Positions 1 through 64,000 of a stretch of 64,000 nt of DNA are shown piece after piece. The notes beneath the pieces were generated by a model. It did no database searches. It worked only from the letters and a program-made list of their open reading frames with translations, and had not been told where the DNA came from. How positions within the stretch are numbered: the first letter of the stretch is position 1; each line of letters opens with the position of its first letter. The translations under genes and the position numbers were made by a program. Source of the DNA: Hypholoma sublateritium FD-334 SS-4 (taxonomy: Eukaryota; Basidiomycota; Agaricomycetes; Agaricales; Strophariaceae); assembly GCA_000827495.1 (NCBI GenBank), contig KN817558.1, positions 111,564 to 175,563 on the forward strand, read 5' to 3'.

Positions 1-55
1 CAACAGACAGCGAGTTAGTATGAGATAAGTAAACGACAGACACGGCGGAAACAGA

Positions 56-3000
56 TTATAGCGCCGTAATGATAGATTTCAGCCATGGGTTGCCCTCGAC
101 AGCTGGGCGAAGAGCCTCAATTTGTTTCTTGAGTTCTTCTAACTGAGCTTCAGGGCTAGCGTCGTCATCATCCATGATGATATCCTCGTCATCTTGGCCG
201 GGAGTGGATGATGACCAGTTCTTGAAGAATGTTTCCATGGCGCTGATGCCCGACTCGATGACCGCGGGATCGAAATCTTCTTCCGCGTGGTCTAGCGTCC
301 GTGTCAGTTAGGGAAACCCACCAACAAGAGAAATATAATGGACCTTCATTGAAGTCTTCGAGCTCCTTCGCATTTTTACGAGCGAGCTGATGTGCATCCA
401 ACGGGTCAGACTTACGATCATGTTGCAGAGTTATCAACCAACCTTGACGACATCTTCTGGGAAATTCGCGAGCTCTGCTACGTGGATACCCAGACTCTGG
501 TCAGAAATCCCTAGATAGAAATTTCATCAATTCTCCACACTGATTATATTGAAGGCTATGAATAAGTACCTGGCTCGACTTTGTATAGCAATGTAATGTC
601 TTGGTCGCGCGATGTTTTGTTTGATGGGGCTACGTGTGCGACGACATGCAAATTCTTTACGTGCGATATTTGTTGATCTAAATTCGTCAACTCGTGAAAA
701 TGGGTAGCAAAAAGGCAGAATGCGTGTATTTCCGATGCAATATACCTAGGCAAGATTGTTAATACTGAAAGACCCATTAGAGAGAAGGCAAATTATTACT
801 CTGAAATGGCCCAGGCGAGCCCGAAGCCATCATAAGTGGATGTTCCTGTCAAGTGGTTAGTCGGGTCATAGAGCGGATATAAGATCCTCACCTCGCCCAA
901 GCTCATCGATGATAATCAGTGAGTCCTTCGTGGCCGACTATCAAATGTGTTAGACCACATCAAAAGGCGAATCGATTCAAAATACTGACCCGTAGGATAG
1001 TTGCCGTTTCAAGCATTTCGGCCATAAAAGTCGAAACACCCTTCAGTTGACTGTCACCAGCGCCAACTCTGCAGAGTATAGAATCGAAGACCGGTATTTG
1101 TGCGTCAGCGCACGGAACGAAACATCCTATTTGTGCCATTAATGCAATGACTCCAACCTAGGTGACTTACATTGAGAAAGCACGGGCGATGTAGGGAGGG
1201 AAACGCTCACCAGTCGGATGTATGTCGATTTTCCTCCCATGTTAGGCCCAGCTGGAAAAGCATCAGCTAAGACCGGCAACTACAAGCAACTACCACGCTC
1301 ACTGATTATTTGGAATTCACTTTGGTCTGGAAAAGTATTGTTATTAGATATGGTTCAACATCACAGGTTGGGCTCATACCTTTGATCATCTCGACATTAT
1401 TCGGAATGTACACAATGCCATCTTGCAGCTCTAGACATGGATGCCTGGCATCATTCAAGATGAGGCTCCCGGACCCTTCAACAGAATTAAACGAGGCCTA
1501 AAATATATATTATACCCGTACCTTTCTCGGTGACGCTGGGCTTTACATATGACGCGTTGGCAGAGACGTGAGCGAGACTGAACAGCGTGGTTGAGCCGAT
1601 TTCGACGAAAATAGGTTAGCGCTAACCTTAAGATGACATCTAAATGCGCCAGCACATTGTTGAGGTCCTCTAAAATGGGTGCATATGTCGCTTGGAACAA
1701 TGTCATCAACCTGCAACATAGGACTCGACGTTGCAAGAAAGTCACCTGCAATCTCGATGACTTGCTTCACCAAGCCCCGTTGAGTACGTTCATACGCCTT
1801 CGATATCTCCTTGAAGTCCTCTGCGTTCTGCTTTAACTTCGGAGTGGTAAAGTAAACGCCGCCTTTGTTGGTGCCAAGCTCGATGTACTTTTTAGGGAGA
1901 TTCTTCGCGTCCTTCAAATTGTCCATTGAGTTTGCATACATACGCCGAGTTTGGTTAAGACTCACGTTCTTGGTCAGGCGAAAACAGTACCCATAGACCT
2001 GGTTGTTTTCGAGATGCAGTTTCTTGTCCAGTTCTAGATTAAGGTCGTCTCCAGCCTTATGGTGCTCTTCATCGAGTCCATCTCGGACCTGTCATTATTA
2101 ATATCGCACTCTGACTTCCGCCATAAGAAATGCATACCTCAGTGAGTTTGTCTGCAAGTTCTCGCAGTCGAGGATCGTAGTCCGGTTTAATGACATAATT
2201 ATGTCCTTCGAGTTCATCGAGGTCCAGTGTTTGCTCTACCATCTCACCGTATTTTTCCAAACTTGACGCACAGTCCTGCAAGAGAGGCATTAAGACAATG
2301 TATTGTAGCCGTTGAACGATAAATATCACCTTAAATGCCTTCAGATATGCTTCTTCCACCAAAGAGGATCGGGCTTCGTCGGCTTCATCATCATACACAG
2401 CAGTAATCGCGTCGATCATGCCAGGCAGCTGATTTCGTTATTACTGGCGTTCACTCATAATCTGCTTCAATCAAGTACCTTGAGAGTCGCCTGATACACT
2501 CGCACAACATCTTCTAGTGATGCGACAGATTTCAGGAATCGTTTGCAAATGCGGCTCAGATCTGGCATCGCTTTCAGGAATTCGTCCTACCAGAATGCTC
2601 AATAAGTGGATTTAGATACTCCAAGTGACCAACCTGCAGAGTTCGTCGTGCATTTGTGTCATTGACAAAGATTTCCACAAGATCCTGTCGTTTGTCTGGA
2701 TTCGAACGATGAACAATTGTCGAACGAAGATCGCCACTCTAAACTCACTTATTTCATGCAGATTAATTAATGGTTGTTTTAGCCAAGTTCCTAGCAGCCG
2801 CGAGCCCTGTGAGGTCTTGCATTTATTCAGCACACCGAAGAGCGTTGTATTTTTGGTTTCACCCTGATAGAGACGGTTATGATTGAGCTGGGACGCAAAA
2901 AGAAAACAGAAGACGAACGATCTTCCCGGCACTTCCAACGAGATTAAGAGCCTTCAACGCGCTTGCGTCCAGCTTCATATATTGAGATAAATCATGTGTG

Positions 3001-4216
3001 CGGATAGTATACATGCCATGGTTTGAAGGATCTGCGAGAAGGGAGAGGTATAGAAGCAGTGCGGCAAGGGCAGACGGCGCAGTTGGCAAGGACAATTGAG
3101 CTTTTCACATGACCAGTCAGTGGAACGTTTGTATTACTCGTAGATAGCGGCGTACGGATGATGACGTTCACATCGGCAGAAGTCGACGTTTCCGGGGACT
3201 CTTTCAACAACCGGGGAAGATCATGGGCCAAATTCTTTGCTATAAATTCACCTGCAAATTTGCCTTCAGATCGAGTGAAAGGAATGAGGTGCAATAAGCT
3301 CACTTGGTTTTCTTTCTGTCACCACAACCCCACAACGATCCAAAACCGCTTTCAGTTTGTTCAGGTCGATATCGCGGTCTGTAGTCCCGCTAGACGTTCC
3401 GGTTGGAATGATAGCTTCTTTGACAGAAAGTTGGATAACGAGCGACTGGGAAGCAGAGTATAAGCTATCGTCAGGGGATCTGCCGCTCTAACTTACCTCT
3501 AGGTTCGAAAACAGATCGGTATCGATGAAATCTGCCACAGCTATCTCTCGCGTGGTGGTATCTGCAAAAGCTGCCCCTACTGATCTCAACTTCGCGGAAG
3601 TAGACTGAACATCAATTGGCGCTGTCGCTAATTTGATGGCCATGATAATTGGCGCTGAAATGAAGTCAGAATTAGCAAACAGGAGATCTTCAACGGCCTG
3701 CAGGTTTCCTGGAGATGCCTAAGAAGTTTGGAATTAAAGGGTGTCAAGGAAATAAATGGTACATCCGACCTCTTTTGCAAGCTGAAACTTGGCTGCTTTC
3801 TTCTGACCAGGTTCTTGCTCCCATATTTCTATACGCAGCTGCTTCGAAGTCAAAGCATCTCGGAGGAGAACATGTGCGACCGAAGTCTTGAGAGTAACAC
3901 TTGGCAACCCAGCTGCACGTCCTCCTGCGCCTAAATATTTAATGACAGTGTTGGTGTGATATACGTTTTCAGCGACGAAGATGGCGTCTGGGCCATAGGC
4001 AGCGTAGAATGAGTCGCCGCCGACCGTGCGCAAGAAAAGACGTAGCGTTCCGTGGCTGGGTGACTTTTTCGGGAGTTTGGCGAAGAATATGGTGAATCCA
4101 GGATCCCCATTGTCTAAGGTAACGCTTCAACGTGTTGGGGCAAGATATGAAGTTTCATTCTGCTTACCGACAGAATCACGCTCCGTATCCTTTTCTTTCC
4201 CGTACATTTGCGCCAT
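56..4216 (-). CDS. MSH2: DNA mismatch repair protein MSH2 (MutS homolog)
   Basis: MutS-family ATPase. With MSH6 or MSH3 it recognises base mismatches and small loops in the nucleus. The start is the ATG at 4216 ([10 protein letters not shown]); the first intron then joins to [15 protein letters not shown], the usual MSH2 N-terminus, followed by [15 protein letters not shown] in the mismatch-binding domain. Near 2780-2880 is the lever segment with [13 protein letters not shown]. Walker A (GPNMGGKST) is encoded at about 1215-1255 and Walker B (IIIDELGRG) at about 893-925; an intron follows, then [12 protein letters not shown]. The motif [11 protein letters not shown] lies near 690. The acidic C-terminus ends at a TAA at 56. 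The gene is cut by many short introns. All landmark motifs are present in order, so it looks intact. The open frame extends upstream of 4216, so an earlier start cannot be excluded. Family assignment is very secure; exact exon edges are not. Confidence 0.95.
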
Positions 4217-7098
4217 TTTTGAATCGTATGGCCGTGCGAGTGGCTCTGTTGAGCTCACGGTCAATGTGTGATTTAGCTTTGAGCTGAGCTTTCGCAGACT
4301 CGCCAACACGAAATTCAGTGACATTTGATTCCGTGTCTTGTGATGTGACCAACCGCGTCCCTGACAGGAACGCAACAGGAACGCGAGCGCCGACTCGGAG
4401 CCGCCGACCAACCGCCGACTCGGACCTGTTACTGCCAGTGTTACGACTGGCCGTAAGTACAATGGCGGTACACAAGGACGCCGTAAACTCTGGTATCTAC
4501 GCATGCCAGATAACCAAGTGTCTGCCTCAATTCCCTCATTTATATCGCTCGTTTGAAGTTCCTTGGAAGTTCCACTTCTACTAAACCGTTAAGGAAAGTT
4601 ATCCACTAACCATCAACTGGCCATGCAAAATCTATACATATATCATGATATGCGTTTCGTATGCAAACGTGAGTCTGACCGCGTCGTAATTCTGCATTGA
4701 GAATTGTACTGATTGAAATCCTAACAGACGGTACTCAGAAGTTATGATCACTAACATTGGCGGCTTTCGGAGTGACACGGGAGTCGTTGCAACTTGCATT
4801 TCTGCGCCTAACTTCATCGCACGCGGCAGCGCATACCCTGCTCCAAAGGCAACATTGTCAGCACGGCGGAGAAAGATCACTTTCCTGTGTCATTACATTC
4901 CTAATCGAGGATAGTGGCCACCTAACTTTCCTGCTGAACCTTCGTTATACTTATTTTCCGCGACCTGGGTATTCTCCCACCATATGGAGACAGACTAGTT
5001 TTGCAACCCTTATGGCGAGAGGTGGCGAGGCGGAATCAATACCCACTCCACACCAGACTATACCTGGACTACGGAATGTTCTGATTTTCTTCAAGGCATC
5101 TCATCGAAATTAAGAACGCACATTTTTTTGGAAGCTGCTAGACATCGCAAAACTTCTAGGCAATTCGAACGCAGCTTTGAGAAGGACTAGTCTCTTGTTG
5201 AATGAAAATATAGAATCTTCCTTGGATGCTTCGCCTACCATTTTTTATACGATCTGCATCGGAAATCAGTTATGAGTGCTCGTCTTCAGCAGGCTAAGCT
5301 CCGGATACTGACACCAAGGGTCCTTGCATTGAGCTGCGACGGTTTGTTGTATCGAGTGCCCGGGAGCACTTGCTTCGCAAGGACGATCGTTTTATCTGCG
5401 ACGAAAACTCTGTCTTCTGTTGAAGATAGATACAAGCCCTACGAACAACGTACGATTTTTTTGTACACAAGATTACATGCCTGAATATAGGTCCACCGTG
5501 TAGTTTGGTTATCTTCCAAGTGGGTGGGCTCGTTCTCCAAGAATTGGACTTGAGGAGTAAGGAATCTCTCTACGCTCTCCTCCTATCCCCTTGAGAAATG
5601 TTCTTCAGACCGCCTTTTTTGATGACAGAACTTGGAATAGGACAGTGGTGCACCGACATAGCAGCTGCAGAGTGAGCGCGCCGGCGCTGAGATTAAACGA
5701 ATGAGACTTCCATATCCCTATACTATATCATGGCCCATGGGTGGTGGCAGAAGTAGTAGGGGAAACACGGTGACGCGGCAAGTCTGCAACAAGTCTGCAG
5801 CGTGTAGTAATCAAAGAAGCAATTACCCCACTCATTGGTGCACATCCGTGACTTGAAGGGACTTGAAGTTGTCTGGTATGACTATGTTCAATGATGTTAA
5901 AAAGCTGAAAGTGTTGATGGAATAGCAAGTGGTCCTGCTCAATGGTCAAGGTCGCGACAAGGTCAAACTCGAGTGCAACAAGGCCACTGCGGCACCGGTG
6001 ACCTACCCGGTAACCGGTTCCGGTTAAACTCGAGCCGGTGACGAGTGTCCTCGGCCGAACTGCCGGCGCTGTAAATATTACTTGACTTAGTACGAAGTCA
6101 AGAGTCATCTATGTACTTACCTGTCGTGAGCTGCCTGTGACTTCACTTCAAATTCTGTATCCGGCCTTTGCTATCCAATGCCACTAGAAAATCTCAGAGA
6201 ACTTCCAAGGTAACTTTGGAACCTGCCAAGAGTCTGCAGATTCGGACTCCTGAACATGACTGACAATTACCAATAAAATGAGTACTTACTCTGGTCAGTC
6301 ACGATCCTCACCACCTACTTATAGAGATAAAGATTACAACCATCTCTCTCCGCATCAAGCGATTCCTGTGTTTCGTATCTAGCACCTAAAATGTACTGGA
6401 AGGCTGGCAGAGATATCCAGCTAAAATCAGAGCCGAAGGGTGAGAAAGGCTTTGCTTTTCGAAGCCAATTGGCAATGCAAGGGCTCATAGCACCTCACCC
6501 TACCTCACCGAACGGTAGGCACATGCTTGCCGAAGCATTTGTGTGTACTTGTTCTGGAATAAGATAGATTATGATGCGACTACTAATAGCCTTTACAGCT
6601 CTGATGCTCACATGTTTTATTTATAATCTCTCAAATCCTCAATAGATGATCGATGATCTTGACAGTGTCAACGACCGTCAACGAACATGTTTACATACTT
6701 TGATCAGTTTCAAAGGTGTACTTTTACTCTATTAATCATCGCCCAGAGAGACTACTGACTACCTGACAAAAAAAAAAGCAAACGGTATACCAACCTGCCT
6801 AAACAATTGCTCAACAGTCCCACCGATTCAGAGTTCGTTGGGATGCCTAATCTGATTGCTGCGAGCGATCTTTGATCTCGCGATTAACGAGGATAAAATA
6901 TACATATACACGACGTCAGAGATAAGTGACTTCGGATCTGCCAGATCTCGCCAATCTTTATGATGCGGTCTTCTGGTCCAGTACGTTTCGGGTTCTGTTG
7001 TCCCTGAAATTCGAGAGCCTTATTAAATAGCTTTTCAAAAGACGACAGGCTCTGCTTACTGTCTACCTGGGAAACGATCCCCACCGACGATCGCCATC
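4217..7098. other. Intergenic region, no gene recognised
   Basis: About 2.9 kb between MSH2 and the hydrolase. Open frames here are short and show no recognisable motifs. Around 5965-6050 there is a GC-rich patch in which AACTCGAG and CCGGTGAC each occur twice around a CGGTAACCGGTTCCGG core, a small imperfect palindrome of unknown meaning. The right end should hold the hydrolase promoter. Confidence 0.5.
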
Positions 7099-8820
7099 AT
7101 GAAGACTACCACTTACACATACGATCCACGGCCAGCCTACAAATTTCAAGTCACAGCTGCGAAATACATGCCAGACCGCCCGGCTGCAGACGGCGTCACC
7201 CTGATTCTCGCTCATGGAAATGCCACACATAAGGTGCGCAAGCGCCAGAGCAATTGTGTTTATTCGCCGTGCTCGTTATCAACGAAAGTGGTATGTACTA
7301 ATGGTTTTTTATTTCATTTCGGTCACAGGAGACCTGGAGTGCAATGTTATCGTTCCTGTTCGAGCTGACGGATACCGGCCGCCACGCTCCCCCCGTCATT
7401 AAGGATGCCTGGTGCATCGGTGAGCTCACCACAACCATCCGAGCCAAAGACGCAAATACTCACTGGTGAATACTATGCATTTTAGAGTGTCCAAATCACG
7501 GGGAGAGTGCAGTACTGAACGAGGACGATATTTCTCTTCACTATCCTGGCGGCGGATGTATGTTTCTATTGACATTTTCTCATTCCTGATCTATGCTAAA
7601 TCCACGATTAATTGCTCAGGGAATGGTTGGGAGTATCCCCGCGCGATACAGGCATTTATCAACTCACGGCCAGACGGAATTAACTTCCATGAACGAAAAT
7701 TAGTTGCAGTAGGCCACAGCGCAGGGGGGACCGCTATGTCAGTCCTTTTTATCACAATGTCCTCACATTTTTCTTACGTGGATTATACTTCTCACCGACA
7801 GTGTGCTGTTGAACGACTTGATGCCCAATCTCTTTTCCTCGTATATTCTTATGGACCCCGCCATCACCAGAGCGCAAGATGCCCACACGAGAGTGACGAT
7901 GGAGCGCATAATAACGCAATATACATGGACACGGCAGGATACCTGGCGCGACAGGAAGTCGGCTCGCAAAGCTATTGACTCCCAAGCCGGCTCACGCTAC
8001 TGGCATCCCAAAGTAAAGGACGCATATATAGTACGCTCTGCATTTTTTGTATTCCCCTGTTTCAGTATATTCAGTACTCTACAGGAAAAGGGCCTCCGTG
8101 TACATCCAGCGTCCAAGCTTCCCGATCCATTTAATTTTGATGGTGTTACCTTAGCGTGCTGCAAAGCGTATGAAGCTGTGGGTTCTATGTTTCCCTCGCG
8201 CCGATCTTCCTCTTACAAATATTTATAGGCCATGACGCGCACGGTAGACCTGTACCCGCACGCTTTCGATATTCTCCGTACCCTCTATGCAGGGGATGCG
8301 CAGGTCCATCTAATATTTGCCACAATCGAAAAACTTGGCAAGTAAGTAAATTTCCCATCTTCCTCGGTTTCCTTGTGCACCGATTCAGACGCTCATGCCG
8401 ATAACCATAGTGTCAAGGTGCTTGATGATGCACTGGTTTCCGCAGAACCTACGTCTGGAAAAGGAGCAAATTCAATACAAAGACTTCCCAGAGGTGGCCA
8501 TATGGTGGGTCGATCTTTCGCTGAAATTTGAAATTCTTTCTCTAAATGGTCGTTATCTAAAAATCTGTCCGGTTTATCTGCAGTTTGTGCAAACAGAGCC
8601 GGAGCTCGCGGCCCATGCCACACATAACGCGGTCCGATCTATACTGGGAATTGTGAGATTTTCATGGGCTTTTCAAACGCGAAAGAAGCTTGTGCTGATT
8701 ATGGATTCTTTTTCCTCTCAGAAGCAACGGCCTCAGAGCTTCCGGAACGTGGACCTGAGCGAGAGCCAGGATTATGATAGGACACCAGCGCAATTAGCAC
8801 CGCTCCGCGCACACTTGTAA
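7099..8820 (+). CDS. Alpha/beta hydrolase, probable peroxisomal (C-terminal AHL)
   Basis: Alpha/beta-hydrolase-fold esterase or lipase-like enzyme; the substrate cannot be told from sequence. The start MKTTTYTYDPRPAYKF is followed by LILAHGNATHK, the HG oxyanion strand. Splicing then gives ETWSAMLSFLFELTD, IKDAWCIECPNHGES and the nucleophile elbow VGHSAGGT near 7710-7735. The late exon carries a GGHM motif near 8495, the expected catalytic His. The gene has at least six short introns. The last three residues, A-H-L, fit the type 1 peroxisomal targeting pattern [SAC][KRH][LM]. All catalytic landmarks are present, so it appears functional. The last intron (about 8653-8721) has a length divisible by three and may be retained or removed without changing frame. 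Confidence 0.82.
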
Positions 8821-9976
8821 GACCATATAACATCACATTCTGTATGTACATCTTCGCCACACGTATACTACCCCACGGACACCTTGCAATGTAAAATTAA
8901 GTATGTATCTTGTATTGTAGTAAATATCCCACTCGCCGTAAGCTCTATGCTTCAATATGGCTTCAATGTATGTAACGTACGGAACGATGGCCGCGTCATT
9001 TTCAATTCCGTCGTTTTGACTCTACTTATGTAACAGAATTATCAACTTTCTCTCGAAAAGTAGGTCTCTAGCGAAGCTCCCCGATGCGAACGACCGCGAA
9101 GAGCATGAATGTCGATCAGCAGCAATTTGATGGAGTGTATGATTTCTAGGCCTCCTTATCCAGAAATCCAGAATGATCGCGGCGCGCGCATGTCATCAGC
9201 CAACGCAATTTTAGCTGCGTAGGACACACTACTTACGTACAGTGAACCCACATAACAATCTAGGCACATGGTCACGCAGGATGAACGTGGGGCTTGGCAA
9301 TTTGCGTATGTGCATATGGATTATACGCACCGGACAGACGGAGAGCAGGTTGCCATCTCCGCCTCGCGGCAAACTGTAGAGGCCGCGTAGCAGACACCCG
9401 GCAATAATTGAATGATCCATCAAGTTACAACAAGGACTGTCCCGTCGCTTCAGCTTTAGCATACGTCGGACAAGGCGGGGTAGGGCAGTGACTGGCCTCC
9501 AAGGCAACTTGGACGTGAGATCGGGCATCGTGGAAGATATCCAGCTGACATGGTTGAGTATGTTTGTGCAAAGGAGATGAGTTTCCCTGCTCCCGCGAAG
9601 CCACTGGAAGGCTGAGCAGTGATCTGCCGGTGAGAACTTACAAGGTATACATATAATCAGGCGATGAGGCCGTGTGACCATGGCATCTTCTGTGTGCTCG
9701 GAAATCGGACAAAGCAGTCCACCATCTGAGATTCTGAGATGTTAGCGAGACCCGTGTCGAGAAAGCTATTAATCGCGCAGAGCATGGGAAACGTATTCAT
9801 CGGAAATAGGTTGATGCATGCATAAATATACATGAATGTATATCCTTACGAGCTCGTTCGACGTTGGGGCTTCGATGGAACATCGTTGGACTTATGAGAG
9901 ACACCTGGTAATACCGAAGACGAATATCCGCAGTGCACACACAATTGGAAGATAACGGAAGTACCGGAACTAGCTT
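8821..9976. other. Intergenic region downstream of the hydrolase
   Basis: No supported gene. A 150-codon open frame on the minus strand (9229-9681) lies where the C-terminal half of the neighbouring Vps39-like gene should be, but its translation shows none of that family's helical-repeat character. Confidence 0.4.
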
Positions 9977-11465
9977 TCACGACCGCAGCAATTTGATAGG
10001 GACTGCACGCATCTTCTCTGATCGCTGTGTCGAAGGCACGAGATACCCGCCTATGCTCGACACCAGGTTCACCCGACGGGAGGAGCCAATCAAGACGTCT
10101 TTAGACGTTGACGAGGCCGACCGTTGATGCATGGATGGTTTGACGGGAGATGATGGTTTCGAAGGAGGCGGGGAGGTCGGTGGCGCCCCAATGACTTGGG
10201 CAATTATTTGCGTCTCCACGCTGTGCGCCTCGATCGTGTTGTTGGGGAGCAGGGAGATGATATACGGATAATCAAGACCTGAGAAAAAAAATCAGAGTAT
10301 TGGATAGGACAGAGAACGGTACACGTACAGATTGCTTCTGGGTGACTAGGCCATTCAAGGGTACCTCTAACAGGATCTCCATCTCCTGTGATGAACAGGC
10401 CCAGGGTGGATGCTCCTGTCCACGACAACAGCAAGAACTCATTCTGGCTGATAACAGTGATGGAGGGCTTGACCACGAATGGAGTTGGTTCGGAGGACTG
10501 GGAAACAGGAATGACTTGGAACAGCGATGAAGCTTCGAGATCAAGTATACTGTAATACTCTTTGTCGGCGATGCAAAGAGATTTCCCAGTCCGGCGGGCC
10601 AGAGTGATTGTTGGACTACCTTGGGGAAGTGGAATCTCCTACAAGAGTGTAAATTGGCAGTGAAAGAAACTTTGTTAAGCCGCACCTTCTGGTAGAGGAG
10701 GCGATCTTTCATGGTGAATATGGCAATCGACGATCGCTTTACCACGCAAAAGTCGACAGGTTCTGGTGGGAGTGGTACCCCGGACGCCGACAGTAGAGGT
10801 TGCAGGCGCTTCAGGTGTTGGTCATCGACAGCAAATGTGATAGCATGGCGGATGGGTTTTGTCGGATACGGATCCAGGGATGGAATCGTGTAGAAGTGAA
10901 TTTGGTGATCTAGACGAACATAGTGAGAACATGAACAAGGGGCTGTCCTCAGAGGGAAGATAATGTACGGAAATACCGGATAGCACCAGCGCCCGAGAAA
11001 GACTGGGAACGAGGACAATTTCGTCCAAGGATTTACTGCCTGGTATTGTTTGCCTTGAAATAAGTACGTAAGATTCAAGCTAGACGAAGCGTCAGGTTCC
11101 AGTACAAAGAGAGTCGTAGCATTGCTAACTCACCTTCTGCGGATCATCTGCTTGCAGTGCAAATCGTAACAGCTCTCCGTTTGAACATCCAACATATATC
11201 TCTGATCCTGCAGTTGGGGTTCCAATTTAGCGCTGGCATCTGTCTCGGTATGGCGTCGTGAAACCTAGAGCTTGGGTGCAGCGCACTTGTATCCGTCCTG
11301 TTGAAGCAGACGCAGAGCTTTCATAGACTGTAAAACGAGCTCATTGGACATTGTCAAAGCGAGAGACAGAGGAAAGTGCTGACCGCGCGACTCAATGACA
11401 TCCTGTATCAGACTTTGCAGTTGAAATGGAGGTATCTCCGCAGGATTTTGAGGAGCTGAGGTCAT
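9977..11465 (-). pseudogene. Vps39/TGFBRAP1-like CNH-domain protein, N-terminal half only
   Basis: The start is the ATG at 11465 (MTSAPQNPAEIPPFQ). Joining the short exons gives a clean citron-homology domain: GSEIYVGCSNGELLRF, LESYVLISRQTIPGSKSLDE, IVLVPSLSRALVLS, HQIHFYTIPSLDP, VDFCVVKRSS, VKPSITVISQNEFLLLSW, FITGDGDPVRGTLEWP, LLPNNTIEAHSVETQ, then GGYLVPSTQRSEKM. Full-length Vam6/Vps39/TGFBRAP1 proteins act in HOPS/CORVET vesicle tethering and continue for several hundred residues of clathrin-like repeats. Here translation stops at 9977, just after the CNH domain (roughly 400 residues), and no continuation is visible down to 8821. The CNH part itself has no internal stop once spliced. It may be a 3'-truncated copy or a CNH-only derived gene. 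Family is confident; pseudogene status is inference. Confidence 0.65.
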
Positions 11466-12010
11466 ACTATTTTTCCTTGGTGATTCGAGGGATTCGTAAT
11501 ATATAGAAAGGGAACTGAAACTGAAGTTCGGGTCTCGCAGTCGACAGGCAGTTACTGGCACGAATCAAGTTCTGAACAACCTGCGCAGGCGGAGTTTCAA
11601 ATGGCCATGCAGTGTCCATGTCATCTCCCCTTGGCCCAGTTCAAACTTCATGTCAACAACTTCAAGTTACCGAGCCGAGTACCTTCCACCGTACACTAAA
11701 TTTCTTGGTGCTGTAAAGGTACGCTACCCCGCTAGTAGAGTGATATAGAATTCACTTAGAAGTTGGAACTCTCAAATGTAATTTCGAATAACAGCCTACA
11801 GTAAGTTTTTTAATATTAATAGTCTCCGCCTGGGTGGCAATTTCAGACGATTAACAATATATATTCTATTTCTGCTACCTTCCGGAACATACGTAACTGA
11901 AAGTCATATCAGTGAGGATAGTGCATGTAAGTTCACATCGATTCGTGGGCTGCTTTTGACCCTGCTTATCATGATTTGAATATAGTCTTATTGCCTGATT
12001 CATTAGCGCT
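11466..12010. other. Intergenic region between divergent CNH and F-box genes
   Basis: AT-rich stretch of 545 bp with no gene. It must hold both promoters; no single convincing TATA element stands out. Confidence 0.4.
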
Positions 12011-13693
12011 ATGTCGATTTTGGAGTCCCTCAAGGAGCTTCTGGCCGGAAACCGAGCTCCAACAGATGAAGAACGAAACCTGGCATTGCAATGTTTTGGC
12101 GAAGTAGACGCTAAGCTGAGCGCAGTGCACGAGACGATTCGCAGTATGAAAGAAAAGCTTCGGATATTGGAACGAGAGGAAGAGACTCTCCTGGAGGCCG
12201 CCGAACCTTACAAACGGATTCTTTCCCCATTTCGTCGATTGCCTGAAGATATAATACGGGAGATTTTTTCTGCCTGTTTAGAACCAGGCCGAAATCCAAC
12301 CATGAGCAACAGGAACGCCCCTATGCTTCTCACCCAAATCTCCAGTGGTTTGCGCCAAATTGCTATAACGACTCCTGTTCTCTGAGCCTCGCTTCATATT
12401 CCGATTCCTCGATTCCCACCGCGCGGGGTACCAGGCGGAAGGGACCGAGACGGAAACAGCTACAGGGCTCTCGCAATCAAGCGGACTGAAGGAGTCAGAG
12501 AATGGTTACTGAATCGTTCTGGCAACTTACCGCTCAGCATCTCTTTCTACGACCCAGGCCGGGATCGTGACTGCACCGGCGACATAGCCGAAGAAATTGT
12601 TGATATCCTCCTCAGCTGCTGTTCTCGCTGGAAAACCATGGTGTTTTCCTGTGTTCCCCAATCATATATCCGCGTTGCCAACTTGCACGAGTCTGATACC
12701 CCCCTCCTCCAATCGCTCGCTATATATTATACTAACGGATCTTTCCCGACGGTTCCACCCGGAATCTGGGCTCAAAGTAAAATCCTTTCTGGACCAAGCT
12801 TCGAACGATTTTCTCTCTGCGGCTACATAGAATCATTCTCCAACTATCCCGTCAACTGGGCAAATATTACGCATCTAACCCTTCATAGCGCGGATATGTG
12901 GCAGGGCAACGAAGTTTCGTTTCCTATCATAGACATACTCAGGCAGACTACTCGCCTAATCAGCTGCGACATCTTCTTATCCGATTACCTGCCTAGCGGA
13001 CCGTCTAATATTGCCGAGATATCTCTTCCCTTCCTCAAGGTCTTGGCGCTTTCCGGTTCAAATTCCTCCTCAGCTGACAGAATTCTATCGTCGACGAACG
13101 CGCCCCTACTTGAGATTTTTGACAATAATCTTGGAACCGAGCACGGGTTAAAAGACTTCCTGCAGCGGTCGCCCAATATCCGTGAGCTGGTGCTGAGATC
13201 TGCAACGTCATACGACATCCTCGCAGAATACCTTCGTTGCTGCCCCCTCTTGACTACATTCCACTTTAGAGGATCCAATGGGAATTTAGGTGGCGCCGAC
13301 TCAGACGATTCATTCCCTAGCTCCGAAAACGCCTTCTTGGAATTGTTTTATGCAGACGAGGAAGACCAATGTCTGTGTCCGCGACTTCAATATATCCTAA
13401 TTGAGGGTTGGCTGAGAATATCTTTCGAGCCTCTGCGCAAATTTATTCTACGCAAAAGGGGCAGCATACCAGGGTGGAAGGGTGTTGTAATGGCTGTGCG
13501 TTGTGACACCGCCGCGGAGGCCCTGATTGAAGGGTTGAAACTGGCGGTAGAGGGGGTGAGGCTCGACATTATTTGCCACACAGGCAACGTAGTGCACAAG
13601 CTGGATGCAGGCATGGGTCTAGATGACGAGTATGGCGAAGCCCGTCGCCCGGATTGGTGGCCAACGGCAGTTAGCAGACCCGTATTTTACTAA
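12011..13693 (+). pseudogene. F-box protein gene interrupted by one in-frame TGA
   Basis: The start MSILESLKELLAG leads into a short coiled coil (REEETLLEAAEPYKRI) and then an F-box core, FRRLPEDIIREIFSACL. This layout is very common in Agaricomycetes; such proteins act as SCF ubiquitin-ligase substrate receptors. The family normally continues TPxLWASLHI. Here the frame reads TPVL, then TGA (12383-12385), then ASLHIPIPRF, so the conserved Trp codon TGG has become TGA. The same frame then stays open to 13693 with no intron, giving 560 codons in all and a C-terminal region rich in leucine-repeat-like strands. There is no other lesion. It is a very recent pseudogene, a read-through gene, or a base-call error. 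Confidence 0.85.
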
Positions 13694-15011
13694 CGACGGA
13701 GACGGGTTTGCTGTACTGTGGGCTCGGGGTACACTTGGTTTTATTTCTACCTGTTTTCTTACCTGTGGGGCCGCAGTGCGTTATCGAGTTCTTTTTCCGA
13801 GATAAAACGAGTTTACGCCAGGCGGCCTGTTGCATCAAGTTGAAAGCTGAGAGCAACTTCTCCAACTCAGACTCTCGCTCGTTATTGCTTGCATTTCAAG
13901 GCTTCAGATCTAGGAATCGTTTGTCTACGTGGTATTAACTTACCGAGTGTCTGCGACTTATTTGCTACAACGTCAACGCCGTTGATGCTCATGCCGCAAT
14001 ATCACACCAGGAAAAACAGAGGCCTTTCGACGGCCCGCAGAATTCAGAACAACCTCTTGCCCAGGCCAATGGCCACTAAGACTCGCCTGCGACCATTCAC
14101 ACGATCATAGTTAGCATCATCAACGCCGCCCACGACGACAGCGCACTGGATCCCAGGCCGCGCGGGCTCACGTACGTACGCCGGCGGGACCCGCATCCAG
14201 CTGTGGTCTGGGAGAGGGGACCGACACCAACACCCAGGAGAATGGGACTCCAGACCGGGTACGACGCTGCTTCGCTGGGATGATCCCGCGATCGGAAAAA
14301 CCGGTGAAGGGGGTACGGATTAACTGCCGATTGGTGCCATGTCGATGGTCCAGACTCCAGACTGGGGACACTGGGTCGATAATGATGGCAATACGGGCCC
14401 TGGGATGCAATAAAAGCCGCGCGATGGTGGACGTAGATGCTCGTTCGACCTTGCCAATTGGATTGTAGATTATACTGCTGCGGTACCTCGAGATGGTAGT
14501 GGGGAATCGGAACATCGATCTTCGCTAGGGAAAACTAACCCAGAGTCCGATGAAAGATAGCGGCGACGGACGAGGATAAGCAGTAAGATGAAGAAGGCAT
14601 TCTGCTGTAATCAAAGCTGAATGATAATTGACAGTCGACTCAGACCAGTGTAGAGCTGATCTTCGTCGGCTCGCAACCCACGGAGTAGAATAAAGAAATC
14701 AGTAATAGTTAAAATAAGACAAGTGACTGAACCTTGAATATCTCAAATAGATGTTATTCGATTGACATAACGACCAAACCAGCCATTGCTGTAGACCGAC
14801 CAATAGATAGAACTCGTCCAAAAACTGACAGAAATAAGTCAGCCTCTTCAGCATCATGCAAGTCCCGGAATCTGACAAACACCACTCAAAATGAACTGAA
14901 CTCAGTGAACAATGAAATTTGCAGTACACACAATAGATTAAGGGAAAAAAATACACTTATGTACAATGATGTGGTGAAAACAGAGCGAAACCAATATCCA
15001 ACAACCGCCAT
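13694..15011. other. Intergenic region, no gene recognised
   Basis: About 1.3 kb between the F-box gene and the 3' end of H2B. Only short, motif-free open frames are seen; it includes the H2B terminator region. Confidence 0.4.
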
Positions 15012-15641
15012 CTACTTGGCACCCGCAGAAGAGAATTCTGAAGAAAGGATGATAAAATGTCAGATATGGGACCCATCTTGATAAGGAAAGGATGCCACGT
15101 ACTTGTCACTGACTTGGTCCCCTCAGAGATGGCGTGCTTGGCAAGCTCTCCAGGGAGAATGAGCCGTACAGATGTTTGAATTTCGCGCGAGGAGATGGTG
15201 GACTTCTTGCTGTATGCAGCGAGCTCTGATAAGGTGAAAGACGCGTGAGTAAACAATGTCTGAGCGCGTCGGAGCATATGAAGACGTACTGGATGCCTCT
15301 GTGGCAATGCGCTCGAAGATATCGTTGACGAACGAGTTGAGGATAGCCATCGCTTTGTTCGAGATACCGGTATCGGGGTGGACCTGCTTGAGGACTACAA
15401 GGAGAGATACAATGAGTCATAATGCCACGAAGAGTCGGAAAGAGAACGGACCCTTGTAGATATAAGAAGAGTATGTCTCCTTTCGGACCTTCTTTCTCTT
15501 CTTCTTCTCACCGTCAGCAGGTGCTGCGGCTTTGGAGGTCTTCTTCGCTGCTTTCGCGCCCTCAGTGGCGGATTTGGCGGGAGCCTTAGAGGCGGTGGAA
15601 GCGGGTGCCTTTCCGGCAGTAGATGCGGGTTTGGGAGCCAT
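15012..15641 (-). CDS. Histone H2B
   Basis: Core nucleosome histone. The start [16 protein letters not shown] opens a Lys/Ala-rich N-tail ending [18 protein letters not shown]. Later exons supply the histone fold: [52 protein letters not shown] and [20 protein letters not shown]. The last intron (donor GTACGTGG near 15100) splices to a small final exon giving SVTKFSSAGAK and a TAG at 15012-15014. It is divergently paired with H2A, their start codons 307 bp apart, the standard fungal arrangement for balanced S-phase expression. It appears intact. Confidence 0.97.
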
Positions 15642-15948
15642 TTGACGACGACGGGTGGGTTCTGATGGCGATTGGTGTGTGAAAAGGGCAAAAAGGCCGG
15701 GGTGGTAGTGGTGGTGGGAGGGAAAGTTGGAAGAGCGACCTCGCCATCGCCTCTCTTGTATATATACGAGGTGATGTCAACACGTGACGTTGGTCATGTT
15801 TGGTCGTGAACGCGGTCAACGCGTCTTTGTTGATTGATCGCCTGGCCGGGTATAAATACGGCACCACACATATTTCGTTTCTCAATCCATTTCTTCCACC
15901 ACAACCACAACCACCACCGACCACCACCACCCCACCAAACGCAACACA
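15642..15948. promoter_or_regulatory. Shared divergent H2B/H2A promoter
   Basis: The 307 bp gap between the two start codons. A TATATATA element at about 15758-15766 faces H2B (about 118 bp from its ATG). A TATAAATA element at about 15851-15858 faces H2A (about 98 bp from its ATG). Between them lies a cluster of GGTCA/GGTCG-type repeats and CACGTGACG, candidate shared activator sites. The TATA assignments come from sequence and spacing only. Confidence 0.75.
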
Positions 15949-16476
15949 ATGTCTGGAAAAGTTAGCGGAAAATCCAAGTCTGGCAAGGCTGCCGTCGGTG
16001 ACGCCGTTCCCGGAAAGTCCCAATCCCGCTCTGCCAAAGCCGGTCTCCAATTCCCCGTCGGTCGTGTCCACCGTCTGCTCAAGAAGGGAAACTACGCTCA
16101 GCGCGTCGGTGCTGGTGCCCCAGGTGAGCAGCAAATGTTGTTAATTAAACGATCGCGTCCGATTCAATTTGCCTCAGTATACCTCGCTGCCGTCCTCGAA
16201 TACCTTGCTGCCGAGATCCTCGAACTCGCAGGAAACGCCGCCCGCGATAACAAGAAGCACCGTATCGTGCCCCGTCATCTCCAACTTGCCATCCGCAACG
16301 ACGAGGAGTGAGTTCTCTTACCTCTTGCATTGTACTTTCACTTATCCTCATGTTTCAGACTTGGAAAGCTCCTCGGTGACGTTGTCATCTCTCAGGGTGG
16401 TGTCGTTCCCCATATCGCTCCCGAACTGCTACCAACAAAGACTGGAAAGGGCAAGAAGGAGAGCCAGGAGGCTTAA
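15949..16476 (+). CDS. Histone H2A (SQE-containing C-terminus)
   Basis: Core nucleosome histone. Its N-terminus, [17 protein letters not shown], is somewhat long; it is followed by the invariant [70 protein letters not shown] and [17 protein letters not shown]. There are two introns: after GAP (about 16122-16176) and after NDE (about 16309-16359). The protein ends K-E-S-Q-E-A. It keeps the SQE phospho-acceptor context of fungal H2A/H2A.X, but ends in Ala where Leu, Val or similar is usual. The domain is complete. Confidence 0.97.
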
Positions 16477-18142
16477 TTTTTTCTCTTCCTCGGTTTTTCT
16501 TATCACTTTATTTTATTGCTTTCTTTTTCCTCTTCACTGTATATTCGTGTAACATTAGTCCTACCTTACGCGTGGCTTCTATTAAAAGCATCCAGTGTGG
16601 TGGTCGAAACTGTACCAAACGGAGGACATGAACCTAAGTGGCCTCTGCTTTTAATGAGTCCTATGTCGAATGCCACTTAGATTGCTATGCGCATCCGAGT
16701 ACTCTGAACCTTTGCAATTCGTACTTATGGCAGCAGGATATTCAAGATCTGCAAGTATTGCAATACGTACTTGACTTGGGAAATGAAAGCCATCTGATAC
16801 CCTTTAATCTTTGAAGAATATTGGTACTGGCGCGCGAAGTAGAATTTGACGCGTTGTTTATTCTGGTGGCACTCCCCACGCGCCGACGCGTGGCATCACG
16901 TGTCAGTGCCAAGAATACGCGTTTGTTTAATCTAAAATCTAATCTAACTGCCTCTGCTGAGGCCACCACTCTAAGTATGCATATGTAACAAAGTAGTTGC
17001 AGAAAGTATGATTTGAGTCTGGAGGGAAAGCCACTAAAAATAGTAGCAGAGATGTCGATGAATCTTTAATCTACATATATGGATTTTATTCCCATCTGGG
17101 ATAACTTCATGAATCATGACGTCATGTATACCGCGTCGCCGCCGCTCTGCTCGCCACTTTGCCCCTACAACATGCGCCGAAAGCCAAGATCCAACACCCC
17201 ACTGCATCTCGCGAGACGAACATGACGGGTGATTGATGCGCTCTGTTCATGGCAGCACGATAACGCCAGCGGCGGCGCTCCAGAGGCCGGACGGTGTCGC
17301 GCGATAGACTTCCACGCGCTGGCGGCTGCGATCTAGTGAAGCACAAAGACGGCGACGTCGTCCAGCCATGTCGCCGCTGGCTCTTTTACTTCTTTGCTTC
17401 AACAACGACCTGGCACCTGCTGTCCCCGGGCCATGCTCGTTCCTGTCGCATGCTGCTGCTGCTCCGCTGCATCCGCCACCGTTCTGGGATGGCCGGCAGA
17501 TACCTCGACAGCAGGTGTGGGCGCGAACGCCTGCGACGGTGTGTAGGCCTTGGTAATGTAGGCGAATATTTGCCCGCTGTGTACGGCACGGATGCTGATT
17601 GCAAGTGACATCTACCGTCTGCACAAATAACAAGAGTTGGCAGTATTGTCAATCTCGAGAACACAGTGTTGGCCGCACGTAGATGCTTGATATTGGGGTA
17701 CAACCCGCGGCGCGTGCTAATATTCGTTACGATACAGCGTATTGTAGTTGAATAAAATTACAGAGTTCGTTTATGTGTTAGATTTCATAGCTGAATATGT
17801 TCAATACTTGGCTCCCTCCCTCTCACTTAGCTTCACATCAAATTTGTATGGACATTCGAGGGACGCAGCGCCGACTAAGGGGATGCAAGGGCAAGCCGTT
17901 GACCAATCGCGGAGCGAGCTTGCGACGGGTCATAAGCTCAAGGTTAGCTCGGAGCGTAATACAACGAACAAGACTAGACAGCTGTGTTATTGTCTACACA
18001 CATTACTAATATTCAAGTAATCACAAGCATTTATTTCTGCTACTATCTACCGTTTCTTGCGCAAAGATCGATCTTCCATCGTCGTCTGAATCAGAGGGCT
18101 TCAACGGCTATTAAAAATCCGAGGATTGGTCATAAAGAGGTG
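16477..18142. other. Intergenic region, no gene recognised
   Basis: About 1.7 kb. A GC-rich core (about 17120-17620) has overlapping open frames on both strands without recognisable motifs; these look compositional. The left end is the H2A 3' region. Confidence 0.4.
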
Positions 18143-18822
18143 TTACTGAGTATTCATGCCAAAACACCCACATAAAGGACAAGTTCCATCGAACATACTT
18201 GCATTAAACTGAGTAGCGAATCCACTGAAAACTTGCTGATGGTACCGATAGTATGTATCATATGCAACGGCCGGTTTATCCGTGCAGATCACGGAGACAA
18301 AGCTGATGAACGTTGCGCTTCCCGCACAGATGCTCATGACGCGGTACTCCTCGGTGTAGGCCGCGGTGAAGTCTGGGAAGGGGTCGCTGAAGTGGAAAGG
18401 TGGGCTAATGAGCTTGTAGGCTATGACCAGCTCGGTGGAAGACCGATAGAATTGAACCAGCTCTTCTTTGAAGAAGTCTCCGGTGAAGTTAGCTTCGCGC
18501 GTCGCTCCGATAGTATTATCGACTCCGTTAGTTGTTAGGTTGACAATAGACTGCCCTCAGGAATTAGCGTGAATCTAAGGCGATACCAATGCAAGGAAAT
18601 AATATTACGCACATACCACTCTCCTTGGAAGAAAGATCCAGTCGCGTCGAAGAAATTCTGTGCTGGTACATTGTAGCGAAATGTGCTCACCTCGAATCCA
18701 GGGTGCAATCCCGTGGGACACTCAGGATCGAGGTGGCCGATGGATGAGTTGCCAGCGGAAAGAGCAAAAATGTGTGTAGTGGCAATCGCAAGTGCGACGG
18801 GGATCCCTCGAAAGTGGCGCAT
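18143..18822 (-). CDS. Small secreted protein of unknown function
   Basis: I do not recognise the family. The start is the ATG at 18822, MRHFRGIPVALAIATTHIFA, a hydrophobic N-terminus that fits a secretion signal with cleavage near the following LSAG. One intron (about 18551-18612, donor GTGCGT, phase 0) joins FFQGEWY to SIVNLTTNGVDNT. The product is about 205 residues with several N-glycosylation sequons (NSS, NLT, NFT, NAS) and Cys residues, consistent with the secretory pathway. A second weakly hydrophobic stretch (MSICAGSATFISFVSVI) lies in the C-terminal third. A further intron near the end (GTATGT near 18200) is possible and would alter the C-terminus. Both exons share one open frame after splicing, which supports a real gene. 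Confidence 0.6.
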
Positions 18823-21800
18823 CAGAGGGGAGTGAAGAAAAACTGGTTCTCGGAGAATATATATATGTATGACACAACACTGCACAAGTTCAAAGTAGAC
18901 GCAGCTTGGCACGCGTGAGATAGCTCTAAACTATTAGGCGAAGATGTGGGGGGATGAACAATAATTTTGAAATCTTGAACAAGTTAGTTTGGAAGCCAAA
19001 TGAAGGCAAGTTAGCGTACTTATCATGATCCCCGATGTCTATTGTTCTGCGATCCACAACTGCTCTTGCTATAGAACTTTTTATTAATAAAATGAAAGAT
19101 ATAGTATCGAACTGTCAGATGGTGGATACAGTTGATCCTTTCAAGCGTTTACTGACGTTCAATATCTAATGTCCAGAATTTCCAGAAATTCTAGGATGAC
19201 AAAAGGATGACATCTGGAAATAGAGAGAAGATTTGTCGCCACTTGTGATTCATGGCTTTACGTTATGACTTACCCCATTGGTAGCCGTGGACTCAGAATT
19301 ATTGTTACTCCGGGACAGCGGAAAGCATCTAGTGCGCCTGCCACTGACCTTTCGCGTTTCCGAGTCGGCGGTGGATGAGACCAATACATCTTGATGGTCG
19401 GACTCGGAGATGGCCGTTCGAATCCTCATGCATTGCCAAAAGCTCTGCTACTAGGGACTGACTCAGGTAGTCCTTTTCACTCTTTCTTTGCTCAAACTAT
19501 ACACTTCGTACCTATTCAAATACATGGTACTTGTCAGAGACCGACATTCCTTCTATGCAGCAAGAAACCGCTTTTCTTCATCTGCAATGTTACCTTGCTT
19601 GACAAGGTTTGTTGCGGGTTCATAATTCGTGCCTAGCTTTTCCCCGAGGTTTCGCCTTTAAGAAATGACTTTCCACTCCCCTGTGATCATCAAGCAAGGT
19701 TTATGCCGCCAGTGGCGGCAATTCCTCTAGTCCTCCTCATACTTGAAAAAAGAAGTCGCATTGATATACATCTGTTTGAATGACCGGGCCTTCTCTGGGC
19801 TCCTCGGAGATATTTTGAACGCAAACAGGAGAGGATCGAAGAAAAGACCCTAACGAAGCAGCATGAAGCAGCCCTTCTGTTTCCGCTTTCCAGCCGCGGT
19901 CAGCGCCTCGGTTTCCAGGAGGAGTCTAAAGTATAAATTATGTTGCAGCGTCCATACCTTTCGACAGGTTTCCTTCCATGGCGCAACGCTAAAATTACAT
20001 ATCCTTTGGCGTCAGCTGCCGACTTGAGCTTTAACGTTATTATCTCATAGTGGAGCATCTAGAAGCATCTGCTAAGGAGCAGACCAAAAATGAACACAGT
20101 ACGGTTGACGACTTGCGGAATTTGCTGGGTGAGATTAGATCTTCCAGTATTTACAACTGTTGGGTATCACTCTAGAAACTGAGAATACCTATACGTAAAG
20201 TCTAAAGATGATCAAGTTGTATTAGTGAAATGGTGTCACCGCAGGTAATGGGGTGCAAAACTTACGGATTCTTCGGGAACAATCCAATTATATGTCGGAT
20301 GAGGGAACTCGCCATTATAAAATCTGCCAGCCTAGAGGCCGGACGACCTTCGGGGTTTGACTCATCTTTGCTATTCGGAGAATAGCTTTTGGGAAATACT
20401 ATCTCGGATATATCTGTAGCTAATATTTGAGAAGTTACTTCATCTGCTTCACTGTCCTGTACGGCATACTGAAACGAGGTTGATTCGCAGTGACTGGAAG
20501 CGGCTGCACAGTCGGATCGTGAACCTTCGAATTCATGCCCCAATACTTTTATTGCGCAAGCGAGAACTGAGAAGCTGGAGGGGATGGAGGAAGTACATCA
20601 ACATCAGTAGGTCATGGAATATTTTTGTTTCAGACTTCTAGTACCGTGCAGCTGACCAAGCTCAACGTACTTAACCATTCTCGACATTTGTCATGCTTCT
20701 GAATCCGTTGAAGCAGTCAAGTTAAGTGCTTTCTCCGGGGCGCAAAGCCACGGTGGTACGTCAGCAGGTGGAGCAAGTTGCCAGTGAGGGGTTGAAATAT
20801 TGAAGATTATTTTCAGAAAACCACACTTCACAAGGCTTCAAGTTTCAAGTATATCGTCGCACAGATGTCTGAAGTTCCTCCGGGATTTACCAGTGCCAAT
20901 CGACATCTAGGAGGTGGCGACGGCGAAGGAAACGGGCGGTCTCTGGCAAGATGGGTAGGTCGGCAGGGCAGAAGGTGTGTACGACGGTGCTCAGGCAAGC
21001 ATCGCAGCCCGCGCGAGTGTCATGTAGGACTTGTTTGGTCCAGGCTAGGCAGAAGTGGCGGGTAACGGCGCCTGTTTGAGCATTACAAGCTCACGCACTC
21101 ACTGCGACGGCGTCATTTGGTACTAGAGGGTCAGGATGGTGAGGAACCGACCTTTGGCGGAATTGTTAGCTGCTGCTGCTAGCGCGTGGCGGCGGAAAGC
21201 AGCGCTTGAGCATTAGCGCTCGTAGGCGCTCGTGCATGCAGAAGAGCGTCGTCGTCGCGTGACACTGCGGTCGCTATCCACGGACGGCGGTGCACAGGTG
21301 TCTTGAACAGCAGCGAGCTCACCCGACGAGCCACTGGCGTGCGCTGCGGGTGTGTCGTTGTCGATTGCTGGTGGTAAGCGGCGAGACTGCGTGAGTCGGG
21401 CAAGAGTCGGGCGCAAAGCAACCGTCGGAAGTTGAATTGCGTGACAACGACGACGCAGCGCGTGACAGCAACCGTTTCGGACGCCAAACTTTTCTCTCCT
21501 GCGCCGCCAGCCCGCCACTACGTATGAACGTCCTGTTACAAACCCGCCGCCACGACTGCAACACGCCTACATACTCAGAATACCTGGACGGTCGTATCTC
21601 GATTTTAGGTCCTGCCAATGGCGTGCAGAACTCTGTATTCCACGCAACGCGCACAAAATCGTGAAACTCATTCAAACGCGACATTCCCCGCTTGCTTCTG
21701 AAACGAAGACACAGCCGAGATCCATAGCGTGAACATATCTGGGGCGCCATGGGACTCCGGACGCTCTTTGCTGTGGCTAATGCTAGATGATCGTACCGGA

Positions 21801-23637
21801 GCCGGGCGACATACGAGGCTGTGCGTTAGAGCGTATCGCATTCCGCTTGTTAAACTTCCTGTCTTTCTACTTGGAAATCCTCTACACGGCCGATATGTGA
21901 TCCCGCATCTCTTCTCTCGCATGTAACCTCAACAGTAACACAGCACCTGCATGGCCAACGCATTGCAATTACACAGGAGGTTTTTGGACGAATACGCGTG
22001 TTCTTTCTCTGGTCTGTCTGTCGACGTAATATTCGCATCTCTATGCTCCAATACACGTTTGACTTGCCGTCATGTCAAAAACGCGTGGGACACGCTACGC
22101 TTTTCTACAGGCACCGCGCAGGCCGCTGAATGGCGTACAGCTCAGGCAGTGATGCAATCGTCAACTTGGTCAAAACATATGCACGTTGATATCCTCGGAA
22201 GCTCAAGATTTCGCTAACAGATTCTGTAGGACGCTGGGGTGCCTCCGGCCTGTCTACAGCTGCAGTTGGCGATAATGGAGCTGCTGTGGCTCAGAAATTC
22301 TTGAATTTGGGCAGTCGTACACGATATAATCGCATGGGTCAAGTCGCTGGTGTAGTACGGTATCCGAGATCCGAACCTTGGACAGTGTAACGGACTCCCA
22401 GTGGCTTTGGTGCGACTTAGCTCCATCCTTGCTCTAGTCTGCCCCATGTCTGTGCGGGATAGGCGCCCACCATTTATTCACCCGCGAACTTGGGTCGCGG
22501 ACCCTACTTATATTACGGTAACTACAGCCACACCATCAGGCGGACGCATCTCTGAAACACAGCTCTACAGATAGCCTTCGATTGCCCACGGCCGACGACG
22601 CTGGCAGACTATGGATGCAAAACATATTTCGTCCTGCCCCAATGCTTTCTTCCCAGAAGCTTCTTCGAGAACTGCACACCGCCCCTTCACGCCAGTTTGG
22701 TGGCGGAATGCCGAAACACCAAAAGCATGTTCGAGCACGGCAACATGTCGTCCCGAAAGTTCAGTCTTCAGTACAATTCATCCATGTGACGTAGCAGGGT
22801 CGTACAATCATGCACAACTCTTCCCGTTAAGGCGCCTATATCTGCCTCGATCTTGTCTGCTCTCGTTCACGACGCTCGGTCCTGCATGATTTTTGCACGA
22901 AGTGGATGTTATTCGGCTTAGGTACGTCCCGCGAACATAACTATGCCGTGTTAATTCCATGAACACTAACGGACCTTCTCACGCACAGCTGCTTATCACT
23001 TAATTAACTTATTAAGTGCCTTTGCCGACAGATCTCGGTACATGAGGCAGGGTCTCAGCCGACGCGATGACCTCGTCAGCCTATAGGCTGTAAGCCTCCA
23101 TCCACTCCTTGCTTATCCGAAACGGCGGTCTGCGCACGCTGGTAGGCGTGTAAGACGCCACTATCGGAACGCTGAACATCGGTGCAAGCGATGTTCGATT
23201 TCAGCCTTCGAAATTCTAAGCACATTCTTGGCTGCAATTCACTTCCAACTCACTTCCAACCGGCACCCCAACACATGCACTCGGCCACCGATTGGCCTCG
23301 ACATAATTGGAAACCCTCGCGTGGAGGCGTGTTGCACGCAGCACGGTTGGATGGTGGCGCCGAGGTTGACGGCTGCCCTTGATTTCCACGCCCCATGTAG
23401 GCGGTCGACTCCTCGGGCGATCTGGCTGGTTGGAATGGCGGTATAAAAGCCCGCTCTTTCGAATTCACCGTTGGCCATGTCTCTCTGGTCTTTCATAGCT
23501 CATAGAAGTTGTTCTTTCCTCCGTTGTCTATCTTCTATCATCAGCAATATTCTAATCCAGGTATGTGAAATATCGGTACTCTACCACGGATGGAAAGCTG
23601 ATTTTTTTATCCTTCGACATACCAATGGCAGCCACCG
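18823..23637. other. Long gene-poor region
   Basis: About 4.8 kb without a supported gene. It contains a moderately GC-rich stretch (about 20850-21700, 22500-23400) with overlapping open frames on both strands but no motif, no reverse transcriptase, transposase or terminal repeat. A 93-codon minus-strand frame (20262-20543) is acidic and Ser-rich but otherwise anonymous. The right end carries the promoter of the next gene. Confidence 0.4.
23442..23448 (+). promoter_or_regulatory. TATA box of the helical-repeat gene
   Basis: TATAAAA within GGCGGTATAAAAGCCC, about 190 bp upstream of the ATG at 23638. An upstream ATG at about 23478 opens a short frame, so the leader may contain a uORF or an intron. 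Confidence 0.5.
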
Positions 23638-24822
23638 ATGGGCATTCTCAAGAAGATCTTCCGCTTTCTGTGTTTCTGTTTTCCTCCTGATCCTTCGTAC
23701 GACCTGCTCGATCGCGCTAAAACTGCGGAGAAGAAGTTCAACGAATTCGCCGAGCCTGGGGACACCGAAGCGCAAAATGAACTGAAGATTGCCATCGAAT
23801 CATACACCGACCTAGTACAATTGGCTGAAACGCATAGGTCTAACCACGTAGACCTGCGCCAAGTTCTGACCAACCTCGCTGCCCTGACCTGGGAGTTATA
23901 CCAATCTGCTGATGGACAGTCGCCGGCGGATATCTTGCAGAAAGTCATTGAATTGAACGAGAAGGCGTTAGACCTACCAGAGGTCAGCGAAAACGACTCT
24001 TTCATAACGGCAACTCTGTCGATGAATGCTGCCACTGCGTATCGAGAACGATTTTTCAAGAAGCGAAACGAAAGCGAAGATATTGTAAAATCGATCAAGT
24101 TCTACAAGGACGCTTTGGGGTATTTCAACGCGGACTCCCCAGACGGCGTCGAACTTATCATGGAGATCGGCGTCACTTACTGTAGTTGGTATGGCCGACT
24201 TGCCTCGTTGCGGCGATGGACAGAGAAAGAGGTTAAAGAAGCGCTTCGGGCTATCAAGAGTGCGTACGACGCCTGTGAACGCGGCCTACATTTCTTGCCC
24301 GCCCGAACGACCTACGCGCACACCCTCGCCCTCATCTACTGCGACCTTGTTAGGGAAACAGTATCACCAGGACAATCGTCATCGCTTCCACTGCCGCCTA
24401 CCCCGCCTTACCTCAATGAAGCCATCACCTTCTTTTCGCGGGCTCTCGAGACTATGCCAGAGGAAGATCCCCGGTACCCCAGGGACTTGTGCGCACTGGC
24501 CGGATGGCTTTTCTATCGCTACGACCACTATACCACCAGCGAAGCGGATCTGAACCAATCCCAGGACGCAGCACGCAAGGCATTGCAGGACATTGGCGCT
24601 TTGTCCCAGGACGAGGCGGAATCGATGAACATCATCGTCAAGTTCAGTCCCACAGGGGCCTCGCGCAAGGACTCGCGCCGTGAACGCAACATACTGCGGA
24701 CACTTACGATGGGACGTTCGCGCGCCAATTCCGCCGGCACTGCAGACGACAACCGGCGACAACCGATGTCCGATGTCGGAGACGTGACGGCAGAGCCTCT
24801 CGGAGATGAAGACGCTACCTAA
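23638..24822 (+). CDS. Helical-repeat (TPR-like) protein with likely lipidated N-terminus
   Basis: A single-exon protein of 394 residues; no named family recognised. It begins MGILKKIFRFLCFCF. Gly2 followed by a short basic/hydrophobic stretch fits N-myristoylation, and the nearby Cys pair fits palmitoylation, so membrane attachment is likely. Residues about 20-300 are almost wholly helical with paired amphipathic helices typical of TPR-type solenoids (for example LDRAKTAEKKFNEFAE, ILQKVIELNEKALDLPE, AIKSAYDACERGLHFLPA). The last about 60 residues are polar, Arg/Ser-rich and probably disordered. The long uninterrupted frame and biased third positions support coding. Function is unknown; a scaffold role is only a guess from the fold. 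Confidence 0.75.
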   Translation: MGILKKIFRFLCFCFPPDPSYDLLDRAKTAEKKFNEFAEPGDTEAQNELKIAIESYTDLVQLAETHRSNHVDLRQVLTNLAALTWELYQSADGQSPADILQKVIELNEKALDLPEVSENDSFITATLSMNAATAYRERFFKKRNESEDIVKSIKFYKDALGYFNADSPDGVELIMEIGVTYCSWYGRLASLRRWTEKEVKEALRAIKSAYDACERGLHFLPARTTYAHTLALIYCDLVRETVSPGQSSSLPLPPTPPYLNEAITFFSRALETMPEEDPRYPRDLCALAGWLFYRYDHYTTSEADLNQSQDAARKALQDIGALSQDEAESMNIIVKFSPTGASRKDSRRERNILRTLTMGRSRANSAGTADDNRRQPMSDVGDVTAEPLGDEDAT

Positions 24823-26080
24823 ACAGGATTTTCTATACTTGACAAGCGTCCGGTTGGCCAGCGTTCCGCCATTCACAAGCCTTCCTTGCATCTGACGACG
24901 CTGGATATCGGCGTCGCCCAGTTTTTTCAACGTTATGTATGTACATCATCGTTTCGCCTTTCGTCTTCGGAGTCAGCTTCTTCTCATTCGCTACACGATG
25001 TTCCTTCTCTATTCAAAAAAGTCTAACGAACTCATATACAAATTCTTGATCAACCCGTAATTATTTTCTGTTGTTCGGCCTTTAACTTTTGCGAAGGCGG
25101 ATTCAATCATTCATTACCTGTATGCGGCGCTGAACGCTATCAACTTGTTTTTGTCAAAATATATCATTATCCTATGTAATTAGTTTTTATCTGAACAAAC
25201 GAACAAACTTTGCACTCAATGGTACTCAGCGATGTGGCGCAAGAATTCAAGTTATGTAACAGCGGGGCGTGACTTGGCCATGACTTGAATACAGTTGAAG
25301 TTCCAGAAATTCAGCGCCTGCACAGGCGCCAGCACTTGCTTGTACTCTTGGTCCTAGGCTCCGACAGAACCTCAACTGCATCCTTCTTTTTCTCAGAGAA
25401 GTGTCATGCGCTCGTTTTCAACAGGTACGGCTGTGTGCGAACTTATCACTCCAGATTTCCTGCCATTCAACATATGTACACCGGACACAATCTCACTGGA
25501 TTCTTTGGAAATCAGGTGTTCAAGATGAAAGATAGAATTCCGCCCTTCTTCGTAGAAGACCTCTGAAAGGAGAAGGATGCGCACGACAAATGGGCTGTGT
25601 TTCGTCGTGGACACAGTGGATAAGTATCTGCAATATCGAGCCAGCTTGACTGTCCAGCTTGTTTCTTTCCCAGAAACTGACGATTGGGATACATAAGTTC
25701 AGAATGATTTGCCCTTTCAATCATCCAGGAATTTCTTTGTTTTCACCTAAATAGCACACCGCTCTCGACCCAGTGCCTGGTCTGATCTCTGCTCTATTTT
25801 TTGTCCTGCTCCTCGTTCTTCGCTCCCACCTTGTCTCGACGACCTTTCTTGCGATAATTCATGGCGTCATAGCGCATCCAGAATGGTCAGCCGGTCTGTC
25901 AGAACATCTTGCAATTCAAATTGGACGAATGCTCCTCAGCATCTGGGCTAGGCCCATCCCTAAGACGCCCACTTTGGAATACCATAAATACTATCCTACC
26001 CATGGCCTATTCGACCACCGCCCAACCTCTCTGGCACTACTACACACCCACCCTACACTGAATACCCAACTCTATCGAAA
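24823..26080. other. Intergenic region, no gene recognised
   Basis: About 1.26 kb between the helical-repeat gene and the SDR gene. Only anonymous short frames are seen. An AT-rich ATAAATA motif near 25984 could serve the SDR gene. Confidence 0.4.
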
Positions 26081-27197
26081 ATGACTTCCCACCAAGGACA
26101 GCCGTGCGTCAGCGGCGTTAACGCTGTGCTGACCGACGCAAAGAACATCTGCAGCTCGCTCCACCTATTCTCCATGGCGGGGCGTGTCGCCGCCATAACT
26201 GGCGGGCACCGCGGCATAGGGCTTGAGATGGCGCTCGCGTACGCGGAGGCCGGCGCCGTGGTCTACTGCATCGACCTGCCCGCGCAGCCGGACGCGGACT
26301 TCTGCACGGTGCAGGCGCGCATCGCAGCGCTGCCCACGGCGCACGGCCAGAGCACGCAGGCGCACAGCACGGGCCGCCTGGAGTACGTCGCGTGCGATGT
26401 GACCAAGCAGAAGCAGGTATGGGATGTGATGGAGCAGATCGCGGCGAAGGAGGGAAAGCTTGATGTCTGTATTGCGTGCGCGGGAATCCTACGCGGGGCG
26501 GAGGTGCTGGACTATCCTGGCGACGAGTTCCAGAAGGTGAGTGTCCGCCACCATCGTCGCGCCTTGGAGCCTCTCTTACGCCTGCGTTTGTCCATAGATC
26601 ATGGAGGTCAACGTCAACGGCGTCCTGTTCGCAGCACAAGGCGCGGGCAGGATGATGGTCAAGCACAACGTACCGGGGAGCATCATTCTCATTGCCAGCA
26701 TGAGCGGCAGCATCGCCAACAAGGTCGGTTCTTTCTCTGTGATATCCTATTATCATGATGATATATCACTTGCCTATAGGACATGCACTGGACGGCATAC
26801 AATACAAGCAAAGCAGCCCTCATCCAGATGGCGCGTTCCATCGCCTGCGAGCTAGGCCCGAAAAAAATTAGGTGCAACTCGATCAGCCCTGGATATGTCT
26901 ACACAGAGTAGGTCCATTACTTTATACTTATAGCGTCTGCTAAGAACCCCTTCCCTCGCAGAATGACGAAGGCATTCCTAGGCGTCAACCCCGACCTAAA
27001 GGAAAAATGGTGCTCCCAGAATGCACTTGGCCGCCTCGCCAATCCGGAAGAGATGTGCGGCGCTGCACTCTTCCTAGGCAGCGATGCTTCCACGTTCTGT
27101 ACCGGAAGCGAGTGAGTGTATTAGATGTGAGACTGGCTCCGCCGAAGCTGACACTGTTCTCAGCCTCATCATTGACGGGGGGCATCGCGCATGGTGA
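26081..27197 (+). CDS. Short-chain dehydrogenase/reductase (sorbose reductase/mannitol dehydrogenase-like)
   Basis: Classical SDR, an NAD(P)-dependent carbonyl or alcohol oxidoreductase. Five exons (26081-26536, 26598-26723, 26780-26907, 26962-27111, 27164-27197) join in frame to 297 residues. The N-terminus ends LHLFSMAGRVAAITGG, the kind of extension seen in fungal Sou1-like enzymes. Visible motifs are TGGHRGIG (Rossmann TGxxxGIG), CIACAGIL (the NAG position has CAG), IILIASMSGS (catalytic Ser strand), YNTSK (catalytic YxxxK), NSISPGYVYTEM and the C-terminal LIIDGGHRAW. Asp in CDV and CIDLP near the end of beta-2 would influence NAD versus NADP choice. It looks intact. The substrate (a polyol or ketose) is inferred from family resemblance only. 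Confidence 0.9.
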
Positions 27198-27888
27198 AAG
27201 GTTTACATTTCAATGTCTACAAAGTTGTAGCAGTGTCGGTGTAGGACCTAGTATATGCAAATACGCCACCCTGTGTCGTGGTGCTTTCATTCGCCCTTGC
27301 TGGAATCTTTACCTATTTGAAGACGAAATAAATATATCGCCATGTATGTACAAGCTCTCGGGGTAGCAATGGACTGCTGCATGAGATGACGAGTAAGGTA
27401 TCTGCAACATTAGATGTGCTCGCATGAGGCCCTGGGCTCCAAAAATGGCTGTGTAATTTGGGGAGCACACAATACACATAGATGTATAAGCAAGAATCCA
27501 AATGCGCTCAAATACATTAAATAAGATGTTGACCACTGAGACAAAGTACATGATAGAAAAAGATACAAAGTGTCTTGGTAAATATACTACCGGGAAGACA
27601 AGGTTGTGCGGTGCGACTCGCAAGGAATGCAAATAAAAGGAGCTAATATAAAAGAGGGTTGACGCCGGCCACAAATGCGTAGAATACATGATTTGGAAAT
27701 ACAATGGGCCATTAAAAAGATTTACGTATAGGGGGACGGAGGATGGGGCACTGAAGCAAAAAATACAATGAAATACAGACTAGACATACATGTTTTGATA
27801 GCGGCGGCTGGGCTTTGGGGCGGCAAAGAATGGCTCCGGCAGGTAAAGGTCAGAAGGATTTCGAATGACAGCGTCGAGGGATGGGCAG
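27198..27888. other. Intergenic region between convergent genes
   Basis: Holds the 3' ends of the SDR gene (+) and the membrane-protein gene with its hairpin block (-). No gene is seen. Confidence 0.4.
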
Positions 27889-28240
27889 CATGTATAATTT
27901 GGGAGCCACTACGTCTGATCCAGACCGGCAAAGCTGCACCTCTTCCAACGTGCGAATAGATGCAACCAGTGCTCGTCAGCACTGGCGCATCCATCCACAC
28001 GATCGGGCAGCATGCTTTCATAGGAGAGCAGAGCGCTCGTCAGCACCCTGCACCCCCGCGAAAGCCTGATGCAGCAGAAATGCCGTCTCGTCAGACAGCA
28101 TCTCTGCCAGAGCAGTGAAGCAGGCTGCCAAGCGGCTCGTTAGCGGATTAGCGCCCCGTGCCTGGCATGTTGTGGTTGGCCACGGTCGTCGACATGCAGA
28201 TGGAGTCCATTCCGAATGAGTTTGCTGAGTGGGAGCCAGT
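27889..28240 (-). repeat. Duplicated 3' block, copy 1
   Basis: About 350 bp colinear with copy 2 at about 39289-39640. Shared anchors in the same order (plus-strand reading) include GATCCA, CTCTTCC, GTGCGAA, TCCATCC, TAGGAGAGCA, ACCCCC, AAGC..GATGC..CAGA, GCCAGA and four CTCGT[CT]AG octamers. The similarity sits downstream of two paralogous genes, outside their coding regions. Confidence 0.75.
27949..28158 (-). promoter_or_regulatory. Four-hairpin structured 3'-UTR element, copy 1
   Basis: Read as RNA from the minus strand, it forms four adjacent stem-loops with apical CUGACGAG (CUAACGAG in hairpin 4). Hairpin 1 (27949-28001) has about 24 pairs with one bulge at 27964, including the perfect inner stem CCAGTGCT/AGCACTGG. 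Hairpin 2 is 28009-28070: ten inner pairs, then further pairing with a few mismatches. Hairpin 3 (28072-28109) has 17 consecutive pairs, 4 of them G.U. Hairpin 4 (28121-28158) is less regular. Non-Watson-Crick positions are mostly A/C on the plus strand, so they become G.U on the minus strand, the sense strand of the adjacent membrane-protein gene. It starts about 175 nt past that gene's stop codon. Pairing was done by eye; no transcript evidence is available. Confidence 0.7.
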
Positions 28241-28330
28241 GTTAAGGCCAGAGGAGAGCCGCTGAGGATATAGATACAGTGATTGGAATCCAGTTACCAG
28301 TACAAGTTTTGAGGAAGAGCCGGCCATTTT

Positions 28331-31300
28331 CTAGTGGTTGCGGCGGCCGCGGCGCTTTTTAGAGCGCTTATCGCTGGGTGGCTTACTTGCCGTCGCCGTT
28401 GTGTATACTGGAATAGCAGAGAGTCCTGCTTCTGGCGATGGCGTCGCTTCCAATTTTTCCGTGGCCGTCGACACAGCCTCTACACGATGCTTGAAAAGGA
28501 GAGAAATATTAGTATATGATTCAACGAAATTAGCGAGAAGCAAAACGGACGTACTGGAAGACTCTTGTCTTCGATGTTGCAAGGGGCATGGATGGACTCC
28601 CCTAACCCGGACTCTCCAGCCTCGACGGGGGTTCGGCGCCGTTGCTGATCGACAGAGGTGTCGTCTTTCATGTCTGTCCGGGTGGCGACCTCGACAATTT
28701 CGACAGCCTCGACAGACTCGACGGAAACGGCAAGCCTGGGCCGTTCCTCTGTGTTGATGTTGTCGGCGATCTGCACCCTGGCGGCCCTTACACGACGGCG
28801 CTGAAGGAAATGAAGAATATCAGACGAAGTGATCGGGGAGACGCAAAGAAGACGTACCGGAAGACCTTTGACACGCCGGTCTTCAACTTTGCTGGGGGCA
28901 TGGATAGAGTCCTCTAACCCGGACCCACCGCTCTCCGTAGGGGACTGAGACCGCTGCTGAGCGACGATCACATCCTCACTTGCCTCTGACGGTGCACGCC
29001 GCTCGACGGACCCAACATCCTTGCCGAAGTTGAAGTTAAAGATGGCTGGCTCGGGCTGCTCCGTAACAACGGATTGCTTGACCTTCACTCTGTCGACCTT
29101 CGCGCGGCGCTGGTAGTAAAGGGAAAAATGTCAGAACATGGTTAAGGAGACATAAAAAAGACGCACTGGAAGCATTCTCTTAGGCCGGCCAAAAAAGTTG
29201 CTAGGGGCATGAATTGAAACCCCAAGCCCGGAATCGTCACCCTCTGCCGAAGCTTGGGGATGCAGTTGGTTGTATGTTGAGGGGGCTTGTTTACTGGACC
29301 CGAAATCCATACCAGAGGCGGCAGCCCCGGGCTGCTGCTCCACGACCTCATCAGCGGCGGCAAGCGAGGCAAGCCTATCAGTCCGCTCGACAATCTCCGC
29401 GAAAATTTCTCGGATGATGTCCTTGATGGGGTTCAATCCGACGGGTGCGAAAGCCTGCTCGACAACCTCTGGCGCAGTCTGTACAGCGAATTCCTGGACG
29501 ACGTCTGAGGTAGCCTGCTGCACACCCTGTTTGACAAGCGCCAGTAATGCCTGACTGGCAACAATCTCAGAGAGCGATGTTTCAGTGGAAGCAGGATAAT
29601 GGAATTCGTAGTTGGGGTCGTCCTCATCATCGTGCTCCATTGGATTGATATCCGCGGCGCCAGGTTCCGTTTCCAGCGAAATGGGCAGTTCCTCCACGAC
29701 TGTGACCAATCCAGCAGATTCCTCCAAATCGATGTCTACCTCCTGTTTACGCTGTAGGGCATCCGTCGTAGCTGTGGTGTCTGTCGGAGCAAGTTCGTCG
29801 ATATTGTTGGCCGCTTCTTGTTCTTCCTGCGGAGTACCAGCCATAGCAGCATTGTCAGCAATGGTGACTTCTGTTGCGATGTAGTTGACGTTGGGGGTGG
29901 CGGCGGTGATTTCGTTGTCGACCTCATCCTGCAAAACATCTGATGCAGCCGTGGGGAAGAGTTCCATGCAACATTCATCAATTGCAGCTGTGGCGGGTTC
30001 GGCGATGATGTCCTGAAGATCATTTTGTTCGCTTGACGCGGCGTTAGGTTCTGTAAAGCTGGGTGTTACTTCAAATGCGGTCATAGGCTCGCTGGGGCAT
30101 TCGTCGTCGATTTTGTGTACATCCTGGGAGGCATCAGTGATTGGAGTGATGGGTTCCATGGAGTCAACGGAGGTGGGTCTTGCGATTTCGTCGTCGACAT
30201 CCTGTGCATCCCGTGACATATTTGGCGCATTCAGCGCGACAAGGGTACTAGGGGTACTAGCGGTGGGATCTGCTTCTTGCGGCACAGTGGTACTAGCATT
30301 GATTTCATCGGCGACAGCTAAGGTGACAGACTCGTCAATATCCTATACATACATCAATCAGTACACTTTACCAAAATAACATTTTGGTGAGAATGAGACT
30401 CACAAGGCGTAAGACGGAATTAGCAAGGTCATCTTGAGAGGCAGGTGTTTCGGCGGGAACGATAAACAGAGAAGCCGTGACCACGCCGGCCCAGTGGCGA
30501 ACCCGTTGAAAAGTGGCCCCAAGGTTTTGCCTGCCGTAATACAGAGCCAAAAGCGAGATACCAACAGCGAAGTCGATGAGTGGATATGTAATCCATCCGA
30601 TGCGTGCATTCTCAACTGGCTGTGCGAACCTCTGCATCGCCTCTTGCGCCGATGGGGGGAGGTAGACCTCGATGATTCCAGGCGTATCATTGGTGCTGTT
30701 GTCGGGATAGTCGAAGTACGTGTTGTCGAGGGAATCTGGGGCGGAACCTACAAGACACATGTCCAGTATATTGGGCAGGGGGATTGTCTGGGGTGAGATA
30801 TTCTCCAGGAATGCAGGCGATGTCTTGCTGTGCTTGTTGTCCATCGGGGCTAATTGTGTAGGGTCATGCAAAGGCACAAGTTCGAGAGCGACGACGAGGT
30901 TGGAGAGTCCTTGTAGACCATTATCGAGCAAATAAACGAGCGTGTCAGGCTCGCGAGCGACGATGTCGTTGTCTCTGCTGGCGGTATTTTTCACGGCAGA
31001 GCTAGCAAATGAACGCTCGACTTGTGCAGCACTACGACGGGCACCGATCTTCTTGAATGCGGCGGCTATCGCAAAAGCAATTGCGAGGATGCAGTTGAGA
31101 AAGTAGAAGTAGAAGTTTTTGCCGCCGTTGTTGTCTATACTGGAGTTGGTGCCCGAGGGAGCAGGGGGCGGAGAGCCACCCCCGCCGCCGGTCTGATACT
31201 CAAAGATCGCATCGTCATCTGTAAAACGTGTCAGAGAGAAGTTAGGAACTACGCCAAACGGATCACGCACCTTCCTCGTCCTGTACCATGTCTGAGTCGT

Positions 31301-31905
31301 CTGCCTCGTTTTGCTCGCCTCCGGATGAAGGGCCTTGATCGCCTAAAAATAGAGCAAATTGCCACCATCAGATAATGCAGAAAAGTGCAAAGGTAAGTCG
31401 ACCAACCCGCGCCGCCTGTTTCTTCGCCAATCGAGTTGTCTGTGTCGTATTCGTCGTCGAAACTGTCGTCTTGGGGGATGCCGGGGGCCTCGGAGTCGCC
31501 TTGCCCAGCGCCGCTACCAACAAGGCCAACGCCAGCCATACCAGCCGCGGCGCACATCGCCATGGCGCACAGAGCTCCATTCCCGCCGCGTGGGGCCCCC
31601 GCGCTGCTGCCTGTGGTCCGTGTGTAGATATATCGTCCGTGGCAAGGCCTGCTAGGCTTGTGGTGGGGAGTGGCACCGAGTGGCACATTGCGCCGGAGGG
31701 TGAAGATCTCGTACCCAAGGGCGATGGCGGGGACGGCAGCCGCGACGATGCTTGCGCCGCCCGCAATGCCTGTGATAGTAGGGGTACGGCCCTTGTTTTC
31801 GTGTGCATCGCCGCCGCCGAGAGCTAGAAAGCTGGTGGTTATGGCGAGTGCGGCGGCGGAAATACTGCCGCCGCTAGTAAGAGAGCCCCAGAAGGGGATA
31901 ATCAT
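28331..31905 (-). CDS. Multi-pass membrane protein with Arg-rich tail, paralog 1 (unknown function)
   Basis: I do not recognise the family. Seven exons (31407-31905, 31271-31342, 30404-31218, 29167-30342, 28858-29109, 28555-28800, 28331-28489) join in frame to 1,072 residues. Exon 1 (MIIPFWGSLTSGGSIS) has three hydrophobic stretches, including ASIVAAAVPAIALGYEIF and LCAMAMCAAAGMAGVGL. Exon 2 is acidic. Exon 3 has a Gly/Pro stretch, a membrane segment (LNCILAIAFAIAAAF), a polar domain of about 180 residues, then two more hydrophobic segments. Exon 4 encodes a 390-residue acidic, probably disordered region. Exons 4, 5 and 6 each end in a repeat, SGL-x-x-SIHAP ... LP. The tail is KRSKKRRGRRNH. 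The paralog at 39714-42425 shares exon 1-3 organisation, intron phases and the tail. A structured RNA block follows the stop codon. Confidence 0.8.
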
Positions 31906-34352
31906 TTGAGTGTCTGTTGGATGGTAGTAGTTGGTAGAAATATTAGATCCACGTCGGTCTGCAGCGAAGAAGTGGGTGAATGGATGAAGGAGAGGATACT
32001 AGGATTCGGATTTTTTATACTAGTGACAAGGTGGCACCGGATTTGTCAGATTTGAAATGCGCTTGTTTTCCCCACACGAGCGCGCGATCAAAGTACGCCG
32101 GTTTACAAGTTAGAACTCATCCTCGTTGCTTCTTTGCGCTTTCGCTTGAGGCCCGCGCGCAGGAGAATATACGCCGGACACCCGTGGGCAGATGATCTCC
32201 GTGATTGGTGTGCAGTGACTCCCGCAGTGCGTTCGAAAAATGTCCCGCGGCCTGCGCGGCATTTGCTGCGCTGCCGTACTGACGACCAGATAGAGTCCAC
32301 ACGTCCAGCTGAGTACCGTAGGGGCTCCAGAGTCGTTGCAAGGGTCTGCAATAATGGTGTGGGGTCGATATGATGGGTTATTGTCAATCTCCATAATAAG
32401 GCATGCACGGACAAAGCGCGAGAACAATGGCCGGCCCAACGCGGAAACTTGATCGGCGGTGAATTCGAGAGTAGAGGCGTTGCCAGCGTTGATCGTCGAC
32501 GCCGATACAATAGGTAGGTTCGCAAGCCTACACACCGAGCGGCAAGTTTTTGTCGAGTAGCAGCAGATAGCACACCGAGCTCAGAGCTCATAAAGACCCC
32601 GAGCGTGTCACACGAGATAGTTGTCAAAGCGCTTCAGAATCGCAGGGCCTTGTATCAAAGCGTAAAACGAGGCTAATTCCACATGGCTCCCGACTGGTTG
32701 GCGGTTGAGTCAGCGGCGAGAATGCATGCATGTAGAGTGCGAAGGAGTATGGCGCATTTCGTATACGACTTTCTCGAGCCCCTGAAGGCGACAGAAAAAC
32801 TGCGGGAGAGATGACGATAATCGTATTTAAAGCGGTTGGAGGCAGGAAAAAGTAGTGCGAATACGTACCTGTACCAGATATTAAAGTATAGGGCATTAGA
32901 TAGCACGTTCAGATATCTCTTTGATCCATCCCGAAACATGAGTTGCTGCAAGGGCGACAGCGATAATCCCGTTCGTTGATGTTCGGGTGTTGTCTATTCG
33001 ATCTGCTTTGGCGGTCGGCATCTCGAATATAAAAAGCCCCAATATACATAGATTTCCTCAGATAAGTGGCATGGAAAGGCCTATGCAAAAGTCATTAACG
33101 CGTCGCAACTCGTAGGGACTGGAGCGGAAACCTACAGCGTTTTCAACCGGGCGGAATTCGGAAAATCGCTGGACAGTAGGTGGCGGAATAAATCCTGTCA
33201 ATAAATTAGTACACAAGATATTCTGTAGCTCTCCTTAGATCCTTCGCTGACGAAACAGCAAGAAGGATAATCACAGATAAGATATTTTCGGCGGTGGTCC
33301 CGCTCGTACTGTCAGCAACCGACGGCGTTGAATACATGGCACTCTAAGTGTTATAACCGTATGCAGCGATTCCTAACTATTCTTCAGATAAACGCACAAA
33401 TTGTTACCAAGAAACATACCGTTGTCTGGACCCTGCACCACTGTAGTTCGTGTTCCCCTGCCTGTGGCCCTCAAACTGATGTCGAATCATCACTGAGAAG
33501 GTAGAATGAGAAATGAGGGGCCAGCTTCGATAAAGATGTCCCAAAGTTGTCAGTTGAAGATTTGTGCAGGTGGAGCAAAGGTGGAGGCGGATCATGGATG
33601 GCAAAGGGAGGTCGTCGAAAATTAGGAAGCGGTTTGATTCATGAAATTTGGGAAACCCGACTGTGGCATTTTTCATGTTTCAAGAAAAGAGGCAATGCAT
33701 ACTAAAGAGTGACCAACAGCTTGCCAACAGCTCACATATCCGCCTTGGATGTAAATTGCTGTAAATTGGTGGTTTGTCGGAACGGGAAGGGGGCGACCTG
33801 CCCTAATTGGTCCTGTTTAGTCCGAATGAACTAAATGCGGCATGTCCGATCAATACAACTTCCCAAAACAGCCCAGCTGGACCGTCACAGCGCCAGCGAC
33901 CTACCAATCGACTACCGATATTGTAAATGAGGCTCCAGGGTTCAGTTCCGTTGAGATATTCTCCTTTAAATAATCTACTGTACGAGAAGGTCTTTCCAGA
34001 ATCCAGCGATGCATATAAAGGAATTTTTATCCGAACCCGATAAATAATGACGCTGATAATAACAGTAAAAATAGCTCTCGGAAGGGGGGGAGGGTGCAAG
34101 AATTTAGCCAATGGAGAGGATGTATTATTGAGAACTCCTCTACGTAGATAATAAAGTACGGGTTTACTATGACGGTCGCAATCTCTGTTTGCTTACGTCG
34201 TTGTCAATTAACGAGCGAGGTAAACAGGAGCAGTTAAAATAAATTACATATGTAGTACTCGAGCCTTATATGCCTTTTACACTGATTCACCGACTCTTTA
34301 TCATACAAAAACCCACATTCAGGTAGAAATTGACATGTATCTTGTTACTCGC
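31906..34352. other. Gene-poor region with possible coding remnants on the minus strand
   Basis: No gene can be modelled with confidence. From an ATG at 33021 the minus strand reads MPTAKADRIDNTRTSTNG, then NGIIAVALAATHVSGWIKE, and soon stops. Further down are ELASFYALIQGPAILKRFD and, in another frame (about 32330-32530), ASTLEFTADQVSALGRPLF and VLSWTCGLYLVVS. These look protein-like and could be exons of an unrecognised or decayed gene, but no consistent splice chain was found. 33050-34350 shows nothing. Confidence 0.25.
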
Positions 34353-34590
34353 TCAAGAGCATGTGCAGGGCTTCGCAGTGGTGGTGCAGCCGCAGGAGTC
34401 GTCGTTGCCTTTGCAAGTGCACTGTATGCACCGCGACGCAAATAAATATTCAGTTGCACTGAAAAGGCACAGAATTACAAACCTTGTCGGTATGCGCTTT
34501 GTTCGGACACTTAGGGCAGGTGCACTGTCCTTTGGCGCAGGTGCAACCTGGGCCGGCGGGGTCGCAGCCGCTGAGGGTACCCAGAGACAT
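34353..34590 (-). CDS. Metallothionein (58-residue Cys-rich)
   Basis: Two exons (34483-34590 and 34353-34421) separated by a 61-bp intron with GTTTGT..ACAG borders join in phase 0 to a 58-residue protein. The start is the ATG at 34590, MSLGTLSGCDPAGPGCTC; the end is KPCTCS and a TGA. It has 12 cysteines in C-x-C and C-x-x-C clusters (CTC, CTC-x2-C, CTC, CGC, CTC) and no aromatic residues, the hallmark of metallothioneins. Six cysteines fall in each exon, suggesting two metal clusters. Such proteins bind Cu, Zn or Cd in the cytosol for storage and detoxification. The gene is too short to appear as a single open frame. The Cys pattern and exact splice fit make this secure; metal preference is not readable. 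Confidence 0.9.
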
Positions 34591-35364
34591 TGGTCAACAG
34601 GTGGAAAAAATCAATAAGACGAGAGGCGTACGCGCAGGTGGTTGAGCAAGTGCATTCAGATGGTGCCATGATATTGCTCGATGAAGATATTTGGGTGTGG
34701 ATGCGATTGGGCTACGATGGTGTGTGCGTTGATGTGGCGAATTTGCCTCGCGCAGCAGATTATATAGGTAGGAGACATGACGTGTTTGGAGCGGACGAAA
34801 CTTGGGTGGAACATATAACCAAGACTCATTTTCAATATAGAAAGGTGGTAGATACCCAAATACAAAACGAGAAAGTCCCCGCCCACTCATCGAAGCTCAC
34901 GCCAATAATTTCTGAAGGGGAGAGCAAAATAATCTCGAAATACACGTCTATGCTTCCCGTAACAAATTCTCGGACTTTTCTTATGTATTTTTGCCTCTGA
35001 ACTCCGAACGTCTTCGTGGTCCTCATCTGAGACTGACACGCACGCGCCAACAAAAGTGCCGCGCACGGGATAAAAATAGATTGCGCCTCGCGCCTCGAAC
35101 GCAAGAAAGCTATAATTCGAATGCGATAGTTCTGTCAGAAGACAATGAGGTACAAAGTAAAGAGGAACGATTCTTTTGGGTAGCCGCAGGCCGAAATGTA
35201 TTTTATTTGGTTTCAGATTCTCTTTCTTTGAGTGGCAGTCTAAGTGCAATATCCTCAGGCTAAATACTTACAGATGAACAAACATACATACATGATATTT
35301 CCAGATAATCCTTTTACAATAAGTGGTAGATAACGTCAACTGCGGCCTGCGTAACGAATACAAA
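34591..35364. other. Intergenic region with metallothionein promoter
   Basis: A minus-strand TATATAA-like element at about 34760-34767 lies about 170 bp upstream of the metallothionein ATG. No copper- or metal-response consensus could be identified with confidence. No gene is seen. Confidence 0.4.
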
Positions 35365-36618
35365 TCACTTTTCGAACGACAGCACTTTGAACCTAAAATG
35401 AAACGACGAGATATTCGACAGCGCCTGTAATGAATAGCCCATCTTCCTACGAAATTCTGTAACCGAGTTCACCCGCTTCCCATTCGCCACGCGCACCCTC
35501 TTGTGCACCGTGAGATCTATTGTAACGCGGCGCAGGTCGCGGTACTCTGTCCGCAGGAGTGTGACGGCGAGTCGCGTCCAGATCGCAGCGCTGTACACCG
35601 CCAGCAAGCCAGCACCGGAAGTCTGCTGCGGAAATTGAATGATCAGCTCGAGCCATGCGAGTTGACTGCGCTGCGTGACGGCTTCTAGGAGGTCGCAGAA
35701 GCCCGTGAGCTCGCGCCCCACCGTGCCGTACGAGAGCCGCACGGACAGCTTCCGCAGCGCGGGCAGGCGCCCGAGGTCGATTGGACAAGGGAACATCGGA
35801 GGCCGCCCGAGGGGGTCTACGGACGACGGGCTGCCGTTAATATGGGAGCACCGCGGATAAGAAGGGGCGCACGCACCAACGTCCGCGCAGCAGCGCCATT
35901 TGATCAACTTGAGATGCGCCGAATGTGCCTTCATCAGCTCCCACGCCGATTCGGTGTTGTGCAGCGAAAGGGTGCGTAAGTTCAGGTAACACAACCGTGA
36001 GTTCGCAAACGGGGCGGCGGCGGAGGGGTATAAGGCGGTTGTAATATTGTTGAGATAAAGGTGCCGCACAGAGACGTCGAGCGCGCAGGTGGGAATGTCC
36101 CCGATATTGGATAAAGTTAGACTCGCAAGAACCGGCTGGCTGAAGAGCTTCGCGAGCGACGTGGCCAGCTCGCCACTGAGCTGGCCCCACCGCAAGTACC
36201 CCACCTCGCAGCCGAATACGCATTCCTGCACACCCGTGAGCTTGTCGATAAGCCGCGGCAGAGCGGCTTGCTGCGTTATCCATTGCGAGTCGTATATCGG
36301 ATACGAGTCGATAATTTCAAAACGCCTGACGAATGCACCGGCGTCGGGGTCCCGTCTGAACATCTCATATAGACCATGAATGCGCCGCGCAACGTTGTGG
36401 ATAAAAATGGGGCTAGGGCATATTCGCAATCTTAGGGTAATAGAGGCAAAAAGGTTGGTGCGTGCGCGTCGGAAGTATCGATGGGAAAGAAGGGAGCAAG
36501 CGCGCAAGGTAGTCCAATCTCTAGTAGCCCCAAGAAAGTCAAATATAAGGAAAATGAGCTCCGGTGGGAGGGTCGGATGCCTAAAAGCAACGATAGAGGT
36601 TTGAGGACTAGTGGCCAT
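35365..36618 (-). CDS. F-box-like protein with leucine-rich strands
   Basis: A single-exon protein of 417 residues. The N-terminus has an F-box-like helix pair, HPTLPPELIFLIFDFLGA, followed by TLRACSLLSHRYFRRA, a form typical of Agaricomycete F-box proteins (substrate receptors for SCF ubiquitin ligases). The rest alternates short strands and leucines in a loose leucine-rich-repeat pattern (VLASLTLSNIG, VRHLYLNNI, LRTLSLHNTESAWELM, LRKLSVRLS). There is no premature stop, unlike the F-box gene at 12011. The target is unknown. Confidence 0.85.
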   Translation of the reverse strand: MATSPQTSIVAFRHPTLPPELIFLIFDFLGATRDWTTLRACSLLSHRYFRRARTNLFASITLRLRICPSPIFIHNVARRIHGLYEMFRRDPDAGAFVRRFEIIDSYPIYDSQWITQQAALPRLIDKLTGVQECVFGCEVGYLRWGQLSGELATSLAKLFSQPVLASLTLSNIGDIPTCALDVSVRHLYLNNITTALYPSAAAPFANSRLCYLNLRTLSLHNTESAWELMKAHSAHLKLIKWRCCADVGACAPSYPRCSHINGSPSSVDPLGRPPMFPCPIDLGRLPALRKLSVRLSYGTVGRELTGFCDLLEAVTQRSQLAWLELIIQFPQQTSGAGLLAVYSAAIWTRLAVTLLRTEYRDLRRVTIDLTVHKRVRVANGKRVNSVTEFRRKMGYSLQALSNISSFHFRFKVLSFEK

Positions 36619-37504
36619 AGAAAATGAGTGTTCAGAGAGGGATCAGAAGGCAAGTCGTTATGCGCGGCCCGCCTCTACTTAAGGCACTCCTTATTTGACA
36701 GTGTTAGATCCGCAAGGCGTCGGCAAGTTTCCAGAAGGAGACACTTTCACGTAAGCCCATGGAGTCGCCCAGGAATCTGAACTCCAGGACGATACCAAGT
36801 GTGGAGGGATACACACACAAAACAGTGAGGTTAACCCGAGGAAGTATCCAGATTTCTTTTTTGGAAGAGGAGAAACTGACCAGTTTCAGTGATGAATTGT
36901 CTGACGCAGGTAAATCGAACTGTGTAAAAGGCGCTGCCTTCAAGTTTTCCTTCTTTCCAAGTTTGAACAGCGAAGTCGGAAGAGGTGAAAAGGAAAATAG
37001 ACCAGGGATGGACATCAAGATTTTGCTTCAATTCACGGCTCCTTCCCCTAAGAGTCGAACTCGTTTTTCAGGCCTCATCCTGTGTGCGAGGTATGAGGAG
37101 AGTTAGCGAATTTGTTGGACGCGAAGATCACCAGGCAGATGGTGATGGAGCTGATGCGACTTGCATGTCAAGTTTGAGGACGTGTCCTTCACGGTGGTTT
37201 TCAACCAAGGTGACATAAGTTGTTCAAAAGTCGTTGTAGTTTGTGCACGAAGATAAAATTGGAGTGAGGGGAACGGAGGAAACTTGCTGCTCAAACCCAC
37301 CGCGACGACGCAGAGCTGACCAATCATCAATATTGAGACTCCGATTCAACATTATTCTTGCGCAGGCTCGACGCGCCTCGAGTCCATCATCGCCGACGAC
37401 GTCCAGCATATTCTTCCATACCCCACAACACCTCGCAGATCATCTCTGCGCCGCTGCTTCATTGGAGACATACGCAAAGTGACACCCACAACACCTCGTC
37501 CAAG
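36619..37504. other. Intergenic region between F-box-like gene and SmD1
   Basis: Divergent promoters on each side; short anonymous open frames only. Confidence 0.4.
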
Positions 37505-38160
37505 ATGAAGCTAGTTCGGTATGTATATCGTTTCGTTCTTCCTGGATTTTAGCCAGGATATATCTGCCGGTTCATGAAGGATATACGCCGAGTGCCGCGA
37601 CGGGGATACGCATTTATCGAACATCTTTCGAGGATGAAGATATTGAACCCATCAGGATTCCTTTGATGCCCATACTAACGTCGAACATCGATTGTCTTGC
37701 AGCAAACACTATGCTGATCTACGAACTACAGGTTCTTGATGAAGTTGAACAACGAGACGGTGACAATCGAGCTCAAAAATGGATCGATCGTGCACGGAAC
37801 TATTACTGGTGCGGCCCCCGTACATGCCTACCTCATTGTTTTCGCTCGCTGATGCTTCCTTGTTCCTCAGGTGTTGACATGCAGATGAACACCTACCTCA
37901 AGACCGTGAAGATGACAACACGGAACCGCGACCCCGTAACGCTGGACACGCTATCCATCCGAGGGAACAACGTCCGCTACTTCATCCTCCCAGACGCGCT
38001 GCCGTTAGACACCCTCCTTGTTGACGACGCACCCAAGCCCAAAGGTCGCAAGAAGGACGATATTCGCGGCCGTGGACGCGGACGAGGGCTTCCCGAGCGC
38101 GGCGGCCGTGGTCGTGGTGGAGGCAGGGGTGGAGGCCGTGGCCGCGGACGAGGTTTCTGA
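37505..38160 (+). CDS. SMD1: Small nuclear ribonucleoprotein Sm D1
   Basis: Core Sm protein of the U1, U2, U4 and U5 snRNPs in pre-mRNA splicing. Three exons (37505-37518, 37732-37808, 37871-38160) join in frame to 126 residues: [19 protein letters not shown], then [19 protein letters not shown], the Sm1 motif, then [19 protein letters not shown], the Sm2 motif with IRGNN. The C-terminus is a long Arg-Gly-rich tail ([18 protein letters not shown]), the usual site of symmetric arginine dimethylation needed for SMN-dependent assembly. The first exon is only 14 nt, which makes the start easy to miss. Confidence 0.96.
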
Positions 38161-39288
38161 ACGGGCGAAATTTGGCCGTAGCTATGTACTCCCTTTTGAT
38201 GCACCCTTCCAACGACGGCGAGAGGAGATGAAAAAAGTGATGGGTCGGGTGTCAGTTCTCGAAATCTGGCAACGGAGGGTGCCACCCGGCCCCGCGTTTA
38301 GTCCTGTACCTTGTGTGCGATACCACCTTCCATGGTGCTCGTGTCGGCTGTGATTTCCCTGATCTGTGTTTCTAATCACCATTTTGTACTTTGTATAGAC
38401 ACTGAGGTCAATTTGTGGACAACGCCAATTTCCGCTTGGTATGGTTAAATCGACTTGTGCGAGCGGCGTACAATGAAACAGGACATGATACGCACCTCGT
38501 TAGTTGACAATCCCCGACAGAGAACCCGCGGTCGAATCATCTTGATATCGTTCGCCCGCACACTTCAAGCGCAAAAAATAACAATCACCAACCCCAACTT
38601 CTTTGCCAACGATGCTTGCAAGAACTGATGAAGCTGTTCCTCTATTCAAGCCAAGGTGTACACTCGACTTTATTGATTCAGACAGGGTTCAGATGAACAT
38701 CAACGAAAGCGTTCTTACTACTTGGGGCTACGAACAATGTACTTATTGCCAAAGGACCTTGAGTGAGAGCATCAAAATCAAAGGCAGTTGGAAAAATCGG
38801 TCAAGCTCAGAGATCACACGACACGATGCAGGAAAATGAATAGACTTTATATTTGAACAGTTTAAAGGAATAATACAGAACTAGTCGCTGGCCATCGAAG
38901 CGACGTACATGACATGAGGACGCAAAGAGGCCATATAATTTCGCAGACAGGGAATAGATTGTGCAGAAGGACGAAAGAAATAGACAGGCTCCAAGACGCA
39001 GGACGAGAGGCAGAGTGAGAGGCAGAAAACCGGAAGATGATATGTTGATTGTGGAACTGGAAACGAGCGGCCGAGATATGATGATATGAAAAGGATGAAA
39101 GATGAGAGAAAATGATGGAGTCATATACGAGCAAGATAGAGAGGCTGAGATGTTGTCGGGCGAGCGGTGTGATGCATGAAGAGACATTCCTTCGAGCGGG
39201 GCGGTTTGAGGGCAGTAAATGGTGAACTGGACAGGCTGGCGGACAGGCACGAATATCGGTTGGTGGGCGACAGGTGGGCGGGGCGATA
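38161..39288. other. Intergenic region, no gene recognised
   Basis: SmD1 3' region and the far 3' flank of membrane paralog 2. A 209-codon minus-strand frame (38807-39436) is Ser/His-rich without family motifs and runs into the hairpin block, so it is not counted as a gene. Confidence 0.4.
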
Positions 39289-39640
39289 TGCGGGATGGTG
39301 GCGACCTTGGAGCGGATCCACAACGGACGGTCGGGCCTCTTCCCCGAAGTGCGAACGAACGCAGCAAGCCCTCGTCAGGGCCGCCACGTCCATCCGCGCC
39401 ATCGGACACCGCACTTCCGTAGGAGAGCAAGGACACTCGTCAGTGCCCTCACCCCCCGTGGAAGCACGATGCGACAGAGATGTCATCTCGTCAGACGACA
39501 TCCCCGCCAGAAGAGGAGGGCCACCAGCCGGCTCGTCAGCCTGCTAAGGCCCCCATACCCGACGTCGTTGGGATCGATCGACAGCGGCCGCCAAATGCAA
39601 GATCGCGTCCATCCAATGTGCCGGGAGATATTCAAGCCAA
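39289..39640 (-). repeat. Duplicated 3' block, copy 2
   Basis: Colinear partner of copy 1 at about 27889-28240, with the same anchor words in the same order. The four CTCGTCAG octamers are spaced 65, 51 and 45 nt, against 64, 51 and 49 nt in copy 1. Several indels of one or two bases change the coding frame between copies, so the conservation does not reflect a protein. Confidence 0.75.
39351..39554 (-). promoter_or_regulatory. Four-hairpin structured 3'-UTR element, copy 2
   Basis: Same architecture as copy 1, read on the minus strand, with apical CUGACGAG in all four. Hairpin 1 (39351-39397) has a bulge at 39366, the same place as in copy 1, and about 15 contiguous pairs below it. Hairpin 2 is about 39408-39470. 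Hairpin 3 (39472-39509) has 17 consecutive pairs, 5 of them G.U, exactly the register of copy 1. Hairpin 4 is 39516-39554. Stem sequences differ from copy 1 while pairing is kept; in hairpin 3, C-G at 28083/28098 becomes T-A at 39483/39498. It starts about 160 nt past the stop codon of paralog 2. Confidence 0.7.
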
Positions 39641-39713
39641 TCCGATTGCCTAGGGTCGAGTCCAAGAGTTGCTGAGCCCGACAAAACCTCGAGAGCGAAG
39701 AAAAGATGCGTCT

Positions 39714-42425
39714 TCAAATGTGCGTAGAGGGACCAGCCGCGTCGACAGTGGACTGATCGCGATTTTGATTTTGATTTTTGCGAGTGTGACTGCGACGCCC
39801 GCCTCGACGCTTTTTGTTGCCAGTGCGCGATTGGTAGACCGGGATGCTGAATGTCTCCGGTTCCTCCACCTTGTCCTCCACTTCGGGTACACTCGCAGCG
39901 CAGGCTACTTTCGGAGCGAAAGCAACGGCGCGAGCGCTCATCGAGGGGGGAAAAGACTTGGATACCTGAGATGCGAAGTAGATTTTGTCAGATGATTCCA
40001 AAGAAGATCATAGAATAATACGACGTACGGAGATGATTTCGACTACCTGATCTTCGTTCACGACCGAGGACAGGTGGTTAGGAGCAGAAACAGAGGATTG
40101 CAAAGTCGGAGGGGTAGCATCTGCGGTTTGCTTGACATCTACGGCGATGACTTGATCTGTGACTTCGACTGCGGCTTGCTCGGCGACGTCCTCGACGAGT
40201 GGCTTGACGAACTGCTCGATGACTGGCTCGGAGACCTGTTTGATGGCTAGCTCGACGATCTGCTCGATGGCGTCCTCGGCAACGGGCTCAACAACTTGCT
40301 CGACGATCTCCACGGTCCGTTCGGTAACCTGCTTGGCGATCTGCTCGATGTCCTGCTCGATGTCCTGCTCGATGACTGGCTTGACTACCTGCTCGATGGC
40401 GTCCTCCACGACAGGCTTGGAAACAGGCTCGATGACCTGCTCGTCCGACTCGATGGCGTCCTTGACGACCGGCTCGACAACCTCCTCGACAACGTATTCC
40501 GCGGCCTCCTCAATACCGACGGCCTCAGCTACGGGTTCTTCAGTGGTAGACGTTCCGATATGAATAAGTTCCGAGCGTTCCTCGTCAGAGTCGTCGAAAT
40601 GGCCGCTGTCCGTTGCGTATATGTCCGTTGTGCTGGAGTCCTCTTCTCGAGACACCACTATATCGCCGTCGTTGTTGACCTTCAGTGCGGGCTGCGGTGT
40701 ATGGTTAACACTGCCGATCAACCACGAAAATCAAAGTGCGACTCACCAGGCGCGGAATGTACTGGGCGAGGCCACGAGGGCGGGCCCACTTCTCCACGAC
40801 AGGTGTGAGCAATGTAAAGAGAGACACCGCGAGGAATAACCGAAGTCGGTTCCAGTAGCTCCTGAGCTTGTGACTAACGTGGTACAGCGCGAGGAACACA
40901 GCACCCGCAGCCAGCTTCACCTCCGTGGTCCACTCCTTGCGAACGTCCTCAGTGGCCGACGCAAACATCTGACGCGCAGCATTCGGAGCCGAGTCCTGGA
41001 AAAAGACAACAGTGGGCACAGTCTCGTCGAGTCTATCGTTGACAGTGCATTCCCAGTTGTCCCAGGTGGCCAGGGTCGGAACGGAGAGGTTGTCGATCGT
41101 ATCCGCAAAGCACACGTCGAGAGATGATCGCTGGCGATTAACCATTGACACTATGCTCTCCGTGAATGGAAAGGGCACCTCGCCGGCGTTGCGGTTGTAG
41201 GCTAGGACCGCATCCGAAAGAGAGCACACATCGGCGGGCAAGCCTTCGCGAAGAGGTGAAACAAGTTGCGAAACAGTCAAGAGTTGGTTGAAGTTGTCCG
41301 TGGGGTTTGAAGACGTTGCATTGTCGGAAGGTGGAAGTTGAAGTGTAGCCAAAAGCAAACTCGTGAGCTCCTCCAGCGACAAATGACTACCGGGTAGCCG
41401 AGCGTGTTCCTTGGATTGATACGGAGAGATGTCGCTACGTTCCCAGTCGACAGATATAGACTGCTGGTCCACAGTGTTGGCGTCGTCAGAGGTAGGTATG
41501 TCCGAGATGCGACGATCAGAGAGTTCCTCGAGAGCAGTTGATTTCCTGAAAGCGGCCAGTCTATCGCGAGCACCTAGTTTTCTGAGAGTAACCAGCTTCT
41601 TGAGAGCAGCAAGAACAGTAAGAGCGACCAAGAGAGCCTTCCAGTCTAGACCATATATAGCGTATCCGTTGTTGTCGTCTTCCAGACCCGAATCAGAACC
41701 CGGGGGAGGGGGAGGGGGAGGATCACCCCCAACGGCTTCCTCGAGAAGATCGGAGGGCGCCACGCCTGGTGGAAGTTTGAGTAAGAGAAGTGACACCGAA
41801 GCTGACGGTTGAGCACACCTTGTTCAACCTCAGCGCTGGCTGGATCATTCGACTCGCCTCCAGGATCAGATGATTCCTCGCCTAAGAAAAAAAGAACGAA
41901 ACGTTAGGTGGATGGATAAATGCTGGTATGTATTAGCTAACCTCCGCTGCCCGTGCCTTCGCCTTCGACCGCGTCGTTCTGCACCCCATCCTCGCCGCTT
42001 TCCTGAGCATCGGCAGAAGAACCGCCTTCGCCAGAACCACCCAGAGCGAGAGCAGCCCCAACGACAGCGGCAGTGGCGCACAACACCGTGCCGTACAGGG
42101 CGCCGTTCTTTGCCTCGTCGCCGCCTTTAGTCTTTGTGGGCTTAGCACCACTAGGACGGGTCTTCGATGGATTGGGGCGGATCCGTATACGACGGAAAGC
42201 ACTGGCGACAGGCTGTTTCTTCCTGTAAGCGAGGATCCCTTGAGCGATGGCGGGTGCGACCGTGGCGATGCCGGTGGCACCAGCGATAAAGGCGAGGGTA
42301 CCGCGGCGGTTCTCGATGGAGGTCTTGTCGCCGGAACCGAAAGCGAGAAGGCCCGCGGTAAAGGCGAGCTTGAGGATGGAGGTTGGACCCCCGCTCCCCG
42401 AAAAGTCTCCGATGGGGACTATCAT
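39714..42425 (-). CDS. Multi-pass membrane protein with Arg-rich tail, paralog 2 (unknown function)
   Basis: Five exons (41942-42425, 41819-41881, 40747-41801, 40029-40691, 39714-39965) join in frame to 838 residues. Exon 1 (MIVPIGDFSGSGGPTSILK) matches paralog 1 in layout: LAFIAGATGIATVAPAIAQG and NGALYGTVLCATAAVVGAAL align with its hydrophobic stretches. Exon 2 is acidic. Exon 3 has a Gly/Pro stretch, WKALLVALTVLAALKKL, a polar domain, then VKLAAGAVFLALYH and LRLFLAVSLFTLLTPVV. Exon 4 is extremely rich in Glu, Val and Ile, in imperfect repeats such as VEQVVEPVAEDAIEQ. The tail is FSIPVYQSRTGNKKRRGGRR, close to paralog 1 IPVY..KKRRGRR, then an Asn/Gln/Arg extension. Introns 1, 2 and 3 have the same phase as in paralog 1. 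Exons 5 and 6 of paralog 1 have no counterpart. Function is unknown. Confidence 0.8.
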
Positions 42426-42942
42426 GTTGAGTGAGTCGCTTCGTATTGGAGCTGTGTTGTTTTTCAGATATGAAGCAGATTGATGGTAGGATGAAGGAAG
42501 AGAATATCACGATTGGGAACTGGCTTTTATACTGTGAGCAGGATGGTCGTATTTGCCAGGTCTTTGGGAGTCTTTGGTCCATGTCAACGATCGCCGATGA
42601 GCGCGTCGCGCAAGTACGATCGCTGTCAGTCTGTCGCGTGATTTCCTTCCCAGTCGCTCAGAACAGAGATATTCTGCAGGTGTTGGCCTGGCAAGCTCAA
42701 CATTATGCGCGCCTAGACAAATTTATAAGACGTATCAGTTAGAGAGCTACAGCATTTGGGCGACAAACCACGTTATTCTTGTCTGCGAAAGGAAATATTG
42801 TTAAGAATTACCGTTATTACTTGATTTTCGTGTGGCCGCGACGCTATCCAGGTAAGTAACCCCAATCCAACGACCAAAATCGATCAAAGCGAGATATATT
42901 GGAGAGAAATGTAGATAAGAACACGGTGGTAGACGCCCAGCA
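42426..42942. other. Intergenic region upstream of membrane paralog 2
   Basis: Promoter and leader of paralog 2, and the 3' end of the HCNGP gene. No gene is seen. Confidence 0.4.
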
Positions 42943-44229
42943 TTATCCCCAGCGTGTTTTTTGTCTAGCAGTGGGCTCTTTGCCAGGTGCCGAAGTTCCG
43001 TAAGGCTGAAAACGACTCTTCTTTTGAGGGGCGTTGTCTTTCGACGAGGAAAAATTGATATGGCTTCGTTTCCCAGCAGTCTGGGACGCCGATTGTCGCT
43101 CAGCTTTCTCTTTCTGGGCGTCAGCTTTGAATTGACGGACCCACGAGTTGCAGCCCGGATGACGGAAAAGACACCCGTGGAAGAGCACACAAAAGAAGTC
43201 CCAGGAGAGCAGGAGAGGGTGAGAAAGATTGCGCAGAGCGGGTTATATGCAGATGCGTAGGAGAGGGTAGACCCAACGGAGAGGATACAGAGCAAGCAAA
43301 GGGGGGAAGAAAAATGGCATGAACATAATATTATAGTAGAGATAAAGGTGAACATACCGATTTGATCAGCAAACCAATCTCGTTTGACGTCGCTGGGATC
43401 CCACATGTCTTTCGGGAAGTTCGTCGTCCGTTCATCTACCTCCACAAATTCGACTAACTTGGTGTACAAATGTGGGTTCCGGAAGGAACGATTGGACATG
43501 AGGGAGTCGTTGAAATGTTTCGGATTTGTACGGTCATGCTTCAGAGCTGAGAATTGAGCCAACTTCGCCTGTCATCAAGAACGTTTGAACATGTTGACGT
43601 GGAAGGGTGGACTCGATGCATACCTGTAACGCTGGATCGCAAGCTGCAGTACATTCTTCCGGTATCCCCCAATCGACGACATCAGGAATAGGCGGAGGTT
43701 GCAATAGAGTTCGCATCCGAGATAGCTCGTCTTGTGGCTCTGCTAATGGACTGGGCCGGGATTTCTCTGGCGAAACATCCATAGCAGTTCCATCTCGGGA
43801 TGAGCCATTGTTTTCTGAGGGATCATTTGATACAAGCTGGTCGGACGTGTACGTCCTTAAATTTTTGTGGCTTATGGTTGGCTTTTTTATGATGACCTGG
43901 GATTTAGGTATCCGCCGTACTGGTGCGCCAATTTTAGGTGGAACTCGACAGTCACAAGAGAGAATTCGTACCTTCAGAGGAGGCCTTACTTCCGGCCTTC
44001 ACTGATTTTTCCTATCCAACGCGGAAAGAAAGCCAGAAAGATGGAAACTTGCAGGGGAGGATGGCGATAAATAATCTCACATTCGCGTGGGACGGCTGCT
44101 TTCCGTGACCATTAGAGGTCGACGGCCCTGCTTCACCGTCACTAGGAGAGTCGTAGTCGTAGCCAACAAGTCCTGAGAAGATATTGAATCAACCGCAGAT
44201 GTTGTGTGGACAGTGGACTGACCGTTCAT
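42943..44229 (-). CDS. HCNGP/SAP30BP-like nuclear protein
   Basis: Member of the HCNGP family (human SAP30BP), nuclear proteins linked to transcriptional repression and splicing. A very short first exon (ATG at 44229, M-N-G) splices to [15 protein letters not shown], the family N-terminus. The acidic/Pro-rich middle ([17 protein letters not shown]) leads to the HCNGP core: [35 protein letters not shown] and [19 protein letters not shown]. The last exon, starting [20 protein letters not shown], ends TARQKTRWG at 42943. The DQI to ADAQ splice was checked in frame. It is divergently paired with GPI8. Confidence 0.9.
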
Positions 44230-44294
44230 TTGTTTGGACTTGGTGATGAGAGTCAAGAGTCAAGAGACGTTTGAACTCCGCTACGCGAAGCATA
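44230..44294. promoter_or_regulatory. Compact divergent HCNGP/GPI8 promoter
   Basis: Only 65 bp separate the two start codons, so the leaders and core promoters must overlap. The interval contains a tandem AGAGTCAAGAGTCAAGAG (heptamer GAGTCAA twice). Confidence 0.6.
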
Positions 44295-45910
44295 ATGCTC
44301 TTGGCTCCCATCTTCCAACTCCTCCTGTGGCTTTCAAGCTGGGCTTGGGTCTCTACCGCAAGTGCTGTGTACGAAGATGCTGCTCGCGGATTCTTTGAAC
44401 GACATGCATCGTCAGCAGGTGGAAGCGGATCAACACACACGAATAATTGGGCCGTGTTAGTGTGTTCGTCGAGGTACTGGTTCAATTACAGAGTATGTTC
44501 GTCAAATTCTGCTATTCTACCACTCTAATAGCGACTTAGCACATGGCGAATGCTTTGGGCATGTACGTCTAACTGAAATATTACTCGCGAGTGGTGGTTT
44601 CACATGAAAATCATAGGTATCGAACCGTAAAGCGCCTCGGCATCCCAGATTCAAACATTATCCTTATGCTGGCCGACGACGCGTCGTGTAACTCAAGGAA
44701 CAAGTTCCCAGGAAGTGTCTACGCAAACCCTGCACGCCAACCTGATCTTTATGGGGACAATATTGAAGTTGACTACCGTGGTTATGAGGTCACCGTAGAG
44801 AACTTTATCAGAGTTCTTACCGGTGAGTATCCTTTTTCACACTCAGGATAAAACAGGAATCTCTTCCAGATCGACCACACTCTATACAGTGTAGCGGAGA
44901 CACGCTTCTACCTTGCTCTGTTTCATTTCTCAATTCACTTGATTTGGTTCATATCTGATTTAATTTCGCTTTTCTATCTGCTATCTAGGTCGCATGGACC
45001 CATCAGTCCCGCGTTCCAAGCGCTTATTGAGCGACGAGAGATCGAACGTATTTGTTTACATGACGGGCCATGGTGGGAATGAGTTCCTCAAATTTCAAGA
45101 CAACGAGGAAATTAGCGCGTTTGACATCGCCGACGCATTCGAACAGATGTACCAGAAGCGAAGGTAAGCCGCCTCTGCGTCCCGATGTGCCGATACCAAT
45201 TTATTCACCGCATAGATACAATGAACTGCTGTTCATGATTGATACATGTCAAGCAAATACCATGTATTCCAAACTATATTCCCCGCATATCCTCGCCGCC
45301 GGATCGTCAAATCTCGGCGAGAGTTCTTATTCAGTAAGCTTTCGCATTCATTGTTTATTCCGCCGATTTTGACATATCTTTTTAGCATGTCAACGACAAT
45401 GATATAGGTGTCGCGGTTATCGACGCATTTACTCATTACGTACTGGAATTCATGGAAAAAATAAACAAGACAAGCCAAGTATCCATGCAAGAACTGGTGC
45501 TCCAACTTCCCTTCGCTTTTATTCTTACACTAATGATATAATTCCAGTTCAATTCATTCGATGCAACCAAGTTACACTCCACCCCCGGTGTCCGTAGCGA
45601 TCTTTTTAAGCGGCCTCTGGACAAGGCCCGAATTACGGATTTTTTCGGTGGCGTCGCTCAAGTCGAGATCATATCCCTTGATAGTGCAACCATATCGCCA
45701 GAGGCCACATCGCCGACGAACGACACTGAACCCCTGCAACTGCGGCCGAACGTCATGCCGTTGGCGGCCAAGGCCCAGAACATGTCAGATACTGTAACCA
45801 CGCAAACATGGCTGGCCCAGTTGAATGGCAAAGAGTGGAAGACCGTTCGCGCATGGGTCTCGCTCGCCATCATTGGCGCGCTTGCCAGCTGGGTCGCCTC
45901 TAGAAAGTGA
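44295..45910 (+). CDS. GPI8: GPI-anchor transamidase catalytic subunit GPI8/PIG-K
   Basis: Caspase-like C13-family cysteine protease of the ER transamidase. It cleaves the C-terminal signal of precursors and attaches the GPI anchor. The start is the ATG at 44295: [18 protein letters not shown] is a signal peptide. Then come [63 protein letters not shown] (catalytic His) and [15 protein letters not shown] (catalytic Cys). The C-terminus, [18 protein letters not shown], is the single membrane segment, with a short RK tail at 45910. About seven exons. The catalytic dyad and membrane topology are intact. Confidence 0.96.
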
Positions 45911-48900
45911 CGTCTGAGGCATCCACATGCAAGTGGACACTTGTACCTATATTTATATTTAAATCCTTCCTAATGTGTATAGAAAGCGCGTCGGCCCCAC
46001 CTACCTGACGCCTCTGTCATGTCGAAACTTGTGCGTTCCAGGAGATCTCAGCCTGCCAATCATGGAACAGACAACCGTTCATTAGGCCCCTCCCTAAAAG
46101 CGAAGTCTGGCCAAGCCTGGCGTACGTGCACATGCTCCACGGCTCCCATATCATCAGCGTGCTCTCGACCGCAAGCAATCTGTGCATTCCGCATTCTTTT
46201 CGTGCGTAACTGTGCCTCAAAACGCTGCGATCACAGACAATAAAAGAGATCATCAACCCGGGGCATAGTGTGACGAAGGATCAGACTGATTGTTGGAGCC
46301 GCTGAAATGTGGGTAGCCTTGTCCTGTGTCCTGCGTTTCATTGAGTAGGGCCTGAGGGGGGACTCATGGTCAACTGCTCCCGTGCGATGTGCCATAAATC
46401 ACCGGAAACATGCTTGGGTGTTTCAATTTTAAGATTGCATGTAGGTTGCGGTATAATTGACATACTTGGGATAAAATGCGCATGGGCTACCCATTTTCGA
46501 AGGCCGTGGAATATCGCTTTCCAGTTCAGGGGCTTACCAGACCGTCGATAACCTCAAGGCGTCGATAACCTCAAGGCTCAAGTTGTCTGAAGGACCCGGA
46601 TGATATTGATTAGATACCTATCTCATTAGTGATCCATTAACGCTGAGCATGTGCTGGACTATTTTAAAATCAGAATACACTGCCTCGACTTGCCTCAGCT
46701 GGTCTTTTACGAGAGGTGCAATGTGTACTTAGATGATGGAGATAACTGTGATGCGATTAGGTGCAGAATGTGAAGCTTTAAAGGGCGGCTATGTGATTAC
46801 CGAAAGCAGATACTATACTGTGATGATATAGCCGCCAGGCCTGGCAATGACATCGGCCGCCAGCTGCCGCCAGTCAGTGAGACTTAGGCACGGAGAATTG
46901 CTTCTCCTACATAGCTTCGACTGTATTGTTCTGAATTCGGTAGGTCTTCCGGCCAACGCTGAACTACGCGGTTTTCTTAGGTCCACCCTCTAGTCCCCGG
47001 ATGCCTAAATCGAGAGCTTCACAGTTCAGAGACTGCGGAACACCACAAATAGCAGTCGGAGAGCTCCGTAGTTGGCTCCCAGTTTCCATAACAGTCGCAG
47101 ATGGCAATAGTTCCCCGGGCGTCAAACAACTTGGCTAGATAACAAACGTCCAGTACAATACATACAACCGAGTCGTATACAGCTATTTATAGCCGGAGTT
47201 AAGTAAATCTCCTCCTGCCCCGGCATTGGGCCGGCACTGATCAGCGCCAGAGCGCCGGAATACAAATGTCGTTATCTCATCGGCAGGAGTCCCCACGATG
47301 TGGATTTCAAATTGAGGAATGGATGAGGACTGTTCTGCCATCCAGCTGGAGACCGAAATGGCACATCAAAGGCACATACAGTGAATAGGCGCCTTACCCG
47401 GCTGCGGATCGCCTGAATGAGTAAGGGTGCACCAATAATCCGTCCTGAGCACAGCTGGTAATATAATGGCAAGCCGGACTCGCACTCGTGAGTCGTGGCA
47501 TACTGGCATAGACTGGCATGCGTGGCAGACAGTGTTGAGGCTCCGGCATCATATACCTTTGGCGCCTCCCCGGACCGTGCCGACGTCGTCGGACTCGCGA
47601 CAGTAACGCTGGCACGGAAACTCACGCACCTTTCTTCCATTCCGACAGTGTCAAGTATCAGAGTCACCCAGGATCACTCCTCGGAGAGCCGGAGTTTAGC
47701 TTGGTCGCAGTTTGCACATGAAATCCAGGCAAGTAAATATACACTCGCTCGAGAACACTTTTCAGGAAACGTTCGGAAGTCCGTTCCGCCTGCTGTAAGC
47801 TAGCTGCGCTGCCGCTGAGCGGCTTGTGGTTACATACTTAAAGGATGACCACATAGTTATGTTCACGGGTCTGGTTCCCACTTCTTTTTAATGACGGACT
47901 TTGTCGAGGTGGCGTGTCAAAAATTTATATGCACACTGAAGGACTGAGAACATGTTATGGCCGTGATCATCATGATACGTTTGGTCTTCTGCATCATCAG
48001 ATTTTTGCTTTGACGACAGGCTAGTCTGGGCTATGTAGGAAGCCGCGATATCCTTGTTCCAAATTTCTCCGAGAGATCTGACGGGTACGCAATTTGTATA
48101 TTGAGCTGTACTTAGCCAGAGTGTCGGAGACCGTTCTGCTGCATTTCGCCTGTGGCATGCTATGCACGCACATTCCAGTGCTGCAAGCTGCGTTGCACTA
48201 AGAATATGCATTTACATACCTGCTCGAATGCTGTGGCAGGGGATCGTGCAAGTCATTTGAGGTGTCGGTCTCTTTTCTCAGTTATGCACCCTCCGTGCGT
48301 CGATCTCAATCGTGAATCTTTATGGCTCACATTCCATGAGGAGCTGCGAGAATAGGGTCTAGACTAGATGGGGCACGTTTGATCTGGTGACCTTGAGAGA
48401 TCACATAAATCATCTGGTCGCTCCGTCTGTGAGACTATGTGAGGATCGTCCGCGTACGAGTCGCTCTGCCAGTGGTACTCGCATATCCAATCTATTGGCT
48501 TTATCACTTGTACACCTGCTCCGGGCAAAGGCGCAGAGTCGAGGCTCGGCGACTTAGACGATCAGTTATGCATCTGTAAGCGTCTCGAGTAATTTAATTA
48601 CTCCCACAAAAAGATTACGACATGACGTCAAAGCTCAGGTACCAAGGAAAACAATGGCAGAATTGGCCCCTCGTACAACTCGTCACCGGCGTCACCAAGG
48701 AAGTAATCGTACGCTGGAAAATGCCACCTATATTTCTGGGTGGGCCTCTTGGGCACCCTTACACCGAAGCGAGTTACTAGTATCTGCTATTATGCGGAAG
48801 GTATCATTCCGGATCTGAATCTGGGTGCTGATTTATGCCGAATCGTTGTCATCAAACATACCTGACAACACATCACATGTACAACTTTATACATGCAAGC

Positions 48901-50208
48901 ACTGAACCTTACTAGAATAAGTTTAACTAGACTATACTGGTCAGAATATATTCATTCCCCTGAGCATTACGAAAGTAAAATGCTCCTGGACACGCGCCGG
49001 AGGAAAACAAATATTTATCTACATGTACATAAGTGATAAATATGCAAAACTAATTACCTGAAGGAATCAATTCGCATTTGATGGCCGTAGCGGGATTTTG
49101 CGTTTTATAAATATCAATTTGAAATTTCTATCCGTCTAAAAATGGAGATACTTACTTGCTAAGTTAATTAACGAGCGAAGGAAGGGAGAAGAACGAAAGA
49201 AAACTGGATGTAATCTGTCGGTGGGTTTCAAGGTACTTGTCTTTCCTCTCCGGAGGTCGGATTGTAATATGTGGTTGCTATATGACTTGCGGTCACTGAC
49301 GCAGGTTCCTGGCTTCACGGGTCCGCCGGGACGGAAGCTGACTGAGTGCATCGAGCGGCATGTGCCGGTTCACCGTGCCGAAAAACTGAAAGTTCGGCAA
49401 ATAGCCTGTTATGGTAGGTGCTTTATGTTTCCTTTCTACGATGAGATCTGACCACCCATTCGTCCTGGTGGCTGAGCAATGCTGTCAAGGGGTCAAGTAA
49501 GTGGGAGATTCCCGCTGATAGCATGCTGAACGTTGGATAAACGTTTCCTAGATGCCTGGGAGCATCTTGAGGATAATTTCACTACTTAGTGGCCGGGAAG
49601 CTTCAGCAAGCCTTCTTGTGAGAGGCCTCTGTATTACACTGCTGGCAACGTCCTGGAAAAGGCCTCAAGGTTACGGTATGCCGCTTGATTACAAAGGAAG
49701 CCCGAATCGATCCAGCTGTTTACATATTATGCAAGCCGGAAATGGCGGAACTCTATAGGTCGGTAATCCAAATGTTAGCAGAGCCATCATCATCGAGCTC
49801 GCTAAATTACACCCTCTTTCGCCTTTCCAGATTCGCAGCCTTCAGGATGGAATAATAATGAAAAGCGTCAAATGGCGCTTGGTTTACCCATGGCCATAGA
49901 GAAATTCAGGGTACTGTACCTGAGTTCTGGGGAGCGGATCCGCCGGCAAAACAGCGTTCAACCACCAGCGATCTCTGCGATCTCATTGACATCTGGCGAT
50001 ATCTAAATCTTCCGGCAATTTCATAAGTGTCAGAGTATATAATTACCACTGCATGAAATTCACGAAGCCTCTCTTTGCCCCTCCCCCCACTGCACGCCGC
50101 CTATTGCACGCCTCCTCGTCGCCATCTCTGCCCTTTCCCTTGTTCCGCCCTTTCCCTTACTTCAAAGACCTCTGAACTCTCCGAGCGTGTCTGCCAAGAC
50201 CTATCATC
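45911..50208. other. Long gene-poor region
   Basis: About 4.3 kb with no supported gene on either strand. Open frames are short and motif-free (for example 47272-47667 minus, 47495-47803 plus). The only repeat noted is a perfect tandem 17-mer at 46543-46576. The right end is pyrimidine-rich and probably the Tup1 promoter and leader. Confidence 0.4.
46543..46576. repeat. Perfect 17-bp tandem duplication
   Basis: CGTCGATAACCTCAAGG occurs twice head-to-tail. No further copies are seen nearby; probably a simple slippage duplication. Confidence 0.9.
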
Positions 50209-52578
50209 ATGTCCGGTTCTGCTGGCCCCATGTACAACGTCCGTCAACTTCTACTTTTCCTCTGCCAACACGAGGTTCTGACAGCCTGGGATTCCCTATA
50301 AGCATCGACCCATGCAACCGCGAGCAGTTCCTACTCAAGGAGGCCCCCCGACCCGAGTCTCTGTTTTAGACTCGCTCGACACGATCAAGAAAGAGTACGA
50401 GCAACTTCACTCCGAGCTGAATGGGGTGCGCAACGAGCGAGATGATCTAGAAATGAAGCGTCAGCAGAGCACTTTCCACCAATTATTTCGCCCAGCTGAG
50501 CTAGCATTTTTAGTCGCAGCACAGGTAGCCGAGCTCAATTCGGTCCGGGCCGCCCTTTGCGAGCTCGAACTCCACAACACTGCCCTCCGCGCACAGTACG
50601 AAGAGGAATTCCAACGGTTGCAGTCTGAAGTGGTGCAGAAGATGCCAGCGTTGTCCGGCAGGAGCCCTATGCCCCCCTTGCACACCATGGGCCCAAGTCC
50701 CCGCATTCCTACAAGTGGCACACCATCGGCATATACACCCTACCCTGAGCTACAAAGCCGCTCCGAGCCAGCGCCCGCCGAGCGCCTCCCGCCGTTATCG
50801 CCGTCGTTAATCCGCGTGGACAACCCCAAGCCTCCCCGCATGAGCGACGGTGAGTCCGACCGCTTGTCGGACCCTCGTGATCCCAAAAGGCACAGGCCAC
50901 GGAGAGACCATCCGGGTATACTAACACCTTGTCATTACCCCCTTACCTCCTCGGACTGACTCTATTGTTGGTTCGACAGATGGAGCAACGCCGATGGGGT
51001 CGCAGAGTGCGGGGCCGTCCACATGCGCAACCGCAACGATGCCCGCTCCTCCAAATTCCCTGGGCCTCCACCGGCCCACTGAGAGATCGGCCAAGGCGCC
51101 CGGCAAACGAGCGCAATCTGCCCAGCGCATATCTCAGGAGAGTCTCAAACTCGAAGCAGTGCCTTCTGAGTATAAGAAGGAAGGAGGGGATTGGCACGTC
51201 GTGTATAATCCTAAAGTCAAGAAGGCGCTTGATATCAATCTGGTACATGCTTTCAAACATCCAACGTGAGTACAATTCGCCTCCGCTATTTGCTTCGCTC
51301 TTATCCCTGCCGTATCCAGCGTTGTGTGCTGCGTTCAGTTCTCCCCTGATGGACGACTATTAGCAACTGGATGTGATCGGACCACACAATTATTCGATGT
51401 TCAAACAGGAGCAAAGATATGGTATATATTGTTTTCTTCTTGTATCATATCAACAAGCCACTTAGCGAAGCTTAGCATTCTCCAAGATAGGAATGTACCG
51501 AAAAAGGGAGATCATTATATCAGAAGCGTCAAGTTTAGTCCTGACAGCAAACTGTTGGCAACAGGCGCTGAGGATCACAAACTCAGGGTGTGTATCACAA
51601 CCCTGCACAGCTACTCCCTTGCTAATGCTCGCCGAAGATCTGGGACCTCTCTAGTCGGCAAATCCGTCACATTTTTGAGGGCCACACAGAGGAGATCTAC
51701 TCCGTCGATTTTTCCAGCGACGCACGGTATATAGTGTCGGGCTCGGCGGACAAGACTTTGCGCATTTGGGACACGCAGACGAACACCGCGCAGCAGATCA
51801 ATCTATCGGACAGCCTTGAGGGCGAGCAGGGCTTCACCTGCGTTGCGATCTCGCCGGACAGCACGCTCGTTGCTGGCGGAACACTCGACACAGTGGTTCG
51901 GATCTATGACCTCACAACGTGTGCGCTCGTCGGCACGCTGGCTGGACACAGTAACAGCGTGTATAGCGTCGCCTTCACACCTGACGGCCGGGGCGTGATC
52001 AGCGGAAGTTTGGACATGAGCGTGAAGCTCTGGGATATCAGCGCGATGCTCAGCAGATACGCCGAAAGGAAGACTAGGCAGAACCAAAGGAGCAATAGTT
52101 CCGGAAAAGATATTCAGTATCTGCCGGACATTGAGCCCCTCCCCTTCATTGGCCACACCGTACGTCTCATAATCCAGAACATCTATTCTCGAAGCAACGC
52201 TAATAATAAGCCGGATCTGTTTGGTCTAGGACTTCGTCCTATCAGCGTCGATTACGCCCGACAGTCGCTGGATAATATCTGGCTCCAAAGACCGCAGCGT
52301 CGGCTTTTGGGATGCTCACAGCTCAGATCTTCAATTCATTCTCAACGGTCACACAAACTCAGGTCAGCGCCTCTCCCCTCGCTCTACTTTTTGATCCGCC
52401 TAAATGACCGGTGCAATCGTCGTACACAGTTATTTCGCTGCATGTGAACCCCCTTGGAGGCATGCTAGCCACCGGGAGTGGCGATTCGTCTGCCCGTATT
52501 TGTAAGTCGCAAGCAAGCGGCCCAGAGTAGCCTATAACTAATGCACCGATGAACAGGGACATACTCATCCATCTAACA
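50209..52578 (+). CDS. TUP1: Tup1 transcriptional co-repressor (WD40)
   Basis: Global co-repressor that works with Ssn6/Cyc8 and is recruited by DNA-binding repressors. The ATG at 50209 gives [10 protein letters not shown]; an intron with a GTCCGT donor (about 50239-50302) splices to [14 protein letters not shown]. The tetramerisation helix follows: [18 protein letters not shown] and [20 protein letters not shown] Pro/Ser-rich linker comes next, then WD40 repeats: [87 protein letters not shown] and a further repeat near 52200-52330. The last splice (near 52501-52558) gives RIWTYSSI and a TAA at 52576-52578, matching the usual Tup1 C-terminus. About nine exons; it looks intact. Confidence 0.93.
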
Positions 52579-53550
52579 TTGTATATATATCTCATTTCCA
52601 TGGAAGAATCTGAGATAAATCTATCCACAGTTCCTCCTCGCCGAGTTCGTACCATATCGCCTTCGTCAGCTCCGTCGCACTTTGCTCTGCTTTCCTAATT
52701 TTTGCTTTGCCACCATGTTCCTCTTGCTTTTGTCGTTGTTCATAATCTGCTAATTCCCAGGGGCCATGTCCAATAAATACTATCCCCCCGCATACCTATC
52801 ATACTCTATCATACCTAACATTAAATAAGCTTCGAGCTTAGTATATAACCTTACATGGAAGGTTCAGGAAAGTAACGGTACCATACCATTTCAACTTCGT
52901 ACAATTACTTCTATGCGAATAGATGCATATATCTACTTGGTTATTATCCAATTTGGTGTGCTAAGCAGGTCTGTGAGTAGTGTCCTTGAAAATCAAAAGA
53001 ATGATGTGTGGATGCACAGGTTCAGAAGCATTCCAAGAGTACTAGACATCCCACAAGACCCCGTGGGCGGGTTCAATATCAATTCTGTGACAGTTTGGCA
53101 GGATTTCTATTTTAACTGATTTCAAACGCAAAGATTTGACATTCAACCAAGTTTTTCTGTCCTTGGTCCCGTTGTGATGAGCTTTTTCGTCGCTTATATC
53201 TTACGATGCAGGTCCAAGTTGGATGGCGGACAATCTGGCGAAGTGCGAGCGATGGAAGCTGTGTACGCCGCAGTCTTTGAAGAGGAGGGATAATGCGGCG
53301 AGAAGTTTATTTGATCGTAGTATTCCGTGTGAGATCTGAGTCCCTTCACGACTCCCCAAAAGCAAATAACAGTCGATCCGCTTCTATGTCGAAGATCTTA
53401 TTTGCTGTAGCACTGCGAATTGTCTAAACAGCGGAACATAATGTTCTTTTCACCCTAAATCGCACAGTAGTCACATCTTAGGTATCGCAGAATATTTATA
53501 CAAAATTCATGGTATACAACGAAATCATGCTCCGGCAACGTGTAGCAGGC
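52579..53550. other. Intergenic region between convergent genes
   Basis: Tup1 3' region and the 3' flank of the GH27 gene. No gene is seen. Confidence 0.4.
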
Positions 53551-56214
53551 TCAGGGGTTGATTAGGGTGCCATCTTCCCCCATGCACCATTCTAGTGTTG
53601 AACAGGGAGGCAGTGTTCCCGCCGGTTCATCGCCAGCATCTTTTAAAAGCAAAGCCACGACTCCGTGGGCTGGAACGCTTTTTGCAGTGAAGTTACGGAC
53701 AGCCGTTCCGTTCTCCGTGTGCGTCCATAGGTCCTGCGTGTAAAAAATCCACGTAAGCCTCAAAGGGATATGTTGCAAGTATATTAGAAAACGAGCCACG
53801 TACCCGGACTGAATACTGCCGCCCTGCGCGAGTCCACGGGGACTCCACCAAGCGGAAGAACATATCGGCGGGCTCGTCAAGCGTGTTGAGCTGAGGTAAA
53901 CGCGTCAGAAAAGCATAATTTCGGGGTAATAATTAGATTAGAGTAGAGTAGCCTACCAGCATGAATACGGTGCCGTTTTCGCTCTGCCCGCTCCAATACT
54001 GCGCAGGATGAGTGGCATTGTATGTCCAATCCGGCTACATCGGGAATCATAAGTAACAACGCCTCCGTCATTAAGATTAATGCACTGACGTTAATCCCCC
54101 ATCTGAAGGGCGAGATTGATGTTCCGTAGACAGGATCCTGATTGATCGCGATAATTTCAGTATTTTTCAGAACGGTGAGCGTGTCCTGTGTTATGGAAGA
54201 TAGCTAAAGTTGGAGTACCCATAAGACATATTGCCTGTGCTCGCAGTAGTGCAGGACGTACATGCGTGCCCTAATCACACCATGAGTACGTATACACCAT
54301 TTAACCTCAATGGTATAAAAACATTGCTCACAATCAGAAGCGGGGATTTCATAAGCGCCCACGCTGTGAAATGAGATTTGGCCTCGTCGAATGTGATATT
54401 CCCGTTTCCCCTGTTGGCACAGAAATCAGACCCGCGCAAGAGCATTGTAGCCTTATTGTGAGTCAGAACAAGCTCACACTTCAAGCTTAAGCGCAATGGT
54501 CAGAGGCTTAAGTTACGAGTGAATACTAGCTCATTTCTTACCATATCAAGGTCATTATGGCCATAGAAATCAGAGGCCCAAGAGTAGAACGAGTTTCTTG
54601 CCACAGAAGACTTTAGATATACCCTCATAATTGGAGGGGGCGCGGCTTACTGGTTCAAGATGGATGTGATGGCGCTCCATTCAGGATCTAGCAGACGATT
54701 GGAAAAGAATTATGTAAAATAAGTACCAGAAAAGTGAATGACTGTTCAGGTTAACGTACATGTGTCATTCGTTGTCTGGTAGCCATAATAACTCAGTAAA
54801 CCTGGCCCATGTCTAAGGAAGGATGCCTCACCCTCCAGCTTTGACCTAAAGTTCGTGCCCAGTTCCACGGTTCGTTCTAAAAATAGAATAAGTGAGGCCG
54901 TAAGCAAAGTATCGACCATTTTTAAGAACATCCTTCGTACGCGGCCCCATTGACACAAGGAAAACACCAATGGAGGTTTGCCAGACTCTTCACTTAGTTT
55001 CTTGATGGCGTTTGCCATGCGTGTGAACTCTGGTGCGAAACAATTATCAATAGCGTTGAGCTCAAAGCGGAGAACTTACTCCCGACCATCCCTTCTTTGA
55101 TAATTTCGTCGAAAGGAACTTGACAAATAATGTAAGCGGCGCTTTCACAAGGAGCTTAAACCTTACCTGCACAGTTATCGTATCTGATCAAAGAGCCGAC
55201 GTCATTTTGTATATATACATAAGTACGTTGTGATAACAATGTGTTCACGTACTTTAATAGATCGAAGCCCCAATCTTGGAACAGTTTGATGTCTCTGGAT
55301 AGATGGGTTGAAACAGAAGATAGAGTACGATGTCGTCGGACTTACCTGTCTTCGTTGAGATATGACCCCGGATATAGCTGGCAAGTAAACCACCCCGAAT
55401 CACTATACTAGATTACACAAACACGACGTGATACCTATCTGCGTTCACCCGAATTTCTCAAGACTTACGATGCCAGCTTTGCTGAATGCTACATCAAGTT
55501 ACGGCCGGCGAGATGTAAAAAGCGACGTACAATTCCAGTGCATGAATTTTATCTGTCAGGGCCTTCATTCCCGATGGAAAGGTGACTTTGTCTGCGAGAA
55601 TCCCAGTCATTTAAGGCATGACGCCAAGAACGTATGTATCGCACTTGCAACAATATCGCCAGACGAACTCCTGTTTTTCTCCGAGTAACAATCGTCTATG
55701 TTGACATAGTTATATCCAACATCCTTGCCATGATATACATAAGATTTGAGGAATTGTACAAAAAATAGTATGGCTCACCAAAAGGCCGAGTGCTTTCATA
55801 TTCTGTGCTGTTTCGAGCACGACGGTTTCATTGATGTTGCACTATAAATAGTCGTATTAGGTGCTTTATCACTGGGCAACGCAAATGCGATACTATTATA
55901 CTAACATAGTACGCATTCCACGCTGGGCAAGGGTATAAATTTAATTGGGAACATAGAGGATCGCAATAGGAACGTACTATTATAGCCCATCACTGGTGCA
56001 CAACCCTCAGTAGAATGCTGATTGAACGGAGATTAAACGCACCTGGTAGCTTTCCAACACGTTGCGGGTTAGATACAAGCAAAGGGGGCCGAGAAACCGT
56101 TACGCTTCTCGCCCATGCTCCAAGCAAGGCAGCGCACACGATGAAGCCGACAGTCATGATAATGGCGAATGGTGTGAACACGATGACGACGGGATACGTC
56201 ATGATTTTCTCCAT
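53551..56214 (-). CDS. Membrane-anchored GH27 alpha-galactosidase, paralog 1
   Basis: Glycoside hydrolase family 27, releasing terminal alpha-galactose. The ATG at 56214, MEKIMTYPVVIVFTPFAIIM, gives an N-terminal signal anchor, unlike the cleaved signal peptide of many secreted GH27 enzymes. Many short exons join to VMGYNTWNAYY (substrate loop), [63 protein letters not shown] (nucleophile Asp), NEPWNWARTLGQSWR, TTNDTW (candidate acid/base Asp), [44 protein letters not shown], then a C-terminal beta domain ending GEDGTLINP. About 15 or more introns. All key motifs are present, so it is likely active at the cell surface or in an endomembrane lumen. Its paralog is at 59129. Confidence 0.88.
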
Positions 56215-57184
56215 GAAGGCTTTCTTCTCTACGGAAAATAGTATTATGTGTACCGATCAAGATGGCTAGAGGATTCCACTCAACTCGAATTTGAAATAAG
56301 GTCGTCTGCGTTCAATTTGGAATGAATTAACTAGTACAAGACAATCATTTCAAAGTAAAGTGAACATTACGCACCTGTTGTACACACCGTCCTTTCCGAG
56401 GACGATCGACCTTCCATATCAGAATAAACTGGTTCAAATCAAATCAAATATACCCGCCAATCGACTACCGTACCTCTTTGAGACGACAAAAGCGCCTCCG
56501 TCGATCCTTGAGCGACTGGTTGCATATATGGGGATGCTCCTGCATTTGAATGATGAGGTCGAAGGAGGGTGGACTATAAGCTGCTATACACACCCGATTT
56601 CTGGTAGCTTTGACTAGAGAGCTTGTCAAAATCTACAAAAGGCGGGGCTTTGATAAATATTTTCAATGGTTGTAGGTGGTTCTTTTCGGTGATTATCAAC
56701 ACACCTGCACAGTCGCTCGGTTTGGACATTGTGTTTCACTTCACAGGTTCAAGAAGGCTGGTGAATTATACAAGCCAATCTATTGTGCGTCTATAAGTTA
56801 AGAAACACTGACGGGAACGAGTGAAGTCTCGGCGCGTACCGCTAACTCGTTGTAAATTTGTATAGTTGAAATTTGGTTGGAGCGTCAGGATTGTAGGCTT
56901 GTGAAAGGAGGTTTCTTGAGCTCCCGGAAACACAGCCAAACTCTTAATTCAAATGCTTTACTTACCTTCAGCTGCAGCTTAACGTTAGAGAAAGCAGACT
57001 CAGCCAAGTCTCAGTGGCGACTGGTGGGAGTACTATGGAGAAAGGATTCAGGGGTGCCGAACCGCCGGCAGCTGTCACGACAAGTGACAAGTCGCGCCGA
57101 TACACACGTGACCCACGCGACATGCCATCGCTCGAATCTTCAACACAACCACAACGCCCACTCCACTGCTGTTTCTTCGCGATA
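56215..57184. other. Intergenic region between GH27 paralog 1 and Sos7
   Basis: Divergent promoters for both genes. Short anonymous frames only; one (57014 onward) is in frame with Sos7, so a longer N-terminus cannot be fully excluded. Confidence 0.4.
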
Positions 57185-58426
57185 ATGTCTGCAGCAAGGC
57201 TCTCTCTTGAACATATAGAACATGGAAAGAACGTTGCGGCTGCGAAGGCACTGCATTCTCGATTCGAAAACGCGAACCTCCAACTGGTCAGCAAAGTCTC
57301 AGAACTGAATGCCCATCGCATGAACGACGAGGACGAGGATGATGTGAAAGCCAAAGACCCAGCCATCATTGCTATGGAAGTAGCTGACCAAATAGTGCGC
57401 ACACACTTCGTCATCGGGACGCGTCTTCCTTACCGCTTTCTGTAGGCCTACCTGCGGAAGCTCAAATTCCAATACCTGGAGCAAAACGCAAAAGATAAAT
57501 ACGTTAAATCCATCGTCAGTGACATTGACGATGCTCCCATCGTCACAGCGGAGGAGAACAAGGTCCTTGCACGCACGAACGAAGACAAGAAAGAGAAACT
57601 TAAAATCGCAAAAGGGAGGTTGAACGAGGTTCAGAGCAACATTAGGTTGCTAGGGCCGATGGTCGAACAAGGTGTGTATTGTAAAGCTAGCAACCTAAGC
57701 GATATATCAGCTGACCATTTATCTGAAGATTATCAACGCGTCAAAGAGGCCACAGACCGCGCAGCTCTTCTTTCTCAAAAAATAATCGATGCCCGGACCG
57801 CTCTGATTCTCCTTCGACAAACACATCCAAAACCAAGACTTACCATCCCTCTCGCAGAGCAGAAGCTTCAAGATCAAGTTGAAGAGATGCAAATGTTAAA
57901 TGATCAGGTACAAGACATTAAACAGAAGGCAAAGATGGAGAAAGGGCGTGTCAAAACCGGCACGGTGGATGTGGAAAATCTTCGGCTGCAGGCTTCAGAA
58001 GCTGAAAAAGCGGTCAAAGCGGCACAACTGGATGAAGACGACAGCAGGCTGGTACCTCTCTACGACTGGTGAGTACAAACCGTATTTATATCCGTTGCTT
58101 TCCTCTTGATCACGTTCTACAGGTACACCGCTTCTCTGGCGCTTCATCGGTCTATTTCTAATTTGGCGGACTCACACTCTGTATCAGAGAATGAGCTCCA
58201 GCTAACCTATAAGATTGATATGCCTTCCCCGTCTCGTCCACATCACGTTGTTATCGCCCTCATATTTGCCCCTGATACACGAAAGTTAGCCGCAGCGCAA
58301 GTTTCCGGCCTGGACGAACTAGGAGTTGAGGCTGGCGACGTTATCGACGCCCACGTTCAGGTGGACGATCCACACGGACTAATAGCGGCTCTCCTGGCGC
58401 GGGCCCGAGCGGCTGCCTTGGCCTGA
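57185..58426 (+). CDS. Kinetochore protein Sos7-like (coiled coil)
   Basis: Resembles Sos7, the KNL1-partner coiled-coil protein (Kre28/ZWINT class) of the fungal outer kinetochore. The start MSAARLSLEHIEHGKN is followed by VAAAKALHSRFENANLQLV and DPAIIAMEVADQI. The first intron (GTGCGC..CTGTAG) splices to AYLRKLKFQYLEQNAKDKY. Long heptad stretches follow (about residues 90-300), for example IAKGRLNEVQSNIRLLGPM and LAEQKLQDQVEEMQMLNDQ. The last exon has a compact domain, NELQLTYKIDMPSPS to DLIAALLARARAAALA-like Ala-rich end. It sits between the two alpha-galactosidase paralogs with no functional link. Assignment is by recalled similarity plus architecture. Confidence 0.78.
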
Positions 58427-59128
58427 TCTTCGCTGAGTTTATCTATTCATAATTTATAATTGTATTCCCGTGTCAAACCCGACTCTTTCACTTTTCATTT
58501 CTAAATCTGATTTCATTATAGGACTTTGTATATGTTTTTATATGTAGTCGCAACCTGGGCGTAACTTTTTCCATTTCTTTCACCTCGTAAATATAACAAG
58601 TTCCTGGACTCAGCTCTTGAAACTCGTGTTGCTAATGCGTTTGATGCAGTTCGATTGCCGGAGAATCTGTTAATCGATTGCATGTTCGGCTGGAAACTTG
58701 GTCATGCCCTACTTGGTCGGTTGGTCCTACCTCGCTCAGAGTACAGCGACATGTATCTTGACGGCCCGTCTACCACACGTGATGGTACTGTACTGACTTC
58801 GACGCTGCTTCCTTTTGACCACTGTGCTTCTGGTCTTCTCTTTCATAATCTATGTTATTCATTCACTTGTATCTGCTTGTCTACTCATGGCTTTGGCGCA
58901 CATCTTGGTTGGGCCTTAGATATACTTCAACGCCTGCCAGGTTTTTTCTTCCTCAGGACTGTCGATGCTGCCAGCGGTTCATTGATTCAAGATCGCGGGT
59001 TCGTCAGCTTTTCTCTCAATTCTGTCCTCTCACTTCGCTCTCTAGCATGTGCGATGTGACTGCGACGCGGAATTTACTCGGATGATTCCAATCAACTTCG
59101 AAGCCGTGTCATATGAGGGGAGGGGTTG
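58427..59128. other. Intergenic region between Sos7 and GH27 paralog 2
   Basis: AT-rich 3' region of Sos7, then the likely promoter of the alpha-galactosidase. No gene is seen. Confidence 0.4.
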
Positions 59129-61841
59129 ATGTTGCAGCAGGAGACCTACCTCTTCGAAGGAAAGCATGAGGTGAACTGTCCCAGTGATCCATTCGAAAAT
59201 AAAATGAAAGCTAAAGAAGCGGAGATAGAGCCTATGGTGTGGGGCTGTTATAAAAAGACGGGCCCCGCACTTGCTACTCCACTTGTGGTCCTCATTATAA
59301 TGTTCCTCATTTCTTTGAGCGCTGCATTAATATGCCTTATAGCTTTTACCACATCCAACACCGCCAACGCGCTCAACAATGGAGTTGCCAAGTTGCCGGG
59401 TAGGTGGTTCACGAAGGCTCTACAAGGAGTTCGACTTACCTTTTGGGGCAATGCCAGTTTTGGGTTACAACAGTTAGTGTTTCGATTCGAGCCCAGGAAT
59501 ACTTATAGTATTCACTAACGTGTTTTGGTCTTCAAAGCATGGAATGCATATCAGGTACGCTAAGAGCTCTTTCTTTTGAGCTCAGATGTTTTGAGCCTCT
59601 TGTATAGTGCAATATCGACGAGGGGCTTATCCTCCAGACGGCGCAGTTGATGAAGTCCTTGGGTCTTCAGGTATAATTTTAATATATGTGCATGCTTAAT
59701 CCCACTCATGTGCATAATTATGAGGCCTCGGGCTACGAATTCGTGAACATCGATGACTGCTGGGCTGAGAAGAATCGTACGGCGGCCGGCGACATCATTG
59801 AAGGTCTGCTGTACTAATTAATGCCCTCAGGGTCGGTTTCTCACCGTTGGCGCAATACCTTTAGATCAAGTTCGCTTCAAAAGTGGGATGAAGTGGCTCA
59901 ACCAGCAGATCCATGCTCTCGGATTGTAAGCCAAATTTGAATGCTTGAGTACCTGATACTGATGGAAGACGCTTTTGTCAGTAAAACTGGAATTGTTAGC
60001 CCCACTACTCTGGGTTTGATGGCCTTCTTTTGAATTCTTATCTAGTACAGCGACTCTGGGTGGTTTACATGCGCAGGGTACCCTGGATCCTACTCGAATG
60101 AGCTTCGGGATGCCCAAACCTTTGCCGACATGGGGTTCGACTACTTGAAGTGAGTTGGCTCAATTGTACATTGCCTTCCTGATACGAATATGAAACACAG
60201 GTACGATAATTGCGCAAGTAAATGCTATTTTTCTGGATCGAGATGCAAATAGTGTATTCATGGTGCTATGTAGTTCCGTACGACAGTATCACCCGAGAGG
60301 GTGAAGTCGGCAGTACGCAATTCTCATGCTCGTATAGCTTCACCCCTTCATCCTTTTTACTCTTTTTCCAGGATACCAGCGAATGAGCGACGCTCTTGCT
60401 CAGGTCGGCAAATCTGTAGGGAGAAATTTTGTTTTCTCCCTCTGCGAATGGGGCTGGGTGAGGTTCTAAAAAATTCTCCCTGAAACATAATTGATGTCAC
60501 CTTCGCGGACATTGACAGACTCAAGTTTGGATGTGAGATCTCCATTTATCCCTATCAAACTCGATTTTTTACGCGTTATCTGTGAGTACAGGTGGGGCGC
60601 ACAGCTTGGACATAGCTGGAGGGTAAGTCTGCCGTCAATAGAGCGGAGCATGTTTCTGAAGGTAATTCTCTCCCAGACAACTGGAGACATTTCGACGCAG
60701 TGGGAATCGCTGACAGCGATTATCAATTTGTGAGAGACCCCAAACATTGCGTTGCATGTGCTCACCACCTTTTTTATACATAGCAACTCTTTTTTGACAC
60801 AAGCGACCAACTTTTATGGCCGGAACGATATGGACATGGTTAGGAATATATTCTCGTGTCACTTCAAACTTCACTGCTAATCTACTTCTAAATTTAACCT
60901 TTGCAGCTCCAACTGTACGTCGTCTAATATCAGGGCGTGATCGGCATACAAACTGCTGACTCGCTTGCAGAGGAAACGGCGGCCTAACGTTCGAAGAAGC
61001 TAAATCTCACTTCACCGCCTGGGCATTGATGAAATCTCCGCTCTTAGTACGCCAATCTCTTTCGTACCAGTGGCCGATAAGAAACTTACATAACGGTACA
61101 GATAGGGACCAATGTTAGTGGATTTTTTTGAACACAGGGACGTCCATCTGAGGATCCATGCTATGCACTAAGCTCTCTGCTATCACCCCCGAGATCCTCG
61201 GTATCCTCAAGAACCAAGAAATTCTGGCCATTAACCAGGATCCTGTGATTGGGACGAGTGTCTCGCCTTTCCGTTGGGGAATCAATGTTTGTGGCGCCTT
61301 GCTACAATCTATCTTATAGAAATCTGACATGCTGTCATTGATCAATTGCGGCTCCCGCGATTTCTTTTTTTTTCCCTGTAGGCGGACTGGACAAGCAACG
61401 ATACTCATCCCGCGCAATTTTGGAGTGGTCAAGCCCAGTCCGGAACAGTGTTCATGCTGGTGCGTTGCGCCATCATATTGGCCGGTTCCGCAATTCTTTT
61501 ACTTAGCTCCGGGTGTAGCTCAATACTCTGGATGTCCCTTCGACGATGTCATTTAACCTCACCGAATCTCCTTTCATTCGAGCCGGCCGACAGTACTCGG
61601 TTAGGGTATGTGATTTATTAGCGCGTCATGTTGTAATATTGACGTCCTCACCGTACAGGATCTTTGGACACATACGGATAACGGGACGGCGGTGCGAAAT
61701 TTCACCGCTGAGAATGTACCACCTCACGGCATTGTCGCTTTGCTTCTCAAAGACGCTGGGGACGAACCTGCCGGCCTGTATCCCGCGTGTAGTGTCTGGT
61801 TTCAATGCACTGACAAAAATGGAACGAACGTTGGTGGCTGA
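59129..61841 (+). CDS. Membrane-anchored GH27 alpha-galactosidase, paralog 2
   Basis: Paralog of the gene at 53551. The ATG at 59129 begins a cytosolic segment of about 50 residues, then a signal anchor, [19 protein letters not shown]. Splicing gives VLGYNTWNAYQ (Leu where paralog 1 has Met), [63 protein letters not shown] (nucleophile), [19 protein letters not shown] and LCEWGW. The next exon gives [11 protein letters not shown]; the usual E-x-P-W before it is not visible. TTGDIS has the candidate acid/base Asp; then [44 protein letters not shown] and a C-terminal beta domain ending KNGTNVGG. About 15 introns. Nearly all catalytic motifs are intact; the altered W-x-x-P-W region is the one doubt. 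Confidence 0.85.
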
Positions 61842-62787
61842 GATGGTTAACATGTTCTCGAGATTGGATAATGTTCACTCTAAACTTTTGTTAAGCTTTT
61901 CAATATGAGCTTCCAATGCATTTTTTGATCAAAAGAAGAGCTTTTTCATTGGTCGAGTGTATTGGTTCGTGCAACCTTCATGTCGACGTATTTGTTACTC
62001 TAATTTTTCATCAGCCATTTGTACTCAAATACTCATGGGGTATGCTACATTACATTTATAAAGTCCCAACATATCACACGCTGTATCTGATACCTTTCGT
62101 CTTTATAAAACATGGATCGGATCGTATGCAAATCGTATGGCTATGTAAAAGGAATCCAGGTTGTGGCACCTGCCGCATACATAGTACACACATGTTTGAT
62201 CTTTGACAATCATGATAATAAAACCTTTTATATCTTGACTATAGCGTTATCTAGGGGTTTCCACCTTCAGATTCTACGTTGTTGGCATCCCTGAGGTTGA
62301 ATGCATCATGCGAAACATATATTTGTTTATTCAAGATTTCAAGTTACTTATCCGCTAAGATATCCGGACAGGATTTGAAAATAATATTCTGTCAAAAATG
62401 GCAGTAAATTACCGACAGCTGACCTCCGAGTCTGCCATTTGAATCTTCACGGCGCGTGTCGAAAGTCTCTCGATACCAAGATAGTAAACACCGGCATAAC
62501 AAAAGCAGTACTTTAGTATTAGACATACTTAGCTAAGGCTGAAAAAATCGATGGGATATGTCACGAGTATCATTTGTGAAAGTTCGGCGGGGAGTAAATT
62601 GCCTGGTATCCAAGGCCTGGGCGCAAGGCGTGCGAATTACCCGCCCCGCTGGCCTTATATGGACAAACGTCGGTCCCGCTCTCGGTCACGTGACTGTAAC
62701 ACGAGTCTTAATTACATCGCGCGCCTGAAAAACGCCTCTGCCACCTACCACAACTATCTACAAACTAACCACGAGCATCAGGAGCAC
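61842..62787. other. Intergenic region, no gene recognised
   Basis: AT-rich 3' flank of GH27 paralog 2 and the promoter of the terminal gene. TCACGTGAC at about 62686-62694 is an E-box-like palindrome about 95 bp upstream of the next start. Confidence 0.4.
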
Positions 62788-64000
62788 ATGGTCTCCGTAC
62801 GAACTACCAAAGTTGCGAAGGCATCCTACGCTGACCGTGAGTACATCGATCCGCTCTCAGTTGGTTCCCAGTCCAGAAGTTTTGGCTGGTAGCACCGTGA
62901 AACCTACAAAGACGCGGCTGGTGCTAATTTCATTTCATATATCAGGCGTCCTTGGCGCGTTCAGTCAACTACAGAGAGAACACAAGAAACATGCTATCCA
63001 TCCAGCTGCCCTACGCGCTCAAGGTATTCTACATGAGTCATCACAAGTTACAATCTGAAAGCCGACTAAATGACGTCACCAGTTAAAAAAGACGCGCAGG
63101 AGAAGAAGGACAAACTAGGTCCGAATTGGTCCCATTGGGTTGGTCGAGCTCTGACAAAAATGGTGCGTGTGGTGAAAGTATCGTATGACTCTATGACCGA
63201 CAGGTCTTGAAAGGGGGAGGAAGGAATTTTGGAGCCAGCCACTCCGAAAGGAAGTGTCGCTTTGACCTCGAAGGGCAAGAAAGCGTAAGAAAATGTCGAG
63301 AATGTCTGCATTATAATCTGAAAGTTCCCCTTTAGCATTGATTACGCACGGCGAGCCGTTCGACAGTCTATAGGAGCGTCTCCTGGTCGAAATGAACCTG
63401 GCCCACTGTGGAAACAAGTTGTCAGTTATAGTGCGTCAGGCACTAAGCGGCCACGAAAGTCAACAAATTACGCGGGAGAAGATTCAGAGGACTCCGATGC
63501 TTATCGTACACCGTCAAAGCGCAAATCCCCGACCAAGCGTGCCCGACTCTCAATAAAGACTCCCGGAAAAAAGTTGATCGCTAAAATGACGAAGGCGGAG
63601 GTATGTTGCTTCATAGCTTCCCCGTTCTATTGGACAAATGACGAAGACATCTTAGCTTCGAGCCGAACTCAATACCCTGCAGAAAAAAGACGTTCTAAGG
63701 ACCTTTGAAAAAGAGATGTCGCCTCTGACTGACTTAGAGTCTGACGACGACGACGTGACAACCCATTTACGGGAGGAGATAAGGGAGCGCGACGAAGAAA
63801 TCGAGAATATGAGGCGCGAGCTGTCAGCTGCGAGGAAAAGAGCATCTGCTGACACTGGAAGATTGGAAGATGAAATCCGCTTCCCTACAACTCCTCAAAT
63901 GAATTCGCGGTACGCCTTGCAGATTTCTATATCGCGCATTGGAGACATGTCTGAATTAATTTTCGTAGTACTTTCGCTCAGCCTTCTTCAACTCCGGCGG
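62788..64000 (+). CDS. Unknown coiled-coil protein, 3' end outside the window
   Basis: I do not recognise the family. The likely start near 62788 gives MVSVRTTKVAKASYAD. Introns with GTGAGT, GTATTC and GTGCGT donors join it to RVLGAFSQLQREHKKHAIH, KLGPNWSHWVGRALTKM and, after another intron, IDYARRAVRQSIGASPGR. The middle is basic and Ser/Lys-rich (SKRKSPTKRARLSIKTPGK), which fits a nuclear protein. The last visible exon is a strong coiled coil (LREEIRERDEEIENMRREL). The frame is open when it leaves the window at 64000. Exon edges are tentative. Confidence 0.6.

Follow-up and report, generated by a model that had tools for sequence, protein, structure and literature searches.

The window, that is, the whole 64-kb stretch of DNA that was analysed, holds two intron-bearing paralogous genes, A and B, whose sense strand is the minus strand (Table 1). 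Their introns, as read from the sequence, suggest a eukaryote, presumably a fungus. Downstream of the stop codon of each lies a block of four hairpins on the gene sense strand, with nearly the same tip on each hairpin, and this arrangement recurs in a third copy, C, found elsewhere in the genome. Copy A is copy 1 of the initial annotation, and copy B, the block under study, is its copy 2. The RNA structure predicted for the block is supported with respect to strand and conservation, and is considered near certain.

Inspected by eye, the open frames of genes A and B predict proteins with several hydrophobic segments and a run of prolines, as well as one acidic segment and, close to the C terminus, one basic segment. 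The genes that carry the block are predicted to form a small orphan family of multi-pass membrane proteins. The basic stretches, at or near the terminus, read KKRRGRR in A, KKRRGGRR in B, RKQRRRR in C, and GRRHRKRPNKK in D, a gene followed by a further hairpin array described below. None of the ten frames compared with Pfam (genes A and B supplied six of them, gene D one, and other genes of the window the remaining three, with none from C) gave a match at the cut-off. Protein searches with exon frames, in which about 8000 candidates out of 5.8 billion were scored each time, recovered P0001, P0002, and P0003 as relatives of the B/C exon and P0004 as a relative of D; as these four alone were recovered, relatives are few among the candidates scored. 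By eye P0003 is closer to gene C than to gene B, and the split between B and C may be older than this species. In gene B the basic tail is preceded by a long repetitive region (40014-40730) in which V, E, I, and P abound, and a repetitive acidic stretch is also present in gene D. Between the two paralogs, a frame at 35368-36618 weakly resembles an F-box (E 0.0022, under the curated cut-off).

Table 1. Coordinates of the paralogous genes and of the hairpin blocks in the window
Feature	Position	Strand	Remarks
Paralog gene A, with introns	28331..31905	-	Ends inferred from open frames; 36-37% identity to gene B in the first exon frame
Paralog gene B, with introns	39714..42425	-	Ends inferred from open frames; homologs P0001, P0002
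Copy B, whole block, 4 hairpins	39344..39554	-	z -10.3 for 39330-39570; conserved with A and C
Copy B, hairpin 4, first in transcript	39517..39554	-	Tip 39532-39539 = CUGACGAG; helix 2: 92.7% of cells paired, 2 double-change pairs
Copy B, hairpin 3	39472..39509	-	Tip 39487-39494; outermost U-G pair extra to consensus; helix 3: 16 pairs, 100% of cells paired, 3 double-change pairs
Copy B, hairpin 2	39406..39472	-	Tip 39436-39443; helices 4 and 5: 91.2% and 95.8% of cells paired, 5 double-change pairs
Copy B, hairpin 1, last in transcript	39344..39405	-	Tip 39371-39378; helix 6: 28 pairs, 96.4% of cells paired, 4 double-change pairs
Copy B, closing helix around hairpins 3-2-1	3' arm 39335..39343; 5' arm ~39509-39516	-	Closes a three-hairpin junction when B, A, or C is folded as a single sequence
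Copy A, whole block	27945..28157	-	z -8.4 for 27930-28175; 69.6% identical to B over 214 columns
Copy A, hairpin 4	28121-28157	-	
Copy A, hairpin 3	28072-28109	-	
Copy A, hairpin 2	28007-28072	-	
Copy A, hairpin 1	27945-28006	-	

Layout, folding and strand of the blocks

The distance from stop codon to block is 173 nt in A, 159 nt in B, about 150 nt in C, and about 122 nt in D, where the stop is an inferred one; the distances in A and B, initially described as the same, are therefore alike rather than identical. The tip spacings given in the initial annotation, 65/51/45 for copy B and 64/51/49 for copy A, were verified in the sequence. Its description of hairpin 3 as 38 nt with 17 pairs holds for A and B if the outer U-G pair, absent in C, is counted, and gives way to 36 nt and 16 pairs in the consensus of A, B, and C. 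The bulge of hairpin 1, said to lie at the same place in both copies, does so in the alignment consensus and not in the single-sequence folds, where it follows 8 (A), 5 (B), or 4 (C) pairs. Hairpin 4 of copy A is weaker and has the tip CUAACGAG, and the closing helix around hairpins 3-2-1 was not retained as a conserved helix in the A/B/C consensus.

Predicted folding on the minus strand is far stronger than that of shuffled sequence, with -161 kcal/mol for copy B (39330-39570) against -104 for its shuffles (z -10.3), and -139 kcal/mol for copy A (27930-28175) against -97 (z -8.4), whereas the plus-strand folds reach z values of -3.8 (B) and -1.75 (A). For the other arrays z is -7.1 (C) and -9.9 (D). 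When both strands of the 64 kb were scanned in 1160 segments of 220 nt, with 15 shuffles each, those over the two blocks ranked first and second by energy, gaining -46 and -34 kcal/mol against -17 kcal/mol for the segment in third place. This third-best segment, 22991-23210 on the plus strand (z -4.6), holds a lone CTGACGAG on the minus strand at 23072-23079. Among 263 pair cells there are 61 G-U, which would be A-C on the opposite strand, and 6 A-C, which would there turn into G-U. It is because of this excess of G-U over A-C, and of the much better folding of the minus strand, that the latter, left unnamed in the initial annotation, is taken as the structured strand; a plus-strand RNA is disfavoured on account of its weaker folds and the same asymmetry. 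A peptide encoded within the block was likewise rejected, as substitutions show no codon periodicity and in copies A, B, and C a stop interrupts all three frames of the sense strand; the indels, which had been brought forward as an argument against a conserved peptide, are of 1, 1, 1, and 4 nt, not in threes, and bear that argument out.

Covariation and conservation of the tips

Covariation was assessed between copies within one genome, in an alignment of copies A, B, and C with a consensus of 88 pairs, and in an alignment by tips of 15 single hairpins (12 from A-C and three from D, the AAU-loop hairpin of D being excluded). The shuffles used for comparison ignore the kinship of the copies and are hence lenient, and the number out of 500 that reached the observed value, given in brackets here and below, is not a probability: in the three-copy alignment standard pairs occupy 95.4% of cells against 91.5% in shuffles (0/500), changes on both sides affect 14 of the 88 pairs against a shuffle mean of 7.5 (0/500), and further pair types, at 54 against 50.5 (66/500), show no excess. 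Sliding the partners by 1-3 columns leaves only 46-50% of cells paired. Since the consensus structure was derived from these three sequences themselves, the paired-cell figure is favoured, and the double changes are the stronger evidence. Among the 15 single hairpins, 88% of cells pair, compared with 57.6% in shuffles and 37-54% after sliding, and double-change cells number 49 against 18.4 (0/500); counted by pair, 8 of 10 have at least one double change, which is no different from shuffles (7.4, 273/500).

The double compensatory change first reported for the two copies, C-G at 28083/28098 in A against T-A at 39483/39498 in B, is present in the sequence. The claim built on it, that two-sequence covariation marks a functional RNA structure, is strengthened by the newly found copy C, which keeps the fold, with 14 double-change pairs; further homologs were checked in the form of paralogs, and the pattern of non-compensatory stem changes that would speak against the claim was not found there.

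Each tip consists of a GACG tetraloop on a U-A and then a C-G pair, with the consensus C-U-[GACG]-A-G. The octamer CUGACGAG occurs in 10 of the 12 tips of A-C, and ACG is kept in all 12, the two deviating tips having changed the letter before ACG (CUAACGAG) or the letter after it (CUGACGGG). A comparison of divergence in tips and stems, proposed at the outset, separates the two clearly: the tip octamers are 97% (AB), 94% (AC), and 97% (BC) identical, the stems 66%, 62%, and 70%, and the other unpaired columns 62%, 45%, and 48%, in the same order. In the 15 hairpins the two pairs next to the loop are near-invariant (C-G in 15/15, U-A in 14/15, where three of the 15 are D tips chosen by their octamer), and the third pair out from the loop takes all four Watson-Crick types. 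As array D was located via its octamer, its tips do not count towards tip conservation. Within the 64-kb window CTGACGAG occurs nine times, against 2.4 expected, and seven of the nine lie inside the two blocks.

When genes with their flanks were compared pairwise as DNA, the best match was the block in each pair: 70% over 214 for A and B, 65% over 215 for A and C, where it was the sole match, and 72% over 243 for B and C. As the top DNA match in all three pairs, the block has been retained longer than the coding sequence in these genes, and it is unusual for a block in the 3' flank to be conserved above the coding sequence that precedes it. The same comparison of D with A, B, or C yielded no match in the block.

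Further arrays in the genome and in other collections

The genome searched is a 46-Mb assembly of 281 contigs. A DNA search with block B located copy C 3' of the stop of a third paralog on contig C28, with 72% identity across 231 positions of the query. Array D, on contig C40, combines three GACG tips with a fourth hairpin that has an AAU loop, and has a gene of like architecture 5' of it. The AAU-loop hairpin, of 11 pairs, lies where a GACG tip would be (L013:4853-4880). At the base of the first hairpin of D there is an 18-G run (L013:4794-4811), partly paired with C-rich letters, which may reflect an assembly-length artefact or form a G-rich element; some 3 kb past the array follows a long run of N (L013:8034-9901), either a gap or a withheld stretch. 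The likeness of D to A-C resides in its architecture and in a poorly aligned first exon (28%); at the protein level, profile comparison gave a probability of 32% over 18 columns, and the protein search of the genome with D matched D alone.

DNA searches of the genome with B, C, and D returned only B, C, or the query itself, and since A was missed although 70% identical to B, such a search evidently overlooks copies. In searches by tip pattern, pairs of CTGACGAG 30-60 nt apart occur at eight places, seven in A, B, and C and one on C40 (one place in the control, with the pattern backwards), pairs 61-91 nt apart at four places (control 1), and CTAACGAG before CTGACGAG at one place (control 0). 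All tip-pair places fall in A-D except one on contig C17, which was rejected because its tips form no hairpins (4 and 3 of 6 pairs). The motif GCTGACGAGC with outer ends other than A occurs at 94 sites against 59 for the control, and six of these belong to the family, five pairing at 6-7 of seven flanking positions and one at 5; of the 88 other sites none reaches 6 paired flanks (about 1 expected by shuffling) and eight reach 5 (6.1 expected). Two weak protein matches were followed up as well: that on C11 (E 0.25) looks like chance and has no tip hairpin in its 3.2-kb locus, and a tip scan of the locus on C12 (E 4.5) found none.

In Rfam, no match at the gathering score was obtained in the window, which covers A, and no family for B, C, or D up to E 10, where only sub-threshold matches were seen; 12 of these 15 are microRNA models, all far below their cut-offs, and none is a retroviral family. 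Rfam contains a model for the gammaretroviral core encapsidation signal and one for the guanidine-II riboswitch, and neither was matched in these scans. In open-licence literature, no title or abstract among the matches listed describes a fungal or cellular GACG array. The block matches no family in the catalogues searched; its stems, altered letter by letter and yet still paired, and its almost unchanged tips point to a real RNA control element.

Triple-tip patterns were encountered in 53 stretches of viral contigs and in at least 118 of prokaryote genomes (80 loci among the matches listed). The 133 viral and prokaryote loci, the latter again among the matches listed, contain 292 triples, 14 of which have three stems with at least 5 of 6 pairs. 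These 14 fall in five loci among the matches listed, with a lowest stem identity of 100% in three, 83% in L046, and 67% in L079; the spacing is 53-54 nt in the four loci other than L046. All five were set aside as coding or CRISPR-like repeats, a judgement made from spacing and stem identity rather than annotation. None of the 133 loci (for prokaryotes, among the matches listed) holds an array whose stems diverge as much as in A and B, an absence that says little as the collections are non-fungal. L079 is as uniform as array D (both 67%), so stem identity alone does not separate D from such loci; A and B, at 0-50%, clearly differ.

Possible roles of the GACG tips

By analogy with known kissing loops, it is tentatively proposed that the block is a 3'-UTR element whose tips work by loop-loop (kissing) contact within or between the mRNAs of the family. 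We infer that it lies in the mature mRNA and that its loops kiss, and the same applies to any influence on the localisation, stability, or translation of the mRNA. The stems would hold the tips outward at near-fixed spacing, and the tips would touch via the CG of the GACG loop, which is self-complementary. Within one mRNA, contacts among the hairpins could fold the array into a compact domain, and contacts between family mRNAs could hold these in one particle, much as oskar and bicoid mRNAs are held by contacts in their 3' UTRs.

In gammaretroviruses, SL-C and SL-D are neighbouring GACG-tetraloop hairpins whose loop is highly conserved as well (PMC5874298, PMC7357161), and in murine leukemia virus their loop-loop contacts add to dimer stability (PMC5874298). 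The isolated GACG hairpin dimerizes through just two pairs (C-G and G-C), flanked on either side by a stacked adenosine (PMC7357161). Heterodimers of retroviral transcripts with GACG loops have been reported, partly as personal observations, and the core dimer motif of murine leukemia virus is said not to include the GACG loops (PMC516450). The block shares with these viruses the presence of at least two neighbouring GACG hairpins, 11 of the 12 tips of A-C being GACG and one AACG; however, in retroviral genomes the pair belongs to the 5' region and stands beside palindromic hairpins, whereas the block has four such hairpins in the 3' flank of intron-bearing genes, about 122-173 nt past the stop. 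Guanidine-II (mini-ykkC) riboswitches have tandem hairpins with ACGR loops, which kiss similarly via CG (PMC7357161), and the 15 aligned tips of the block read ACG followed by A or G. In the block, however, ACGR is flanked by a G on either side (by A and G in one tip), letters that cannot pair, so that ACGR sits on a closing pair in none of the 15 tips, and the block lies 3' of its gene. Its loops may work like the retroviral ones, and the block is best filed under neither the gammaretroviral signal nor guanidine-II.

Cellular 3' UTRs offer two further parallels. The self-complementary loop of oskar, located in the 3' UTR (PMC7357161), drives mRNA dimerization and granule assembly through a proposed mRNA-mRNA contact, a two-letter disrupting change impairs assembly, and the kiss is synergistic with the protein Bruno (PMC11567897). 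The loop of oskar is a six-letter palindrome, unlike the four loops of the block with their two-letter CG palindrome, and no relation in sequence is claimed; the block, which follows the stop on the sense strand, would occupy a 3' UTR as well. Domain III of the bicoid 3' UTR dimerizes, and in isolation multimerizes, in vitro (PMC7357161); its pairing is between a loop and a complementary bulge, over six pairs, unlike the loop-loop contact proposed here.

The retention of ACG in all 12 tips of A-C fits a kiss through CG with a stacked A. Against kissing stand the weakness of two base pairs on their own and the near-invariance of the loop-adjacent pairs, which a protein reader would explain as well or better, and array D, with three GACG tips and one AAU loop, indicates that strict loop pairing is not general. 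Kissing is ranked first, and nearly as likely is that a single RNA-binding protein reads the CUGACGAG tip, four tips giving the high avidity with which it might localise, repress, or stabilise the mRNA; the two can hold at once. Conservation that stops sharply at the octamer, that is, at the loop and two pairs, with the next pair varying freely, is what a protein reader would leave, and the Arg/Lys-rich stretches at or near the C terminus of the A, B, C, and D frames allow for a special case in which the family's own basic stretch binds its own mRNA. Yet these stretches may have to do with membrane topology or sorting, the two tip variants that are tolerated retain the ACG that a kiss would require, and we know of no protein that reads the octamer.

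Other explanations fare worse. A purely structural 3' element, such as an exonuclease block or an aid to 3' end formation whose tips merely stabilise the hairpins, would suit the very stable predicted stems and the position soon after the stop, but is improbable, as stability alone would not hold the octamer at 94-97% identity while the stems drift to 62-70%. That the hairpins are small-RNA (microRNA-like) precursors is more doubtful still: they lie on the sense strand, and microRNA models dominate the sub-threshold Rfam matches, but microRNA precursors have a conserved arm and a variable loop, the opposite of the conserved tip and variable arms found here, and stems free of interruptions are short, hairpin 3 having 16-17 pairs. 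Hardly credible is a repeat or palindrome at the DNA level, from tandem duplication or the end of a mobile element and devoid of RNA function. The same octamer does recur at near-regular spacing, but when three tips each are compared within A and within B, the surrounding stem letters agree at only 0-50%, far from the near-identical units of CRISPR or tandem repeats, the case being less clear in D at 67%; moreover, G-U pairs and fold quality pick out one strand, and there is covariation.

An extension of the kissing proposal, a cellular code by which paralogous mRNAs with four-hairpin GACG arrays, of a type seen at the sites that pair retroviral genomes, would recognise each other and join one particle, is regarded as unlikely. 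If the loops do kiss, the block would represent a cellular, multivalent use of a contact from retroviral leaders, and mRNA-mRNA self-recognition would be testable by two-letter loop mutants. If instead a protein reads the octamer, the block would offer a new RNA-protein tethering site.
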